Source of the DNA: Chloroflexota bacterium
Lineage (GTDB): Bacteria > Chloroflexota > Anaerolineae > Anaerolineales > Villigracilaceae
Direction of reading: 5' to 3'
Length of the DNA stretch: 64,000 nt
Assembly: GCA_013112685.1 (NCBI GenBank)
Contig: JABFGC010000002.1
Coordinates: 2,986,902 to 3,050,901 of the forward strand
How positions within the stretch are numbered: the first letter of the stretch is position 1; each line of letters opens with the position of its first letter. Positions 1 to 64,000 of the stretch are shown here, piece after piece. The notes under the pieces are model-generated. The model did not search any database, was not told the DNA's origin, and was given only the letters and a program-made list of their open reading frames with translations. The position numbers were made by a program, and so were the translations under genes.

Positions 1-1
1 C

Positions 2-670
2 GCCTACACCGACCTTTCGCGCGGCGTCGCATTTCTGCTGGGTTTCAACACCGTCGAAAACTTCCGCCAGCCTTACCTTTCCCTCACCCCCACCGACTTC
101 TGGAACCGCTGGCACATCAGTCTCTCGACCTGGCTCAGGGATTACGTTTTCTTCCCCATCCGCCGCGCATTGCTGCGCTTCAAACTCAACGAAAAACTCG
201 CCATGTCCATCCCGCCGCTGGCGACCATGTTCGTCAGCGGGCTATGGCACGGCGCGGGGCTGAATTTCGTCGTCTGGGGTTTGTATTACGGCGCGCTCAT
301 CGCCGCCTACCAACTCATCGGCATCCGCGGCGACTGGAAGCCTGCCTCCAAAACCGCGACCTTCTTCGCCTGGCTGTTGATGTTTGCCTTCATCGTCTTC
401 GGTTGGATGATGTTCCGCGCGCCGTCACTCGACTGGCTGATCAACATTTTCATCCACTCGCCGTTCATCCCAAGCCGGAGCGAATTTGTGCTTGCCCTTA
501 TCACCTTCACCGCTGCGCTGGCGTACTCCATCCCGCTCTTGGTGAACCACCTCATTGACCGCCGCGCCGGCGGGACCTGGCTCCAAGCCGCCTTTTACGC
601 CATCGCCGCCGCCCTGATTGTGGTTTACGTCAACTCGACGAGTTCGGACTTCATCTACTTCCAATTTTAG
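2..670 (+). CDS. MBOAT-family O-acyltransferase (AlgI-like), 5' truncated by window edge
   Basis: This is the C-terminal ~222 residues of a polytopic membrane-bound O-acyltransferase; the frame is open from base 2, so the gene begins outside the window. It would carry acyl groups across the membrane onto an extracytoplasmic polymer. Visible family marks are YTDLSRG, then FWNRWHISLSTWLRDY holding the first conserved His, then SGLWHGAG with the second, catalytic His. Hydrophobic segments follow to the C terminus. An SGNH-type gene follows 9 bp downstream, the usual AlgI/AlgJ or DltB/DltD pairing. The sequence resembles AlgI more than the second MBOAT at 5693 does. Acyl donor and acceptor cannot be read from sequence. 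Confidence 0.88.
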   Translation, partial: AYTDLSRGVAFLLGFNTVENFRQPYLSLTPTDFWNRWHISLSTWLRDYVFFPIRRALLRFKLNEKLAMSIPPLATMFVSGLWHGAGLNFVVWGLYYGALIAAYQLIGIRGDWKPASKTATFFAWLLMFAFIVFGWMMFRAPSLDWLINIFIHSPFIPSRSEFVLALITFTAALAYSIPLLVNHLIDRRAGGTWLQAAFYAIAAALIVVYVNSTSSDFIYFQF

Positions 671-679
671 GGACCCGAC

Positions 680-1698
680 ATGCGCTTCTTTCTTAAATTC
701 GGGCTGATCCTGACCATCATCCTGGTCGCCACTTCGATTCTCCTCCCCCCTCCTACGACCTGACCTTTCCCCGCGAACCGGGTCCCGTCACCGACAGGCG
801 CGTCCGCACTGACCATCTGAAATACCTGGAGGAGCGCCAGCCGCAGATCGTCGTCCTGGGCGACTCGACCCTCGAACTCGGTCTGGATACCGAAGCGCTG
901 GCAGAACAAACCGGAAAGTCCGTTTACAAGGTTGCCATTCCCGGTTCGGCATCCGCGCTTTGGTATCTCATCCTGAAGAACAACATTGCCGAGTCAACCT
1001 ACAAACCCGAATACGTTTTGATCGTCTTCCGCGACACCATCCTGACCGCGCCGGGCTACCGCGTCCACGGCAGTTACTTTGAACTGGTGGATGAATACGC
1101 GCGCCGCAACGAGCCGCTTTTCATCCAAAGATCGTTCGTCAATCTGATGAATCCGCTGGAACGCGCCGCCGAAAAATATTTCCCGCTCTATGTGACTCGC
1201 ACGCAAATCCGCAACCGCATTGACGCAGGCATCCGCTACCTCCTCCCGCCCATCTTCGGCTGCGACAAAAACTGCGTGGACTACTCCCTCGGCGAAATCT
1301 TCGCCGGCGCAGACCTCGAACCCCGGGCGCTCGTGGATGCGGTCGGCGCGGCGGAGTCTTATCTCTACACCCCGGAGCGGTTGGATTTCGCTTCGCAGGT
1401 TGGCGATTCCTACCTGCCGGAGATGATTCGCATTGCGCAGGAGAACGGCATCAAACTGGTTTTTGTCCGCATCAAGGTGGAGACCGCCGACTCAGCCAGC
1501 GACTCCAGGCTGGCAAATTATCTCGAATCCCTGCGCGCGTACTTAAAAAAAGAACAGGGAGCGTATCTGCTCGATTTCGGCGACGACCCGCGCTTCACTC
1601 ACGACCTCTTCCGCGACTCGATTCATCTCACCGAGCAGGGAAAAATCCTTTTCACTCAGCTGGTCGCGGAAGGATTAAAAGAAATTTTTACCGATTAA
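680..1698 (+). CDS. SGNH-type acyltransferase/hydrolase partner of the upstream MBOAT (frameshifted)
   Basis: The ATG at 680 begins with a hydrophobic membrane anchor, and the frame stops at 761. Moving one frame at the C6 run 745-750 restores a continuous reading to 1698, so one C appears to be missing. The restored protein (~340 residues) has the block I motif VVLGDSTLELG, an LIVFRDT strand, and the C-terminal HLTEQGKILF block holding the catalytic His. It would be anchored outside the membrane and finish acyl transfer for the MBOAT just upstream (9-bp spacing), in the manner of AlgJ/AlgX or DltD. The homopolymer position favours sequencing error over a true pseudogene, although slippage-based phase variation is possible. 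Confidence 0.72.
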
Positions 1699-1721
1699 CT
1701 CACGTTACCCAGTTCCTTCCC

Positions 1722-1850
1722 CCTCATGTCGTTGTGAGGAGGGTGCATTTCCCGACGAAGCAACCCCCTATCTTCTGAAAAAGGCCTGTTTTCGCCAATG
1801 AGGAGATTGCTTCGGGAAAACCACCCTCGCAATGGCATCATTTTGGGGAG
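1722..1850. repeat. Dispersed REP-like palindromic element, copy 1
   Basis: GTCGTTGTGAGGAGGG ... CGACGAAGCAACCCC, then AGGAGATTGCTTCGGG ... CCCTCGCAATGGC. The outer and inner arms are complementary. The same architecture recurs near 5024, 7126, 22272, 28683, 34145 and 38590, always between genes. This copy fills the space between the SGNH gene and the convergent kinase gene. Confidence 0.8.
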
Positions 1851-1877
1851 GGTGAAGGAACTTATTTTTTACGAATC

Positions 1878-2579
1878 CTAAAAGAACCAATGTCCCATGA
1901 GTGCGGATGCAAGCGTCATGCTGATGTTGTCAATATCCTTGTAATGCAGCGACTCGACCAACGCGCCCACCAACGAAATGGCGGTAATGGGTAAAAGGTA
2001 ATTGGTAATTGAGCCGCTGAAGACTCCTGCCGTCACATAGATAAAAATCATCGCCGCAGACATCAGCCATCCCCCAAGAAAGACGCTTGCCGTCCCCGCC
2101 ACAGACTTGTCCCTGCTCCATGGCAATCTCGCCGAAGCGAACTTCCTGCCGACGATGTCCGCGATTCCGTCGCCGCCGCACATCATCATCAGCGCGATGA
2201 TGCCGATGGGGGAATCCTTCCAATAGACGATGGTCAGCGCCACGAACATGATCCCGTAATACAGCGGACCGCGCAGAATCTCCTTCGGGTCGCCGGTGCG
2301 GGACATGGCATCCACTGAGGCTTTATCTTTCAAAACCCCAAAACCGATTAACGCGAATTGGACTGTGATCGCAAGCGGAACCAGCGCCGCCAGCCACCGC
2401 GCGGACGGGTCGTCATTGAACAAAAACCAGCACAGCACAAACAGCGGACCCGTGCCAATGTGAATGACCTTGCGGCTGAGTTTGCTGTCCATCCACCCGC
2501 GATGGGCGATGAAGTCCATGATGCGGAGGAAGATGAGGGAGAGGGCGAAAGTGAGGATCAGGGCGATGAGGTTGTTCAT
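1878..2579 (-). CDS. Phytol/dolichol-kinase-like membrane protein (CTP-dependent lipid kinase family)
   Basis: A 233-residue protein of about seven membrane segments. The N-terminal part has RKVIHIGTGPLF, and the centre has CGGDGIADIVGRKFA, the cytidylyltransferase/phytol kinase signature, followed by DKSVAGTASVFLGG. Family members (VTE5, Sec59, DGK1) phosphorylate prenols or diacylglycerol, commonly with CTP. The isolated position, convergent with the acylation genes, gives no pathway. A role in recycling prenyl carrier or membrane lipid is inference only. The start ATG is at 2579. Confidence 0.75.
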   Translation of the reverse strand: MNNLIALILTFALSLIFLRIMDFIAHRGWMDSKLSRKVIHIGTGPLFVLCWFLFNDDPSARWLAALVPLAITVQFALIGFGVLKDKASVDAMSRTGDPKEILRGPLYYGIMFVALTIVYWKDSPIGIIALMMMCGGDGIADIVGRKFASARLPWSRDKSVAGTASVFLGGWLMSAAMIFIYVTAGVFSGSITNYLLPITAISLVGALVESLHYKDIDNISMTLASALMGHWFF

Positions 2580-2589
2580 TTAGTTTCCT

Positions 2590-2632
2590 GGTTCGATAGT
2601 TGGGTGGTTTGATAGTCAAGTGGTTCGATAGT
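2590..2632. repeat. Short direct repeats GGTTYGATAGT x3
   Basis: Three copies of an 11-mer (2590-2600, 2606-2616, 2622-2632) are spaced exactly 16 bp apart between the kinase start and the AT-rich lipoprotein pair. Copies 1 and 3 are identical. Further on, 2675-2750 holds a CCACGAATA ... TATTCGTGG inverted pair. No gene is seen in 2580-2928. Confidence 0.6.
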
Positions 2633-2829
2633 TTAACCCGAATTGGGGGGAAGGGATGTATACCGAGCGAAACCGTCCACGAATAAAACCGCGAATGAAC
2701 GAATGGAGTCCACCTGTATTCGTGCATTCGTGACCTATTCGTGGATGGCTCATGCCGGGGCGGGGAATGAGTCAAGGGATTGGCTAAGAAAAATATTCAT
2801 ACCCATTAAAAAATTTAAAACTCAATGAA

Positions 2830-2905
2830 CTGCCCCGCCGCAAGCGGACGGGGTATCAACAAGCGCAACCCCGAAAAACCGTCGCCGCAGAGCGGCGGGG
2901 TATTG
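2830..2905. repeat. Two GC-rich hairpins ending in CGGGGTAT
   Basis: CCCCGCCGC/GCGGACGGGG near 2832-2853 and CGCCGC/GCGGCG near 2881-2900 form two successive stem-loops, each followed by GGTAT. They lie just before the promoter of the 2974 gene. They may be a terminator pair or another dispersed repeat type. Confidence 0.45.
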
Positions 2906-2928
2906 GACCCGTTAGGAATAAATTTCGG

Positions 2929-2957
2929 TTGGCGCAAATTGTGCCAGAAGGTATAAT
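2929..2957 (+). promoter_or_regulatory. Sigma-70-type promoter before the AT-rich lipoprotein pair
   Basis: TTGGCG (2929-2934), a 17-nt spacer, and TATAAT (2952-2957). Transcription would start near 2964, leaving a very short leader before the ATG at 2974. This argues against a TTG start at 2929, which would lie inside the promoter. Confidence 0.6.
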
Positions 2958-2973
2958 TTACTCATTGAAAAAC

Positions 2974-4056
2974 ATGTCTTTTATTCAAAAACTTTGTCTG
3001 TTAATACTTAGCGCAGTTGCATTAATTGCAGTAAGCACATCAATTGGGTACACATACCTGACATTAGGGATTCCTAAACAATTTTCTACAGAAACCAAAT
3101 GCGCCTTAATTGGATCAGGTGAATGCTTTCAATCAGAGAGTTTCTTGCAAATGCAGGTAACTCAAACAAACTCTACATCATCGAATTCTTCTCAAGATAT
3201 TATTTCTCCTACCTCTCAACCAGTATCAATTAATTTTGAAATCGCACCTACAATAATATATCCAACAGCCTTCCCTACATTTCCAAGCACAATTCAAACG
3301 AACACCCCAACAACAGAGAATCTAATTTCAAACCCTGCTAACACTATTCCCACCGAAGATTGGCGTGAATTTCCACCCGTACCTGAACTTTCCCCTAATG
3401 CTAAAAGAATTTTAACAAACATCATAACAAACCGCTATCTTGACACGCATACTTTTGTTAAAGTTGGGGATTGTCATATGGAGAGTGGCATTTTTTTAAG
3501 TGGATATGTCAAAGGTTCCTATCGTATACCCGAGGGATTGGAAAATACTGTAGACTGGTATTCACAAAGCATGGTGACAGACAATATAACCGCAGTTAGT
3601 GGTTATGGAATTAATACGGTTTTAGACCCAGCCTACGCACTCACAAAAGGTCATGAACAGTGTTTCATTAATGAGACTCCATTGGATTGTGAGTTACGAA
3701 TAAAACAACCAAGTTTAGTGCTTATTGCAATGGGTACAAATTGGATACCTAATGGCGAAGAAAGTTTTGAAAAGCATCTAAGAGTAGTTGTTTCTAGAGT
3801 ATTAGAAACAGGAGCACTGCCTATTCTCGCAACAAAAACAGATAATTTGGAAGGCAATTGGAAGATAAACCGCGCAATTGCTCAGGTTGCTATAGACTTT
3901 GATATACCATTAGTAAACATTTGGAGTGCAATGCAAGATTTACCTAACCAAGGATTAAGATCTGATGGATTTCATTTGACAGGGGACGGATGGTTACGAA
4001 ACAGTTCAACATGGCTTAAAACACTTGAGAATGTCTATCAAATAGTATCGCAATAA
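2974..4056 (+). CDS. Membrane-anchored SGNH-like protein with GDC in block I (paralog 1)
   Basis: A 360-residue extracytoplasmic protein. An N-terminal hydrophobic anchor (about residues 5-30) is followed by a Ser/Thr/Pro-rich linker to ~130 and a globular domain. The domain reads as SGNH-like: VKVGDCHMESG at block I with Cys where the Ser nucleophile normally is, LIAMGTNW at block III, and SDGFHLTGDGW at the His block. Two further Cys (QCFINETPLDCEL) are shared with the paralogs at 4069 and 8405. The gene is AT-rich against its GC-rich neighbours and is followed 12 bp later by its tandem paralog, which suggests acquisition by transfer followed by duplication. The ATG at 2974 is preferred over the in-frame TTG at 2929. 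Substrate unknown; a role in the acylation locus is inferred from position. Confidence 0.7.
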   Translation: MSFIQKLCLLILSAVALIAVSTSIGYTYLTLGIPKQFSTETKCALIGSGECFQSESFLQMQVTQTNSTSSNSSQDIISPTSQPVSINFEIAPTIIYPTAFPTFPSTIQTNTPTTENLISNPANTIPTEDWREFPPVPELSPNAKRILTNIITNRYLDTHTFVKVGDCHMESGIFLSGYVKGSYRIPEGLENTVDWYSQSMVTDNITAVSGYGINTVLDPAYALTKGHEQCFINETPLDCELRIKQPSLVLIAMGTNWIPNGEESFEKHLRVVVSRVLETGALPILATKTDNLEGNWKINRAIAQVAIDFDIPLVNIWSAMQDLPNQGLRSDGFHLTGDGWLRNSSTWLKTLENVYQIVSQ

Positions 4057-4068
4057 GGAGGAAATCTA

Positions 4069-4980
4069 ATGAATCGTTTGGGGTTTATATTGATGACTTT
4101 GCTAATAGTAAGTTGTCAGATTTCAAATAGTACTCAAACCAACTCTCCTAATATGGAAATATTCTTCACCCCAACCATTAGGGCGGGTTACACTTCCACA
4201 CCTTTACCCATTTACACTTCGACTTCAACATTTACACCTACTGTACAATCTACCTCCACGCCAGATACTCGGCTTACCTCTCATTATTGGAGGGAATGGG
4301 ATTCTGTTCCAGATCTCTCCCAAAGTGCAAAAAATATTTTACGTTTGGCAGTTGAGTATTCAGAACTTGATTTACATACATTTAGTAAAGTCGGCGACTG
4401 CCAAATGACATGTGAAACTTTCTTAGGTGGATATGCAAATGGAAAATACCCTGTTCCACCAGAGTTCAAGGAAACTGTTGTATGGTTTTCTGAAAGCATG
4501 ACGGCAAATAACGTAACTGCTGAGAGAGGTTTAGGAGTGAGTTCAGTTCTTAATCCTATGTTTGCATTATCTGCGGGTTACAACCAATGCTTAAGAAATG
4601 AGTCTCCTTTAGACTGTGAACTGCGTACCCGCCGCCCCATTATTGTGCTAATTGGCATGGGCACAAATTGGATACCCAACGCTGAAATTAGCTTTGAAAA
4701 ATACTTAAGAAGGATTGTTGACACCATACTAGAAACTGGCGCGCTCCCGATTCTTGCGACCAAGGCAGATAACGTGGAAGAAAACTGGAAACTTAATGAG
4801 GCAATTGCACAGGTTGCTTACGACTATGATTTGCCCCTTGTAAACGTATGGCGCTCCGTTCAAGATTTACCAGGACGCGGAATAGAGAGAAAGATTTATT
4901 TGACTCCTGACGGTTGGATGCGTCGTAATTATGTTTGGCTTGCTACACTAGAAAATATTCGTCAAGAAATAGTGAGATAA
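4069..4980 (+). CDS. SGNH-like lipoprotein with GDC in block I (paralog 2)
   Basis: A 303-residue lipoprotein: the signal peptide ends in the lipobox LLIVSC, a Thr/Pro-rich linker runs to ~75, and then comes the same domain as the 2974 gene. Key blocks are FSKVGDCQMTCETF, VLIGMGTNWIPN and YLTPDGWMR; here the DxFH block is altered, so the catalytic His appears lost. It has the same shared Cys pair (NQCLRNESPLDCEL). The ribosome binding site AAGGAGG lies 6-7 nt before ATG. It is AT-rich and in operon with the previous gene. Loss of the His makes independent hydrolase activity doubtful; it may bind or present substrate. Confidence 0.7.
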   Translation: MNRLGFILMTLLIVSCQISNSTQTNSPNMEIFFTPTIRAGYTSTPLPIYTSTSTFTPTVQSTSTPDTRLTSHYWREWDSVPDLSQSAKNILRLAVEYSELDLHTFSKVGDCQMTCETFLGGYANGKYPVPPEFKETVVWFSESMTANNVTAERGLGVSSVLNPMFALSAGYNQCLRNESPLDCELRTRRPIIVLIGMGTNWIPNAEISFEKYLRRIVDTILETGALPILATKADNVEENWKLNEAIAQVAYDYDLPLVNVWRSVQDLPGRGIERKIYLTPDGWMRRNYVWLATLENIRQEIVR

Positions 4981-5023
4981 CTCAATCAACTATTTCCCCA
5001 TGCTATAATCCGCCCGCATATCC

Positions 5024-5110
5024 TGTCATTGCGAGTGGCGCTTTGCGCCACGAAGCAATCCCCTTGTTTTTTACACGAGATTGCTTCGGGCTTCGCCCTC
5101 GCAATGACGA
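5024..5110. repeat. Dispersed REP-like palindromic element, copy 2
   Basis: TGTCATTGCGAGTGGCGC ... CACGAAGCAATCCCC and GAGATTGCTTCGGGC ... CCCTCGCAATGACG form a long imperfect hairpin. It is the same family as 1722-1850. Confidence 0.85.
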
Positions 5111-5131
5111 ACTTAAATCATGGAGGAACCT

Positions 5132-5518
5132 GTGCGCACTAAATTAATCATCCTCATGCTCGCCTTGAGCATTCTCCTTTCCGCTTGCGGGGCATCAACT
5201 ACAAGCGGAGCGACAACTGCCGTCGAAGGCTACATCACCGCGCTTGCGACCAAAGACCAAGCCGCCCTCATCTCCAACTCCTGCGCCGACTGGGAAGATG
5301 ATGCCCTGATCGAACTCGACTCCTTTGCCCTCGTCGAAGTCACCGTGGACGGAATGTCCTGCGCCGAATCCGGAACCGACGGCGACAAAACCCTCGTGGA
5401 TTGCATCGGCACGCTCAACATGAGCTACAACGGCGAACCCCAATCCCTCGACCTCGCCGACCGCACCTACGAAGTCATCGAACAAGACGGGGACTGGCTC
5501 GTCTGCGGTGTTCGATAA
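5132..5518 (+). CDS. Small NTF2-like lipoprotein
   Basis: 128 residues with the lipobox LLSACG, then a compact domain beginning VEGYITALATKDQ, the opening helix pattern of NTF2/DUF4878-like lipoproteins, and ending EQDGDWLVCGVR. The GTG at 5132 is chosen because GGAGGA lies just upstream and the reading from it gives a textbook signal peptide; an ATG at 5120 would overlap that binding site. It stands between the GDC lipoproteins and the DltX-like gene. It is probably an extracytoplasmic binding or accessory protein of the acylation locus; no catalytic residues can be named. Confidence 0.65.
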   Translation: MRTKLIILMLALSILLSACGASTTSGATTAVEGYITALATKDQAALISNSCADWEDDALIELDSFALVEVTVDGMSCAESGTDGDKTLVDCIGTLNMSYNGEPQSLDLADRTYEVIEQDGDWLVCGVR

Positions 5519-5521
5519 ACC

Positions 5522-5590
5522 GACCATAGACGATGGACCGCGGACGATGGAAAAGATCGTCTATGGTCCATCGTCAATCGTCTATCGTCC
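5522..5590. repeat. Dispersed repeat of the 'CCATAGACGATGG / CGTCTATGG' type, copy 1
   Basis: An inverted arrangement of ACCATAGACGATGGACC and GGTCCATCGTCAATCG around a short centre. Related copies lie at 8335-8398 and 9665-9737, all inside the acylation locus, and form long hairpins in the transcript between genes of one apparent operon. Confidence 0.7.
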
Positions 5591-5692
5591 ATGAAAGAAA
5601 ACCTCCTCGCCCTCCTCCTCTGCCTCATCCTCATCGCCCTCGTCATCTTCACCGCAGACAGCAGCCCGACGTGGATCTATCAAGGCTTCTAA
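5591..5692 (+). CDS. dltX-like: DltX-like acyl-relay microprotein
   Basis: A 33-residue protein. It has a two-residue charged start (MKEN), one membrane helix (about residues 5-22), and a C terminus that ends in PTWIYQGF with Tyr30 four residues from the end. As I recall, Gram-positive DltX proteins are about 50 residues with one helix and end in an aromatic-I-Y-x-x-F motif whose Tyr carries the D-alanyl group between DltB and DltD. Length, topology, final motif and position all match: the stop TAA is at 5690-5692 and the MBOAT start is at 5693 with no gap. The leader contains AG-poor sequence, so translation may depend on coupling. To my knowledge such a protein is not described in Chloroflexota, which are thought to lack teichoic acids. 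Confidence 0.75.
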   Translation: MKENLLALLLCLILIALVIFTADSSPTWIYQGF

Positions 5693-7126
5693 ATGGCGCT
5701 TGAAAACATCCTAATTCTCGCCGCCGCCTCGCTCCTCTGGGCAGCAACCTTCCGCAACCACGGCAGGACGTGGTTCATGCTCATCGCCAGCGTCGTCGTC
5801 ATCTTCTGGCTGCAACCCGCCCTCCCCATCCGCGGCGCCGACTTCTTCACGCCCCTCGCCACCCTCGTGCTCGTCGTCCTCACCTGGTTCATCACCGCCG
5901 CCGACGAAACCCGCAAACAGCGCAAAAACATCATCATCCTTCTTGTCGTCGCTGGCGTCGTCCTCCTCCTCAACCTGGCACGCTTCCTCCCCGCCGACTT
6001 TCAACTCTTCACTGCCTCGCGCCCCCCTCAACTCGAAACGACTCTTCTTATCTTTTTGGTGACAGGACTGACGCTGTTAGCGTTATCTCGTCTGACACGT
6101 TTCAGCGCTTCTTTCTTAACGGTGGGTCTGGTTCTAACCATCGGGCTTTTTCTCGCGCTGAAAGTTCCCGCCCTCACCTACTGGACGGCTTACTTCCTGC
6201 GCTCACTGAGCGGACAAAATGTTTACGCATCACGCATTACGGATTTCGCATGGCTGGGCTTTTCCTACGTCGCCTTCCGACTCATCCACACCATTCGAGA
6301 TAAACAATCCGGTCGCTTCCCCTCCGTAGACGTGGGCGAGTTCATTACCTACGTCATCTTCTTTCCCGCCTTCACCGCCGGTCCCATTGACCGCCTTGAA
6401 CGTTTTATCAAAGATTTACGCGCTCCCTTTGCAGGTCTGAACCTTGAAGCCTTCTACTTCGCAGGTCAACGTCTGCTGATTGGCTTGTTCAAAAAATTTG
6501 TCATCGCTGATGCTTTAGCACTCATCGCCCTGAACGACACGAATGCAACCCAGGTTACTTCAGCGTTCTGGATGTGGGTCATCGTCTACGCCTACACCTT
6601 CCAAATCTACTTCGACTTTAGCGGCTACACCGACATTGCTCTCGGCATCGCGCAACTACTTGGAATCAAACTGCCCGAGAACTTTGCCTCGCCCTATCTC
6701 AAACCCAACCTGACCCAATTCTGGAACAACTGGCACATGACGCTTACCCAGTGGTTCCGCGCTTACTTCTTTAATCCCATCACCCGCTGGCTCAGGTCTT
6801 GGCAAAAACCGATGTCCATGCCAATGATGATTCTGTTGACGCAAGTTGCTACCATGGTGCTGATCGGCTTCTGGCACGGCGTGACATGGAACTTCACCCT
6901 CTGGGGCTTGTGGCACGGACTTGGACTCTTCATCCACAACCGCTGGAACGACGCCACCAAAACCAAAGCCGCCGCTTGGGCAACCACGCCAACAAAACAA
7001 GCCATCCTCCACATCAGCGGCATCCTGCTCACCTTCCATTATATGGCAATCGGCTGGATCTTTTTTGCATTATCATCGCCTGCTATTTCATGGCAAGTGA
7101 TTTTGAAATTGTTTGGAGTTAATTAA
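5693..7126 (+). CDS. DltB-like MBOAT O-acyltransferase
   Basis: A 477-residue protein of about 11-12 membrane segments. Family landmarks are FPAFTAGPIDR, IYFDFSGYTDIALG, QFWNNWHMTLTQWF with the first conserved His, and IGFWHGVTWNFTLWG with the catalytic His. It would accept an acyl group from a carrier protein on the inside and move it to the DltX-like Tyr or an SGNH partner outside. It starts at the base after the DltX-like stop, and the SGNH protein follows at 7232. The carrier protein and ligase of the same locus (9414, 9738) support the assignment. DltB is the closest functional model, but the acyl group is unknown. Confidence 0.9.
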   Translation: MALENILILAAASLLWAATFRNHGRTWFMLIASVVVIFWLQPALPIRGADFFTPLATLVLVVLTWFITAADETRKQRKNIIILLVVAGVVLLLNLARFLPADFQLFTASRPPQLETTLLIFLVTGLTLLALSRLTRFSASFLTVGLVLTIGLFLALKVPALTYWTAYFLRSLSGQNVYASRITDFAWLGFSYVAFRLIHTIRDKQSGRFPSVDVGEFITYVIFFPAFTAGPIDRLERFIKDLRAPFAGLNLEAFYFAGQRLLIGLFKKFVIADALALIALNDTNATQVTSAFWMWVIVYAYTFQIYFDFSGYTDIALGIAQLLGIKLPENFASPYLKPNLTQFWNNWHMTLTQWFRAYFFNPITRWLRSWQKPMSMPMMILLTQVATMVLIGFWHGVTWNFTLWGLWHGLGLFIHNRWNDATKTKAAAWATTPTKQAILHISGILLTFHYMAIGWIFFALSSPAISWQVILKLFGVN

Positions 7127-7224
7127 TGTCGTTGCGAGGAGGGTGTTCTTCCCGACGAAGCAACCTCCCAATTATCAGGAGATTGCTTCGGGCAAAGAGC
7201 AAGAGCGCCCTCGCAATGACATGA
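7126..7224. repeat. Dispersed REP-like palindromic element, copy 3
   Basis: ATGTCGTTGCGAGGAGGG ... CGACGAAGCAACCTCCC and AGGAGATTGCTTCGGG ... GCGCCCTCGCAATGAC. It lies between the MBOAT and SGNH genes of one operon. Confidence 0.85.
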
Positions 7225-7231
7225 AACTCTT

Positions 7232-8338
7232 ATGAATCAACCCATCAAACCCCTCAACGTCTTCATCAAGGGATTGCTCTTATTCTCCCTCTTCAACCTC
7301 GTCATCGCTGCGTGGCAGCCGAGGGTTGGACAATTCTCGTTATACAACGTCATCTACCCGGGGCGGGAGCGACTTCCCTTCGGTGAGAACCCCAAGCAAT
7401 CTTATAACCTCAGTCTCTTCGACCTCGATGCGAGGTTCGCTTCGCATGTCATCGCTGGCACGCCTAAAGCGGACAATGAATTTCGCGTGGTCATCGTTGG
7501 CGATTCATCAGTGTGGGGAACCTTGCTCAAGCCGGACGAAACTTTAGCAGGGCAACTCAACGCGGATAACCTCAACGCCTGCGGGAAAAATGTCCGCGCG
7601 TATAACTTGGGGTATCCGACCATATCACTGACCAAAGATGTAATGCTGCTTTCGTATGCAAAGCAATACGCCCCCGACCTCGTCATCTGGATGACCACGC
7701 TCGATGCGTTCCCGCTGGAGAAGCAGACGTCCACGCCGCTGGTGGCTCACAACGAGGAAAAAATTCGGGAACTGGCGACCAACTACCAGTTAAGAGTCGA
7801 GGCGGATGATCCCAATTTCGTAAAAAAATCCTTTTGGGAGAAAACGTTCATCGGGGATCGTCGTTCATGGGCAGACCTTATCCGCCTGCAAATCTACGGC
7901 GTGATGTGGGCAGCGACGGGCATTGACCAGTTCTATCCGGACGATTACGAGCGCGCGCAAACCGACTTTGAAGCCGATGAAAGTTTCCACGACTTTACGC
8001 CACCCGATTTGAACGAAGAGGGCTTGGCGTTGAACGCGCTGGAGGTGGGCTTCCGCGTGGTGGGTGAAACACCCATGCTGATCGTAAATGAGCCGATGTT
8101 AATAAGTTCGGGCGCGAACAGCGACATCCGCTATAATTTTTTCTACCCCCGCTGGGCGTATGACGATTACCGCGAAATCATGACGGCGTTGAGCCAACGC
8201 AACGATTGGACGTATGTGGACTTATGGGACATCGTGCCTGCAAATGAATTTACCAACAGCGCGATTCACCTCACGCCTGCGGGAGAGAAATTGCTGGCGG
8301 AAACTCTCACGCCGTATATTCTTGAAAATTGTAGATGA
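7232..8338 (+). CDS. DltD-like SGNH protein
   Basis: 368 residues: an N-terminal anchor (about 10-28) and an extracytoplasmic SGNH domain. VVIVGDSSVWG is block I with the nucleophile Ser, NLGYPTISL is the second block, LVIWMTTLDAF is the central strand, and NSAIHLTPAGEKLLAE holds the catalytic His. The same fold and topology are found in DltD and AlgJ, which take the acyl group from the MBOAT side and place it on the polymer. It follows the DltX-like/MBOAT pair, separated by a palindromic repeat. The ATG at 7232 has only weak ribosome-binding complementarity. A simple esterase role is the alternative. Confidence 0.78.
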   Translation: MNQPIKPLNVFIKGLLLFSLFNLVIAAWQPRVGQFSLYNVIYPGRERLPFGENPKQSYNLSLFDLDARFASHVIAGTPKADNEFRVVIVGDSSVWGTLLKPDETLAGQLNADNLNACGKNVRAYNLGYPTISLTKDVMLLSYAKQYAPDLVIWMTTLDAFPLEKQTSTPLVAHNEEKIRELATNYQLRVEADDPNFVKKSFWEKTFIGDRRSWADLIRLQIYGVMWAATGIDQFYPDDYERAQTDFEADESFHDFTPPDLNEEGLALNALEVGFRVVGETPMLIVNEPMLISSGANSDIRYNFFYPRWAYDDYREIMTALSQRNDWTYVDLWDIVPANEFTNSAIHLTPAGEKLLAETLTPYILENCR

Positions 8339-8398
8339 CGATAGACGACGGACGACAGACCATGGTCGATGGTCTATCGTCCGCGGTCTGCTCATAGG
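8335..8398. repeat. Dispersed 'ACGATAGAC' repeat, copy 2
   Basis: ATGACGATAGACGACGG ... CCATGGTCGATGGTCTATCGTCC. It forms a hairpin between the SGNH gene and the third GDC lipoprotein and belongs to the family at 5522-5590. Confidence 0.65.
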
Positions 8399-8404
8399 AG
8401 ACCA

Positions 8405-9334
8405 ATGAAAGCACGTCAACTTTTTATTTTATCTATCATATTGCTTGCGGCTTGCACATCCGCACCCACAGCAACATCTCAACCAGAAAGCCAATCCACA
8501 TCCACACCCAAAGCGACTGAAACCGAAACGGCAATTGCCGCCACCGAAGAATCCGCGCCGACCCCACACCCAACGCTCGCGCCCGACGAATGGAAATCCC
8601 TGCCCATCGTGCCGACCGTGACCGACACCGCGCGCGAAATCTACAAACGCGGACAGGAACTCGGCAGAAACCCGAATGCCTTCTCAAAGGTTGGCGATTG
8701 CCAGACCAACACTGGTTTCTATCTCGTGGATTTCGACCACGAAGACTGGTACAGCCTCGGCGAGGAATACGCCTACTTGCAGGAAACGATTGATTATTAC
8801 GAAGGCTCGTTCTCGCGCACCAGCCTCGCCATGCGGGACGGATATAACGTCGCCGCGATTCTGACCCCATTACGGGCTGACCCGAAACAATGCGAAAAAG
8901 GCGAAAGCCCGATTGCGTGTGAGTTCCGCTTGCACAACCCCAGCATTGCCATCATCAGTCTTGAAACAAATTTCAACGGACGCCCCGCCGATGACTACGG
9001 CAAGTACATGCGCCAGATCATTGAATATTCGATTGAACAGGGAGTTGTTCCCATCCTCGCCACCAAAGGCGACAACGTCGAAGGCGACTACAGCATCAAT
9101 GCCGAGATCGCGGAAATTGCCGTAGAATACGACATTCCGTTGTGGAACTTTTGGGCGGCGCTTCAGCCCTTGCCCAATCAGGGACATGACATTGAATTTA
9201 ACGACGGCTTCCACCTCTCGTTCTCGCGCAACTTTTTTGATAAGCCCAAGAACATGCTCAGCGGCTGGCCCTGGCGCAACCTCACGGCGTTGCAGGCGCT
9301 GGATGCGGTGAGGAGAGGGTTGAGTGAAAAGTGA
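8405..9334 (+). CDS. SGNH-like lipoprotein with GDC in block I (paralog 3)
   Basis: 309 residues with lipobox LLAACT, a Thr/Pro/Glu linker to ~60, and an SGNH-like domain: FSKVGDCQTNTGF (Cys at the nucleophile place), ISLETNFN at block III, and FNDGFHLSFS at the His block, here intact. The paired Cys of the paralogs are present (KQCEKGESPIACEF). Unlike paralogs 1 and 2 this copy has the base composition of the region, so it is probably the resident form. ATG 8405 follows AGGAGACC. It lies in line between the DltD-like protein and the acyl carrier protein, so a part in the relay or in deacylation is plausible. Substrate unknown. Confidence 0.72.
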   Translation: MKARQLFILSIILLAACTSAPTATSQPESQSTSTPKATETETAIAATEESAPTPHPTLAPDEWKSLPIVPTVTDTAREIYKRGQELGRNPNAFSKVGDCQTNTGFYLVDFDHEDWYSLGEEYAYLQETIDYYEGSFSRTSLAMRDGYNVAAILTPLRADPKQCEKGESPIACEFRLHNPSIAIISLETNFNGRPADDYGKYMRQIIEYSIEQGVVPILATKGDNVEGDYSINAEIAEIAVEYDIPLWNFWAALQPLPNQGHDIEFNDGFHLSFSRNFFDKPKNMLSGWPWRNLTALQALDAVRRGLSEK

Positions 9335-9335
9335 T

Positions 9336-9402
9336 CAGTCAACAGTGATCAGTGAACAGTGATCAGTAGTCAGTGATCAGTTGTCAGTATTCAGTGAACA
9401 GT
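9336..9402. repeat. Degenerate tandem repeat CAGTGATCAGT
   Basis: Six to seven degenerate copies of a 10-12 bp unit (GTGATCAGTCAACAGT, GTGATCAGTGAACAGT and so on) fill the gap before the carrier-protein gene. No coding function is seen. Confidence 0.8.
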
Positions 9403-9413
9403 GAAAAGGAAAA

Positions 9414-9662
9414 ATGATGTCCACCGAAACCATAAACGCGCTCGCAAAGTTCATCGCAGAAAAAATCCTCAAGCAGCCGAACAAAGTCATCGCTGCGGAT
9501 GAAGCGCTCATCTCCAGCGGGCTGATCGACTCGTTCAGCCTGATGGACCTGGCGCTCTTCGTCGAAGACACCTTCGGCGTGCGCATCGAAGACACCGAGT
9601 TGAACGCGGATACGTTCGATAATCTCGATCAACTGGCTGCGTTGATTTCTTCGCGCAAGTAA
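9414..9662 (+). CDS. Acyl carrier protein (DltC-like)
   Basis: 82 residues (81 if the second ATG at 9417 is used), a single PP-binding domain. The 4'-phosphopantetheine attachment Ser is residue 40 in GLIDSFSLMDL, followed by the helix LALFVEDTFGVRI. A purine-rich AAAAGGAAAA site precedes the start. The protein would be loaded by the ligase encoded 75 bp downstream and would deliver acyl groups to the MBOAT at the membrane. No phosphopantetheinyl transferase is in the window. Similar carriers serve DltC, exopolysaccharide and polyketide systems; here the operon favours the first kind. Confidence 0.88.
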   Translation: MMSTETINALAKFIAEKILKQPNKVIAADEALISSGLIDSFSLMDLALFVEDTFGVRIEDTELNADTFDNLDQLAALISSRK

Positions 9663-9664
9663 AA

Positions 9665-9737
9665 AAATGACGATAGACCATAGACGATAGACCATAAGGT
9701 TATCCATCGTCCGTGGTCCATCGTCTATCGTCTAACC
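9665..9737. repeat. Dispersed 'ACGATAGACCATAG' repeat, copy 3
   Basis: ATGACGATAGACCATAG ... CCGTGGTCCATCGTCTATCG form an inverted pair between carrier protein and ligase genes. It is the same family as 5522-5590. Confidence 0.7.
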
Positions 9738-11498
9738 ATGACCACTCTCCCCAACCTCCTTCAACAAAGTTATCGGGAAGTCCCCGATAAAACCAGCGTC
9801 ATCCTCCAGCACGCGGGACAGCCCGACAAGCCGCTCACCTACCGCGACCTGATTCGCGGCGCGAACCGTTACGCTCTCACCTACGCCCGCGAGGGAATCC
9901 AACCTGGCGAGGTGGTCATTCTGATCCTCCAGCACGGCGAAGACCTCGTCTATTCGTTCTGGGGCGCGATCCTGCACGGGGCAATCCCCTCCATCATGCC
10001 GTTCCTGACGGAGAAACTCGCGCCCGAAAAATACCGCGCCGACCTCGCTTCGCTTATCTCCATCACCAAGCCGACCACCATTGTCACCTATCCTGAATTT
10101 GAAGCCGAAGTGCGCGGCGCGCTGGTGGCAGGCGACTCCGTTCGCCATGTGATTCTCACGGATCAAATCGAAGCGGAGACAGAACCGAACTTTGAATCGC
10201 TGCAAGGATTCAAATCCACGCCCGAAGATATCGTCGTGCTGCAACATTCATCGGGGACGACGGGCTTGCAAAAAGGCGTGGCGCTTTCGCATCGCGCGGT
10301 GCTGAATCAAATGGACGCCTACGGCAAAGCCATCCGCCTCGGCCCCGCCAGCGACGTGATTGTTTCGTGGCTGCCGCTCTATCACGACATGGGGTTCATC
10401 GCATGTTTCATCATGCCGATCCTTCTGCGCATCCCGCTGGTCAAAATGTCCCCGTTCGATTGGGTGCGCGCGCCTTACCGTCTCCTGCAATCCGTTTCGC
10501 AATACAAAGGCACGCTCACCTGGCTGCCGAATTTTGCCTACAACTTTTGCGCGCACAAAATCCGCGGACGCAACCTCGAAGGCGTGGACCTCTCTTCATG
10601 GCGCGCCGTCATCAACTGCTCCGAGCCGGTTCACGTGGAAAGCCACGATCTCTTCTACGAAAAATTTTCCGCGTATGGCTTGAGGAAGTCCGCGCTGCAA
10701 ACGTGTTATGCGATGGCGGAAAACGTCTTCGCTGTGACTCAAAGCCCGCTGGATGGAATCCCCGTCCTGGATGAGATTGACCGCGAGACCTTCATGACCA
10801 AACGCCTCGCGACTCCGCCCAAGCCTGGTCAGCCCACCATAAAGATGACTTCCTCCGGGCGTCCCCTGCCTAACGTGAAGATCCGCGTGGTGGATGAATC
10901 GCTCAACGACCTGCCCGAACGCGCCGTCGGTGAGATCGCCGTGCAAAGCGACTGCATGTTGACCGAATACTTCAACCGCCCCGACGCCACCGAAGCCGCC
11001 ATCAAGAACTTACCAGCTCAAGGCGGCGTACCCATGCTGGGCACTTTCCCCGCCGCCGAGGACGGCAGTGGGAGCGTTTCAGCAAATAGCTGGTATTTGA
11101 CAGGCGATTACGGTTACATTTCCAACGGCGAGTTGTATGTTTCGGGAAGAAAGAAAGACCTCATCATCGTCGGCGGCAAGAACGTGTACCCGCAGGATTT
11201 GGAGGCGCTTGCCAGCGAAGTGCCCGGCGTCCACAAGGGACGAACCGTCGCCTTCGGCATGTACGACGAAGAGGAAGGGACTGAAGAGGTGGTCATCATC
11301 GCCGAAGCGGATTCAACCGACCCGTCCAAGATGGAGGCGATAGCGGATGCCATCCGCAAACACGTTACCAAAAGTTCAGCCATTGCCCTGCGTCATGTCA
11401 AAGTAGTGGACGATAAATGGATCATCAAGACTTCGAGCGGCAAGACGGCGCGCTCGGCGAATAAGGAAAAGTTCTTGAAGGAACTGGGAGCAAGTTGA
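9738..11498 (+). CDS. Fatty-acyl-AMP-ligase-like adenylating enzyme
   Basis: 586 residues of the ANL (acyl-AMP-forming) superfamily. Motif A3 is LQHSSGTTGLQKGVALSH. The FAAL-typical stretches are VSWLPLYHDMGFI, INCSEPVH and CYAMAENVFAVTQ. The C-terminal domain has WYLTGDYGY, the hinge SGRKKDLIIVGGKN, and the late catalytic Lys in KTSSGKTARS. FAALs activate a carboxylic acid as the adenylate and pass it to a carrier protein rather than to CoA. In the Dlt model it takes the place of DltA, but the FAAL character points to a fatty or other carboxylic acid, not D-alanine. It is the last gene before a clear terminator. Confidence 0.88.
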   Translation: MTTLPNLLQQSYREVPDKTSVILQHAGQPDKPLTYRDLIRGANRYALTYAREGIQPGEVVILILQHGEDLVYSFWGAILHGAIPSIMPFLTEKLAPEKYRADLASLISITKPTTIVTYPEFEAEVRGALVAGDSVRHVILTDQIEAETEPNFESLQGFKSTPEDIVVLQHSSGTTGLQKGVALSHRAVLNQMDAYGKAIRLGPASDVIVSWLPLYHDMGFIACFIMPILLRIPLVKMSPFDWVRAPYRLLQSVSQYKGTLTWLPNFAYNFCAHKIRGRNLEGVDLSSWRAVINCSEPVHVESHDLFYEKFSAYGLRKSALQTCYAMAENVFAVTQSPLDGIPVLDEIDRETFMTKRLATPPKPGQPTIKMTSSGRPLPNVKIRVVDESLNDLPERAVGEIAVQSDCMLTEYFNRPDATEAAIKNLPAQGGVPMLGTFPAAEDGSGSVSANSWYLTGDYGYISNGELYVSGRKKDLIIVGGKNVYPQDLEALASEVPGVHKGRTVAFGMYDEEEGTEEVVIIAEADSTDPSKMEAIADAIRKHVTKSSAIALRHVKVVDDKWIIKTSSGKTARSANKEKFLKELGAS

Positions 11499-11503
11499 AA
11501 ACG

Positions 11504-11538
11504 AGAGAGCGCACCTTAAACGGTACGCTCTCTTTTTT
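11504..11538 (+). terminator. Rho-independent terminator of the acylation locus
   Basis: Arms AGAGAGCG (11504-11511) and CGCTCTCT (11526-11533), one mismatch, then ACC/GGT, loop 11516-11521, followed by a run of six T. It starts 6 bp after the ligase stop codon. Confidence 0.85.
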
Positions 11539-11581
11539 CGCCGGTACCCACACAGGATGCACAGTCGAATGATCAGAGCGA

Positions 11582-12597
<1,016 letters not shown>

Positions 12598-12600
12598 GGT

Positions 12601-12644
12601 ATTCTCCTTTATTGGAGAATAGAACATATTTTCTATTTTGTCAA
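12601..12644 (-). promoter_or_regulatory. Promoter and Shine-Dalgarno hairpin of the metallo-hydrolase
   Basis: On the minus strand: TTGACA (12639-12644), 17-nt spacer, TATTCT (12616-12621). The region just downstream is a perfect inverted repeat ATTCTCC/GGAGAAT (12601-12607, 12614-12620) that overlaps the ribosome-binding sequence AAGGAG, so the leader could hide its own binding site or be an operator. No gene is recognised in 12645-12780. Confidence 0.55.
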
Positions 12645-12780
12645 GACGAAAAAACCACTTTTTTCGAACTCGGCGAAGCACCCAACAGATATTGGGACGA
12701 ACAGGAAATCTTTAGCGCCCATTGGGCCCAAACAGGCGACCACCACTCTGGAAGTAACAGCCGCCTGCAGGGAGAGGACA

Positions 12781-12955
12781 TTATTTGTTCTCAATGATTT
12801 TGAGGAACTCTTTCACGACTTGCGGATCCAATTGTTTCCCGGCTTGTTCCCAATGTACTCTAACGCCTGTTCGCGGCTCCAGGCGGGGCGGTAGGGACGG
12901 TCGCTGGTCACGGCATCCCACACGTCCACGACGGCAAAGAGGCGGGCGGCTTGAC
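12781..12955 (-). pseudogene. 3' fragment of an HD-GYP-domain protein
   Basis: The minus strand reads [33 protein letters not shown] and, after a one-base shift near 12830, KQLDPQVVKEFLKIIE and a stop. These are the last ~55 residues of HD-GYP phosphodiesterases (RPYR and the following helices). The remainder is replaced by the uvrA fragment, joined at about 12945-12960. Confidence 0.7.
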
Positions 12956-13738
12956 GTTCGGAAAGTGGCGGCGGAACTGCGGGCTTTCCGTGCCGTAGAG
13001 GAACAGGTCGCGCTGAACCGGGGTGTAATCCTTGATCGGCTTGGAGGGGTCGAACTCGAAGCCGAAATACTTTCCTGCGTTCTTCATGATCTGGCTGTAG
13101 TGCGTGCCGTGGAACTCGATCCAGCCTTCTATGGGGAGTTCGGGGATGCTTTTGTTCTCATCCACAAAGCGGCTGACGATGGGCTGGCGCACCACGCCCA
13201 ATCCTGTGCAGGTAGGGCACGCGCCCGCCGGCTTGTTGAACGAGAAGTTTGCCATGCCCATCTCCGGCACAGCCGCGCCGCAGTGCGGGCAGGGGTACGT
13301 CCCGTCGGGGCTTTCGTCGGATTCCTCCAGAAAGGGTTCACCGTTGGAATCATACGTGGGCGGCGGGACGTCCTTTCCACACTTGGGGCAGGGGCGATGT
13401 CCGAGGCGGGCGTACAAGACTCTCAGGTAGGTGAAGATCTCGGTGACGGTTCCCACCGTCGAGCGCGGACTGCGATTCGTCAGGTGCTGGTCCACGCTGA
13501 TGGACGGCGAGAGTCCGCCGATGGAATCCACCGGCGGCTTCGAGAGCCCGCCCGTGACCAGTCCGAGCGATTCAAATAATTGGCGCAGGCTTTCCTTGTA
13601 CAGAAGATCGAAGGCAAGCGTGGACTTTCCGGAACCGGACAGCCCCGTGACGACGACGAGTTGATTCTTCGGGATTTCAAGGGTGACGTTTTTGAGGTTG
13701 TGCAGGCGGGCATTGCGGATGGTGATTGCGGGGTTCAT
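12945..13738 (-). pseudogene. uvrA: 5' fragment of uvrA-type excinuclease ATPase
   Basis: An intact start ([18 protein letters not shown]), Walker [17 protein letters not shown], the UvrA zinc module [11 protein letters not shown] ... [11 protein letters not shown] and CTGLGV, then [16 protein letters not shown]. The reading ends at ~260 residues in NVKPP, where a full UvrA has ~750-950. The signature motif, Walker B and second ATPase are missing. Its composition recalls the shorter UvrA-like paralogs (UvrA2/DrrC type). The junction lies in sequence shared with the HD-GYP fragment. Confidence 0.8.
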
Positions 13739-13884
13739 ACATTCTCCGAAAGTGGGCGGGGGCAGAGGTATGAAATTACTTCACGGGCAGGAGCCAGACG
13801 AAAGTGTATCACGCCTGTTTATGGTACACTGCCAAGGAAAAGGGATGATCCCATGTCCTTTCACACCGTCACTGCACAAGCCTT

Positions 13885-13912
13885 TGACAACATCGCCTTC
13901 GCTATGTTGTCA
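13885..13912. repeat. Perfect 9-bp inverted repeat TGACAACAT
   Basis: TGACAACAT (13885-13893), 10-nt centre, ATGTTGTCA (13904-13912). It lies in the non-coding stretch 13739-14173. It could be an operator or small hairpin; nothing nearby identifies a regulator. Confidence 0.4.
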
Positions 13913-13990
13913 TAATGGAACACGGTATATGGTGACCGCAAGGCTGGTTTTGCCCAAGTACAGGTTTCGCCAAGGACAAATTTACGAAAA

Positions 13991-14024
13991 TAATTACGCC
14001 CCCTCTGTACAGGGGGCGTAATTA
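13991..14024 (-). terminator. Perfect 13-bp hairpin downstream of the P-type ATPase
   Basis: TAATTACGCCCCC (13991-14003) and GGGGGCGTAATTA (14012-14024) with an 8-nt loop. On the minus strand it is followed by TTTTCG, so it may end the ATPase transcript, whose stop is ~150 bp before it. No gene is seen in 13739-14173. Confidence 0.5.
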
Positions 14025-14173
14025 CATATTAGGATGCAATGAATCCTTAAAAATGCTACGATCTCGGGCATGAGCTTTTCCTGGGCAAGCTGTTGTTTTG
14101 GAAGACTTCAACATTCCCCGAAAAGCTCTACTGCTCTTCCAAGTTGGGTTTTTCGAACGCTTCCTTCTCCTCT

Positions 14174-16874
14174 TCAACGACTGTCAGGCGCAATTTTCAC
14201 TCGCAGCGATTTGTACAACTCGATCAGCAGTGCCGGGGAAAGGGACGCTGCAATGATCACCAGCCATTCAATCGGCGAGGGAGGCACGGTCTTCAAGATC
14301 ATCTGGAGGAAGGGAACATAGACCGCGGCGAGTTGCAATGCAATGGTCAAGACGATGGCAGCCCAGATGGCGCGGTTGGTGAACAATCCCTGCGTCAGCG
14401 CGGAACCGGATTCGAATCGGCTGTTGAAAACGTGGAAAAGTTGAGCCAGTCCCAAAGTCAGGAAAGCGACGGTGGTCGCCCGTTGTAAATTCCCAGACGA
14501 ATCGAGAGTCCAGATAAAAGCCGCGAGGGTGGACACAGCCAGCAATCCGCCTTGAAAGACTATGCTTCGAATGAACGATGCCGGCGGATGCTGCGCGCGG
14601 GCTTCGGCGGGCGGCGGACGGCGCATGATGCCGCGTTCGGCGGGTTCACCTGCAAGCGCAAGCGCGGGAAAGACATCGGTGATCAGGTTGAGCCACAAAA
14701 TTTGCAGAGGCAGGAGCGGCGCAGGCAGACCAGCGGGATTGCCACGAACATGGTGAGGATCTCGCTGAGGTTGCACGAGAAAAGATAGTGGACGAACTTC
14801 TTTACGTTGGCGAAGACCGTTCTGCCCTCCTCCACCGCGGCGACGATGGTGGCGAAGTTGTCATCCGCCAGCACCATATCGGCGGCTTCGCGCGCCACGT
14901 CCGTGCCCATCTTGCCCATCGCCACGCCGATGTCCGCTGTTTTGAGAGCGGGTGCATCGTTCACGCCATCGCCCGTCATCGCCACGATTTGTCCATCCGC
15001 CTGCAAAGCCTTCACGATACGAAGTTTATGTTCCGGCGATACGCGGGCATAGACGGATGTCTCAGTCACCGCCTTGAGCAAGCGCGCGTCATCCGCTGCA
15101 TCCAGCGCCAAACCGTCCATCACCTGCAACTGTTCATTCTTGTCCGCGATCCCAACTTCGCGGGCGATGGCTTGCGCGGTGGCTTTTTGGTCGCCCGTAA
15201 TCATGACGACGCGCACACCCGCCTGCTGGCACAAATGGATCGCGTCCTGCGCTTCAGGTCGGGGCGGGTCAATCATGCCGACGAGTCCCAGCAGCGTGAG
15301 TCCGCTGAACGGTTCTTCATCTTCGCATTGCGTTCGTTTGTAAGCAAGCGCCAGCACGCGCAGCGCGCTCCCAGCCATTTCGTCATTGGTTTTCCACAGC
15401 CGCGCCCGGTCTGCTTCGGTCAATTCCACGATGGCATCCCCGCGTTGTTCGGAGACGCAAGCAGGCAGGATGGTTTCCGGCGCGCCTTTCGCAAACACGA
15501 TGAAATTGTCGTCGCTTCCTTCCAGGATCTTGTGAATGGTCGCCATCCGACGCTCACGCGCGTCGAAGGGGATTTCTTTCAGAGTGGGAGATGCCTCTCG
15601 GACGGAATCCGCCTCCAGCCCCGCCTTTGATGCGGCGACCACCAGCGCGCCCTCGGTTGGGTCGCCTACGATATTCCACTGCCCCTCTTTCTGCTGCAAC
15701 GCAACGTTGTTGCATAACAGACCGGCTTGCAGGATTTGCCTGAGATGCGCGTCTTTTTCTGGACCGATTGGCTGATCCGCTTCGATGAACTCTCCCTTTG
15801 GCTCGTAGCCCGCGCCGCTGACCCGGATATTTCGTTCCGCAAGACGAATCTCGCGCACGGTCATCTGGTTCTGGGTGAGCGTGCCGGTCTTGTCGGTGCA
15901 AATGACGTTGGTCGAGCCGAGCGTCTCCACCGCGGCTAATCGCCGGACGATAGCCTTACGCGCGCCATGCGGCGCATCCCCAGCGCGAGGGCGATGGTCG
16001 CGACCGCCGCCAATCCTTCCGGCACCGCGGCAATTGCCAGCGCCAGGCTGGTCTCCAGCATGGACAGGAACGACTCGCCGCGCCACAACCCGACCCCCAC
16101 CATCACGATGGCGATGATGATTGCGACCAATGCCAGATAACGCCCCAGCCGATCCAGGCGCCGCTGCAATGGCGTTTGCTCCTGCTCCACTCCGGCGAGG
16201 AGCGTTGAAATCTTTCCAATTTCTGTCGCCGCGCCGGTCGCAGTGACAATCGCCTGCCCGCGTCCCTGTGTGACGGCGGTACCGGTGTAGACCATCGTTG
16301 TCCGTTCAGCCAGAGGCGCGTCAACAAGAAGCGTTTCATCAGCGTCCTTGTCGGCTGGCACGGATTCGCCGGTGAGCGCGGCTTCATCCACGCGCAGGCT
16401 CCAGGCTTCAGTCAGGCGCGCGTCGGCAGGGATTCGGTCGCCCGCCTCGAATGTGATGAGGTCGCCGGGGACCAATTCAGCGGCAGGCACTTCTCTGCTT
16501 TCACCATCCCGCACTACTTTCGCGAGAGGCACGGTCAACGCCTTGAGCGTCTGCACAGATTTTTCCGCGCGGTATTCGTTGACGAAACCCAGCAGGGCGT
16601 TCAGCAATAGCACGACCAGAATTGAAATGGCTTCCAGTTTATCGCCGAGGACAAAAGCGATAGCCGCCGCGGCGACGAGCAGGATCGTCATCACACTCTT
16701 GAACTGATCGAAGAAGATGCGCCAGGGTGAGGTCGCTGACGGCTGCGGGAGTTGGTTGGGACCGGACTGCGCGAGACGCGACTGGGCATCAGTTGAAGCC
16801 AGTCCGTTCTCGATGTCGGTCTTCAGTTCAACTGCCGTTTGGGTCGGAGTGAGAGCGTGCCAGTTTTGTGTCAT
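14174..16874 (-). CDS. P-type cation ATPase, Ca2+ (IIA) type, with two frameshifts
   Basis: Restored length ~900 residues. In order: N-terminal cation-ATPase domain (ALTPTQTAVELKT), actuator TGES motif (DEAALTGESVPADKD), membrane segment with PEGLAAVATIALALGMRRMAR, phosphorylation site ICTDKTGTLTQNQM, MITGDQKATAQA and MTGDGVNDAPALKTADIG, and six C-terminal helices with LWLNLITDVFPALALA. These are PMR1/LMCA1-type features, so Ca2+ or Mn2+ export is likely. One indel is in the GCGCGCGT tract at ~15958-15966 and another at ~14725-14735; both are composition-prone, so the gene is probably intact in the organism. The start ATG 16874 follows AAAGAGAA. Confidence 0.85.
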
Positions 16875-16921
16875 GTGATTCTCTTTCACAATTTCGCGCT
16901 TGCGAAGCATCTGTAAATGAT

Positions 16922-18119
16922 TCAGGGAGATTGAACCGTCTCAGGCTGAATCAGCCTCAGGCGGCGGAGGAGCGCAGGCATCGTCAGTCCCTGGCCGAGG
17001 AGGGAGAACAGGACAACGCCGAAAACGATCGCGACCAGTTCCCCACGTCCAGAAAGGCCCGCTGGAAGTCCCAGCGCGAGCGCCACAGGAACGCTGCCTC
17101 TCAGGCCGCCCCACAAGATCATGTGCTGCCAGGAAAGCGGAAGATCGCGCTTGCGCCAGCGGGCAAGCGCCCCCATGCCATAGACGATCAGCGCCCGGCT
17201 CGCCAGCAGCAGGCTGAAGACGGTGACGATGGAGAGCAGATCGTCAATCAGGAGGCTGAGGCGCAGTTCGAAACCGACGAGCAGGAAGAGGATCGAGTTG
17301 ACGAGGAAGGCGACAACCTCCCAAAATAAAGCGACGTTTTTTCGCGTTTCGAGGGAAGGAGCCCGCGACCAGCCGTGGTTGCCGATCACCAGCCCGATCA
17401 CGGCAACCGCAATCACGCCCGAAACATGGAATTCCTCCGCGAGCAGGAACGCGCCGTAGGCGGCGACGAGTGTCACCATCACTTCGACGAGGTGATCGCC
17501 GAGGCGGTTCAACAGGCGCATGGACAAAAATCCCAGCCCCAGCCCGACCAGCGCCCCGCCTCCCACCACCAGTGCGAATTCCCCGATTCCCCGAAGAGGT
17601 TCAAGCGGCGTTCCACCGAGAGCATTCAACAGCAGCAGATAAAGCACCACGGCGATCCCGTCGTTGAAGAGCGATTCACTTTCGACAATCGTCGCCAGTT
17701 CCTCGTCCACCCGCGCGGCGCGGAAGGTCGCCAGCACGGACACAGGGTCGGTGGGGGCGATGATCGCGCCCAGCAGCAGTCCGTTCAACCAATCGAATCC
17801 CAACAACCAATGAGCCGCGGCGCCAACGATGAGCGCGGTCAACAGCGTGCCGAGGAGGGACAGGCTCAACACCAGCCCCGCGCGCGGACGAAGGATCGCG
17901 GCGCGGATGTGCGGCCGCGCCCTCGAAGAGCGCCGGCGGCAGGAAGACCGTCAGCATAAGTTCCTTGCTGAGTTGGATCGCTTCCACAAGTTGAAGCATA
18001 CCCAACAGCAACCCCGCGATCACCAGCGCAACGGTGTAAGGTCGCCGCGTCCGCCGCGTGATCAGCGCCACCGCGAGGGCAACCAGAAGCAATCCGATGA
18101 TCTTCGATAATTCAGGCAT
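16922..18119 (-). CDS. Na+/H+ antiporter, CPA1 (NhaP) family, one frameshift
   Basis: ~400 residues and about 12 membrane segments when joined. The N-terminal part starts MPELSKIIGLLLVALAVAL and runs to FLPPALFEGA; after an indel at ~17913-17925 the other frame gives LGAIIAPTDPVSVLATF, the ion-binding stretch SESLFNDGIAVVLY, and LWGGLRGSVPVALALGLP. These are CPA1 signatures for exchange of Na+ (or K+) against H+. It is 47 bp upstream of the P-type ATPase in the same direction, so the two may form an ion-homeostasis unit. No C-terminal regulatory domain is present. Confidence 0.85.
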
Positions 18120-18149
18120 GACCTCTCCATCGGGGAAAATGCAAGTCTT

Positions 18150-19370
18150 TCATTCCTCGGGACTCACCGCCTGACCTTCTTCGACTCTTTGCACGCCTGC
18201 TCGAAAACCCTTCCACAACCCAATCAAAATCGGCAGACCCGAAAGAATCCAAAATCCATAAGCCAAGGCGCGTGAGATTTGCTCCACATTCGGGAAGAAC
18301 AAACTGACCCAGAATAAAACCGCGCCGACATGCACGGAGGCAAGGCTGAGCCACGTCCCGCCGAGCCGCGCTGGTTGGTCGGGTTCAAAGAAGCGGGTAA
18401 AAAGATAGGGAACCAGGGCGTAACCGAATTGGACAATCCAGCCAAAGATCAGGATGGGACCGCCGCTTCCCGAAATCTCCTGCACGGGAAAATCGGTGGC
18501 GCGGGCGACGATCAACGGCGCGACGACAACGGGCAGGAAGAACCAAACGTAGGAGGTGATCAAATGCCATACGCCGGGCGTCCACGCGGCACGGTCGCCG
18601 AGAAGCGGCTTGATGACGATCACCAGCAGAAGGATGCTTCCGAGTGTGTGCAAAACCAGCCCGATCACGGTGAACAAACTGATGTTCAACCACGGACCCA
18701 TGATCAACCCGAGCGCGCCAAACGTCATTGACCAATAGATCCAGGGAATGGCGCGCGGCCAGGCGAGCGGGCGATTCGCGAACGAAGGGTATAAGTCCAC
18801 CAGCAAGCCGGCCAGGATGACGGCGGCAAAGCCCCACAAGTTGGTGTGGACGTGAACCTCGATGGGAGATGCGATATGCAACGCCTCGCTCCATCCGAGC
18901 CAAAGACCCGTGCCGACCAACCCGCCGAGTATCAGATAACTCAATCCCGTGATGTAGAACCTGCGCCCATCGCCGTGCGAGGGTTCTTGCCGAGGCTGCG
19001 GGGAACGCATGTCAATCAGTTGCTTGATGAGCAGAATCACAGCGATGCCCACGAGCGTTCCTCCGCTGATGATGAGTGAGCGTGTGATGGTGGGAATGCC
19101 GATCAGCAGAAGGATCAGCCCTGCATTCAACGTCAACCAGATGTCCCAGCGCATCTTGGGACGAGGTAGTCGGCGCGCAGTCGCGACGAGGGTTGGAGTC
19201 AATCCGAAAATGATTTCGGATAACGCGCCAAGCGTGACCAGATGGACGCGCAGCCATTTCAGGCTTCCGAAGAGCGGGATGATTTCCAGCCCTGTCAAGA
19301 TCGAAGCCAGCGCGCCCAGCGCCACGAGGGACAGGTAAAGCAGGGACATGAGAAAATAAGGGTGAGGCAT
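18150..19370 (-). CDS. Heme-copper-oxidase subunit I-like membrane protein
   Basis: 406 residues, about 12 membrane segments. Conserved-looking His-containing helices are WLRVHLVTLGALSEIIFG, VHVHTNLWGFAAVILAG followed by DLYPSFANRPL, and GVWHLITSYVWFFLP. The HVHTNLWG stretch resembles the HAHLxLLG helix of NorB/CcoN-like and related putative heme proteins. A full heme-copper active site cannot be recognised, so it may be a heme-binding sensor or an orphan oxidase-like protein. It is followed by a different minus-strand operon gene (NhaP) after 30 bp. The start ATG 19370 has a weak binding site. Confidence 0.5.
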   Translation of the reverse strand: MPHPYFLMSLLYLSLVALGALASILTGLEIIPLFGSLKWLRVHLVTLGALSEIIFGLTPTLVATARRLPRPKMRWDIWLTLNAGLILLLIGIPTITRSLIISGGTLVGIAVILLIKQLIDMRSPQPRQEPSHGDGRRFYITGLSYLILGGLVGTGLWLGWSEALHIASPIEVHVHTNLWGFAAVILAGLLVDLYPSFANRPLAWPRAIPWIYWSMTFGALGLIMGPWLNISLFTVIGLVLHTLGSILLLVIVIKPLLGDRAAWTPGVWHLITSYVWFFLPVVVAPLIVARATDFPVQEISGSGGPILIFGWIVQFGYALVPYLFTRFFEPDQPARLGGTWLSLASVHVGAVLFWVSLFFPNVEQISRALAYGFWILSGLPILIGLWKGFRAGVQRVEEGQAVSPEE

Positions 19371-19406
19371 GTCTATACTCTTTGATTGTAGGGAATTTAG
19401 ATAAGG

Positions 19407-19994
19407 TTACTTCACCAAATATGTTTCAGGGGATTTGGCGAACGCCCGTTGACAGGCAGGCGCGCAGAAGTAATAGGTTTTTCCAAGATGAACGTGTTGC
19501 AGAGACGCTTTCGGGTCCACCTTCATGTCGCAGACCGGGTCAGTCTCCATTTGCGCCGCCGCAGCCTGTTGCACGAGCCGCACGAGAGCGAACATCGAAA
19601 CGATGTAGATGGCGGCGATCAAGATATTGGTGATGAGAATCGCCCAGCCGTTGTACAGGTATTGTAGCATGACGCCAAGCATGGCGCCCATCATGCCGCC
19701 CATCGCGCCGCCCATGCCGCCGTCCATCATACCCATCAGGCCGCCGACGCGCCCAAAGATGATTCCAAAAGCGAGTCCGACGATCACGCCGACCAGGTTG
19801 CTGATGAACATGTCCGTCGCCGCGCCGATGAAGTAGCCGACGGCGATGCCGGTCATCATGCCCTGCGTCATGCCGATCATCATGCCAAGCATTTCCGTGA
19901 CGGACGATTTGTAACGCGAGAGATACACGCCGACGCCCGCGCTGAAAAGCATGACGGCAACGCTGGCGACGATTGCAGTGGTTAAGTTCAACAT
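19407..19994 (-). CDS. Gly/Met-rich membrane protein with C-terminal YHS domain
   Basis: 195 residues. There are about four membrane segments to ~145, with an unusual GMM/GGM-rich stretch (MGMMDGGMGGAMGGMMGAM) that could bind Cu+ through Met. The C terminus is a YHS domain: DPVCDMKVDPKASLQ and YYFCAPACQRAFAKSP. YHS domains accompany heavy-metal ATPases and metal handling, with the Cys set binding metal. The binding site GGAGAAAAG precedes ATG 19994. It is followed by a FixH/YtkA-like lipoprotein gene just upstream on the minus strand, which supports a copper or redox role. Confidence 0.7.
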   Translation of the reverse strand: MLNLTTAIVASVAVMLFSAGVGVYLSRYKSSVTEMLGMMIGMTQGMMTGIAVGYFIGAATDMFISNLVGVIVGLAFGIIFGRVGGLMGMMDGGMGGAMGGMMGAMLGVMLQYLYNGWAILITNILIAAIYIVSMFALVRLVQQAAAAQMETDPVCDMKVDPKASLQHVHLGKTYYFCAPACQRAFAKSPETYLVK

Positions 19995-20009
19995 TTCTTT
20001 TCTCCGAAA

Positions 20010-20480
20010 TTACCAATTGACCATGAATTCGAATCGCACGGCGCTTGTCTCCCCCGCGCGTTCGATGCCAACGATCACGCGCCAGGGACCGGGCATGAGG
20101 AAGAACACTTCCCCGCTGTAACGCCCATCGCCCAGCAATTCTACAACGGTCACGTTTTTGCCGTGACTCATGTTGGTCATGTCAATGTCGAAGGAAACTT
20201 CGGCGTCGGACACAGGCTGACCGTCCGCGTAGGCGATGAAGACTTCGAGCGTGTTGTTGCCGCGGGAGGGAGGATTGGGATCGCTGAAGAGCCACACCAG
20301 CAGGTCGCCGCTCTGTTTGCCGCCCAGGGCAGGCAACTGGTTTCCAGTGGGATCCTGCGCGGTGGAAACGGCGGGGGTGAAAGTCGGGATCGGCGTGGGC
20401 TCGTTCACGTTTGGGGCAGACATCATCCCGCACGAAGTGAGCAGCAGCGCCGCGATCCCTACAATTAATCTGTTGGTCAT
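20010..20480 (-). CDS. Lipoprotein with FixH/YtkA-like domain
   Basis: 156 residues from ATG 20480 (binding site GGAGAG). The signal ends in LLLTSCG, a Pro/Thr linker follows, then a beta-sandwich-like domain: GNNTLEVFIAYADGQPVSDAEVSFDIDMTNMSHG, ending GPWRVIVGIERAGETSAVRFEF. The NMSHG segment with Met and His is typical of YtkA/FixH-like copper-associated proteins. It lies 15 bp before the YHS membrane protein and is probably co-transcribed. The role is inferred as extracytoplasmic metal or oxidase accessory. Confidence 0.6.
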   Translation of the reverse strand: MTNRLIVGIAALLLTSCGMMSAPNVNEPTPIPTFTPAVSTAQDPTGNQLPALGGKQSGDLLVWLFSDPNPPSRGNNTLEVFIAYADGQPVSDAEVSFDIDMTNMSHGKNVTVVELLGDGRYSGEVFFLMPGPWRVIVGIERAGETSAVRFEFMVNW

Positions 20481-20500
20481 TTTTCTCTCCTGTGACTCGA

Positions 20501-20731
20501 TCACTGCGCGCCGCCTTGTTTTTTTACAATGGCACGATTCAAAATTGCAAGAAATTCATCCAGCGGCACTTTATGGACTTTCGCCGCCCACTCAACAGTA
20601 AGGGCTTTGGCGAGGAACATGCGCAGGGAATACTTCCCCACGCGCTCGACGCCAAAGATTTCCATCACGTCGGCGATGTCGCCGTACTTCAAAAGGATTT
20701 CCGAGACGCGGGTGTCTTTTGTGATTTGCAT
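20501..20731 (-). CDS. DUF1858-type small protein
   Basis: 76 residues from ATG 20731, MQITKDTRVSEILLKYGDI. The TRVSEILLKYGDIADVMEIFGV opening is the DUF1858/ScdA-N pattern seen beside hybrid-cluster, Fe-S repair and nitric-oxide-response proteins. Here the Cys of the usual xGxxCxxC end is replaced (FGVERVGKYSLR), so it may bind differently. It sits within the redox/metal gene group. An upstream in-frame ATG at 20755 is possible but has no binding site. Confidence 0.6.
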   Translation of the reverse strand: MQITKDTRVSEILLKYGDIADVMEIFGVERVGKYSLRMFLAKALTVEWAAKVHKVPLDEFLAILNRAIVKKQGGAQ

Positions 20732-20801
20732 TTGAATTCTCTCAACAACCCTCAATTCTCCATTCCTCCAACCGGCAAACTGTTGGAGGAATGGAACAAT
20801 T

Positions 20802-21934
20802 TCATCGCGCGCTGACCGCCAGTTTCGGGCTGACTGCCATCAGCCGGTAGGCTTCGCTGATATCGTCTGATGTCAGCAAGCCAAGCAGTTCGCCCTCGGG
20901 ATTCAGCACAGGCAGGGCGCGCGTCCGACTTACCAGCATTTTTTGCTGCGCGGCGTGAAGCGGTTCATCGGGACTTGCGAACGCGATTCGCGTCCGCATG
21001 ATCTCGCGCGCCGCCGCGTTCGCGCCCAGGGATTGCAACCCGCGCAGGAGATCAATCTCACCGATCAAGCCAGCGACCCGGTTGTTTCCCCATTCCAACA
21101 CGGGGAAATCGGATTGGGAAGTTGACAATGTCAACTCGACGGCTTTGGACAGCGAATCGTTGACCCTCAGCACGTGAGGCGAGCGCGTCATTGCCTGACC
21201 GACGGTTGTCCCGCCCAACGTATGCTTGACCTGCGCCCCCTGACTTTCCTGCCCTGCGCCCATCCAGACGAAGATGGCGATGATGACGAGAGTCCAACTG
21301 CCGCTCATGAAGCCCCACAGTCCCATCAGGAACGCGAATCCCTGTCCGACCTGCGCGGCGATCTTCGTGGCTTTGGCATGGTTCATCTTCTTTGCCAGCA
21401 GCGCTCGCAGGACGCGCCCGCCATCCATTGGGAAGGCAGGGATGAGGTTGAAGAGACCGAGCATCAGGTTTGCAGAGGTCAAGTAAGCCAGCAATCCGCT
21501 CCAACTGGCGCTTCCGAGCGAGGCGTAAAGTTCATTTTAACGGGAGCAGGGCGCGGGCATCCAGAAGCGCACCGATCCCGATCAGCAGGGCGGCGGTGCC
21601 AAAGTTGACCAGCGGTCCCGCAATGGCGATCCGCAATTCCTTATTCGGCTCTTCGGGGATTTCTTCCATTTGCGCCAGCCCGCCCATCGGCATCAGGGTA
21701 ATGTCTTTGACGCGCACACCAAACTTGATGGCTTGCAGGCTGTGACCGAGTTCGTGCAGGGTCACGCTGAAAAAGAGCAAGCAGGGTTGCGACGATGCCG
21801 AAGATCGCGCCCTGCATCCCTTCGCCCGTGCTGACGCTCCAGCGGTACGCTGCCCAGATGAGGATCAACACGAAGGTCAGGTGGACCTTGATGTCGATGC
21901 CTTTGATTTTGAGTAGTTTGATTGACCAGCTCAT
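20802..21934 (-). CDS. Site-2 protease (M50) with C-terminal CBS pair, two frameshifts
   Basis: ~375 residues when joined. N-terminal helices MSWSIKLLKIKGIDIKVHL, zinc motif SVTLHELGHSLQAIKFG, then GGLAQMEEIPEEP, a later helix with FNLIPAFPMDGGRVLRALL (the third ligand Asp), and two CBS domains (VGQAMTRSPHVL ... AREIMRTRIAFA). It is an intramembrane protease of the SpoIVFB/Rv2625 type. Indels lie at ~21775-21785 and in the A-run at ~21535-21540. ATG 21934 follows AAAGGAGAAAC. The Crp regulator and ferredoxin genes upstream suggest redox-linked regulated proteolysis, but no substrate is visible. Confidence 0.82.
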
Positions 21935-21990
21935 GGTTGTTTCTCCTTTCAAACATAAAACTTGTCAGTGCCTGCATTGTAGACAGGTCT

Positions 21991-22254
21991 TCAATCTTTC
22001 TCAACGACTTTTGTCGAATTTGAGAAAGTAGTTTCTTCCTCTGCGATCACGATCTCGAACGGGCGCGTGATCGCCTGCACGGGACAAACCGCCTCGCACA
22101 ATCCGTTGTATTCGCACGCCAGCGGGTCCGCGACGATGGCTTTGCCGTCCTGCAACGCCAGTGCTTTCGTCGGGCAGGCGCGCACGCACGACCCGCATCC
22201 GTCGCAGAGGCGCGGGTCAATGATGGGAACGGGTCTGTCGTTGAAATGGGTCAT
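21991..22254 (-). CDS. 2x[4Fe-4S] ferredoxin
   Basis: 87 residues with two clusters of the type CxxCxxCxxxCP: LCDGCGSCVRACPTKAL and, more spaced, CEYNGLCEAVCPVQAI. This is a low-potential electron carrier or cluster module of a larger unit. ATG 22254 is preferred over 22278 because GGAG lies upstream of it. It is encoded between the Crp regulator and the site-2 protease in the same direction. The partner enzyme is unknown. Confidence 0.82.
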   Translation of the reverse strand: MTHFNDRPVPIIDPRLCDGCGSCVRACPTKALALQDGKAIVADPLACEYNGLCEAVCPVQAITRPFEIVIAEEETTFSNSTKVVEKD

Positions 22255-22271
22255 GGAATGCTCCGTCTGTG

Positions 22272-22347
22272 ATGTCATTGCGAGCGAAGCGAAGCAATCC
22301 CCTCGTTACCAGGAGATTGCTTCGTCCTTCGGGCTCGCAACGACATA
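22272..22347. repeat. Dispersed REP-like palindromic element, copy 4
   Basis: TGTCATTGCGAGCGAAGC ... GAAGCAATCCCCTCG and AGGAGATTGCTTCG ... GGGCTCGCAACGAC. A compact copy of the family at 1722. Confidence 0.85.
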
Positions 22348-22391
22348 AAAAAACTCGCTCAAGATGTGGGCAACCTTACACCTTGAGCGAG
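22347..22391 (-). terminator. Rho-independent terminator after the Crp-type gene
   Basis: On the minus strand: CTCGCTCAAG (22382-22391), 18-nt loop, CTTGAGCGAG (22354-22363), then seven T (complement of A-run 22347-22353). No gene is seen in 22392-22499. Confidence 0.8.
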
Positions 22392-22499
22392 ACTCGTTCA
22401 ACGACTTTTATCGGTTTTTGCTATATGTACCGCAACATTCATGTTGCGCTCTCGATTTGGCGACGCAGCCGCCCTCGCAAGATAAATCTTGCGGTACTG

Positions 22500-23192
22500 C
22501 TATTCGATCACTTGTGCAATTGCCTTCAATCCCTCTTTATCCAATATCTGAATTTGATGGCGCTCGACGTGGATCATTTCTCCTTCCGCCAGTTTCCGCA
22601 GGGCGCGGTTGACCACGTCCGGCACGGTGCCGAGGCGGGAAGCCATTTCGGCTTGCGTTGCCCAGCGTCGGCGCCGCACCGACTTGCCCTCCGCCTGCTC
22701 CAATAGCGACCGCGCGCGAGACGCGCCTCCACCGAACGCAGCGACAAATCCTCCACCATGCGGACGAGGTGCATGACGCGTCCCGCCAGGTCCTTTACCA
22801 CCTGCCGTGCAAGCGCGGGATGCTCATCCATCAACTTCAATAGAATCTCGCGCTGGGACCAGCCAGGCTACCGAATCCTCCAGCGCGGATACGGTCGCCT
22901 GGTTGGGCACGTTGGTGAAGACGCTGATGGCATTAAACGCCTCGCCCGCCCGGAGCATTTGCAGCACCTGCTCGCGTCCATCCAGCCCGATCTTGACCGC
23001 TTTCAGCCATCCGCTTTCGACGATGTACAGCCCCGCGCACGGTTCACCTTCGATCAAAACAACCTGCCCGGCGTCGTAAGCGCGCCGGATCGCCGATCCC
23101 GCCACCAGGTTCAGCGCGGCGGCGTCCAATCCCGAAAAATAAGATACGGACTTGAGTATGTTCACGTTACGAAGAGATTCGTCCTGGTTCAT
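22500..23192 (-). CDS. Crp/Fnr-family transcription regulator, two frameshifts
   Basis: ~230 residues from ATG 23192. The cyclic-nucleotide-like domain has VLIEGEPCAGLYIVESGWLKAV and LQMLRAGEAFNAISVFTN; the long helix reads LKLMDEHPALARQVVKDLAGR; the winged helix has RRRRWATQAEMASRLGTVPDVVNRALRKL. There is no N-terminal Cys set, so it is not an Fe-S FNR; it looks like a Crp/Dnr-type sensor. Indels are at ~22845-22855 and in the GCGCGCGG tract at ~22708-22715. It is divergent from the 23309 gene and near narXL, so control of nitrate or nitrosative genes is plausible. Confidence 0.8.
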
Positions 23193-23245
23193 GGTTCCTC
23201 GATTTGTGTCATTGCATCTGTGAGTCATTATACATCCCGAATTCC

Positions 23246-23285
23246 GACTTAAGTCATTAACCTGCCGGGCAAAGGAACTTATACT
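23246..23285 (+). promoter_or_regulatory. Promoter of the 23309 gene with adjacent palindrome
   Basis: TTAACC (23257-23262), 17-nt spacer, TATACT (23280-23285). The perfect palindrome GACTTAAGTC (23246-23255) abuts the -35 and lies between two divergent genes, one of them the Crp-type regulator, so it is a candidate operator. Confidence 0.45.
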
Positions 23286-23308
23286 GACCACACACAAAGG
23301 AGATAGAA

Positions 23309-23686
23309 ATGAATACGATCCTCAACAAAATCGCATCCATCCTCGCCTTCGTCATCGGCGCGATGGCGATCTTCGCAGGCGGGAAAGTCCTGCTGGGGGA
23401 CGACCCTGGTTATTACGTCATCAACTGGCTTCCGGTCTACAACTACACGGTCGGAATCCTGACCGTTTTCGTCACAGCCATCCTCATTTGGATGAATCAC
23501 AGACTCGCCATGCCCATTGCCATCGGGACGTTCGGCGTTCACGCGCTGGTCATGCTTATCCTGCAAACCGCGTATCGTGATGTAGTGGCAATCGACAGCA
23601 TTGTAGCAATGACGCTGCGACTCTCGGTTTGGGCTGTCGTTTTGGGATTGATGTTTCTCCAGTCGCGGAAAATAAGCAAACGGTAG
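23309..23686 (+). CDS. Four-helix membrane protein, unknown function
   Basis: 125 residues with four predicted membrane helices (about 8-28, 48-66, 70-92, 98-118) and a basic C terminus SRKISKR. No metal or catalytic motif is visible. A strong binding site AAAGGAG precedes ATG. It is transcribed divergently from the Crp/Fnr regulator, so it is probably one of that regulator's targets. Confidence 0.65.
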   Translation: MNTILNKIASILAFVIGAMAIFAGGKVLLGDDPGYYVINWLPVYNYTVGILTVFVTAILIWMNHRLAMPIAIGTFGVHALVMLILQTAYRDVVAIDSIVAMTLRLSVWAVVLGLMFLQSRKISKR

Positions 23687-23920
23687 AAATCCATACGATA
23701 AAGTCGAAAATGAAGTTATGCTGGATGACAGCGTGAACCGCATGTCGTGGGGCGAATTGTCAATCTGCTCACGATTTTACGGTCCCCTCCTCGGCAAGGC
23801 GGAAAAATGCGCTGTGTAAAAGCAAATTGGATTGTCCTGCCGCCTGCGCGCTTTGACAGATTCCCGCACATCGATATGGTCTGCACTGTCCCTACTTCCC
23901 ACAATCCATCCCCTTTCCCC

Positions 23921-23950
23921 AAGAAGCCTGGCGGCGCCGCCAGGCTTCTT
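23921..23950. terminator. 30-bp perfect palindrome, bidirectional terminator-like
   Basis: AAGAAGCCTGGCGGC followed directly by its reverse complement GCCGCCAGGCTTCTT. It sits between the plus-strand membrane protein and a minus-strand remnant. The stretch 23690-23920 shows no gene. Confidence 0.65.
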
Positions 23951-23998
23951 TCGTTACATCACTATTCAAATCTTACTTGTGCACCTTGTCGATGATAT

Positions 23999-24343
23999 TC
24001 AATTTTGTCCGTTCACTGCTTCTTCGAGCAGATCCTCCAGCCAGACATCTTCGTCAAAGGCAGATGTCTTCCAATCCGGCATCAACTGGTCGAGCAGATA
24101 CGCCTGCGCCATGCCGGTGTAGTAGAAACGCCCATCGCCTTCGTCGCCGAAGTGACCTCCCCGCCCGCCATACGTTCAGGGCTTTCGAGCAAGTCCAAAT
24201 AGGGTTCTTGTAACGTCCGCTGGAGGGTGAGCAGGAGAATCGAATCGGCAGGCACGCTCTGGGATTGGACTTCAGTCCGGTCGTCGATAAGGCGATATTC
24301 GGTTTGGGCGTTGAGCAAGGCTTGGGCCGGTACAGCAGTCATA
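23999..24343 (-). pseudogene. Remnant of an unrecognised protein (C-terminal ~115 residues)
   Basis: The minus strand reads AQALLNAQTEYRLIDDRTEV and LLTLQRTLQEPYLDLLE, then, after an indel near 24130, GRFYYTGMAQAYLLDQLMPD and EDLLEEAVNGQN before a stop. The two parts join into one sensible protein ending, but I do not recognise the family. The N terminus seems absent or fused to sequence before 24375. Probably decayed. Confidence 0.45.
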
Positions 24344-24430
24344 ATGGTAAAAAAAGATGTGAATTTTGCGCCCACTTGCGGATTTCTGAGTCTATTTCAA
24401 TGGAATAACTCATCCATTTCAGGATGCTCC

Positions 24431-24679
24431 ATGCACACCCTTGAATACCGCATCAACCACCAGATCAGCGTCGAACAATTCATTGATCTGCTTCAGCAAT
24501 CCAACCTTTCCACGCGCCGATCACTTGACTGAATAAAGCGCATCCAGCGCATGTTGGACAACGCCAATTTGACCATCACTGCCTGGGATGGAGGCAAACT
24601 CGTCGGTGCCGCGCGTGCTTCAACCGATTTTGCATTTTTTTGCGACCTGTCCAATCTCTCCCCGTCCAAAAACAGTTGA
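24431..24679 (+). pseudogene. Decayed GNAT acetyltransferase
   Basis: From ATG 24431, TLEYRINHQISVEQFIDLLQ is the GNAT opening. A TGA at 24530-24532 interrupts; the frame then continues IKRIQRMLDNANLTITAW, DGGKLVGAARASTDFAFFC, the first half of the GNAT core, and ends. The acetyl-CoA motif (QxxGxG/A) is missing. It is cut off by the promoter of the following kinase gene. Confidence 0.6.
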
Positions 24680-24712
24680 AGTGCGAGAGTATAATACACC
24701 GAAGGTACTCTC

Positions 24713-26618
24713 ATGCTCAAAAGTCTCCAGGCACGTCTGACTCTGCTTTTCGTTGCCTTTACCCTGCTTGTACTGATTTCCGTCGGCGCGATGATGTGGG
24801 GAAGCGAAACGCAGCGGCAGGATGCCCTGCTCATTAACCTGGCGGGGCGTCAACGGATGCTGGCGCAGCAGATGGGACGGCTTGCCTTTGAGTCGGGCTC
24901 GGGGGAAACCATTCCCAACGCGGCATTGCAGGAAGCAGAGCAGACTTTCGATCAGACCCTTCACGCGCTGCGAGATGGCGGGGACGCTCCATATCTTTCA
25001 GATACAATTGTCTCGCTCCCGATCACGCGGGATCGTGAGATTCGCTTCGCCCTCGACGAAGTGACTCTCACCTGGAGCGACTTCCGCGCCCTGCTCGCCG
25101 ACTTGCAGCAAACCCCGCGTGACGACCCGTCATTTTCGGTCATGCTCCAATCCGTTGAAGAAAAATCATCTGTGCTCGTGGAGCGCGCCGATGAGGTCGT
25201 GCGTTTGTACGAAGCCGACGCTATTGCAAAAGTCAATCGCCTGCGAGCCATGCAATTTGGATTTCTGATTGTCGCGTTGATTCTGCTAGGGGCGGGAGCA
25301 TGGATCACGCACAAGTCCGCGCTCACGCCGTTGAAGGAGTTATCGTTCGCGGCAAACCGCCTGGGAGAGAATGATCTCGACACGGCAGTACAGGTCGGGG
25401 GTCCGGACGAGATGCGGGCGTTGTCTGAGTCATTCGATTCTATGAGGAAGAGGTTGCGCGCCTCGCGATCCGAATTATTAGATTTGACCTCCACGCTCGA
25501 AGAACGAGTCTTGCAACGCACACGCGAACTGGACGCGCTCAACGAAGTCAGCCGCGAGATTGCATCACAATTGGATGTGAAGTTCGTTTTGAAGTCGGTG
25601 ACCGATAAGGCTCGCGCGTTGTTAGGCGGTGACTCTGCCATGCTGTGCCTGTTGGATGATGCACAGCAATATCTATTGCTTAAATCTGTGAGCGGCGTTC
25701 CCTCCATCGAAACGATGGATCGCATGTCCACGGTCAATCGCGCCAGCGCGGTGTTGACCAGTCAACAAGCGTTGATTTGCAGTAATGCGCAATGCGTGGG
25801 CGGATGCGGACTGCTTTCCAACACTCATTCCGCGAGTCACGTGGTTGCGCCATTGCGAATTGGTGAAAACGTAATTGGTGCATTGTGTGTGAGCAGTTCC
25901 CAAGCGGATCATTTCTCCAAAGAATCGGCGGATGTAGTAACCAAACTCGCCAACACTGCCGCGGTTGCGTTACAGAACGCGCAGTTATATGCGCAGGCGG
26001 AGCGTGTGGCGATGTTGGAGGAACGTCATCGTCTGGCGGCTGAAATGCACGATGGCTTGGGACAAACACTCAGTTATCTCGGTTTGATGACCGATCAAAC
26101 GACAGAGTTCTTATCCAGAGGGCAAGGTGAACCCGCGCTTGAACAATTGCAACGAACCCGCGAGACGATTGAAAAAGCTACAGCCGATGTGCGCCGCGCC
26201 ATCAACAGCCTGATGGACGAATTGCCGCCTGCGCTTGACCTGCGGGCACGCTTGCAAAATGTGATGGATGAGTTTTCAGAGGAAACCCGCCTGCAAGTCA
26301 ATAGCCGGATGGAAGCCGCACCTGATTGTTCGCATCAGGTGGCGGAGCAGGTGTTGAATATCACGCGTGAGGCACTGAAAAATGTGGCGCGTCATGCCGA
26401 GGCGAAATACATCACTGTGCAACTGGGACAGGAGAACGGTCATTACTTTATCGTCATCGAGGACGACGGCAAAGGTTTCGACACATCCCAACCTGAGCCG
26501 AGTGGGCATTTCGGTTTGCAGATCATCCAGGGCGCGCGCCGCGCACATCGGTGGGCATGTTGAAATCGAATCAGGGCAAGGACGCGGGACGCGCGTCAAA
26601 TTGACATGGGACGCGTGA
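24713..26618 (+). CDS. narX: NarX-like sensor histidine kinase (frameshift near 3' end)
   Basis: ~635 residues. An N-terminal helix is followed by a PilJ/NarX-type periplasmic domain beginning INLAGRQRMLAQQMGRLA, the nitrate/nitrite P-box-like signature. A second helix (about 178-198), HAMP (FAANRLGENDLDTAV), GAF domain (280-420) and HisKA_3 with His446 in AAEMHDGLGQTLSYLG follow, then the ATPase with IVIEDDGKGFD. In the listed frame the end is lost at ~26535-26545 (GGGCGCGCGCCGCG); the next frame gives RAAHIGGHVEIESGQGRG and KLTWDA, the proper G2 box. It is paired with the NarL gene 14 bp on. TATAAT at 24690 is a likely -10. Confidence 0.88.
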
Positions 26619-26632
26619 AGGAATGAATAACA

Positions 26633-27292
26633 ATGGAAAAAGTGCGTGTGCTGCTTGCTGACGATCATGCTTTATTTCGCGAGGGATTGGCGGGAATCAT
26701 CGCTTCACAGCCCGACATGGAAGTGGTCGGCGAGGCGAGCGACGGACTCGAATCTCTTGTCAAAGCGCAGGAACTCAAGCCCGATTTGATTCTGATGGAT
26801 GTGCAGATGCCCGGCATGGATGGACTGGAGGCAATCCGCCAGATCAAGCAAGCATTGCCTGAAACAAGTGTCGTGATGCTCACCGTTCGTGACGATGACG
26901 AAAAACTCTTTGAAGCGTTGAAGAACGGCGCACAGGGGTATTTACTGAAGGAGATTCGTTCACAGGAACTGCTGGCGATGTTACGCGGCGCGATGCAGGG
27001 CGAGGCGGCGCTCTCCGCTTCGCTCGCGGGACGTGTTTTGGTGGAGTTCCGCCGACTCAGTAGGTCGCGCTTGAAGCGTGACCTAACCGACGATGAAGAA
27101 TATATGTTGACCGAACGTGAACAACAAGTGTTGTTGCAAGTCTCGGATGGCGCCACCGATAAAGAAATTGCAGACGCATTGACCATCAGCCTGAACACGG
27201 TCAAGACGCATGTGCGGAATATTTTATCGAAGTTGCACGTGTCCACGCGGCGCGAGGCAGCGAAGGTGGCGAAGAACAAGGGGTTGGTGTAA
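26633..27292 (+). CDS. narL: NarL/FixJ-type response regulator
   Basis: 219 residues. Receiver with acidic pocket Asp10/Asp11, phosphoacceptor Asp56 in LILMDVQMPGMDG, Thr in MLTVRDD and Lys in GYLLKE; then an LuxR-type HTH, LTEREQQVLLQVSDGATDKEIADALTIS. It is phosphorylated by the preceding NarX-like kinase and most likely activates the nitrate reductase genes 1.5 kb downstream. The interdomain stretch is about 20 residues longer than in compact NarL. Its transcript is closed by the hairpin at 27315. Confidence 0.92.
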   Translation: MEKVRVLLADDHALFREGLAGIIASQPDMEVVGEASDGLESLVKAQELKPDLILMDVQMPGMDGLEAIRQIKQALPETSVVMLTVRDDDEKLFEALKNGAQGYLLKEIRSQELLAMLRGAMQGEAALSASLAGRVLVEFRRLSRSRLKRDLTDDEEYMLTEREQQVLLQVSDGATDKEIADALTISLNTVKTHVRNILSKLHVSTRREAAKVAKNKGLV

Positions 27293-27314
27293 GTTTCAGA
27301 ACTAATTCTTTTCC

Positions 27315-27345
27315 AAAAAGAGTGATGTAACAATCACTCTTTTTT
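27315..27345 (+). terminator. Rho-independent terminator of narXL
   Basis: AAAAAGAGTGAT (27315-27326), loop GTAACA, ATCACTCTTTTT (27333-27344) and a further T. It lies 22 bp after the stop codon. Confidence 0.9.
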
Positions 27346-27435
27346 CATTCCTAACGTGGGAGGGGGAAGGATTCGATTGCACCGTGATTTCCTGTAAGCT
27401 CGAAGAGATTCGCTTCATTTCATCAGAAACAGGTC

Positions 27436-27834
27436 ATGCAAAAGCATCGCGTATTGCTGGTGTGTTCGGGACATCTTTTCGGCGAAAGCATGGAGACGAT
27501 TCTGCGCGCCGAGGCGGATGTAGAGTTGATTGGACCGTGGGGTTTGGGGGAGGAGGTCTGCTCGAGGGTCACAGAGGCAAGCCCGAGCGTGGTCCTGATC
27601 GTGGATGATGATTCACAGAGTGAAGCCAGCGCGAGTCTGACATCCGCCATTATGGAAGACCATCCTGAGATTCCCATCATCCGCGCAGGCTTGACTGAGA
27701 ATGTGGTTCGGGTGGTTTCAACCCACCTGCTTCCTGCGCGCGGCATGGATTTGATCGAGACCATTCGCAACCTGCCCGATGCAGGCAATCCCTCGAACGA
27801 GAGGAGTGACATAAACAATGACACAAAGCGTTAG
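27436..27834 (+). CDS. Degenerate receiver-like protein
   Basis: 132 residues. It begins HRVLLVCSGHLFGESMETIL and continues VVLIVDDDSQSEASASL, with the alternation of a receiver fold, but the acidic pocket (DD) is replaced by Cys-Ser and the phosphoacceptor region is DDDS. Such pseudo-receivers occur beside nar genes and may act without phosphorylation. Its 3' end overlaps the cytochrome c gene by 17 bp, so the two are translationally linked. Function unknown. Confidence 0.6.
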   Translation: MQKHRVLLVCSGHLFGESMETILRAEADVELIGPWGLGEEVCSRVTEASPSVVLIVDDDSQSEASASLTSAIMEDHPEIPIIRAGLTENVVRVVSTHLLPARGMDLIETIRNLPDAGNPSNERSDINNDTKR

Positions 27835-28672
27835 ACCAGTTCCAAAAGGTATTTCAGTCGTCATAATGCTGGCAGTTGTGTTTGTCTTCATCACAACTGC
27901 GCCCAAAGCGACATTCGCACGACCGTTGATGCAGGCATCGGACGGAGAGGCGCTCTTCAAGGAAAAGTGTGTCGCCTGCCATACCATCGGAGGAGGAGAC
28001 TTGGTGGGACCCGACCTGCAAGGAGTGCCCGAACGCCGCGACCAGGCATGGCTCACTCAATGGTTGCTCGCGCCCGATCAGGTGCTGGCTTCGGGGGATC
28101 CGATTGCCTCGGAACTGTTGGTGAAATACAAAAATGTTCCGATGCCTAATTTGGCGTTGACGCCCGATCAAGTAGACGCGCTTCTTGCCTACATTGGAAG
28201 CGGCGCGACCATAGGAGGCACTGTCCTCCCGACAGGGGATGTGACGCGAGGCAAGGCGTTTTTCGTTGGCGATAAGAGGTTCGAGAACGGCGGTCCGCAG
28301 TGTATGTCATGCCACAGCATTGCAGGGATTGGATCGCTGGGCGGCGGCAATCTCGGTCCCGACCTGACCGCTAATGGATATACAAAATACGGCGATGGAC
28401 TCGCGAGTTTTCTGAGTTCGCCTCCCACGGTGACGATGAACGCGATCTGGAAAAATACGCCGTTGACTCCGCAGGAACAGGCGGATCTGTTCGCGTTCAT
28501 GAAGAACGCGTCTGTTTCCCAGCGTGAGCCTGGGGCGTTGTTGCAGATTGCTTTGCTTGCGATTGTCGGTGCCGCGGCGCTGATCGCGCTGGCACAATTC
28601 TACTGGGGCAAACGCCTGAAGGGCATGCGCCGACCGATGCTCGAGCGAACGTTCGCGGCGGCGAAGAAATAA
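27818..28672 (+). CDS. Membrane-anchored diheme cytochrome c (NarC-like position)
   Basis: 284 residues with an N-terminal signal/anchor to ~38. First heme site: CVACHTIGGGDLVGPDL, with axial Met in VPMPNLAL. Second: CMSCHSIAGIGSLGGGNLGPDL. A C-terminal helix (about 240-262) and basic tail follow. It would carry electrons on the outer face of the membrane. Its position directly before narG recalls the Thermus nar operon, where a periplasmic cytochrome (NarC) links to the nitrate reductase; a link to a downstream nitrite or NO reductase is the alternative. Confidence 0.85.
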   Translation: MTQSVRPVPKGISVVIMLAVVFVFITTAPKATFARPLMQASDGEALFKEKCVACHTIGGGDLVGPDLQGVPERRDQAWLTQWLLAPDQVLASGDPIASELLVKYKNVPMPNLALTPDQVDALLAYIGSGATIGGTVLPTGDVTRGKAFFVGDKRFENGGPQCMSCHSIAGIGSLGGGNLGPDLTANGYTKYGDGLASFLSSPPTVTMNAIWKNTPLTPQEQADLFAFMKNASVSQREPGALLQIALLAIVGAAALIALAQFYWGKRLKGMRRPMLERTFAAAKK

Positions 28673-28682
28673 ATAACCATTC

Positions 28683-28852
28683 GTCATTGCGAGGAGGGAT
28701 GGCGGTCGAGTAGCGAAGCGTACCGAGACCACCATCCCGACGAAGCAATCCCCTCCACAACTAGGAGATTGCTTCGCCGCCTCGGTCTCGATACGAGCGA
28801 GAAGAACACTCGCTCTACTCGACCAGCGGCGGCTCGCAATGACGGAAGGACA
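28683..28852. repeat. Dispersed REP-like palindromic element, copy 5 (extended)
   Basis: CGTCATTGCGAGGAGGG ... CGACGAAGCAATCCCCTCC and AGGAGATTGCTTCGCC ... GGCTCGCAATGACGG, enlarged by an inner pair around GGTCTCGATACGAGCG. It fills the gap between cytochrome and narG. Confidence 0.85.
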
Positions 28853-28869
28853 CTACGGAGGCATAAATC

Positions 28870-31800
28870 ATGAGTTGGATACAGGATTTAGTCAACCCGC
28901 AAGCCCGCCAGTGGGAGGAGTTCTATCGCAACCGCTGGCAGCACGACAACATCATTCGCAGTACGCATGGCGTTAACTGCACGGGCGGATGTTCGTGGCA
29001 GGTCTACGTGAAGGACGGCATCATCACGTGGGAAATGCAACAGGTGGATTATCCGTTGTTGAAAGACGGACTGCCTCCTTACGAGCCGCGCGGCTGCCAG
29101 CGCGGGATTTCCGCCTCGTGGTACGTGTACAGCCCGATCCGCGTCAAGTATCCCTACGCGCGCGGTGTGCTGCTGGATTTCTGGCGCGAGGCGAGATTCA
29201 AACTCGGTCCCGTCGAGGCGTGGCAGTCCATCGTCGAGGATGAGGCGAAGCGGAAGAGAATCCAGAAGGCGCGCGGCAAAGGCGGTTTTCGTCGCACGAA
29301 TTGGGACGAAGTCCTGGAGATCGTCGCCGCCGCGACTCTCTACACCGCGAAGAAACATGGTCCCGACCGCGTCTTCGGCTTCTCGCCGATTCCCGCGATG
29401 TCGTATCTTTCGTATGGGGCGGGGTCGCGCTTCCTTCAATTATTCGGCGGCGTGAACATGAGTTTTTACGACTGGTACGCTGACCTGCCGAACGCCTTCC
29501 CCGAAATTTGGGGCGATCAGACCGACGTGTGCGAGTCTGCCGATTGGTACAACAGCAAGTTCATCGTCTCGATGGGCGCGAACCTGAACATGACGCGCAC
29601 GCCCGATGTGCATTTCATCTCGGAGGCGCGGCATGAAGGCGCGAAGTTCGTCGTCATCGCGCCAGACTTCTCACAGGTGGCGAAATATTCCGATTGGTGG
29701 ATCCCTGTCAAGGCGGGGCAGGATACGGCGATCTGGATGGCGGTCAATCACGTCATCTTGAAAGAGTTTTACGCGGATCGGCAAGTCCCGTATTTCGTCA
29801 ACTATCTCAAAGAAAATACCGACATGCCGTTCCTGATCGAGTTGGAAAGGGATGGCGACAACTACAAGGCGGGACGTTATATTCGCGCAAACACTGTGAA
29901 GAGATATAAAGATGTAGAGAACGGCGAATGGAAATTCCTTGTCCACGATGCAAAAGCGAACGCGCCGCGTATGCCGAAGGGCGCGGTGGGCGACCGCTGG
30001 AGCAAGGAAAAGGGCAAGTGGAATATCAAGATGGAAGACGGCTTGGACGATTCGCCCATTGAGCCGACGCTCTCTTTCCTTGGCGAGCAAGATGAAACGG
30101 TCAACGTTTCGTTCTACGAATTTGCGGAACAGAAGACTGCCCTGCGCGGCGTGCCTGCGAAATACATCGAGACCAGTGAAGGCAAGAAACTGGTCACAAC
30201 CGTTTTTGATTTGGTTGTCGCGCAATTCGGCGTGAGCCGCGGACTGCCTGGCGATTACCCGACGAGTTACGATGAGGTCGGCGCGTACACGCCCGCCTGG
30301 CAGGAAAGTTATACAGGCATCGGGCGCGATACGATCATTCGTCTCGCGCGCGAATTCGCGTCCAACGCCGAAGCGACGAACGGTAAGTCCATGATCATCA
30401 TCGGCGCGAGCATCAATCACTGGTACAACAACAATCTCGCTTATCGCGCGCCCATTTACGCGCTCATCCTATGCGGCTGTTGCGGAGTCAACGGCGGCGG
30501 GATGAACCATTATGTGGGGCAGGAAAAACTTACGTTGGTCGCGCCGTGGACGAGTCTCGCGTTCGCGCTCGACTGGCAGAAGCCGCCGCGCCGACAGCAA
30601 TCTCCCACGTGGCATTACGTCAACAGCGACCAGTGGCGTTATGAAGGCGACTTCACCGATTACGCGCCCATCCCACCAAAAACAAAATGGGCAAAGGGTC
30701 ACGCGATGGATTTGGAAGCGATGGCTGTCCGCATGGGCTGGATGCCGTACTTCCCACAATTCAAAACCAATTCGTTTGAGGTGGTGAAGAACGCGGAAGC
30801 CGCGGGGTCAAAGTCCACCGAGGAGATTGCCAAGTGGACAGCGGAGCAATTGAAGGACGGAAAACTCGAATTCTCGGTGGACGACCCCGACGCGCCCGAA
30901 AACTGGCCCCGCGTGTGGATCATCTGGCGCGGCAACGCCATCCAATCCAGCGCGAAGGGACACGAGTTCTTCCTGCGTCATTATCTCGGCACGCACGATA
31001 ACATCATCGCCGAGGAGCACGCGAAGGATAAGGTCAAGACAGTCAAGTTCCGCGAACCCGCCCCACGCGGCAAAATGGACTTGGTGGTTGACCTCAACTT
31101 CCGCATGGACTCGTCCGCGCTGTATTCGGACATCGTCCTGCCCGCCGCGTTCTGGTACGAGAAGAACGACCTCAACACCACCGATCTGCACTCGTTCGTG
31201 CATCCGCTCGGGCAGGCTGTTCCTCCAGTTTGGGAATCGAAGACCGATTGGGAAATCTTCAAAGCCTTCGCGAAGAAAGTGAGCGAACTTTCGGGAGACG
31301 TGTTCCCTGAACCAGTCAAAGATTTGGTGATGGGTCCGCTCATGCACGATACACCCGACGAACTCTCACAATCTGATGTCAAAGATTGGCGCGCGGGCGA
31401 ATGCGATCCCATCCCTGGCAAGACCATGCCGCATTTCCGCGTGGTCGAGCGCGATTATGCCAACCTCTACAACAAGTTCATCTCGCTGGGACCGAATCTC
31501 CGCACGGACGGTATCAACGGCAACGGCGTGCAAATCCCCATCGCGGAATTCTACGACGACCTGCTGAAGAATCCCGTCGGCGGCTCGCCCGACCCGCGTC
31601 ACATGCGCTGCGTGGAATGGGGCGGGAACAAATATCCGTCGCTCGAAGACGCGCTCGACGCGGCGAACGTCCTGTTGTATCTCGCGCCCGAAACGAACGG
31701 AGAGGTCTCGTACGCGGCGTTCAAGCATGAGGAAGAACGAGTCGGTATGCCGCTTGCAGATTTGGCTGAGGATGTGCGCGGCGTCCGCATGACGTTCTTC

Positions 31801-32526
31801 GATTTGACGCGGCAAGTGAGGCGCACGCTCATCAGTCCGTGCTGGTCGGGCATGGTCAACGACGGGCGCGCGTATTCCGCCTGGTGTCTGAGCGTGGAGC
31901 GACGCGTCCCTTGGCGCACGTTGACGGGTCGCCAGCACTTCTACATTGACCATCCCTATTACGTGGACTTCGGCGAGAACCTGCCGACCTTCAAGCCCAA
32001 ACTCGTGGCGAAGCCAGGCGATTGGAAGAAGATCGGCGACATCGTGAAAAGCACAGTGGACGACAAGAGCCTGATCCTGAACTACATCACGCCGCACGGC
32101 AAGTGGAACATCCACTCGACCTACAAGGACAACCACCGCATGTTGACCCTCTCGCGCGGCATGGATCCTGTCTGGCTCAACGACAAGGAAGCCGAAAGTG
32201 TTGGCATTCAGGATAACGACTGGGTCGAAGTCCACAACGACAACGGCGTGGTTGTGACGCGCGCCGCAGTCAGCGCACGCGTCCAGCCCGGAACCTGTCT
32301 TTACTATCACGCGGTCGAACGGACGGTCTTCATCCCCAAGTCGCAGATTCGCAAGGGCAAACGCGCGGGCGGTCACAACAGCCTGACGCGCACACGTATC
32401 AATCCCGTCGAACTCGCGGGCGGCTACGCTCAATTCACCTATGGTTTCAACTATTGGGGACCCATCGGTGTGTTCACGCGCGATACGTATTGTGTCGTGA
32501 GGAAGATGGAAAAATTGGAATGGTAA
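28870..32526 (+). CDS. narG: Respiratory nitrate reductase alpha subunit (molybdenum)
   Basis: 1218 residues, as usual for NarG. No twin-arginine signal ([15 protein letters not shown]), so the active site faces the cytoplasm. The N-terminal FS0 [4Fe-4S] ligands lie in [16 protein letters not shown] (His-Cys-Cys), with the fourth Cys in EPRGCQRG. The Mo ligand Asp is in [17 protein letters not shown]. The C-terminal molybdopterin-binding part has [14 protein letters not shown]. It reduces nitrate to nitrite with quinol electrons passed from NarI through NarH. The site ACGGAGGC lies 8 nt before ATG. It is the first gene of narGHJI. Confidence 0.97.
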
Positions 32527-32528
32527 AG

Positions 32529-32606
32529 GATGTCCCTCACCCTAACCCTCTCCCGAAGGGAGAGGGGACTCCCTTCCCCCTGTGGGGGAAGGGCTGGGGA
32601 TGAGGG
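32529..32606. repeat. Palindromic repeat of the CCCTCACCCTAACCCTCTCCC type
   Basis: TCCCTCACCCTAACC ... GGGGATGAGGGA encloses an inner hairpin CCTCTCCC/GGGAGAGG. It is a well-known type of GC-rich dispersed intergenic repeat, here between narG and narH. Confidence 0.7.
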
Positions 32607-32624
32607 AACACAAAGGAGTCAATC

Positions 32625-34140
32625 ATGGATATACGCGCACACGTTTCAATGGTCTTCCATCTCGACAAGTGCATCGGCTGTCACACGTGCAGTATCGCCT
32701 GCAAGAACATCTGGACGGATCGCAAAGGCACCGAGTACATGTGGTGGAACAACGTCGAGACCAAGCCTGGCACGGGCTATCCCACCCTGTGGGAGGACCA
32801 GGAAAAATACAAAGGCGGCTGGGAGAAGAAGAACGGGAGCCTCCAACTGAAACTGCACAACCGCCGCGGCGGGCTGGCGAACATCTTCTTCAATCCGTAC
32901 CTGCCCACGATTGACGATTACTACGAGCCGTGGACGTACGACTACGAGAATCTCTTCAACGCGCCCGAAGGCGACGACCAGCCCACCGCTCGCGCCGTCT
33001 CGATGATCACGGGGGAGCCGATGGATAGCATCGAAGCAGGACCCCAACTGGGACGACGATCTCGGCGGCTCGCCCATCTATGCTCGTAACGATCCGAACC
33101 TCGACGGTCTCACCGATGACGAACGCGAGCAACTCAACGAACTGGAACGCGTCGTCTTCTTCTACCTGCCGCGCATCTGCAATCACTGCCTCAATCCTGG
33201 CTGTGTCGCCGCCTGCCCCGCGGGCGCCATCTACAAACGCGGCGAAGACGGCATCGTGTTGCTCTCGCAAGAAAAATGCCGCGCCTGGCGCATGTGCATT
33301 TCGGGATGCCCATATAAAAAGACTTACTTCAATTGGGCTTCGGGCAAGTCCGAGAAATGTATCCTGTGCTACCCGCGCCTCGAATCGGGACAACCTCCCG
33401 CCTGCTTCCACTCTTGTGTTGGACGCATCCGTTATCTGGGAGTCCTGCTCTACGACGCGGACCAGATCGAGAAAGGCGCTTCGGTGCCTGACGAGGAACT
33501 GGTCGCTGCCCAACGAGCCATGATCATGGACCCGTTCGATCCCGCCGTCATCGCTGCCGCGAAGAAGAACAAAATCTCCGACGCGATGATCGCCGCCGCG
33601 CAGAATTCCCCCGTCTACAAGTTCGTGAAAAAGTGGCAAATTGCGCTACCGCTTCATCCTGACTTCCGCACCCTGCCCATGCTGTTCTACGTCCCGCCGA
33701 TGTTACCCGTGCTTGCAAAAACCAAAGACGGTTCCTACGATGTTGACGGTGCAGATGGGAATCACCTCCCTGCCATGCTAAGTTCGCTCGACAAGGCGCG
33801 CATGCCCATCAAATATATGGCAAGCATGTTCTCGGCAGGCAATACAAAGGTTGTAGAGGATGTGTATCGCAAACTCATCGCGGTGAGGATCTTCAAACGC
33901 GCGCAGAAGGTCAGTGATTTCACTGAGGCAGAGGTCAACGCCGCGCTCGTGCAAGGAAATACTTGTGCCGAGGAAGTCGAAGCCATCTTCCGCCTCACGT
34001 CCCTCCCGACCTACGAAGAACGCTTCGTCGTCCCGCCGCTTGGGCGTGAGGTATCCATCGAATCATGGGACATCCCCCTCACGCACAAGACCGAAGCAGG
34101 ATTCGGTGTCCGCAACAAGATCGCGAAGAGGAAGTTCTAA
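32625..34140 (+). CDS. narH: Respiratory nitrate reductase beta subunit, one frameshift
   Basis: ~505 residues when joined. Cluster ligands: LDKCIGCHTCSIACKNIW; ICNHCLNPGCVAACPAGAIY; CRAWRMCISGCPYKK, with Trp at the position that makes this a [3Fe-4S] cluster, as in known NarH; and CILCYPRLESGQPPACFHSCVGR. It conducts electrons from NarI hemes to NarG. The frame breaks at the C4 run 33042-33045 (GGACCCCAACTGG), where removing one C restores GPNWDDDLGGSP. ATG 32625 follows AAAGGAG. Confidence 0.95.
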
Positions 34141-34144
34141 ACTA

Positions 34145-34316
34145 TCCGTCATTGCGAACCGCTAGTCGAGTAGAGCGAGTGTTCGTCTCGCTCGTACCGA
34201 GACCAGCGGTGAAGCAATCCCCACGCAACAGGAGATTGCTTCGCTCGCTTGGTCTCGATATGCCCGAAGAACACGGGCTACTCGACCAGCGCTCGCTCGC
34301 AATGACGATGAAAACG
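34145..34316. repeat. Dispersed REP-like palindromic element, copy 6 (extended)
   Basis: CCGTCATTGCGAACCGC ... GAAGCAATCCCC and AGGAGATTGCTTCGC ... GCTCGCAATGACG with inner arms GAGCGAGTG/ACACGGGC-like. It lies between narH and narJ. Confidence 0.85.
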
Positions 34317-34327
34317 GAGACCTGCTA

Positions 34328-34939
34328 ATGTACAACGAACTCGAAATGCGTCAGTTATATCAATGCTTTGCACGCATGTTGGAATATCCTGCTGGCGGGA
34401 CGCTTCAAGCGGCGGTCAAAGCGCAGGGTTTGTTGATGGGTGAGAATCCCGAAGCCGCCGCGCTGTTGAAGGAATTTCATGAGTACGCCGAGTCCCTGCC
34501 GCCTGGCAGACTCGAGGAAGTGTACACAGGCACATTCGACCTCGACGCGGCATGTCATCCGTACGTGGGCTATCACTTATTTGGCGAGACGTACAAACGC
34601 AGCGCGTTTTTAGTCGAACTGAAACAACGCTACAACGCGGAGGGTTTCATATTCCCTGCGAATGAATTACCCGATCATCTCGCGGTCATCCTGCACTTCC
34701 TTGCGTTCACAAAAGATCGCGCCCTCGCTAATGAAATCGCCCGCGACGCGTTGCTGCCCGTGCTGGATCGCATGACGGGCCGCGCCAAATCCGAAGGCTT
34801 CGACGAGGGTGAGGTGTCACCTCAGGCGGAGGAAAAGCCTGAGAAACGGAATCAGTTCCAGGTCGTGTTGGAAGCGCTGCGTTTCGTCCTGATGAATCAA
34901 TACAAGACCCTAAAGGTCTTGGAGACCTTTAGGGTCTGA
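34328..34939 (+). CDS. narJ: Nitrate reductase molybdenum cofactor assembly chaperone
   Basis: 203 residues, TorD/NarJ family. YQCFARMLEYP opens the helical bundle, and the family motif is YVGYHLFGETYKRSAFLVELKQRY; LPDHLAVILHFLAF is the LPDHL signature. It binds apo-NarG and allows cofactor insertion before membrane attachment. The last ten codons (TLKVLETFRV and stop) are contributed by a perfect hairpin repeat (34905-34937), so the natural C terminus was probably altered. Binding site GGAGAC. Confidence 0.93.
   Translation: MYNELEMRQLYQCFARMLEYPAGGTLQAAVKAQGLLMGENPEAAALLKEFHEYAESLPPGRLEEVYTGTFDLDAACHPYVGYHLFGETYKRSAFLVELKQRYNAEGFIFPANELPDHLAVILHFLAFTKDRALANEIARDALLPVLDRMTGRAKSEGFDEGEVSPQAEEKPEKRNQFQVVLEALRFVLMNQYKTLKVLETFRV
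34905..34937. repeat. Perfect 14-bp hairpin repeat inside the narJ 3' end
   Basis: AGACCCTAAAGGTC (34905-34918), 5-nt loop, GACCTTTAGGGTCT (34924-34937). The architecture is like 35628-35657 and 52042-52075. The TGA stop of narJ overlaps its last base. Confidence 0.85.
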
Positions 34940-34949
34940 GGAGGATGTG

Positions 34950-35624
34950 ATGTTCGATAACGCCTTGTTCATTGGTTTTCCATACGTCGCGGTGACGATT
35001 GCGATTGTCGTGTCCGTCTATCGCTTCTGGTTCGATCCATATTCGTATTCGAGCCAGTCGTCGCAATTCCTCGAGAACCGCGTGTTGTTCTTCGGATCGG
35101 TGCCGTGGCACTACGGAGTCATAATCATTTTGCTTGGGCACATCACGGCTTTGCTCTTCCCCCGTGTGTGGGGTTTGTTTACTGCAAACCAGTTCCGCCT
35201 GTACGTTTTGGAAGTAATTGGACTCGCGCTGGCGTTGATGGCGACGGTGGGATTGGTGTTGCTGTTTTATCGCCGCATGGCGAACGCCCGCGCGCGCGCG
35301 GTCACATCTGAGTTGGATTGGATATTGCTCATTGTTCTGCTGTTGCAAGTGGGGCTGGGATTTTGGGTGGCATATTATTACCGCTGGGGTTCGGACTGGT
35401 ATTTGCATACCGCCGTGCCGTGGCTGGTTTCGCTGTTGAAGTTCCAGCCGAACATCACGTATGTTACTGCGTTGCCGTTTTGGGTGAAGTTCCACTTCGT
35501 CGGCGGGTTCGTTGTCATCCTGCTCCTGCCGTTCACGCGGCTCGTACATGTGCTGGTCTATCCCATCTCGTATTTGTGGCGCGAACATCAGGTCGTGATT
35601 TGGAATCGCTCACGTATGAATTAA
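34950..35624 (+). CDS. narI: Respiratory nitrate reductase gamma subunit (cytochrome b)
   Basis: 224 residues, five membrane helices. Heme-ligand His are expected in PWHYGVIIILLGHI (both distal-end His) and in KFHFVGGFVVIL ... RLVHVLVYP. NarI takes electrons from menaquinol and passes them to NarH. ATG 34950 is preferred to the GTG at 34947; GAGGA lies upstream. It begins 10 bp after narJ, although a hairpin repeat separates the reading frames. Confidence 0.95.
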   Translation: MFDNALFIGFPYVAVTIAIVVSVYRFWFDPYSYSSQSSQFLENRVLFFGSVPWHYGVIIILLGHITALLFPRVWGLFTANQFRLYVLEVIGLALALMATVGLVLLFYRRMANARARAVTSELDWILLIVLLLQVGLGFWVAYYYRWGSDWYLHTAVPWLVSLLKFQPNITYVTALPFWVKFHFVGGFVVILLLPFTRLVHVLVYPISYLWREHQVVIWNRSRMN

Positions 35625-35627
35625 TAC

Positions 35628-35657
35628 CGTCCCGAAGGTTTGTGAACCTTCGGGACG
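35628..35657. repeat. Perfect 13-bp hairpin repeat after narI
   Basis: CGTCCCGAAGGTT (35628-35640), loop TGTG, AACCTTCGGGACG (35645-35657). Each arm contains CCxxxxGG symmetry as in the 34905 and 52042 repeats. It could attenuate transcription after narI. Confidence 0.85.
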
Positions 35658-35667
35658 TTCCATAGCC

Positions 35668-36270
35668 ATGAAACCTCTGGACGCTCTTCTACGCGACTCT
35701 GCGACTCATCACCATCGCCTCTGTCCGCGACAGGTGCTGGGCGCGCGCGTGGGGATGCTCGCCGCTTCTCTCCTGGACCTCAACCTGCCTCAGTCCGATA
35801 AGCGGCTCCTCGCCATCGCCGAAACGGACGGCTGTTTCGTGGACGGAATCTCCGCCGCGACGGGTTGCTATGTCGGCAGGCGCACCCTGCGCATCGAAGA
35901 CTACGGCAAAACCGCCGCGACCTTCGTGGACACGCTCACCGAGCAAGCGATTCGCATCGCCCCGCGCGCGGGCATCCGCGAACTGGCATGGGACTACGCC
36001 CCCTCCGCGCGCAACAAATGGGAAGCGCAACTCATCGGCTACCAGCACATCCCCGATGACCTCCTGCTCGACTGGCAGTGGGTGAAATTAGCCGTCCCTG
36101 TGAAAAAGATGATTGGTCAGGCAGGCAGGCGCGTCGTCTGCGAAAGATGCGGGGAGGAGATCATCAATCAGAAGGAGGTTATGTGTAAGGGAAATATTTT
36201 ATGTAAAACATGCGCGGGGGAGTCGTATTTTCGTTTTGCTGATCACACCATGGAAATGGCAACGGCATAA
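35668..36270 (+). CDS. FmdE-family protein with C-terminal zinc motif
   Basis: 200 residues. The FmdE domain reads HHHRLCPRQVLGARVGMLA, then ETDGCFVDGISAATGCYVG and TLRIEDYGKTAATFVD, carrying the conserved Cys/His expected to bind metal. The C terminus is a treble-clef-like zinc module CERCGEEIINQKEVMC ... CKTCAG. FmdE is named after formylmethanofuran dehydrogenase, but stand-alone forms occur beside molybdoenzymes in bacteria. Its position right after narI suggests a role in molybdenum cofactor or metal delivery to NarG; this is inference. Confidence 0.8.
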   Translation: MKPLDALLRDSATHHHRLCPRQVLGARVGMLAASLLDLNLPQSDKRLLAIAETDGCFVDGISAATGCYVGRRTLRIEDYGKTAATFVDTLTEQAIRIAPRAGIRELAWDYAPSARNKWEAQLIGYQHIPDDLLLDWQWVKLAVPVKKMIGQAGRRVVCERCGEEIINQKEVMCKGNILCKTCAGESYFRFADHTMEMATA

Positions 36271-36326
36271 GAGCGGGATCTTCAATTCCACAAATCTCAC
36301 ATAATGAGAAAGATGAGGAGTTCGAA

Positions 36327-36728
36327 ATGAACAACAAAAAATTTCTGATTGGGTTTTTGCTTGGCTTCGCGGTTGTCCTGAGTGCCTGTGGCGGCGGTGC
36401 ATCCACAAATCTGACATTGGAACTGAATGACTTCACATTCACACCTAATACATTCACAGTGCCCGCCGGAGAGGAAATCACGCTGACGGTGAGCAACAAG
36501 GGCAAAGTAGAACATGAGTTTGTCATCATGAAGCTGGGGACTGAAGTTTCAATTCCCTTCAATGATGATGACGAGGGTAACATCTATTGGGAGGTCGAAT
36601 TGGAACCGGGTGAAAGCGAAACGGTGAGTTTCACCGCCCCCTCTGAGACTGGTGAATACCAGGTATCTTGTGGCACGCCTGGCCACCATGAGGCGGGTAT
36701 GGTCGGCAAACTGATTGTGGTGAAGTAA
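36327..36728 (+). CDS. Cupredoxin (plastocyanin-like) lipoprotein
   Basis: 133 residues; lipobox VLSACG. Cupredoxin beta-sandwich with LNDFTFTPNTFTVPAGEEI, and type I copper ligands His in KVEHEFVI, then Cys, His and Met in VSCGTPGHHEAGM. It is probably a soluble-domain electron carrier tethered outside the membrane; partners could be the diheme cytochrome upstream or a copper nitrite reductase not in this window. Binding site GAGGAG. It lies in line with the nar operon. Confidence 0.87.
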   Translation: MNNKKFLIGFLLGFAVVLSACGGGASTNLTLELNDFTFTPNTFTVPAGEEITLTVSNKGKVEHEFVIMKLGTEVSIPFNDDDEGNIYWEVELEPGESETVSFTAPSETGEYQVSCGTPGHHEAGMVGKLIVVK

Positions 36729-36772
36729 GCCAGCTGCTTCCCTGGAATCTGTGCCAACGAATACGGCTGCCC

Positions 36773-37222
36773 ATGCTGATCACAGACGCGCTCCTCGGCG
36801 AACACGGCGTCTTCCATCTGCTCCTTCAACACATCGAGCAGGCGTTACCCGCCCTCGACTCAACTCCCATCCTGCAACACGAGCTTGCCGCGTTTGCGTT
36901 CGCGCTCGAATCTCACGCACGCCTCGAAGACGACTTGCTCTTCGCCGCTCTAGAACCTCGCCTTGGTCTACAGGGCGGACCGCTCTCGGTCATGCGGATG
37001 GAACATGATCGGATCACAAACCTGCTTGGGCGGATCGAATCCGCCTCGAGTTTGGAGGAAGGACGCGCCTTCGTCACACAATTGATCGAAGTCTGCCGGG
37101 ATCATTTTCAAAAGGAAGAGCAGGTTCTCTCCCGCATGTCGCGGAAGTTCCTGAGTGAAGACGAACTCATGTCACTCGGCGCGCAATGGGCGGGACGGCG
37201 AATTCTGTTCGCCTCTGCGTGA
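36773..37222 (+). CDS. Hemerythrin-like (HHE) protein
   Basis: 149 residues of four-helix type with iron-binding pattern: EHGVFHLLLQHIE, ESHARLEDDLLF, MEHDRITNLL, and HFQKEEQVL. HHE proteins bind a di-iron centre and act in O2/NO sensing or Fe-S repair (compare Ric/YtfE). In a nitrate reduction cluster, protection against nitric oxide is likely. The ATG at 36773 has little ribosome-binding complementarity. Confidence 0.85.
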   Translation: MLITDALLGEHGVFHLLLQHIEQALPALDSTPILQHELAAFAFALESHARLEDDLLFAALEPRLGLQGGPLSVMRMEHDRITNLLGRIESASSLEEGRAFVTQLIEVCRDHFQKEEQVLSRMSRKFLSEDELMSLGAQWAGRRILFASA

Positions 37223-37265
37223 CACCTGGGAATCATCGGTAATTCTCAACAAGGAGAAAGATGCA

Positions 37266-38587
37266 ATGGAAACCTGGCTGACACACTGGGAACCCGACAA
37301 CGCCGAATTTTGGGAAGCGACAGGCAAGAGAATCGCCTGGCGCACGCTGTTCATCACAACCGTCGGCTTGACCTTTTCCTTCGCCACCTGGTTCATGATG
37401 AGCGCCATCGTCGTGCGGATTCCGCAAATCGGATTCAAGTTCGACACCATGCAGTTATTCTGGCTGGCGGCAATGCCTGGGCTTGCGGGCGGAACGCTTC
37501 GCATCATCAACATGTTTTTGATTCCCATTTACGGCACGCGGCACGTCATCACCTTTACGACGATTCTGAAATTGATTCCCTGCATCGGAATCGGTCTGGC
37601 GGTGACGAATCCGAATACGCCGTTTTGGGCGTTCATGGTTCTCGCGTTCACGGCGGGCTTCGGCGGCGGCGACTTCTCCTCGTACATGCCCAGCACGCGC
37701 TTCTTCTTTCCGAAGAACATGCAAGGCACGGCGCTCGGCGTGCAGGCTGGCATCGGCAACTTCGGCGTGAGTCTTGCGCAATTCATCACGCCCTGGATCA
37801 TCGGCATCGCGGCGCTCGGCGCGTCGCAAACGCTGACCATCGGCGAAACGACTAAAACCGTGTGGCTTCAAAACGCGGCGTTTTGGTACGCCCCATTTCT
37901 GGTGATCGGCGGCATGATCGCGTGGAATTTCCTGCGAAGCGTTCCCATAAAAGCCTCGTTCAAAGAACAACTCGACATCTTCAAACTCAAGCACACCTGG
38001 TTTTGCACGATCACCTACATCATGACCTTCGGCTCCTTCTCTGGACTCGCCGCCTCGTTCCCGCTCCTGATCAAAAGCCTCTACGGCTCTTTCGACGGCG
38101 CGCCTGATCCTCTCACCTATGCCTTTCTCGGTCCCTGGTCGGTTCCCTCGCGCGGACGATGTTTGGTCCCGTCGCGGACAAATTCGGCGGCGCGATCCTG
38201 ACCCACATCACAGGCATCGTCCTCCTCGTCACTTCGCTGGCGATGGTCTTCCTCGGATTGTTGATGCCCACATCGCTGGGTCAATTTCCGATGTTCGTCG
38301 CGCTCATGCTCGTCCTGTTCTTTTTTTCGGGTATCGGCAACGCCGCGACCTTCCGACAATATCCAATCATCTTTGCCGAGAATCCGCGACAAGGCGCGGG
38401 CGTCATCGGCTGGACTGCGGGAGTCGCGGCGTACGGTCCCTTTATCTTCTCGACGTTGATCGGTTCATCCATCACGAACACAAGCTCGCCCGTCATTTTC
38501 TTCTACGGCATGGTTGTCTTCTTCATCATCGCCACCGCCATTAATTGGTGGTATTACACGCGCAAGGGTTGTGAAAAGCCTTCGTAA
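37266..38587 (+). CDS. narK: Nitrate/nitrite transporter, NarK family, copy 1 (one frameshift)
   Basis: ~440 residues, 12 membrane helices. The opening METWLTHWEPDNAEFWEATG is typical of the NarK2-like nitrite/nitrate exchangers. Nitrate signatures are GFGGGDFSSYMPSTRFFFP and GIGNAATFRQYPIIF (A-G-hydrophobic-G-N type). The frame breaks at CCC 38133-38135; one added C gives GPLVGSLARTMFGPVADKF. AAGGAG precedes ATG 37266. With the second copy at 38753 it forms the NarK1-NarK2 pair seen in many denitrifiers. Confidence 0.9.
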
Positions 38588-38589
38588 AA

Positions 38590-38742
38590 AATGTCATTGC
38601 GAGGAGGGTCGAGCAGCCCATGTTCTTCGGGCGTACACTTGCACCAGCACGCAAGTGCAGGTGTCGAGACCCGACGAAGCAATCTCCTGTTTATGAAGGG
38701 ATTGCTTCGTGGCGCCGAGGCGCCACTCGCAATGACAGATAA
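38590..38742. repeat. Dispersed REP-like palindromic element, copy 7 (extended)
   Basis: ATGTCATTGCGAGGAGGG ... CGACGAAGCAATCTCC, inner GCACTTGCGTGC-type arms, then GGGATTGCTTCGTGGCG ... CGCCACTCGCAATGACA. It lies between the two narK genes. Confidence 0.85.
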
Positions 38743-38752
38743 GGAGAACGAT

Positions 38753-40150
38753 ATGAAAACCGCAGTGCGTCAACAAGTGAGCGAAAACGCAACAGTCGAG
38801 ATCGAAGCGGAGAAAATTACAGAAAAAGGCAAGACCAGCGTCCTTGTCCTCTCCTCCATCGGCTTTACGCTCATGTTCGCCGTGTGGCTGATGTTCGGTG
38901 TGCTGGGCATTCCCATCCGTGAAGAATTCGGCCTGACCGACTTACAGTTGAGTTGGCTCGCGGCGATTGCCATTTTGAACGGCTCGCTCTGGAGATTGAT
39001 CTTCGGCATCCTCGCCGATCGCTTCGGCGGGAAGATCGTTTTTACTTTGCTGGTCTTAGCCACCATCATTCCATCCTATATGGTAAGTCGCGCGTCCTCG
39101 TATACGGAGTTGATGGTGTGGGCGTTCTTTGTGGGGATGGCGGGCAACTCGTTTTCAATCGGCATTGCATGGAACTCCGCCTGGTATCCGCGCGAGCAAA
39201 AGGGATTCGCGCTGGGGGTCTTCGGTGCAGGAAATGTCGGGGCATCGGTCACCAAGTTGATCGGTCCGGCGTTGATCGCATTGGTTCCCGCGGCGGGTCT
39301 CGCTGGTGGATTCATCTCAGGCGGATGGCGATTCGTCCCGTTCCTGTACTGCGTCCTTCTGGCAATCATGGCGATTTCACTATGGGTTTTCACGCCGCGG
39401 CACGATCACAAACCTGGCGCGACTCGCCCGCTCAAGGAATTGCTCGCGCCGCTGAAGCACATCCGCGTATGGCGCTTCAGTTTGTATTACGTGGTGGTGT
39501 TCGGCGCGTACGTGGCGTTGTCCGTCTGGCTTCCGAAATATTACGTGGATGTGTACGAAATGGAGTTGCATTCCGCGGCGTTGCTGACCACGCTGTTCAT
39601 CTTCCCCGCGAGTTTGCTTCGTCCCGTCGGCGGCTATCTCTCGGATAAATTCGGCGCGCGGCGGTTGATGTACTGGGTCTTCGGCGTCATGTTTTTTGCC
39701 ACTGGCATTTTGTCCCTGCCGCAGGGCTATTTCATGGTTCACGTCCCTTCCCGTTTTGTCGCGACGGGCGAGACCGAGATGTTCCATTTTGCATTGAATG
39801 TCACCTGGTTCACCGTGTTGGTTTTCATCGTGGGCGTGTGCATGGGAATCGGCAAGGCGGCGGTCTATAAATATATCCCCGAATATTTCCCGCACGATGT
39901 CGGCGCGGTGGGCGGACTGGTGGGCATGTTGGGCGCGCTCGGCGGATTTTTTCTCCCGCCAATCTTCGCCTCCGTTTTGGAATTGACGTGGCTCCCACAA
40001 ACCACCTTCTTCGTCCTCTTCGTCGTCACGACGGTCAGTTACATGTGGCTGCATTGGACAGTTGTCGGGCTTCTGCAACAGGCTTCACCAAAACTGGAAC
40101 AACAGTTGGATTTCAAGGACACACTACCCGCGGAGATGCAATCCAATTGA
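38753..40150 (+). CDS. narK: Nitrate/nitrite transporter, NarK family, copy 2
   Basis: 465 residues from ATG 38753 (AAGGAG upstream). After a ~35-residue cytoplasmic start, 12 helices: MFGVLGIPIREEFGLTD is the NarK1-type first-loop signature, GMAGNSFSIGIAWNSAWYP and GIGKAAVYKYIPEYFP are the two nitrate signature regions with Gly-rich helices. This is the other subclass (nitrate/H+ symport type) than the gene before it. Its stop overlaps the TTG start of a lipoprotein gene. Confidence 0.92.
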   Translation: MKTAVRQQVSENATVEIEAEKITEKGKTSVLVLSSIGFTLMFAVWLMFGVLGIPIREEFGLTDLQLSWLAAIAILNGSLWRLIFGILADRFGGKIVFTLLVLATIIPSYMVSRASSYTELMVWAFFVGMAGNSFSIGIAWNSAWYPREQKGFALGVFGAGNVGASVTKLIGPALIALVPAAGLAGGFISGGWRFVPFLYCVLLAIMAISLWVFTPRHDHKPGATRPLKELLAPLKHIRVWRFSLYYVVVFGAYVALSVWLPKYYVDVYEMELHSAALLTTLFIFPASLLRPVGGYLSDKFGARRLMYWVFGVMFFATGILSLPQGYFMVHVPSRFVATGETEMFHFALNVTWFTVLVFIVGVCMGIGKAAVYKYIPEYFPHDVGAVGGLVGMLGALGGFFLPPIFASVLELTWLPQTTFFVLFVVTTVSYMWLHWTVVGLLQQASPKLEQQLDFKDTLPAEMQSN

Positions 40151-40929
40151 ACTTTTTTCTCCGCATCCTCTCCCCTCTGGTATTTCTGGTTTCCCTTGCA
40201 ACGGGATGCCAGTTAATATCCAACACCCCATCCTCGGAAAATAGGCTTGGCGTCATCGCAGGGGTACCGACAGCCATCGCGCCGGAAAAGCCCATCTTCC
40301 GCGACGACTTCAACGGTCAATTGAATCCAGCATGGACGCGGCAAAATGAAGACGCGTCTCGATACAAAATAAACGAGGACGGTTGGCTGGAAATCACAGG
40401 CGGAGACGAAAGCATATTGTCGGGAGAACAGCAGACCAATTTATTGTGGGCAAAGTTGCCGAGGGGAGATTTTGTGATCTTAGTCCATTTGAAATCACAG
40501 CCGCTTTTCGATTATCAAAAGGCTGGACTTCTTCTCTTTGGGGATTCAGAGCATTACATATCATTGAACAGGGGATATTGTATGGAATGCGTGCTGGGCG
40601 GCAGCGGCGTCTTTCTGGAATACAACCTCAACGGGAGACGCGGAAGATATTCAGCCGCCACCGATGCCACCGACCTGTATCTGATGCTGATCCGCGCGCA
40701 TGGGGTTATCGGCGCGTTCTATTCCCTCGAGGCGGGACAATGGAAGAACATCGCCAACCTCGAAGACGACATCCCGTTTGAACGCGCTGGGCTGAGCGTA
40801 ACCAACGATAGTCGGTGGGAGGAAGGATACGACGTGATTGGGGAGTTTGATTTCTTTGAGATTCGCTCGTCTTTCCATCAAACGCCGATGCCGCTGCCCA
40901 TCTTTCTACAACAAAGGGGAAATTTTTGA
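40147..40929 (+). CDS. Lipoprotein with DUF1349-like beta-sandwich
   Basis: 260 residues from the TTG at 40147, which overlaps the narK stop (TTGA), so translation is probably coupled. Lipobox LATGC. The domain starts FRDDFNGQLNPAWTRQNED and has HYISLNRGY and VIGEFDFFEIR, the pattern of DUF1349 (beta-xylosidase C-terminal-like) laminin-G folds. It could bind glycan. There is no evident link to nitrate transport; position may be accidental. Confidence 0.65.
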   Translation: MNFFLRILSPLVFLVSLATGCQLISNTPSSENRLGVIAGVPTAIAPEKPIFRDDFNGQLNPAWTRQNEDASRYKINEDGWLEITGGDESILSGEQQTNLLWAKLPRGDFVILVHLKSQPLFDYQKAGLLLFGDSEHYISLNRGYCMECVLGGSGVFLEYNLNGRRGRYSAATDATDLYLMLIRAHGVIGAFYSLEAGQWKNIANLEDDIPFERAGLSVTNDSRWEEGYDVIGEFDFFEIRSSFHQTPMPLPIFLQQRGNF

Positions 40930-41029
40930 GGATGAGCGCGTCACGTTGTAACAAAAGTCATTGTTTTTTGCGGATACATGTTCCATGATGATTCATGTGT
41001 GACCTGCGAATCGCTAAAGGAGATACACC

Positions 41030-41923
41030 CTGAACCGCAACTCCATCTGGTCTACGCTCGAAGAAAGTTTGGAGATCTTTAACGGTTATGCCTTTTCCGC
41101 CGCAGGCAAAGCCGCGGAGGAACTTTCACTGCCCGCTGGTTATTTCACCTGGGTGCAGGCGATTTGGCTGTTCGACGCAGAGCCATTTACCGTCACGCAA
41201 TTCATGCGATGTTTTCCATACGGGCTTGCGCAGGTGAACCATGAGCGGTTTGCCTCTGCAGTTCAGCAGGGATATTTGGCGTCCGATGGACAGGAAGTTT
41301 ACCGCGCAACCGAGTCGGGAAGAACTGCCGCGCTTCGACTTATCCAGGCGGGAATTGATTTGACTGCGCCTCTGACTCCCATGCCCAAAGAGTTGTTGCG
41401 GACGCTTGGCAGCCTCCTTGCCCGAATTTCAGGCGAGGCGTTCCATTCGCCTGAACTGCCCGCGCATATTTTGATGAAAGCCAAACAAGACTTCTACGAG
41501 CGGACGGGAGCGTTCGCGGTTCTCGAAGGTATTGCTACATACTGCCTGATGTTGGAAGGTCACCGCGACGATTGCTATTTTGCCACATGGAGCGCGCACG
41601 GCATGGAAGGTCACACGTGGGAAGTTCTCGATCAACTCTCCCAAAGCGACGCGCTGACCTTCGACGAACTCCACGAGAAAACCAGCGGACGCGGCGTCAC
41701 GCGCGAAGTCCACGCGGAGGATGTGGTGGAACTCGTCGGGCGCGGCTGGGCGGACGACGCTTCGAGGAAGATTCAAATCACATTGGCGGGCAAGCAGGTT
41801 CGGGCGGAGGTCGAAGCGGAGACGGAGCGTCTCTTCTTCGCGCCGTGGTCGTGCTTGGATGAAACCGAGTTGGAGGAGTTGGCGAGTCTCGCAAGTCAGT
41901 TGCGGGATGGATTGAAAATTTGA
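41030..41923 (+). CDS. Winged-helix type regulator-like protein (SCO6745-like)
   Basis: 297 residues if started at CTG 41030, where AAAGGAG is 7 nt upstream; the next candidate, TTG 41069, has no site. Helical protein: NGYAFSAAGKAAEELSLPAGYFTWVQAIW, an HTH-like stretch FTVTQFMRCFPYGLAQVNHERFASAVQQGYL, and ALTFDELHEKTSGRGV. Similar tandem winged-helix proteins are annotated SCO6745-like with unknown ligand. It ends LASQLRDGLKI, a sequence echoed in the small ORF at 42823. It heads a run of genes to 44556. Confidence 0.6.
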   Translation: MNRNSIWSTLEESLEIFNGYAFSAAGKAAEELSLPAGYFTWVQAIWLFDAEPFTVTQFMRCFPYGLAQVNHERFASAVQQGYLASDGQEVYRATESGRTAALRLIQAGIDLTAPLTPMPKELLRTLGSLLARISGEAFHSPELPAHILMKAKQDFYERTGAFAVLEGIATYCLMLEGHRDDCYFATWSAHGMEGHTWEVLDQLSQSDALTFDELHEKTSGRGVTREVHAEDVVELVGRGWADDASRKIQITLAGKQVRAEVEAETERLFFAPWSCLDETELEELASLASQLRDGLKI

Positions 41924-41941
41924 ACGGGAAGGAGAATCATA

Positions 41942-42823
41942 ATGGACAATAACGAAACTCCCGATTCAGCGCAAAGAAAACAGCAGGTATCGGGTCTCTT
42001 CAATCGGGTCGCGGCGATGTATGATCATGTGGGTCCGCGATTCTTTTCTCATTTTGGGCGCAGGTTGGTTGAACTCGCCCAGATTCCCGACGGCGCGAAT
42101 GTTCTTGACGTGGCAACTGGCAGGGGCGCGGTTCTCATTCCCGCGGCGGAATCAGTTGGGGCGCAGGGGCATGTAGTCGGCATTGATCTATCAGAGGGAA
42201 TGGTGAGGGAAACCGCAAAGGAAATTGCGCGTCTCGGATTATCTCCGAATGTCGAGGTGCGCGAGATGGACGCCGAATCCCTGCAATTCCCCGACGAATC
42301 GTTTGACTTTGTGTTGTGCTGTTTTGCGATTTTCTTCTTTCCTCAACTGGATCGCGCCATGTCCGAGTTTCGGCGCGTGCTGAGACCGAATGGACGCATT
42401 GTGGTGGCGACATGGGATAAAGCATTCGACGAGCAATTAGCCTGGTTCGACGAAATCATCAAAACCTATCTTCCGCCCGAACCCGAAGAAAGCAAAGCGA
42501 CCGAATCGGATTCGACGTCACAGCCAGTCTTCGACACGCCAGAAGGACTTGAGGCGATCATGAAAAACGCGGGCTTTGCAGACATTCAAATTATTTCTGA
42601 AACGGCTGAGTTTGCGTATGCGACTGAAGAAGAATATTGGTCTACGTTATGGTCGCATGGCGGACGGGTTGCGTTGGAGGCGATAGAGAAAGCAACGGGC
42701 GCGGAAGGTCTGCAAAGATTCAAAGCGGACGTTTTTGCCAAGTTGCAATCCATGAAACAAACAGACGGCATTCATCAAACATTTCCCGTTCTTTTCGCTT
42801 TGGCAACCGAGCCGCGAGATTGA
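41942..42823 (+). CDS. Class I SAM-dependent methyltransferase (UbiE/Coq5-like)
   Basis: 293 residues. Motif I VLDVATGRGAVLIPAAE, acidic loop GIDLSEGMV, MDAESLQFPDESFDFVLC and LRPNGRIVVATWD. It is related to menaquinone/ubiquinone C-methylases and many small-molecule enzymes. The start is 18 bp after the regulator gene with AAGGAGAAT. It ends in TGATG, overlapping the next small ORF. The substrate is unknown; with nearby redox membrane proteins a quinone substrate is possible. Confidence 0.82.
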   Translation: MDNNETPDSAQRKQQVSGLFNRVAAMYDHVGPRFFSHFGRRLVELAQIPDGANVLDVATGRGAVLIPAAESVGAQGHVVGIDLSEGMVRETAKEIARLGLSPNVEVREMDAESLQFPDESFDFVLCCFAIFFFPQLDRAMSEFRRVLRPNGRIVVATWDKAFDEQLAWFDEIIKTYLPPEPEESKATESDSTSQPVFDTPEGLEAIMKNAGFADIQIISETAEFAYATEEEYWSTLWSHGGRVALEAIEKATGAEGLQRFKADVFAKLQSMKQTDGIHQTFPVLFALATEPRD

Positions 42824-43012
42824 TGGGAAACACATCCGAGTTGAAAGAGATGTCACATCCCGCAAGTCAATTGCGGGATGGGTTGAACGACGCAAAATTA
42901 CAAGGAGACGTGGATTGGATTTAAAAATCTGGAAGAGCTCACCGCGTTTCTGGAAAAATGGATGAAGGATTCATCCGAAGACGACTCAGACAAAAAGGAG
43001 AAGACAAAATGA
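42823..43012 (+). CDS. Small helical protein, ~60 residues (one frameshift)
   Basis: ATG 42823 overlaps the methyltransferase stop, and the end overlaps the next start (ATGA at 43009-43012), so it is linked at both sides. It reads MGNTSELKEMSHPASQLRDG and so on to GDVDWI; one base appears lost at ~42920 in GGATTTAAAAATC, after which FKNLEELTAFLEKWMKDSSE continues to a Lys-rich end. ASQLRDGL repeats the C terminus of the 41030 gene at protein and DNA level. Function unknown; possibly a linker or regulator of the methyltransferase. Confidence 0.45.
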
Positions 43013-43410
43013 ACAAATTGAAATGGTGGCTGCGGATCGTGGGCGGGTTTTATCTGCTCCTCGGGCTGAGCGGTTTGTTGATCTCGTCCTTCAACCCTGA
43101 AATGTACGCGGGAGGTCTTCCGCCCGCGCAGGCAGGCGACGAACTTGCTGTGGCGGCGTCCATGGATATGAATCTCTTCGTCATGCTGGTCTTCATCGTT
43201 CTAGGCGTGATGATGTTCGTTGCCTCCCGCGACCCTGCCCGCGCTCGCTTCTTCATCTGGGCAATGGTCTGCCTGGAATTCTTTGCATACACCGTTGTCA
43301 ACGTGATTTGGACGGTTCGCGGATGGGAGAACACAGTTCCGATCATCGTCCTGCACCTGCTTTTCGGCGCGACGGGATTCATGTTCCTGCGGCAGACGAA
43401 GGCGGAGTAG
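43009..43410 (+). CDS. Small membrane protein, BphX-like
   Basis: 133 residues, four membrane helices: WLRIVGGFYLLLGLSGLL, an extracytoplasmic loop, LFVMLVFIVLGVMMFVAS, FFIWAMVCLEFFAYTVVN, IIVLHLLFGATGFMFL. It resembles BphX-type proteins of unknown role. The start ATGA overlaps the preceding small ORF; AAAAGGAG is upstream. Confidence 0.6.
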   Translation: MNKLKWWLRIVGGFYLLLGLSGLLISSFNPEMYAGGLPPAQAGDELAVAASMDMNLFVMLVFIVLGVMMFVASRDPARARFFIWAMVCLEFFAYTVVNVIWTVRGWENTVPIIVLHLLFGATGFMFLRQTKAE

Positions 43411-43430
43411 GTAACTCACCTTACGCAGTA

Positions 43431-43530
43431 AACCGCCAAGACGCCATGTCGCCAAGTTTTTTTTACGCCTTTTACTCTTCTCTTGGCGTTCTTGGCGCCT
43501 TGGCGGTAAGAAAAGGGCTTAACTGCGTAA
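43431..43530. repeat. Dispersed repeat of the CCGCCAAGRCGCCA type
   Basis: AACCGCCAAGACGCCATG ... CTTGGCGTTCTTGGCG and CCTTGGCGGTAAG form an inverted pair separated by a T8 run. It resembles widespread intergenic repeats of environmental genomes. Confidence 0.7.
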
Positions 43531-43563
43531 CGTCAGTAGGTAAATTTCACCCAAGGAGAAAAA

Positions 43564-44037
43564 ATGTCAAACAAAATCCTCTTCCGTCTCGCGGGCTGGC
43601 TGGCAATCGTGTTCATCGCCCTGTCCATTCTTGGCGGAGTCTGTCTTGCCGTGATCTTCTACGCGCTCTACGTGTTTCACCGTCTGCGCGCCGCGACCCT
43701 GGGACTGGTGATGTTGGCGTGCGGAATCGTCTCGCTGATCTTCGAGAATGCGGCGTTTATGATGAAGAGCGGCGCAGAGACGATGCTGTCTGTCCGCTTT
43801 GTTCTTTTGGGAATTGCGTTCCTGCTCCTCGGTTATCTCGGCTATGGGAATGACCAGACTCCGCGCTGGCTGGCGGTTTCCGCGTACCTGGTCGGCGTCG
43901 CTGGGCTGGCGGCGGGCGGCGCGGGTTTACTCGGTCAAGCCTCGATTGCATTAAACGCTTCATATCTGATGTTCATCCCCTTCCTCGTCTGGCTGGTCGG
44001 AATGTCGCGTTGGTTCCTGAAGACCGCCGCCGCGTGA
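43564..44037 (+). CDS. Four-helix membrane protein, unknown function
   Basis: 157 residues. Hydrophobic segments at about 8-32, 38-60, 68-92 and 100-150 with GLVMLACGIVSLIFENAAFM. No cofactor motif. CAAGGAG precedes ATG. It belongs to the 41-44.5 kb run of small membrane proteins. Confidence 0.6.
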   Translation: MSNKILFRLAGWLAIVFIALSILGGVCLAVIFYALYVFHRLRAATLGLVMLACGIVSLIFENAAFMMKSGAETMLSVRFVLLGIAFLLLGYLGYGNDQTPRWLAVSAYLVGVAGLAAGGAGLLGQASIALNASYLMFIPFLVWLVGMSRWFLKTAAA

Positions 44038-44064
44038 TAATTTTTTTCACCAAAGGAGTCTCTC

Positions 44065-44556
44065 ATGCTTTACCAAATCGTTGTCTTTCTGCACATCCTC
44101 TTCGTCATCGGATTTCTGCTCGCGCACGGCGTTTCGGTGATCGTAGCATTCTCCCTCAAAACGGAGCGCGACCCGCAAAAAATGCGCTTCATGCTCGACC
44201 TTTCGGCGGCTTCGTATCCCTGGATGACCCGCCTGATGTGGGTGTTCCTGCTCTTCGGCATCATCGCCGCATTCATGGGCGGATTCCAGGCGCGTATCTG
44301 GCCATGGCTCTCGCTCGTGCTGGGATTTTTGATCGTCGTCGCGATGGGGCTTTTCGGCACGAACATTTATAGCGACGCCCGCAAACTTTTGGGACTGCGC
44401 TATAGCGTGAAAGGGAAGTGGTTTCCGCCCGAGCCCGCAGGGAACATCGAAGAAGTCTACGCGCTTCTGGCGAAGGTCAACCCCGTCATGCTGACCATCG
44501 TCGGCTACGGCGGATTCGCCGTCATCATCTGGCTGATGAGAATCAAGCCATTTTAG
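44065..44556 (+). CDS. DUF2269-like membrane protein
   Basis: 163 residues, four helices. LYQIVVFLHILFVIGFLLAHGVSV has the early His-containing helix of DUF2269/CopD-like proteins; SYPWMTRLMWVFLLFGIIAAFMGG and ending GFAVIIWLMRIKPF. His13 and His24 could ligate heme or metal, but this is inference. AAAGGAG precedes ATG. Confidence 0.65.
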   Translation: MLYQIVVFLHILFVIGFLLAHGVSVIVAFSLKTERDPQKMRFMLDLSAASYPWMTRLMWVFLLFGIIAAFMGGFQARIWPWLSLVLGFLIVVAMGLFGTNIYSDARKLLGLRYSVKGKWFPPEPAGNIEEVYALLAKVNPVMLTIVGYGGFAVIIWLMRIKPF

Positions 44557-44562
44557 AAAACA

Positions 44563-44760
44563 ATGGAAGTTTCCGCGTACCTCAACCGAACAACTATCAC
44601 AGCTCGACTGAACCGACCATCGAGACCCTGCGGGCATTGCATCGCGCCCACCTGCTCACCGTCCCGTTCTAGAATCTCGACGGTCAGCGTGAGGAAACGC
44701 CCATTGAGGGCGAGCAGGCTTCGTCCGCGCGTTGAAGCGAGCATTTTGGAATCAGTATTG
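44563..44760 (+). pseudogene. Decayed arylamine N-acetyltransferase (N-terminal part)
   Basis: ATG 44563 opens MEVSAYLNR; after an indel near 44590 the frame NYHSSTEPTIETLRALHRAH and LLTVPF follows, the NAT opening, with TAG (44670-44672) where Glu of VPFENL is expected. Later sequence is unrecognisable. The catalytic Cys is absent. Confidence 0.65.
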
Positions 44761-44837
44761 AGTGGGGATGTGTTTCATAAGAGACTGCGCCTTGCTTACC
44801 CATCGCCGAACATGACGCCACGAGGAGTTTGGGGTTG

Positions 44838-44934
44838 TGTCCATCAAACAGCAGGTCAGTTATTTCGCGTCGCACGAATTGACGCATTTGCCGCAGATCG
44901 AGCGGTTGGCAAAACCGACGAAAGACAAGTGAAA
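44838..44934 (+). pseudogene. C-terminal fragment of a DinB-like protein
   Basis: The frame reads VSIKQQVSYFASHELTHLPQ, then IERLAKPTKDK and stop. The final His-containing helix (HELTHLPQIER) is the DinB/YfiT-type last helix. No start or N-terminal domain is left. Confidence 0.45.
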
Positions 44935-44991
44935 GGAGACGCCTGGAAAAAATGTTTTGTCACCGTCTATTTCAATCAAAGGAGATAATGC

Positions 44992-45188
44992 ATGACGCAT
45001 CATCAAAATCTTCCAAAGATTTCACTCGAAGAACTCCGGGTGGAGATCAAAAAAGAATACACCAACGTTGCCTCGACCCGAACAAGGGCCATCGCTTCCA
45101 TACCGGTCGAAAACCCGCAAACCTGCTTGGATTAGACAATTCCAGCGACCGTCAGGAACAAGAGTTTAAGTATAATTTATTCGATTGA
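44992..45188 (+). pseudogene. N-terminal fragment of a methyltransferase, frameshifted
   Basis: ATG 44992 after AAAGGAG: MTHHQNLPKISLEELRVEIK, then KEYTNVAS, an indel near 45075, DPNKGHRFHTGRKPANLLGL and loss of similarity. EYTNVAxDPxxGxxFHTGR is typical of class I methyltransferases near arsenite-methylase types. The SAM site is missing. A -10 like TATAAT (45171-45176) for the next gene lies at its end. Confidence 0.55.
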
Positions 45189-45212
45189 GCCAACCAGCCA
45201 AAGGAGAAGAAC

Positions 45213-45614
45213 ATGGAAATCAAAGTATCTACCATAACCGGTCGCGCGCCGGTGACAGTGGTGCATGTGGAAGGGAATGTGGATGTTTCCACTGCGGACG
45301 TTTTTCAGGCAAACGTCCTGAGCCTGATCGAGGGCGGGGCAAGGCACATCCTGCTGGACATGGAACACGTGCCCTTTATGAGCAGCGCCGGACTGCGCGC
45401 CTTGAACCAGATTTTCAACAAACTCCGCGAGGTGAACGAAGACGATGTTACAGATGAAGAGATGAGGAAGGGTATTGGCGATGGCACATATAAATCGCCC
45501 CATTTGAAACTTCTGAATCTTTCGGAAAACACGAAGGTCGCATTCGAGACCGCGGGCTTTGACATGTACATCGAAACGTTCACCGACCGCCAAGCCGCGA
45601 TCAACTCCTTCTAA
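45213..45614 (+). CDS. STAS-domain protein (anti-sigma-factor-antagonist type)
   Basis: 133 residues. STAS fold: VTVVHVEGNVDVSTADVFQ, ILLDMEHVPFMSSAGLRAL with candidate phospho-Ser57/58, and a 25-residue acidic insertion (EDDVTDEEMRKGIGDGTYKS) not usual in RsbV/SpoIIAA. It ends ETAGFDMYIETFTDRQAAINSF. No RsbW-type kinase is adjacent, but a PP2C phosphatase is encoded at 50410. Partner switching is inferred. AAAGGAG precedes ATG. Confidence 0.85.
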   Translation: MEIKVSTITGRAPVTVVHVEGNVDVSTADVFQANVLSLIEGGARHILLDMEHVPFMSSAGLRALNQIFNKLREVNEDDVTDEEMRKGIGDGTYKSPHLKLLNLSENTKVAFETAGFDMYIETFTDRQAAINSF

Positions 45615-45822
45615 ACGCAGACTCATTACCACATGACAGACGCGCAAGTCTGCCGTGTATTGATTCGAGCGACCAGGTAAAGAGTTTGGCTCATGTGTAG
45701 AGAAGTGCGTTCTGCCAATCTTAGTTCCGCAAACGCCCATCGAAAACATCCGGCAAATGCTCCTGTAATCCGGCGGCGGGGATATAATTGCCGCCATCAA
45801 TCAGAGACCGAGGAGTAACGGA

Positions 45823-48800
45823 ATGGCAGTCAAGTCATCGTCCGTCGTGAAGGCTGTTAAAAAACGGGGGAAGGTTCAATCGCACCCTGCGGTCAAGAAA
45901 TCCGTCCCGGCGCGTCCCGCGAAACCGAAAACCGACCAGGCTGAGTTGAAACGCCAGTTGAAGATCCAAAAGGCGCTGTACGAGATCGCGGACGCCGCCA
46001 GCGCGGCGAAGGATATGGGGGCGTTCTACAGGAAGCTACACAAGATCGTGGGGAAGTTGATGTACGCCGAAAATATCATCATTCAATTGTTCGACGAAAA
46101 AACTCAAACCGTCACTTATCCATACGTTGAAGATTCAACGGGCGAGCTCAAACCTGTCCTCAAGCCGATTCCCGTTGAAAAGATTCGCAAAGGGCTGGCA
46201 ATGTGGGTGCTGCAAAACGGCAAAACCCTGCACGCCGATCAAAAGAAAACAGCCGCGCTGTTGAAAAGCAAGGTAATTCAACCCATCGGAAGCAACCGCT
46301 GGGGTGGAGACTGGCTTGGCGTTCCCCTGCTCGCGGGAGGAAAGCCGCTCGGCGTGATTGCGGTTCAAACATACAACAAGGACGAGCGCTACACGGATGA
46401 GGATGAGCGTGTGCTGGAGTTCGTTGCACAGCACATCGCGACCGCATTGACCCGTATCCGCGCACTGGAAGCCGAACGCCAGCGTGCAGCCGAACTTGCC
46501 ATCGTCAACAGCGTTCAACAGGGCTTGGCGTCCAGGCTGGAAATACAATCCATCCTCGATTTGATCGGCGATAAATTGGCTGAAATCTTTACGGATATGG
46601 ATGTGGTCCAGATCAATTTGTATGACGCCGACTCCGACCTCATTCACATCCCTTATTGCAGGGAAAAAGGAGCCCGTCATTCGCACGAACCCCGCAAACT
46701 CTGGGGGTTTAGAAAGTACGTGATCGATTCGGGCGAACCTTTGATCATCAACGATAACGAGAGCGAGAGCGCGATACCCGCGCAATATAGCAATCCGGTC
46801 ATTAGCGGCGAACCCCCAAAGTCTCTTGCTTTTGTGCCATTAATGGCGGGCGAAAAGGCGCAGGGGATTATTTCCCTGCAAAACATGACCCGCAAAAACG
46901 CCTTTTCAGAATCCACTGTGCGTTTGCTAACCACCCTCGCCAACTCGATGAGCGTCGCCCTCGAGAACGCGCGTCTCTTCGATGACGTGCAAAAGAAGAA
47001 CACCGAAATCGCGCAGGCGCTCGAATACCAAACCGCCGTCGGCGAAATCCTGCAAGCCATTGCCCAATCGCCGACAGATATCCAGCCCGTATTGAACGTC
47101 ATCGTCGAGAATGCGCGCCGCTTGTGCGACGCCAGCATGTCCGAAGTGTATCGCGCCGATGGGACGATGGTCTACAGCGTGGCGACGAGCGATATTTCGG
47201 AGGACGTTCTGGAAACCGCGCGAGAGGTTTCGAGCCAGTCCTATCCCGCACCGCTGCGATGGGACAGCACATTGTCTTCGCGCGCCATCCTGAGCCGCGA
47301 AATCGTCCACATCCCCGATATGGAACACACGCCCGACCTGCCCGAAATCACGTGCCGCTACGTGAAAGCGGGGATTCTGAACAGCGTCCTCCAGGTTCCC
47401 ATGATCCGCGAAGGCGAAGCCATCGGAGCGATCGGCGTCGGCAAACGCGATCCCGCGCCTTTCACTGGCAAGCAGATCGAGCTGATGAAAACCTTCGCCT
47501 CGCAAGCCGTGATCGCCATCGAAAACGTGCGCCTCTTCACCGAGACCCAGCGCCTGCTCAAAGAGACCGAGCAACGCGCCGCGGAACTCGCCATCATCAA
47601 TAGCGTCCAGCAAGGGCTGGCATCCAAACTGGATATGCAAGCCATCTATGACCTGGTCGGCGACAAGATCAGTGAAGTGACGGGTTCGGAGGCTGTAGTC
47701 ATTGACACCTGGAATACGAATACTAAAACGAGAAGCAGTTTATATGGTCGTGATAGAGATCAACGATTCACAATGCGGGAGCACCCGTTTACCCCGCTTG
47801 AGGAAGCGGCGTTGTCCAATCTGCAAGAAGGGAAAACAATCGTCTGGAATGAAGGAATGAGGGATAGGATTCAACAAGGCGGCCATAATCACATTGCGGT
47901 GGACGGGGGTCCGCTTTCTGTCGTAATTGTTCCATTGAGAATGGGCAAGACGAAACAAAATATCATTACCACGATCTCTTTGCAGAACTCTTCGCGCGAG
48001 CATGCCTTTAGCGAATCGGATGTGCGCCTCGTGGAGACCCTTGCCAACTCGATGAGCGTCGCGCTCGAAAACGCGCGCCTCTTCGATGAAACCCAGCGCC
48101 TGCTCAAAGAGACCGAACAACGCGCCGCCGAATTGCAGATCATCAACAGCGTGCAGGACGGACTCGCCTCCAAACTGGACGTGCAGGCGATCTACGATCT
48201 CGTCGGCGACAAGATCCGTGACATCTTCCACGCGCAGGGAACGGCGATCTATCTGTTCGAACACGAAGCCGAGATTCAACATACCCCCTATTGTTATTTG
48301 AAACAGCGGTTTGCCATTGAATCTCATCCATTCTCTGACATCGCCAAACTAATGTTGGACACGCCTCAGCCCAGAGTCTACCGAAACGTTGAAGAGTATC
48401 GCGCGCTGGGCGGAACGATCCTCGAAAACCGGGAAGAGTACAAATCGGGTATGTACGTTCCGCTGATGGTCGGCAGGGACATCAGAGGCATGATTGGCAT
48501 CGCCAACCTCGACAAAGAGAACGCCTACGACGAATCAGACCTGCGCCTGCTGACCACCCTCGCCAACTCGATGAGCGTCGCCCTCGAAAACGCGCGCCTC
48601 TTCGACGAGACCCAGCGCCTGCTCAAAGAGACCGAACAACGCGCCGCGGAACTCTCCATCATCAATAGCGTGCAGGAGGGACTGGCGTCGAAACTGGAGG
48701 CGCAGGCGATCTATGAACTGGTCGGCGAGAAGATTCGCGAAATCTTTAAAGGGCAGGCGCAAACCATTTTTTTCGTGTTCTACGATCCTGTTTCTGATCT

Positions 48801-49923
48801 GGCAGATTTTCCCTACCTTTATGAAGACGGCAAAACGCGCCAGGTTAAAGGCTGGAAGCCCGATATGCTGTTAGTCAGAAAACAACTTGAGACCCGCAAA
48901 ACGATTTTCATCCGCCGCGCGGCCGATCTTGAAGAGTATGGAGAAACGGAAGAGTATGCTCGTTCCGCGATCTTTGTCCCATTTCTGCGTGGGCTGGAAA
49001 TGCGCGGAGTTGTGGGAGTCTTGAACCGCGAGCGGGAATTTGCGTTTACCGAATCAGATGTCCGCCTGCTCGAAACGTTAGCCAACTCCATGAACGTGGC
49101 TCTTGAAAACGTGCGCCTCTTCAACGAAGCCCAGGAAGCCCGCGCCGCGGCAGAACACGCCAACCAGGCAAAGAGCGCCTTCCTCGCCAACATGAGTCAC
49201 GAACTGCGCACGCCGCTCAATGCCATCATGGGCTTCACGCGCATCGTCCGCAGAAAAGGCGAAGACGTCCTGCCCGAAAAACAAATCGAAAACCTCGACA
49301 AAGTTCTCGACAGTTCCGAACACCTCCTCCACCTGATCAACACCGTCCTCGACATCGCCAAGATCGAAGCGGGTCGCATGGACGTGCAAGCCGCGGACTT
49401 CAACGCCAGCGCGCTCATGGATCTCTGCGCCAACACCGCCGCCCCGCTCGTCAAACCCTCCGTGCGCCTCGTCAAACAGACCGACGACCTCGGCGTCATC
49501 CACTCCGACCAGGACAAGATCAAACAGATCATCCTCAACCTGCTCAGCAATGCCGTAAAGTTCACGGCAGACGGCGAGATCACACTCAACGCCCGCAAAG
49601 AAAACGAAACGCTCATCGTGGATGTCCGCGACACGGGCATCGGCATCACCGCAGAAGCGCTCGGCAAAGTCTTCGACGAATTCCAGCAAGCCGACACCAG
49701 CACCACGCGTCAATACGGCGGCACGGGGCTGGGACTCACCATCAGCCGCGACCTCGCCCGACTGCTCGGCGGAGATTTGACCGCCCAAAGCGAATACGGC
49801 AAAGGCTCGACGTTCACCCTCGCCGTCCCGATTCGATACGAACCCAAACCCGCCTCCCCCTCGGACCTCGCGCCTGATTCCGCGCTTCCCGCCGAATCCA
49901 CACCCGAAGCGGAGTCAAATTAA
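45823..49923 (+). CDS. Histidine kinase with six GAF domains
   Basis: 1366 residues, soluble. After a Lys-rich start there are six GAF domains at about 40-215, 225-385, 400-573, 587-755, 767-928 and 941-1100. All but the third are introduced by a near-identical helix such as QRAAELxIINSVQxGLASKL. HisKA has His1126 in NMSHELRTPLNAIMGF, and the ATPase has DTGIGITAEALG and QYGGTGLGLTIS. There is no receiver in the chain; the receiver at 50049 and receiver-phosphatase at 50410 are probable partners. GAF repeats share long DNA identity (for example around 47545, 48085 and 48600), so copy number may vary. GAGGAG precedes ATG. Confidence 0.92.
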   Translation: MAVKSSSVVKAVKKRGKVQSHPAVKKSVPARPAKPKTDQAELKRQLKIQKALYEIADAASAAKDMGAFYRKLHKIVGKLMYAENIIIQLFDEKTQTVTYPYVEDSTGELKPVLKPIPVEKIRKGLAMWVLQNGKTLHADQKKTAALLKSKVIQPIGSNRWGGDWLGVPLLAGGKPLGVIAVQTYNKDERYTDEDERVLEFVAQHIATALTRIRALEAERQRAAELAIVNSVQQGLASRLEIQSILDLIGDKLAEIFTDMDVVQINLYDADSDLIHIPYCREKGARHSHEPRKLWGFRKYVIDSGEPLIINDNESESAIPAQYSNPVISGEPPKSLAFVPLMAGEKAQGIISLQNMTRKNAFSESTVRLLTTLANSMSVALENARLFDDVQKKNTEIAQALEYQTAVGEILQAIAQSPTDIQPVLNVIVENARRLCDASMSEVYRADGTMVYSVATSDISEDVLETAREVSSQSYPAPLRWDSTLSSRAILSREIVHIPDMEHTPDLPEITCRYVKAGILNSVLQVPMIREGEAIGAIGVGKRDPAPFTGKQIELMKTFASQAVIAIENVRLFTETQRLLKETEQRAAELAIINSVQQGLASKLDMQAIYDLVGDKISEVTGSEAVVIDTWNTNTKTRSSLYGRDRDQRFTMREHPFTPLEEAALSNLQEGKTIVWNEGMRDRIQQGGHNHIAVDGGPLSVVIVPLRMGKTKQNIITTISLQNSSREHAFSESDVRLVETLANSMSVALENARLFDETQRLLKETEQRAAELQIINSVQDGLASKLDVQAIYDLVGDKIRDIFHAQGTAIYLFEHEAEIQHTPYCYLKQRFAIESHPFSDIAKLMLDTPQPRVYRNVEEYRALGGTILENREEYKSGMYVPLMVGRDIRGMIGIANLDKENAYDESDLRLLTTLANSMSVALENARLFDETQRLLKETEQRAAELSIINSVQEGLASKLEAQAIYELVGEKIREIFKGQAQTIFFVFYDPVSDLADFPYLYEDGKTRQVKGWKPDMLLVRKQLETRKTIFIRRAADLEEYGETEEYARSAIFVPFLRGLEMRGVVGVLNREREFAFTESDVRLLETLANSMNVALENVRLFNEAQEARAAAEHANQAKSAFLANMSHELRTPLNAIMGFTRIVRRKGEDVLPEKQIENLDKVLDSSEHLLHLINTVLDIAKIEAGRMDVQAADFNASALMDLCANTAAPLVKPSVRLVKQTDDLGVIHSDQDKIKQIILNLLSNAVKFTADGEITLNARKENETLIVDVRDTGIGITAEALGKVFDEFQQADTSTTRQYGGTGLGLTISRDLARLLGGDLTAQSEYGKGSTFTLAVPIRYEPKPASPSDLAPDSALPAESTPEAESN

Positions 49924-49937
49924 ATGCTCGCCTTTTC

Positions 49938-50033
49938 AAGAATTCACCACAGAGCGCACAGAGAGCACGGAGAAAATCTCTAAAAAATCTCTGTGGACTC
50001 TGTGGTCTCCGTGGTAAGACTGTGTAACGCCAA
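49938..50033. repeat. Dispersed repeat of the CCACAGAGnnCACAGAG type
   Basis: CACCACAGAGCGCACAGAG ... CACGGAG is followed by its inverted form CTCTGTGGACTCTGTGG ... CCGTGG. It fills the gap between kinase and receiver. Confidence 0.75.
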
Positions 50034-50048
50034 ATTACTGGAGCGTCC

Positions 50049-50402
50049 ATGAAAACCATCCTTATCGTCGAAGACACCGACCTCAACATAGACCTGCTCA
50101 TCCAACTGCTGGAAGACGACTACCGCCTGCTCATCGCAAAGGACGGGGGGCAGGGCGTCGCGATGGCGCTCGAACACAAACCCGACCTCATCCTCATGGA
50201 CATCTCCCTGCCCGTCATGGACGGTTACGACGCCGCCCGCCAGATCCGCGCAACGTTCCCCGCCGTCCCCATCATCGGACTCTCCGCGCACGCCATGGAA
50301 AGTCACATGCAGAAGGCGCACGAGTCAGGCTGTGACGATTACCTCACCAAGCCGCTCGATGAAAACCTGCTGTTCGCCGCGCTCAAAAAATATCTGGGAT
50401 AA
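50049..50402 (+). CDS. Single-domain response regulator
   Basis: 117 residues, receiver only. Acidic pocket in LIVEDTDLN, phosphoacceptor Asp51 in LILMDISLPVMDG, Ser in IIGLSAHAM and Lys in DYLTKPLD. It is of the type found with hybrid kinases (DivK-like). It lies 125 bp after the six-GAF kinase and most likely accepts its phosphate. Confidence 0.92.
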   Translation: MKTILIVEDTDLNIDLLIQLLEDDYRLLIAKDGGQGVAMALEHKPDLILMDISLPVMDGYDAARQIRATFPAVPIIGLSAHAMESHMQKAHESGCDDYLTKPLDENLLFAALKKYLG

Positions 50403-50409
50403 CCCCGCC

Positions 50410-51589
50410 ATGAACAACCCTCCCCGCATCCTGATCGTGGACGATGAACCCTACAACGTGGATTACCTCCAGCAGGAACTTTCCGACCACAACTTCTGAA
50501 CTGATCGCCGCCTTCGATGGAAGGGAAGCCCTCGAAAAGATCCGCGCCGCCTCCCCCGACCTCGTCCTGCTCGACATCATGATGCCCGTCATGGATGGCT
50601 TCGCCGTCCTTGCACAGGTCAAAGCCGACGCCGCGACGCGCGACATTCCCGTTATCGTCATCTCCGCCAGCAACGATCTCAAAAGCGTGGTAAGGGGCAT
50701 CCAGCAGGGCGCGGATGACTACCTGCCCAAACCCTTCGAGCCTGTTCTCCTTCACGCCCGCATCGCCGCCAGCCTCGAACGCAAACGCCTGCGCGACCAG
50801 GAACAACTCTATCTAAAAAGTCTGGAACGCGAACTGGAGATCGGGCGCGAAATCCAGAAGGGGTTTTTGCCCGCTGAGTTGCCGCGCGCCGAAGGCTGGG
50901 AGATCGCCGCGTACTTCAAGGCGGCGCGCGAAGTCGCGGGCGATTTCTACGACGCGTTCAGCCTGCCCGACGGGACACTCGGTCTCGTCATCGCGGATGT
51001 GTGCGACAAGGGCGTGGGCGCGGCGCCTTGTTCATGACCTTGTTCCGCGGCCCTGATCCGCGCCGCGGCAACCGCCGATTTTTTTAAGCAGGAGACCGAC
51101 GCACAGGATCCCGTCGCGGCGCGGCTCGAGCGTTCCATCTCGCTCGCCAATGATTACATCGCCAAAACCCACAGCGAGGCGGGCATGTTCGCCACCGTGT
51201 TCTTCGGGATTCTCGATCCCAAAAGCGGACTGCTGACGTACGTTAACGCGGGACACGAACCGCCCGTGATCGCGAGAGCGGGCGGCGCGCAGGAGAGGCT
51301 GCCAAGGACGGGTCTCGCGGTTGGTCTGATGGCGGGTTTCAAATTCGCGCAGAAAACCTGCCAGATCGAGAAGGGCGACCTGTTCTTCGCCTTCACCGAC
51401 GGCGCGCCCGAATGTAAAAACCCGCTCGGCGAATTTTTCGAGCGCGAACGTTTGTTAGCCTTTCTGGATCCCAAAGTGGAATCGGCGGAGGCGCTGCTCC
51501 GCGACATCCAGACGCGCCTGCGCGATCACATTGCAGGGGCGGAGCAATTCGACGACATCACGCTGCTCGCGGCGAGACGATTGCAGTGA
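50410..51589 (+). CDS. Receiver-PP2C (RsbU/SpoIIE-type) phosphatase, three frameshifts
   Basis: ~390 residues when joined. Receiver: RILIVDDEPYNVDYLQQEL, LVLLDIMMPVMDG, then DYLPKPFEP; linker ERELEIGREIQKGFLPAELP; PP2C domain with AREVAGDFYDAFSLPDG, LVIADVCDKGVGAAL, FILDPKSGLLTYVNAGHEPP-like core, FFAFTDGAPE and EQFDDITLLAARR. Metal-binding Asp are present. Indels: ~50496 (TTCTGAAC), ~51028 and ~51048. It would dephosphorylate a STAS antagonist such as the 45213 protein under control of the kinase. It starts 7 bp after the receiver gene. Confidence 0.85.
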
Positions 51590-51661
51590 AGCAGATCCCC
51601 TGACGCCAAAGAGTTTCTTCCTCACCCACCCTCGCAACAGTTAAAGAAAGGAGTCAAAGCC

Positions 51662-51937
51662 ATGGGCATAGACCGCTCCGGCCGCGTCACCTTCGAAGAG
51701 ACCGCCGATCTCTTCAACGAGACGCGCACTCTCTACCCCGACGCATTGATCGAAGATATCATTCGCCTGTCCGTGGGCAGGGCAGACAGGCGAATTTTGG
51801 AAATCGGGTGCGGCGCGGGCAATGCCACCATCTCATTTGCCAAACGCGACTATCACATCCTGGGGATCGAATTGGGCGAACGGCTGAGCGCGGAGATGGC
51901 AAGCGAAATCGTCGCCGCGATATACGAAACACGATAG
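51662..51937 (+). pseudogene. N-terminal fragment of a SAM methyltransferase
   Basis: ATG 51662 after AAAGGAG: FEETADLFNETRTLYPDALI, motif I RRILEIGCGAGNATISFAKR, and GIELGERLS. Similarity ends near 51885, where the reading enters the reverse strand of an ABC transporter gene. About 90 of the usual ~250 residues remain. Confidence 0.7.
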
Positions 51938-52023
51938 TCCGTCATCATGCGCCACAAACCGACGAGGCGGTTCTTGTGAAGGGCATTGCGGAAGTCGAAG
52001 TATTGGGGGGTGGTGTTGATCAT
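51880..52023 (-). pseudogene. N-terminal fragment of an ABC transporter
   Basis: From ATG 52023 (GGAGAAATCACC upstream): MINTTPQYFDFRNALHKNRL, GLWRMMTDYRVSYIAATISL and AISALSR, the first membrane-domain helix region of ABC exporters. The reading then runs into the methyltransferase fragment, head to head. No ATPase domain is left. The long leader 52024-52227 has a small ORF and two hairpins. Confidence 0.55.
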
Positions 52024-52041
52024 GGTGATTTCTCCAAAAAA

Positions 52042-52075
52042 AGACCTGACAGGTTTCCACAAACCTGTCAGGTCT
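52042..52075 (-). repeat. Perfect 15-bp hairpin with T-tract, before the ABC fragment
   Basis: AGACCTGACAGGTTT (52042-52056), loop of 4, AAACCTGTCAGGTCT (52061-52075). On the minus strand it is followed by seven T and then the ribosome-binding site of the ABC fragment. It is the same design as 34905 and 35628. Confidence 0.8.
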
Positions 52076-52093
52076 GTGGGAAATAAATAAAAA

Positions 52094-52117
52094 GGCTGCG
52101 GCGCGTGCGCCACAGCC
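52094..52117 (-). terminator. GC-rich terminator-like hairpin downstream of the leader ORF
   Basis: On the minus strand GGCTG/CAGCC and GGCGC/GCGCC arms with one mismatch are followed by TTTTTATTTATTT. It lies 30 bp after the stop of the 26-codon ORF. Confidence 0.65.
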
Positions 52118-52146
52118 CAAAGTCAATAAAGGACGGAAAAGGTGAC

Positions 52147-52227
52147 CTAGATTCGGTCAACAGGCGCACTCCGAGAAGGTAATTTTCCAACTGCGGCGAT
52201 AGGGTTCGTGAAGATTGTGCTGCTCAT
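52147..52227 (-). CDS. 26-residue leader-peptide-like ORF
   Basis: ATG 52227 is preceded by AAAGGAGCGC at good distance. The peptide starts MSSTIFTNPIAAVGKLPSRS and ends in DRI, then TAG. It is neutral and shows no run of one amino acid. It is followed by a terminator-like hairpin, a second hairpin and an ABC transporter start. The order (leader ORF, terminator, gene) is that of an attenuator. No homolog is known to me. Confidence 0.45.
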   Translation of the reverse strand: MSSTIFTNPIAAVGKLPSRSAPVDRI

Positions 52228-52327
52228 CAAGAGTGCGCTCCTTTCTTTGTGGATTTATACCGCAAAATTCATTTTGCGATATAGGAACGAGTTTACACCC
52301 GCGGGAGGATTCGTGTCAAGGAAATTT

Positions 52328-53445
52328 TCAGCCGCACCCGCAACTTCTTCTTACGATCAACTCGCTTTCCAGCACCACGCGCTTTTTCTCGAGCCGTTTC
52401 TTCGAGATCAGGCGCATCAGCATGTTGATCGCTTCCACGCCCATTTGATAAGAGGGCAAATTCACAGTCGTGAGCGCGGGGTCCATTAACGCGGCGAGTT
52501 CGATGTTGTCTTTGCTGACGACGGCGAAATCCAGCGGGATGCGTTTGCCGTTGTCCTTCAAGGCGCGGATCACGCCCGCCGCCATCAAATCGCCCGAGAC
52601 GAAAACTGCCTTCGGCGGTTTATTTAGCGCTAGCAGGCGCAAGCCAGCCTGATAACCGTCCTCCAGCGAGTAAGAAGGCGTCTCGATAACCGAATCAGGC
52701 TCGAGGTCCAAAGAAGAAGCGTCGAGGGCGCGTTGATATCCCTTGTAGGTATCGAGGAAATTGGGCCAGATCAACGGCGCGGTGATGAACGCGATCCGCT
52801 TGTAACCGTGTTCGATGAGGTGCTGCGCCGCGAGGAAGCCCGCCCTTTCCAGATCGAGCAGAATTGTGTGCGTTGAAAATTGCGGCGCATCCGCGAAAAC
52901 CATAGGAGGACCGCCAGGCGAAATGGGGAGTTCCCGTTTGAACGAATCCGCCACGGGCGAGGCGGCGATGATGCCGTCCACTTTTTTTGCAATCAATTGT
53001 TGCACGGACTGGCGCGTCAGGTCTGCGCGGTCACGCGTGATGCTGACGATGATCATGTATCCCGACCGCCGCGCGATCTCCTCCACGCCGCTGATGAACG
53101 GATCGTAGAATGTATAAACATTGGGGATGAGAACCCCGATCGTGTGTGACGGGGAGACTGATTCGTTCGTAACAAGCTTGTCCAACTCGAACGGTTTGAC
53201 GCGTGTCCCGCGGCTCGGGCGCGTTTCCACCAGCCCATCGCCTTCGAGGCTGTGGTACGCCCCGGCGGACGGTGTGCATGTGCACGCCGAGTTGATCCGC
53301 AAGTTCGCGAATGGTGGGCAGGCGGTCGCCGGATTTGAGTTTGCCGCTGGCGATCAGCCAGGTGATCTGCTTGCCTGAGTTGGGCGAAGATGGGCAGGTT
53401 CGCTTGAGGGTCAATATGGAGGGGAAGTTGCGGCGCGGGCGTCAT
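52328..53445 (-). CDS. GntR-LacI chimeric transcription regulator (AraR-type), two frameshifts
   Basis: ~370 residues. The N-terminal GntR winged helix reads in pieces: LPLHIDPQANLPIFAQL, QITWLIASGKLKSGDRLPTI, RELADQLGVHMHTVR, YHSLEGDGLVETRPSRGT. Then a LacI-type sugar-binding domain: HTIGVLIPNVYTFYDPFISG, KVDGIIAASP, FLAAQHLIEHGYKRIAFIT, KAVFVSGDLMAAGVIRAL, TTVNLPSYQMGVEAINMLM. Indels are near 53370 and 53265. It probably senses a sugar or nucleoside; the nucleoside hydrolase at 53779 lies divergent to it. A palindrome in the shared promoter region is the likely operator. Confidence 0.82.
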
Positions 53446-53492
53446 TTTGGATAAATTTTATCAGATTAGCCAAAGAGGCTTGACTTTTAAAG

Positions 53493-53516
53493 TTTGTTAT
53501 ACTACACTATAACAAA
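53493..53516. promoter_or_regulatory. Candidate operator: 9-bp palindrome TTTGTTATA
   Basis: TTTGTTATA (53493-53501), 6-nt centre, TATAACAAA (53508-53516), between the divergent regulator and the 53561 lipoprotein gene. It overlaps possible -10 sequences (TATACT, TATAAC) and is preceded by TTGACT at 53480. Size and symmetry suit a GntR-type dimer. Confidence 0.6.
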
Positions 53517-53560
53517 TGTGTCAACCAAGGCTGCCTGATTTTTCGCCAAAGGAGGCAGAC

Positions 53561-53761
53561 ATGAGGGCTTTGTTTCGATTTGCGCTGTTCTTGTTGATGG
53601 GGGTAATAACGCTCGCCGCCTGCGCCAAAGAAGAATGGGATATCGTCACACTGGGGGATGGTTTCCTTGTGGACGAAGACCGGTTCCGCGGCGTGGCGCT
53701 GACCGAGGAGGGGGATAAGGTCATTTTGAAAGCATTGAAGGAAATCGAACTCACGAGGTAA
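53561..53761 (+). CDS. Small lipoprotein, 66 residues, unknown function
   Basis: ATG 53561 after AAAGGAGGC. Signal with lipobox TLAACA, then a 45-residue acidic domain: EEWDIVTLGDGFLVDEDRFR and KVILKALKEIELTR. A decayed copy of its C terminus (IVDALKEIEFEKPNK) lies at 55326-55380 before the next NTF2-like gene, so this gene and the following one were duplicated as a unit. Confidence 0.6.
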   Translation: MRALFRFALFLLMGVITLAACAKEEWDIVTLGDGFLVDEDRFRGVALTEEGDKVILKALKEIELTR

Positions 53762-53778
53762 TTGGAGAGGAGATTGAC

Positions 53779-55179
53779 ATGAAGAATCCATTTCGATTCA
53801 CAATTCTGATTGCCCTACTGTTGAACCTCTCCGCGTGCGGATCATCGCAGGAGGTGACCGACCCGATCTCGGTCATTGAGTCGTACGAAGCCGCATGGAA
53901 TGCAAAAGACCTCGACGCGGTGATGGAGCACTTCACCGACGATGCAGTGGAAACGAACGGAGCGGGCACATTCACAGGCAGGGACGAAATCCGCGGAGTG
54001 TACGAAAAATTCAACGATATTTTTTCCATGGACTGCCAGAACTACAAGGTAAAGGGCAATTCGGTTACGTATGATTGTGTGATGACTGTCTATGAGACTG
54101 GCGGTTTATTTGGGGAGCGATATGAAACCGTCTTCGAAGGCGGGAAAATAAAATCCAATATCATGATCGGGACGTTCGCTCCCGACATCCCAATATCCGA
54201 AACCGCCGCGCCCATCGTCCTTGCGACCCCCACCCCGTTGGCCGAAACCCTGCATGTGATTATGGAGGATGACATGGCGCGCGACGGCATGGATGCGATT
54301 CTCTATCTGTTGAAGCATCCCAACGTGGAGGTAGAGGCGATCACTGTCGCCGCGACGGGCGAAGCGCACTGCGAGTCGGGGGTCAAACACGCGCTTGGGT
54401 TGGTGGCGTTGAACAAGTCCACGGGCATCCCCGTTGCCTGTGGCAGGGAGACTCCGCTCAGCGGGGATCACGCTTTTCCATCTCCCTGGCGGGAAAACGC
54501 GGACAACCTGTACGGCTTGAATCTCCCCGAGGGGGGAAGCGCCTCGCCGCTGACCGCGCCCGAACTGATCGCCTCCACGATTCGGGAATCGACGCAGAAG
54601 ATAACCATCGTTGCGACGGGTCCGCTTACGAATATCGCCGAGGCGCTGACCGCGCATCCCGACATCGTGGAGAACATCCGGAGGATCTACATCATGGGCG
54701 GCGCGGTGGAGGTCAACGGCAACGTCGGTTTCTCGGGGGTCGGGATCCAGAATCAAGTCGCCGAATGGAATATCTACGTTGACCCTCGCGCTGCCAACCT
54801 CGTGTTCAACTCGGGCGCACCGATCACGCTCGTGCCGTTGGATGCTACAAATGATGTTCCCGCCACGACCCGTTACTACAAGACCCTCGAAGCGCATCGC
54901 TCCACCGCTGAGGCTGGATTCGTCTACGACTTGATGGATGCCAACCTGGGCATGATCCAAAGCGGCGGGACGTATTTCTGGGACGAACTGGCGGCAGCCA
55001 TTGCCACTGACGAAAGCCTCGCCACATTCAAGATGTTTGAGTTGCAGGTCGTGGAGGAGGAAGGTCCCGAAAGCGGATACACCAAACCCACCGCGGGTGG
55101 GGCAAAGATCCGTGTGGCTGTCTCCGCGAACGCGGAACGATTCGAGGAAACCTTTCTCAACGTGTTGAACATTCCTTGA
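53779..55179 (+). CDS. Lipoprotein fusing an NTF2-like domain to a nucleoside hydrolase
   Basis: 466 residues. Lipobox LNLSACG; NTF2/SnoaL-like domain about 25-130 (VIESYEAAWNAKDLDAVMEHFTD); then an inosine-uridine nucleoside hydrolase-like domain (about 150-460): HVIMEDDMARDGMDAILYLL replaces the DxDxGxDD metal motif, with EVEAITVAATGEAH, ITIVATGPLTNIAEAL and RIYIMGGAVEVNG following. The YVDPRAANLVF core is good. It acts outside the membrane, unlike most nucleoside hydrolases; altered metal residues may change activity. It is probably under the divergent GntR/LacI regulator. Confidence 0.8.
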   Translation: MKNPFRFTILIALLLNLSACGSSQEVTDPISVIESYEAAWNAKDLDAVMEHFTDDAVETNGAGTFTGRDEIRGVYEKFNDIFSMDCQNYKVKGNSVTYDCVMTVYETGGLFGERYETVFEGGKIKSNIMIGTFAPDIPISETAAPIVLATPTPLAETLHVIMEDDMARDGMDAILYLLKHPNVEVEAITVAATGEAHCESGVKHALGLVALNKSTGIPVACGRETPLSGDHAFPSPWRENADNLYGLNLPEGGSASPLTAPELIASTIRESTQKITIVATGPLTNIAEALTAHPDIVENIRRIYIMGGAVEVNGNVGFSGVGIQNQVAEWNIYVDPRAANLVFNSGAPITLVPLDATNDVPATTRYYKTLEAHRSTAEAGFVYDLMDANLGMIQSGGTYFWDELAAAIATDESLATFKMFELQVVEEEGPESGYTKPTAGGAKIRVAVSANAERFEETFLNVLNIP

Positions 55180-55203
55180 ATTAAGAAAGGAGTTCCCTGT
55201 AAG

Positions 55204-55320
55204 GGCTCAAAGCCGCCATTCCTTGCGGAGCACCCTGTGGCGGCAGTGTGATATCAAAAACCTCCCTGCGCCGGGCTTGCACAGAGCCTGCCAAAGTGAC
55301 GGCGCAGGGAGTAGCCCACT
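55204..55320. repeat. Two nested hairpins
   Basis: GCCGCCATTC ... TGTGGCGGC (about 55212-55242) and CTCCCTGCGCCG ... CGGCGCAGGGAG (about 55263-55312). They replace the 5' part of the decayed lipoprotein copy. Confidence 0.6.
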
Positions 55321-55325
55321 ACGGG

Positions 55326-55380
55326 CTGGAAGATCGTGGATGCGCTGAAGGAAATTGAATTTGAAAAGCCGAACAAATAG
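55326..55380 (+). pseudogene. 3' remnant of a second copy of the 53561 lipoprotein
   Basis: The frame reads GWKIVDALKEIEFEKPNK then TAG, matching KVILKALKEIELTR of the 53561 protein. Only about 18 codons remain, directly before the NTF2-like gene at 55412, which parallels the order 53561-53779. Confidence 0.5.
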
Positions 55381-55411
55381 TTGAATCTCAAAGGCAGAAA
55401 AGGAGAATCCC

Positions 55412-55828
55412 ATGAAAACCCTGTTTCGTCTTACATTGCTGATCGCATTGCTGTTGAGTGTTTCCGCCTGCGGCTCCCAGCCCTCGGAGCACGATGCGGC
55501 GTTGATTGCCGTGGTCGAAAATTCCATCGCCGCCTGGAACGCCGAAGACCTGGACGCCGTCCTTGCCTTGTACGCCGATGATGCGGTTGTAGCCAACAAA
55601 CTGGGGACATTCGAGGGAAAGGAAAAGATCCGTTCGCTCTTCGAAAGCGCCATTGACGAATTCAGCCAGGATTGCCGGAACTACAAAGCGAACGGCAACA
55701 CCGTCTCGTACGAATGCGCCTTAATCGGAAGGGACGATGGCAAAGCCTACGCTGGAGAAAAATATGAATTGGTGATCGAAAACGGCTTGATTGTGAGCGA
55801 CAAGTTCATTGGTAATTTCACGCCATAA
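55412..55828 (+). CDS. NTF2-like (SnoaL-type) lipoprotein
   Basis: 138 residues; lipobox LSVSACG; domain VVENSIAAWNAEDLDAVLAL, then GTFEGKEKIRSLFESAIDEF and VSYECALIGRDDGKAYAGEK. It is clearly paralogous to the N-terminal half of the 53779 protein and lacks the hydrolase. It probably binds a small molecule. AAAAGGAG precedes ATG. Confidence 0.75.
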   Translation: MKTLFRLTLLIALLLSVSACGSQPSEHDAALIAVVENSIAAWNAEDLDAVLALYADDAVVANKLGTFEGKEKIRSLFESAIDEFSQDCRNYKANGNTVSYECALIGRDDGKAYAGEKYELVIENGLIVSDKFIGNFTP

Positions 55829-55888
55829 TACTTCCGGTTCCCCAGAATCGAAGGAGGTTCGGGCAAACGTACAACAAGGAGTTGGGTC

Positions 55889-56639
55889 ATGAAAAACACG
55901 ATTCTCATCATCGTTATAACCGCGCTGATCGCGGGCATCTCCGCCTGCGCCTCGCGCGAGACGGTTAAATTGGTCGTCCTTGCGACGCCTTCGGATCAAA
56001 CACCACTCCCCAAGCCTATGAGAACGCGGTGAAGGAAGACCTCGATGCGGTGGTGAACGCATTCGTGTGGAGCGTCCCAACCAAGCCGCTTCATAATCAA
56101 CTTGAGGCAATGCGGAAAGACACTGAATTGCGCCAGGCTCTTAAGAACGCCGATGTGATCATGATGGGTATTTCTCCCAAGTGGAACGACGCGGCTGAAA
56201 ACCTCTACACGAGCGACATGTGCCGCGGCGACGACAACTAGGATTGCTTGCGCGGAGCCCGGGCAAAGGAAAAGGAAAACGTCGTCGCCCTCCTGGATCT
56301 TCTGGCTGAATTGCGCGCGGGGTCGCCGGTACTTCTCCGCGTGTTTATCATTGACGATCACTATTACCAGTTTACATTACCCGGCACGACAAAACCATTG
56401 GTAAAGCCGGAAGTGGCGGAAGTCATGAAAGTTTACTATCACGAACTTCTGGGATTCGCCGAGGAGGAGTGCCACCGCTGCGGAATCATTTCGGTGCGCG
56501 CCTTGCCCGACCCTTCTTTCAAGACTCAAATCCCCCGGCTGAATGGCTGGATGGGCGCGGACATTATACGGAGTCGGGGAGCCAGGTGATTACCGACGAA
56601 CTGGTCAAGTTGGGTCTTGAACTGACGGTGTTGAAGTAG
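55889..56639 (+). pseudogene. Decayed SGNH-type lipoprotein
   Basis: ATG 55889 after AAGGAG: MKNTILIIVITALIAGISAC is a good lipoprotein signal. An early indel near 56000, a stop at 56239-56241 and a last indel near 56570 break the gene. Pieces include LRQALKNADVIMMGISPKWN, LLRVFIIDDHYYQF and SGSQVITDELVKLGLELTV, an SGNH pattern with the C-terminal block. The GDS region after VVLATPSD seems deleted. Confidence 0.6.
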
Positions 56640-56650
56640 GAAAATTATTG

Positions 56651-56715
56651 TCCCTGCACTGAGGACGGTGCAGGGAACGTCGTGGTATGTAGGACAAATT
56701 GACAATTTGTCCTAC
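56651..56715. repeat. Two hairpins, GTAGGACAAATT palindrome and CCCTGCAC palindrome
   Basis: TCCCTGCAC (56651-56659)/GTGCAGGGA (56668-56676), then GTAGGACAAATT (56689-56700), loop GAC, AATTTGTCCTAC (56704-56715). They are terminator- or repeat-like. 56716-56890 shows no gene. Confidence 0.65.
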
Positions 56716-56899
56716 GGGATGATCGCTTCGCACACGCCGCTGCGATTGGGGAAATGAAGGACATATTCATCGGCAAATAACTGTGGAATAGCTCATCCGT
56801 TGAGATCTGTAGCATTTAGGTCATTTGATTCAAACAGAAGAGGCTGGGTTTTCACAAAGAATTAGAAGGATGATCATTGAAATGATCCACAGTTAATAT

Positions 56900-57069
56900 C
56901 CCTAGGCCAAGATGAAGAGGCAGTGGAACAGAAGGACTGTGAAAGAAGTTCTAAATATATTATTGCTGGTTTACAGGACCAGCAGGAGGAACAGGGTCGA
57001 AGCAATCAAGCCCTGACTGCCAGGCTGGAGCTAATAGAAAGCCAAATCGCTGAGAATGAAGCACAGCTC
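56900..57069 (+). pseudogene. Serine recombinase fragment, left of the insertion element
   Basis: The open frame reads SSKYIIAGLQDQQEEQGRSN and ALTARLELIESQIAENEAQL, a coiled-coil linker typical of large serine recombinases. It stops at the IS boundary and continues at 58302 after removal of the IS and one target copy. The catalytic domain is not in the window, so the gene was already truncated. Confidence 0.6.
57061..57069. repeat. 9-bp target-site duplication, left copy
   Basis: GCACAGCTC at 57061-57069 and again at 58302-58310, directly bordering the insertion element. Confidence 0.93.
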
Positions 57070-58301
57070 CTGATACCCTTACAGATTGAAAAAAAGCTAC
57101 TGCTCATCCAATGCGGCATAATTTGGTTGCTTGACGACCAAAGGAGGCCGCCGATGAGCAGTAGTCAGGAATTGTACAACCGATTGAGCGAAACCATGAG
57201 TGCCTTGGTGAAAGTGACAAACCGAAAGCAGTTGGCGAATTGGCTGTGGATCGTGGTAGGCTTGTTGCAGGGGAAATCGCCTGCGTTGAGCCAGATTGCC
57301 AATTTCCTGCCGATGAACACCCAAGCCGAATCCCGCGTGACTTTGATTCGCCGCTGGTTAATGAATTGGCATGTGGATGTGTGGGCATTTTACGAACCGA
57401 TCCTGAAACATGTTCTGCAAGGTTGGTCAGCGGTACAGGCATATGTCATTCTGGATGGCGTGATGATCTTCGGAGACCGCTGGCAAATCTTTCGCGTTTC
57501 CCTGCAACATGGTTGTCGTGCGATCCCGTTGGCTTGGGTAGTTGTGCCAGGCGAGGGCGTGACGACCGTGCAGCATTTGAAAACGATGTTGGAATGGGTC
57601 AAGCGGCTGTTGCACAACCGTGTGAAGAGCGTGGTCTTCCTGGCGGATCGTGGCTTCCGCGACTGCGATTGGGCGCAATTGTGCCTGGATTTAGGCTGGA
57701 ATTATGCGATTCGAGTGGCTTGCAACACCTACATTACTCTGGAGGATGGTCGGACGGGTCGCATTGACGCTTGGGTGTCTCCCTATCGCAACCGCTATTT
57801 CCAGAACGTTTGGCTGACGCAAGCGCAGAAACTTCTGACCAACTTGTCTGTCACCTGGACAACCGATAAGAATGGACAACCCGAAATGGTAGCGGTGATT
57901 TCCAATCAGATCGCCTGTCGCACTCGGTGCGAGAATACGGCCGCCGCATGAGCATCGAGCAAAGCTCCCGCGACGACAAGTCGGGCGGATTCAATATGGC
58001 GCACATTCAACTACAACACGCTGATCGCATTGAGCGCTTACTGCTAGCCATCGCAATTGCTACGCTCTGGTGTCACGAACTGGGCGAACACGTTTTACAG
58101 CAGGGCGAAACAACTCGCCGCCTGATTGATCCAGGGCCCACGCGCGAACTCAGTCTGTTTCAACTGGGTCTGCGCTGGTTGAAACGAGCCTTGGCGGTTG
58201 CCATGCACCTACTGCCCCATTTCAAAGCCCGATTGTCTCATCTCAAATTGCAGCCCGTCCTTTCTCCATTAGCCCAAATTGGAAATCTGTAAGGGTATCA
58301 G
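57070..58301 (+). mobile_element. IS4-type insertion sequence, 1232 bp
   Basis: Perfect 18-bp terminal inverted repeats: CTGATACCCTTACAGATT (57070-57087) and its complement (58284-58301). They are flanked by the 9-bp duplication GCACAGCTC. One transposase gene fills the element. Complete ends and exact duplication show recent insertion into a recombinase remnant. Confidence 0.95.
57154..58292 (+). CDS. IS4-type DDE transposase, one frameshift
   Basis: ~380 residues from ATG 57154 (AAAGGAGG upstream). DDE core: AYVILDGVMIFGDRWQIF (first Asp), VVFLADRGFRDCDWAQL (second Asp), and EYGRRMSIEQSSRDDKSGGF, the Y-(2)-R-(3)-E-(6)-K signature with the Glu. The YREK part is in another frame than the start; the shift lies at ~57925-57940 (CTCGGTGCGAG). 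It is more likely an indel than programmed, as no slippery run is seen. Confidence 0.88.
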
Positions 58302-58733
58302 GCACAGCTCAATAAATTGTTGGACCTTTATCTATCAGGCGGCTTTGAACGCGAGATACTGACTGAGAGACGCACTAGGCTCGAGGAGACTATGGAGAAA
58401 CTGAGGAATGATCACACTGAGGTCTCATCATATCTTGAGCAAGTGGTATTGTCCAATGAGCAAGTGGAAAACATAAAAGATTATTGCGAATCGATCAAAT
58501 ATGTTTTAGATAATGCTACATTTGAACAAAAACGGCGTGTGCTGGAGATGCTAGATGTTCGTGGTACACTAGCAATAGAAGAAGATGAAAGGGTCATTTA
58601 CGTCAAATGTCTAGAAACCCCACAGCAACGGCTGTCGCTTGCGCCAACATCGCCTTCATCAAATTTACATTGGCAAAACTCGATTGAACTAACCGCAAGG
58701 TTCATTGTGGCGGAAAATTGGCATTTGGAATAG
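58302..58733 (+). pseudogene. Serine recombinase fragment, right of the insertion element
   Basis: After the target copy: LNKLLDLYLSGGFEREILTE, then a coiled coil RLEETMEKLRNDHTEVSSYL, NATFEQKRRVLEMLDVRGTL, and SIELTARFIVAENWHLE at the end, the C-terminal tail of serine recombinases of this type. It starts 5' of any start codon and belongs with 56900-57069. 58734-59050 holds no gene I can name. Confidence 0.65.
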
Positions 58734-59050
58734 TCAACTCAATTCTAGCTAAGTTTCCAAAGCCGCCAGACACGCCGGAATCCCAGCCGCTCACAACAGC
58801 AAGCCCCCGTTACCCATAATGTGGCTTATCCTGCGCAGATTAGCACATCGTTTCCAGATGATGGGCATCCTGAGCCGGGCGTTGCCCTCCACTTTTCCTG
58901 ATTGTTCCAATCCTGCCACGGCGAGAATTCGTCTATCCCATCCGGATAATAGAGTGGCACATCGTCCTGCCTTGCCCCACACTTCTCTCATGGAGCCAGC
59001 ATGGCAGGTATTGACAAGCGTTGCCAGAGCCTCTAGTCCATGCTGATTGC

Positions 59051-59109
59051 TTGACTTCACAAGCAAAATACCGTATTATGTGAACTGTAAATTAGTATTA
59101 AGCTAATTT
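59051..59109 (+). promoter_or_regulatory. Promoter and candidate operator of the AbiE pair
   Basis: TTGACT (59051-59056), 17-nt spacer, TATTAT (59074-59079). Just downstream is the inverted repeat AAATTAG (59089-59095)/CTAATTT (59103-59109). AbiEi antitoxins are known to repress their own promoter through inverted repeats, which this arrangement fits. Confidence 0.65.
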
Positions 59110-59120
59110 CCAGGCGAAAA

Positions 59121-59717
59121 ATGCAAAAAAGCCAGTATTTGGAAACCATTCTACGATCCTCGAAGACCGTCTTCACCTTGGAAGACATAGCCTTATTGTG
59201 GCAAGAACCCGGTACGCAAGCTGTCCGGGTCCGGCTCAGCTATTATGTTCGGCGCGGAAAACTGTATCGCATCCGAAAGGGACTCTACGCCAAAGATAAG
59301 AATTACAGCAAATTGGAGGTTGCCACCCGGATATTTACCCCTTCCTACGTAAGTTTTGAGACCATCCTTGCCCGGGAAGGTCTGATCTTCCAATTCCATA
59401 CCCAGATCAGTGTCGCTTCTTATTTGACACGCGATATCGAGGTGGATGGACAGATCTACTCATTCAGGAAGATCAAAATGCCTATCCTCACCCATCCCAT
59501 GGGTGTCGAAAATAAGAATGAGACCTCCTTTGCAACCAGGGAACGCGCATGGTTGGATACCCTCTATCTCCGAGGCGAGTATCAAATTGACAATCCCAAC
59601 GGTTTGGACTGGAACAGGATATTCGACATGCTTCCGATCTACCATAACCAAAGGATGGCAAGTCGAGTACGCAAACTTTATAAGCAACTAAACCGTTCAA
59701 AGGAGGGATCGCCATGA
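59121..59717 (+). CDS. abiEi: AbiEi-type antitoxin
   Basis: 198 residues. N-terminal winged helix: FTLEDIALLWQEPGTQAVRV, RLSYYVRRGKLYRIRKGLYA. C-terminal AbiEi domain: YVSFETILAREGLIFQ, SVASYLTRDIEVDGQIYSF, SFATRERAWLDTLYLRGEY. Type IV antitoxin that represses the operon and counteracts AbiEii. It overlaps the toxin start by 4 bp. More AT-rich than the surrounding chromosome; it sits in a mobile region. Confidence 0.87.
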   Translation: MQKSQYLETILRSSKTVFTLEDIALLWQEPGTQAVRVRLSYYVRRGKLYRIRKGLYAKDKNYSKLEVATRIFTPSYVSFETILAREGLIFQFHTQISVASYLTRDIEVDGQIYSFRKIKMPILTHPMGVENKNETSFATRERAWLDTLYLRGEYQIDNPNGLDWNRIFDMLPIYHNQRMASRVRKLYKQLNRSKEGSP

Positions 59718-60403
59718 AACTCGATATCTCCACCCACAAGACCATCCTCTTCCAGATCCTCAAGGACATCTATTCGGACACGAGGATCGCGCCTTACATG
59801 GGTTTCAAGGGCGGCACTGCTGCCTTGATGTTCTACGGCTTGGATCGCTTCTCCGTCGATCTCGACTTCGACTTGTTGGACGAGTCCAAAGAAGAGGTTG
59901 TATTCGAGCGGGTCACGAATATTGTCGAGAAGTACGGAACGATCCGGGAAGCAAACAGGAAGCGATTTGGTCTCTTCTATGTGCTGTCTTACGAGGATAC
60001 GGCCCGCCACATCAAGGTGGAAATCAACCGGCGGCAATTCGGTTCTCGCTACGAGATCAAGACCTATCTGGGTGTATCCATGCTCGTGATGGTTCCCGAG
60101 GATGTCTTCGCGCATAAATTGGTCGCCATGCACGAACGGATCGGCAAGACCAGTCGAGACATTTACGACGTTTGGTTTTTTCTTCAACAGCGGTTTCCGA
60201 TCAATCACGAGATCGTGGAGGAACGGTCCAGGATGTCCTTCGACACGTTCCTACAAACTTGTATCCTGCAATTGGAGAAGATGAGCAATCGCTACATCCT
60301 AGACGGGGTTGGGGAGTTTTTGACGTCCAGCCAGAAGGATTGGGCAAAAGCCAAATTACGCGAGGAGACAATTTCTTTGTTGAAATTGAGGTTGGGGAGT
60401 TAA
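59714..60403 (+). CDS. abiEii: AbiEii-type nucleotidyltransferase toxin
   Basis: 229 residues. Nucleotidyltransferase motif FKGGTAALMFYGLDRFSVDL then DFD (GG ... DxD). IKVEINRRQF contributes the third acidic strand, and VPEDVFAHKLVAMHERIGKT and RDIYDVWFFLQQ the later motifs. The family (AbiEii/MenT-like) stops growth, at least partly by modifying tRNA, and acts in phage abortive infection. AAAGGAGG lies before the ATG, which overlaps the antitoxin stop (ATGA). Confidence 0.9.
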   Translation: MKLDISTHKTILFQILKDIYSDTRIAPYMGFKGGTAALMFYGLDRFSVDLDFDLLDESKEEVVFERVTNIVEKYGTIREANRKRFGLFYVLSYEDTARHIKVEINRRQFGSRYEIKTYLGVSMLVMVPEDVFAHKLVAMHERIGKTSRDIYDVWFFLQQRFPINHEIVEERSRMSFDTFLQTCILQLEKMSNRYILDGVGEFLTSSQKDWAKAKLREETISLLKLRLGS

Positions 60404-60621
60404 TCGCTAAGTGGTTCCTGGGGAAGCAATTTCTTCCCAACCTAACTCGATGATTTCGCGTACGGCTGTTCCAGGATGGATACGATATTTGGCAAGAATT
60501 TCCGTCTGAGTAAGTTTAGTAAGAAGAAAGAAGTTAGCAAGTCAAACTGTCCACCTCTTTTGGTTTCAGAAATTGGTGCAATTTTTGTTGAAATGAAAGT
60601 TGGGAGTGGTATCATCACCTT

Positions 60622-60752
60622 ATGACCACTGCTACCGCCCGGGCATTTTCTAATATTGCCTTCATCAAGTAGTCACACTCAATACACTATTGAACTAACA
60701 GCAAGGTTTGTTTTAACGGCAAAATCGTCATTATCTGGTACGCTTTCTGTCT
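60622..60752 (+). pseudogene. Second remnant of a recombinase C terminus
   Basis: The frames read AFSNIAFIK and, with breaks, SIHYxTNSKVCFNGKIV, parallel to SIELTARFIVAENW of the 58302 fragment; DNA segments ATTGAACTAAC.GCAAGGTT match in both. 60404-60621 and 60753-60969 show no gene. Confidence 0.4.
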
Positions 60753-61053
60753 AGGCGACCTTGGGAAAACACACTATAAAAGAGTCAATGCGGGTAAATT
60801 GATGAAATTTAGTACAAGTTGCTCGTAAATAGATAGAATTTGCGGGGTGTTCACTTGAAATTCCCCCCATAATAGACTGCTCAATCTGGCAACTACATCA
60901 ACCCAAAAGGGCGGCTATAATGTCAACATGTTGTGGACAAAAAGCTATAAATTTTTTAGTTGATGTTAATCAGGGTCAAATAGGGTCAAAAATAAGTGGT
61001 TCTCTTGCCAAGTTCTTATAGCCTTGCGGAAAACGTTTCGTTCCTGACCTGCT

Positions 61054-61890
61054 TTAGTTTTTGTGTCCAGTCGGAATGAGAGACTGAGCGGGTAGAAATT
61101 GGGTGTTGAACTGGGCGGCGAAATTTGCCGGGGTTTTATAACCCAACGCGCTGTGAGGACGCTGGGTATTATAGTGCAAGCGCCACTCTTCAATCACAAC
61201 CTGGGCGTCTAGCAGGGAAGAGAACCATTCGCGTTGCAAACATTCGTCACGGAACTTGTCATGGAAACTTTCGATGAAGCCGTTTTTCCAAGGCTGTCCT
61301 GGTGGAATAAAAGCCGGACCAACGTTCTTTTCCGCCAGCCAGATTTGCACCGCCGCGGCAGTAAACTCACCGCCATTGTCGGAACGGAGAAAGACGGGTG
61401 AAATGCGCTTTTTCATGATTTCATCCAGAAAAGCGATGACGTCTTCAGCCAGAATGGAGGTGGCGGTCAAGATCCCCCAACATTCGCGGGTGAACTCATC
61501 CAAAACACTCAGGGTCTTGAAGGGTCGTCCATCTGCCAGGCGGTCAAAAAGAATATCGTATGTCCAGACCTGATGGGGGTACTCAGCTTGTTGCGGTCGC
61601 GGAGGGGTGGATTGATCCTTTTTGCGCGGTTTGCGTGTGCGGTGTGCTCCGATTTTGAAGTCGTAGCGCTTCCAAAGCCGCCAGCCACACCCAAAACCGA
61701 TGCCGCTCTCAATCGCTACGCGACGGTAGCCATACCGTGGATTGGCTCGGGCAGCGGTACGCATTTTTTCCAGAAATTGGGCGTCCCGGGCAGGACGACG
61801 TAATTCATATCTGCCCACCGCACGGGAGATCCCGGTATATCGACAGGCAACCCGCTGGGATAGTCCTTTGGCTTCTACATGCTCGATCAT
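61054..61890 (-). CDS. IS3-family transposase OrfB
   Basis: 278 residues. HTH_21 region (ANPRYGYRRV) and rve integrase core: QVWTYDILFDRLADGRPFK (first Asp), VFLRSDNGGEFTAAAVQIWL (second Asp), NGFIESFHDKFRDECL (Glu). It ends with the IS3 motif YNTQRPHSALGYKTPANF. It is normally produced as an OrfAB fusion by -1 frameshifting; the A8 run (T8 on plus, 61917-61924) at the end of OrfA is in position, and the -1 frame continues SLTAEERHAMIEHVEAKG without stop. Confidence 0.92.
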   Translation of the reverse strand: MIEHVEAKGLSQRVACRYTGISRAVGRYELRRPARDAQFLEKMRTAARANPRYGYRRVAIESGIGFGCGWRLWKRYDFKIGAHRTRKPRKKDQSTPPRPQQAEYPHQVWTYDILFDRLADGRPFKTLSVLDEFTRECWGILTATSILAEDVIAFLDEIMKKRISPVFLRSDNGGEFTAAAVQIWLAEKNVGPAFIPPGQPWKNGFIESFHDKFRDECLQREWFSSLLDAQVVIEEWRLHYNTQRPHSALGYKTPANFAAQFNTQFLPAQSLIPTGHKN

Positions 61891-61910
61891 CGCATGCCGC
61901 TCCTCTGCCG

Positions 61911-62183
61911 TCAGGCTTTTTTTTCGAGAAACTCGCGGATGGCGTCGTTTGCCAGCATGGCTTCCGCCAACAGACGTTTCAGTTTCGCATTCTCAACCTC
62001 CAACGCCTTCAGCCGTTTGGCGTCTTCCACTTGCAAGCCGCCGTACTTGCGCTGCCAGCGATAGTAGGTGGCTGGGCCGATTTGCTCTTCGCGGCAGAAG
62101 TCGTCCACGGCCTTGCCTTTCGCCAGTTCTTCCTCGGCTTTGCGCAAGAGTTTTACGATCTGTTCGGGCTTCCTTCGGTTCAT
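61911..62183 (-). CDS. IS3-family transposase OrfA
   Basis: 90 residues, HTH plus leucine zipper: MNRRKPEQIVKLLRKAEEEL, VDDFCREEQIGPATYYRWQR, and LKALEVENAKLKRLLAEAML. It binds the IS ends and regulates transposition. It ends EFLEKKA; the AAAAAAAA slippery run lies in those last codons. AAAAGGAGC precedes ATG. Confidence 0.9.
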   Translation of the reverse strand: MNRRKPEQIVKLLRKAEEELAKGKAVDDFCREEQIGPATYYRWQRKYGGLQVEDAKRLKALEVENAKLKRLLAEAMLANDAIREFLEKKA

Positions 62184-62468
62184 CAGAGTTTCGCTCCTTT
62201 TTGAGGTGCTCGACCCTCATTTTACTTCGTCACATTTTCCAGAGCAGGTCATTCCCAAAATCAGATATTGCCACCCACAAAGATTTAGCGAGAAGACCAC
62301 TAAGCTCATGAGGTTTGGGATAATATTGGTCTTCGCGTCCGCGTTTTCCGCACATTTGCCAACTAGAAGAAGAATTCTAAGTGACTCGTGTCAAGCCAAA
62401 AGAAAATGTTACCGAAGGGTGACCTAGCGCATCAGATTGAATCCAATTAAAATACAATACTTAAACAA

Positions 62469-63872
62469 ATGAACAATCACAAAAAGGTTGACAGACAGAA
62501 TCCCGATAACTATTTTCAGTCCGAGACCCAATATCCAACACGGGTGCGAACCAGCGAATTACAGTATCTCATGGCGCAGATTCGCCAAGGAGATTGTTGT
62601 TCATTAGTTGGGCCTAGCAATTCTGGCAAATCAATGCTGTTAAGGTTGTTAAAAGAACTAGATGTGCGAAAGCTTGGAATTTCCAAGGGTTTTGGTTTTC
62701 CTCTGTTCGTCTTTGTTGATTGCTTGGAAACAAGTCAATCTGAGGCGTCTTTTTATGAACTATTGCTTCGATATATATTAGAAGAACTACGGAGAAAGAA
62801 CTATATACTAGACGCTGTTAGGGTTCTTGAAGCATACTACTCTGCATTATTGAAAAGCAAATCGAATATAGAAATTCGTTCGCTATTTTCAAAGAGCATT
62901 CGCGAGTTACTTGGACAAGTTGAATCGACCATGGTGATACTTATTTTTGATGAATTTGATCACCCTTTTCGGACATTATCGCCCTGGCCTTTTCGATTAT
63001 TAAGAGCACTACGGGATCAGTTAGGAACTAGACTGTGTTTCATTACCTCAACTTCTCGAGAGCTGGACCGTATTCGGACAGATGAAACGACATATGAATT
63101 TCGTGAATTATTCCACCTACATACCCTTTTTCTTCATCCTCTCTTGGAAAAGGACTCGAGAATTCTGATTTCTCAATACGCAAAAAAGCACAATGATTTC
63201 CTGGCTCAGGAAATAATTGATTTAATCACCAATTTATCAGGCGGACATCCGGGTCTGATCGAGCGTGTTTATTCGATAGCCATCAATAGTAGTAGAATCA
63301 TGTTGTCGTTGTCAAAACAATCAGTCGCAGATAATTTTTCAAAAGAAGACTTAATCAAGGACGAGTGCCAAAGACTCTGGAATGATTTGGAAAAAGAGGA
63401 ACGTGAAGGTCTCATTGCACTTGTCCAAAATCAGGAACTTGATGAGGTGTCCAGAATTGTTTTGTACAGGAAGGGTCTAACAAATCCGCAGTATCGTGGT
63501 GGGATAAGAATATTCAGCCCCCTTTTTGAAGCATTTCTTCGAGAGCAACTTAACACAATGAAAAAAACAAAAAAAGAAGGCGTACAATGTAATTTTGACA
63601 CAGGCCAAGTTTGGGTTGATGGTGAAGAAAAGTCATTTGATTTGACTGAAAACCAACGTAAGTTTATTTTCCTTCTTTACAGAAAGGCAGGCTCAATTTG
63701 TACTTATAATGAGATAATCGAAGAGGTCTGGGGTGCTGAAGAGGGCGTTTCACCTGCGGCAATTTCTGAGTTAGTCAAACGGGTGCGTATAAAGTTGGAG
63801 AGTGACTGGAAGAACCCGAAATACATATTAGTCGCTCGGGGGGAAGGCTATCGCCTAAAGGTGCCGGAATAA
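62469..63872 (+). CDS. AAA ATPase with C-terminal OmpR-type winged helix
   Basis: 467 residues, AT-rich. N-terminal ATPase of the ORC/STAND-like kind: Walker A LVGPSNSGKSMLLRLL (about 45-60), Walker B MVILIFDEFDHPF (about 158), sensor CFITSTSRELD, and LSGGHPGLIERVY, the arginine-finger/GxP region. The last ~95 residues (SFDLTENQRKFIFLLYRKAG, SICTYNEIIEEVWG, ISELVKRVRIKL, YILVARGEGYRLK) are an OmpR/PhoB DNA-binding domain. An ATP-controlled transcription factor is suggested. It is placed after transposon and AbiE genes, so a defence or mobile-element role is possible. The ATG 62469 has a weak binding site. 62220-62468 holds no other gene. Confidence 0.82.
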   Translation: MNNHKKVDRQNPDNYFQSETQYPTRVRTSELQYLMAQIRQGDCCSLVGPSNSGKSMLLRLLKELDVRKLGISKGFGFPLFVFVDCLETSQSEASFYELLLRYILEELRRKNYILDAVRVLEAYYSALLKSKSNIEIRSLFSKSIRELLGQVESTMVILIFDEFDHPFRTLSPWPFRLLRALRDQLGTRLCFITSTSRELDRIRTDETTYEFRELFHLHTLFLHPLLEKDSRILISQYAKKHNDFLAQEIIDLITNLSGGHPGLIERVYSIAINSSRIMLSLSKQSVADNFSKEDLIKDECQRLWNDLEKEEREGLIALVQNQELDEVSRIVLYRKGLTNPQYRGGIRIFSPLFEAFLREQLNTMKKTKKEGVQCNFDTGQVWVDGEEKSFDLTENQRKFIFLLYRKAGSICTYNEIIEEVWGAEEGVSPAAISELVKRVRIKLESDWKNPKYILVARGEGYRLKVPE

Positions 63873-64000
63873 GTCTTCAGGTCTGATCAAGAATTACTTT
63901 TCGACGAAGGACTACCCACTCATATATAAAGACGTCTGACAAGTCAACACTGGATCTCACATCAAATTTTACGAAAATCAACAAGCTTCATTTGAATTTC
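63873..64000. other. Non-coding end of the window
   Basis: No gene, hairpin or repeat that I can support; AT-rich like the preceding gene. Confidence 0.5.

Follow-up and report, generated by a model that had tools for sequence, protein, structure and literature searches.

MBOAT/SGNH acylation pathways have been divided into two kinds: the Dlt pathway (DltA-DltC-DltB-DltX-DltD), which D-alanylates teichoic acids, employs a carrier protein and a microprotein, whereas the others use acyl-CoA and an MBOAT with the shuttle motif fused to it, and have neither part (PMC12148441). The acyl-shuttle motif FXYXXF was defined in the same work, and in both DltX and PatA it is the tyrosine of this motif that carries the acyl group (PMC12148441). 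In DltB, DltC docks at Met302, Val305, Ile306 and Met309 (PMC11035591). A literature search on fatty acyl-AMP ligases (FAALs) together with MBOATs found no paper.

In this study, six co-directional genes encoding a microprotein, an MBOAT, an SGNH protein, an SGNH lipoprotein, a carrier protein and a ligase were analysed on the + strand of the window, that is, the whole 64,000-nucleotide stretch of Chloroflexota DNA under analysis. We consider that the cluster probably encodes a Dlt-type transmembrane acyl relay charged by a fatty acyl-AMP ligase. The preliminary description of this DNA reported six genes in one direction followed by a terminator, and these were all present on the + strand, at or near the positions that it gave. 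Gaps of 66-105 bp separate most of the cluster genes, and repeats occur within several gaps. A promoter scan of the cluster detected nothing above chance. The terminator-like hairpin was missed by a simple terminator scan because its stem has a mismatch, and was recovered by RNA folding instead. The features considered here are as follows:

1-670, + strand: 3' end of a PatA-type MBOAT gene (whole gene L004:14175-15572, 465 aa)
1018-1698, + strand: SGNH partner of the fused MBOAT, C-terminal part as listed (full-length homologues 338 aa)
2929-4056, + strand: Cys-SGNH lipoprotein paralogue (GDC)
4069-4980, + strand: Cys-SGNH lipoprotein paralogue (GDC)
5120-5518, + strand: small lipoprotein, 132 aa; the NCBIfam model of the Rv0361 C-terminal domain matches it weakly (NF051431, 25 bits)
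5591-5692, + strand: DltX-like single-TM microprotein, 33 aa, with the C-terminal acyl-shuttle motif W-I-Y-Q-G-F
5693-7126, + strand: DltB-like MBOAT without a C-terminal shuttle helix (PF03062, 68 bits)
7232-8338, + strand: TM-anchored SGNH protein (SGNH2), GDS Ser92 and His346
8405-9334, + strand: SGNH-fold lipoprotein, lipobox LLAAC, GDC at the nucleophile position, DxxH
9414-9662, + strand: acyl carrier protein (PF00550, 30 bits), phosphopantetheine site Ser40 (D-S-F)
9738-11498, + strand: FAAL-type fatty acyl-AMP ligase; the top NCBIfam model is fatty acyl-AMP ligase, 344 bits
11504-11540, + strand: strong hairpin resembling an intrinsic terminator, with a T-run after it (RNA fold -22 kcal/mol; z -4.3)

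The stop codon of the microprotein (MKENLLALLLCLILIALVIFTADSSPTWIYQGF) abuts the MBOAT ATG at 5693. Seven positions (M1, E3, P26, W28, I29, Y30 and G32) are invariant among 22 sequences, and the W-I-Y-x-G of the shuttle motif is unchanged in all 22. The C-terminus reads WIYQGF here and FIYQGF in locus L217, to be compared with FXYXXF, and Tyr30 is the proposed acyl carrier. Pfam contained no family above cut-off for the microprotein, and Pfam and NCBIfam together gave no DltX family match, short proteins being hard for such models. The microprotein of L040 was matched in part only (residues 2-18), and three matches (L212, L214 and L221, the last at a contig end) had no MBOAT in the stretch around them. 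The small lipoprotein at 5120-5518 has 27 homologues in the loci first compared, nearly all directly upstream of the microprotein; in L207 and L213, too, a small lipoprotein of similar type comes before the microprotein, and the protein is likely accessory.

In a PDB search the MBOAT matches DltB (E 7e-45), and it scores 217 bits against the NCBIfam model LTA_dltB (TIGR04091), under the cut-off of 375; judged by these scores, it is a clear DltB homologue outside the DltB equivalog. Its His348 and His395 correspond to His289 and His336 of Streptococcus thermophilus DltB, and both are invariant in 23 sequences. At the four DltC-docking sites it carries Asn, Thr, Arg and Arg, and thus the carrier interface is not kept in detail. 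None of the 63 microprotein-type MBOATs carries the shuttle motif at its own C-terminus. By comparison, the PatA-type MBOAT at the start of the window ends in ...SSDFIYFQF, a fused shuttle motif.

SGNH2 is proposed to be a DltD-like transferase. The nucleophilic serine is kept in 68 of 68 homologues and the histidine in 70 of 70, and no such conservation holds for the aspartate of the canonical SGNH-enzyme DxxH motif. The AlphaFold model (pLDDT 89) resembles DltD 6o93 with Z 14.2 over 273 residues, and a search of Pfam and NCBIfam returned no DltD family match at E 1. The residues that broadly characterise an MBOAT-SGNH relay, namely MBOAT His348/His395, microprotein Tyr30 and the SGNH2 serine, are therefore all invariant. 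In the lipoprotein at 8405-9334, cysteine replaces the nucleophilic serine in 59 of 64 homologues, the five with serine being distant ones. This replacement was absent from the preliminary description. The model of the lipoprotein (pLDDT 84) shows an SGNH fold, scoring Z 15.9 against acetyl xylan esterase 7ddy and 15.4 against TesA, and we propose an accessory transferase or esterase. The Ser-to-Cys change offers a simple handle on what would be an unusual thioester step.

The ligase had previously been described as FAAL-type rather than DltA, and the model scores bear this out: FAAL models score best, with further ones at 259 and 249 bits, whereas the DltA model (TIGR01734) reaches 18.7 bits at the ligase locus against a cut-off of 559.85. 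A model named long-chain-fatty-acid-CoA ligase (PRK07768) scores 341 bits, compared with 344 for FAAL. The top PDB match is the Legionella FAAL 3kxw (E 9e-69), and the stretch from CYAMAEN to SSG, inspected for the FAAL-specific insertion, aligns nearly gap-free with 3kxw in a comparison limited to this FAAL. The ligase is proposed, on sequence grounds, to charge the neighbouring carrier protein. In a FAAL tree, which is poorly rooted and was used for intermixing only, Anaerolineae FAALs linked to split loci, linked to fused MBOATs and unlinked were intermixed. A dedicated natural-product cluster was considered and rejected, the ORF lists examined (by inspection, with no family search) containing no PKS/NRPS gene. 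Membership of Dlt was tested part by part and likewise rejected, with the DltA, DltB and DltC scores short of their cut-offs and no DltD match. Since no part reaches a Dlt family model, the cluster is, as far as such models can tell, Dlt-like rather than Dlt.

In the relay that we infer, together with its acyl chain and acceptor, the FAAL would adenylate a carboxylic acid, fatty or fatty-like, and attach the acyl group to the dedicated carrier protein at the phosphopantetheine on Ser40. So charged, the carrier would dock on the DltB-like MBOAT from the cytoplasmic side, and the MBOAT, through its His395 site, would pass the acyl group to Tyr30 of the microprotein WIYQGF outside the membrane. 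The acyl-tyrosine would then donate to Ser92 of the TM-anchored SGNH2, which would esterify an envelope polymer or glycolipid, and the Cys-SGNH lipoprotein may have an accessory role, either as a second transferase or as an esterase. It is plausible that the acceptor is not teichoic acid; one marginal CDP-glycerol-transferase-like match was found (PF04464, 21.4 bits, or 23.9 with neighbours; cut-off 22.1). The preliminary reading that known relay chemistry is reused for a different acyl group is supported by the conserved gene order, by the place of ligase and carrier in the MBOAT locus and by the FAAL type of the ligase.

The microprotein lies within 400 bp of the MBOAT in 61 of the 63 DltB-like MBOAT genes examined, and the same loci, some of which end at contig ends, contain SGNH2 in 57, ACP in 48 and FAAL in 46 cases. 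The order microprotein-MBOAT-SGNH-(lipoprotein)-ACP-FAAL repeats across Anaerolineae in dozens of genomes, thereby answering the earlier call for a check of gene order in related genomes. Because the microprotein residues are conserved and this order recurs so widely, a chance origin of the cluster is excluded. The microprotein was found in several families of the class, and a split-type cluster (ACP-FAAL-MBOAT-microprotein-SGNH) was present in one Polyangiaceae genome (L150). Among 150 genomes of Villigracilaceae, microprotein and ligase occur together in 89, the microprotein without FAAL in 5 and FAAL without the microprotein in 24 (Fisher p 1e-12, uncorrected for phylogeny); in some of the 24, the FAAL adjoins a fused MBOAT.

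These distributions bear on the possibility that the genes are mere neighbours, with ACP-FAAL feeding another lipid or natural-product pathway and MBOAT-microprotein-SGNH using acyl-CoA (e.g., acetyl-CoA, like PatA). The 24 genomes that have FAAL but no microprotein agree with this explanation, as do the unlinked pairs of genera g17 and g3 described below and the fact that PKS/NRPS pathways are the best-known setting of FAALs (PMC11837247). The preliminary description had placed ligase and carrier in the MBOAT locus, which holds for the 62 of 89 genomes where microprotein and ligase are linked on one strand, but often fails in genera g17 and g3, several members of which carry ACP-FAAL away from the MBOAT and near housekeeping genes; the pair is therefore a module rather than an invariable operon part. 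However, microprotein and FAAL are linked in other families of Anaerolineae too, and where unlinked pairs were examined, inspection of the surrounding ORF lists revealed no PKS/NRPS genes. Within Anaerolineae as well as in other phyla, ACP-FAAL also adjoins PatA-type MBOATs with a fused motif, so that the pair is not confined to loci of the microprotein form, and in DltB, the sole characterised microprotein-type MBOAT, the acyl group is supplied by a carrier protein (PMC12148441). Mere adjacency is thus an unlikely account, and a FAAL-charged relay is preferred.

True D-alanylation or another aminoacylation, with DltA encoded elsewhere and the FAAL annexed, would fit the Dlt signature of a DltB-like MBOAT with a DltX-like microprotein, and the genome has other adenylation proteins. 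Yet a genome-wide search of this 78%-complete genome turned up no DltA reaching the cut-off of 559.85 (best score 128 bits), the carrier protein scores 17.7 bits against DltC (TIGR01688; cut-off 52.35), SGNH2 lacks a DltD family match and FAAL co-occurs with the microprotein, which makes this explanation very improbable. We attach equally little weight to a purely structural or regulatory microprotein beside an MBOAT that acylates a lipid or polymer directly with no acyl-tyrosine step. A regulatory role of DltX was proposed in earlier structural work on DltB (PMC11035591), but the shuttle hexapeptide is the best-conserved part of the microprotein, it is fused C-terminally to most MBOATs that lack one, and acyl-tyrosine has been shown for PatA and described for DltX (PMC12148441).

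The envelope layers of Chloroflexota are chemically undefined, and LPS and BAM genes are absent (PMC13319060). Should the relayed acyl group prove to be a fatty acid, the FAAL-charged relay would give these cells a dedicated means of attaching lipid to some component of their outer face. A bolder idea, which we hold as doubtful, is that LPS-less Anaerolineae lipidate their outer layer in this way, the relay placing a long-chain acyl group on an envelope polymer and a Cys-SGNH thioester relaying it to distal acceptors.

The cluster contradicts the published claim that non-Dlt MBOAT/SGNH pathways have neither carrier nor microprotein. Carrier and microprotein occur here with a non-Dlt ligase, and the same carrier-ligase pair stands beside fused MBOATs; therefore, the two-way split fails. 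PatA/PatB-type pathways share MBOAT, SGNH protein and FXYXXF with the cluster, whereas PatA uses acetyl-CoA without carrier, ligase or microprotein (PMC12148441), all three of which the cluster has. In stand-alone FAALs with a cognate ACP (JamA/JamB), the FAAL adjoins the ACP, as it does in the cluster, and acyl-AMP is converted to acyl-ACP, as would happen in the cluster too; known FAAL-ACP pairs feed PKS/NRPS (PMC11837247), whereas here the pair lies beside a membrane acyltransferase and SGNH proteins. The order of roles is that of Dlt, and both systems comprise an adenylating ligase, a carrier, a DltB-like MBOAT, a shuttle-motif microprotein and a membrane-anchored SGNH transferase. In contrast to Dlt, FAAL replaces DltA, the carrier and SGNH protein are not DltC and DltD by family models, the microprotein gives no DltX match in models that handle short proteins poorly, and the cluster has an additional Cys-SGNH lipoprotein.

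Reading of the region 5591-11498 (+ strand) bore out the gene-by-gene account of the preliminary description, including the FAAL-like ligase and the closing terminator, a strong hairpin with a T-run. The window (G000:C2:2986902-3050901) belongs to a 4.6 Mb genome that is 78% complete and has Anaerolineales MAGs as its near relatives. The genes of the cluster are as follows:

5591-5692, +: microprotein of 33 residues, a single hydrophobic helix and then DSSPTWIYQGF; the MBOAT start directly follows its stop codon
5693-7126, +: MBOAT, a clear DltB homologue that stops after the MBOAT core
7232-8338, +: SGNH protein (SGNH2) with an N-terminal helix anchor and GDS kept
8405-9334, +: SGNH lipoprotein with GDC (Cys-SGNH lipoprotein)
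9414-9662, +: carrier protein (ACP) with phosphopantetheine site D-S-F
9738-11498, +: FAAL-like ligase (FAAL)

Several other elements were observed around these genes. A small lipoprotein (5120-5518) is encoded directly upstream of the microprotein, likewise at L207:5276-5734 and L213:5051-5473; kept in families of the class that are only distantly related, it is possibly a further component. A ATAGACGATNGACCA-like unit occurs in tandem and inverted runs in the intergenic gaps 5526-5592, 8341-8377 and 9666-9735, with 11 matches in the window against 0.22 expected. For a distinct short repeat at 9335-9395, 44 matches were counted genome-wide. On the - strand, 1878-2579 encodes a 233-aa multi-helix membrane protein that resembles polyprenol/phytol kinases by eye and has no match in Pfam or NCBIfam.

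The MBOAT query matched 120 of the 150 family genomes, and loci from 20 places, then another 20, were fetched for gene-order comparison. In nearly all of them a microprotein adjoined the DltB-like MBOAT, followed by SGNH2, often a Cys-SGNH lipoprotein, and in most by ACP and FAAL. A microprotein HMM gave hits in 34 of 400 genomes sampled across the phylum, all of the class Anaerolineae and from several of its families, and clusters from the order and class showed the gene order of the window. Conservation of the order in related genomes, proposed as a check in the preliminary description, was thus observed in family, order and class loci. The full set of loci offered 63 DltB-like MBOATs for assessment: a microprotein lay within 400 bp of 61, and SGNH2, ACP and FAAL were near 57, 48 and 46, respectively. 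The two exceptions were L213, where the microprotein lies ~2 kb upstream of the MBOAT with two SGNH lipoprotein genes intervening, and L040, where its match is only partial. Among the 150 family genomes, the microprotein was found in 94 and the FAAL clade in 113, both together in 89 and the microprotein alone in 5 (Fisher p 1e-12, phylogeny not corrected for); the FAAL was linked downstream on the same strand in 62.

The ACP-FAAL pair also occurs in other settings. A FAAL alignment scan of named genomes returned 80 loci, 37 of them from Chloroflexota (L106-L142; identity down to 44%), many with the microprotein-MBOAT-SGNH-ACP-FAAL order. In other phyla the FAAL adjoins MBOATs with a fused motif, namely FIYFQF in Lindowbacteria (L144), FLYFQF in Ignavibacteriae (L145) and FVYQQF in Nannocystis (L153); in L144 and L145 the two genes are separated by a small carrier-protein ORF. 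A Polyangiaceae locus (L150:9673-14101) encodes ACP, FAAL, a 388-aa MBOAT without motif, a separate, microprotein-like small membrane protein with FIYGNF as its C-terminus, and an SGNH protein, which on sequence reads as a split-type relay outside Chloroflexota. Within Anaerolineae, the FAAL clade of the window adjoins fused-motif MBOATs as well (L186-L188; the L189 MBOAT ends PNLYAKF). The pair is therefore a module that accompanies MBOAT-SGNH relays of either architecture; in genera g17 and g3, several members encode it away from the MBOAT locus. A second MBOAT with fused motif FIYFQF (L004:14175-15572, its 3' end being window 1-670) and its SGNH partner (window 1018-1698) precede the microprotein cluster by a few kb, which places both architectures close together in one genome.

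The Cys-SGNH lipoprotein is one unusual accessory protein of the cluster. GDC was found in all 29 first-set homologues, the window protein counted, and in both window paralogues (4069-4980 and 2929-4056); in a larger set, Cys occupied the position in 59 of 64, and the five with Ser were all more distant members. Such lipoproteins occur in L036-L066 and other loci, and a single locus can hold several paralogues. An SGNH fold is seen in the AlphaFold model, which gives Z 15.9 against an acetyl xylan esterase and 15.4 against TesA; the DxxH block is largely retained. Exchange of Ser and Cys at the nucleophile position, with His retained, argues for a working nucleophile. We take the protein as a predicted transferase or esterase, accessory because it is absent from some loci (L065, L067 and L068). 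A shallow literature search revealed no description of a natural Cys-SGNH of this kind. In L061:4747-6720 and L066:4878-6824, the ORFs reach ~650 aa, and their long C-terminal extension looks by eye like a repeat (propeller-like) domain.

Regarding acceptor and acyl chain, Chloroflexota have no LPS or BAM genes, and the chemistry of their layered envelopes is undefined (PMC13319060); the genome contains one marginal CDP-glycerol-transferase-like match, so that it may or may not make teichoic-like polymers. The acids that FAALs activate come in many lengths (PMC11837247), so a "fatty" acyl group is an expectation from the family.

In the Dlt pathway, DltB moves D-Ala from the carrier DltC to the Tyr in the FXYXXF hexapeptide of DltX, and DltX passes it to DltD; in PatA, FXYXXF is fused to the MBOAT and the donor is acetyl-CoA (PMC12148441). 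According to the same authors, non-Dlt MBOAT/SGNH pathways have neither carrier protein nor microprotein. PatA bears its motif on C-terminal helices, which the window MBOAT lacks; across loci, the motif is on the microprotein where the MBOAT lacks it, and most microprotein-less MBOATs carry it themselves. No variation was seen in the shuttle Tyr, in the two MBOAT His, which correspond to His289 and His336 of DltB, or in the Ser and His of SGNH2. Beyond the gene inventory we infer, as the straightforward reading, a relay from FAAL to acceptor: the FAAL would form acyl-ACP, the MBOAT would transfer the acyl group to Tyr30 of the microprotein, and it would then pass to Ser92 of SGNH2 and on to the acceptor. 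The preliminary interpretation, a Dlt-like acyl relay with a fatty-acyl ligase, is supported with limits.

In fold, SGNH2 matches SGNH proteins, and of the leading solved structures DltD gave the longest aligned stretch (Z about 14, 263-280 residues); where the DxxH motif would usually place its Asp, SGNH2 has Ser/Thr and no conserved Asp. None of the ligase, carrier, MBOAT and SGNH2 qualifies by the Dlt family models, each lying below or outside them, and for the microprotein no match to a family model exceeded its cut-off. The hydrophobic Met302, Val305, Ile306 and Met309 of DltB helix HC bind DltC (PMC11035591); their counterparts in the window MBOAT are Asn361, Thr364, Arg365 and Arg368, of which Asn361, Arg365 and Arg368 are invariant. 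Of 27 carrier protein sequences, at least 97% keep an Asp five residues past the phosphopantetheine Ser. These Arg and Asp residues could pair in salt bridges that dock the carrier, or the pantetheine phosphate could instead be bound by the Arg residues. Compared with Dlt, FAAL and ACP occupy the places of DltA and DltC, and the evidence supports, with limits, a cluster that works like Dlt and is not a member of it.
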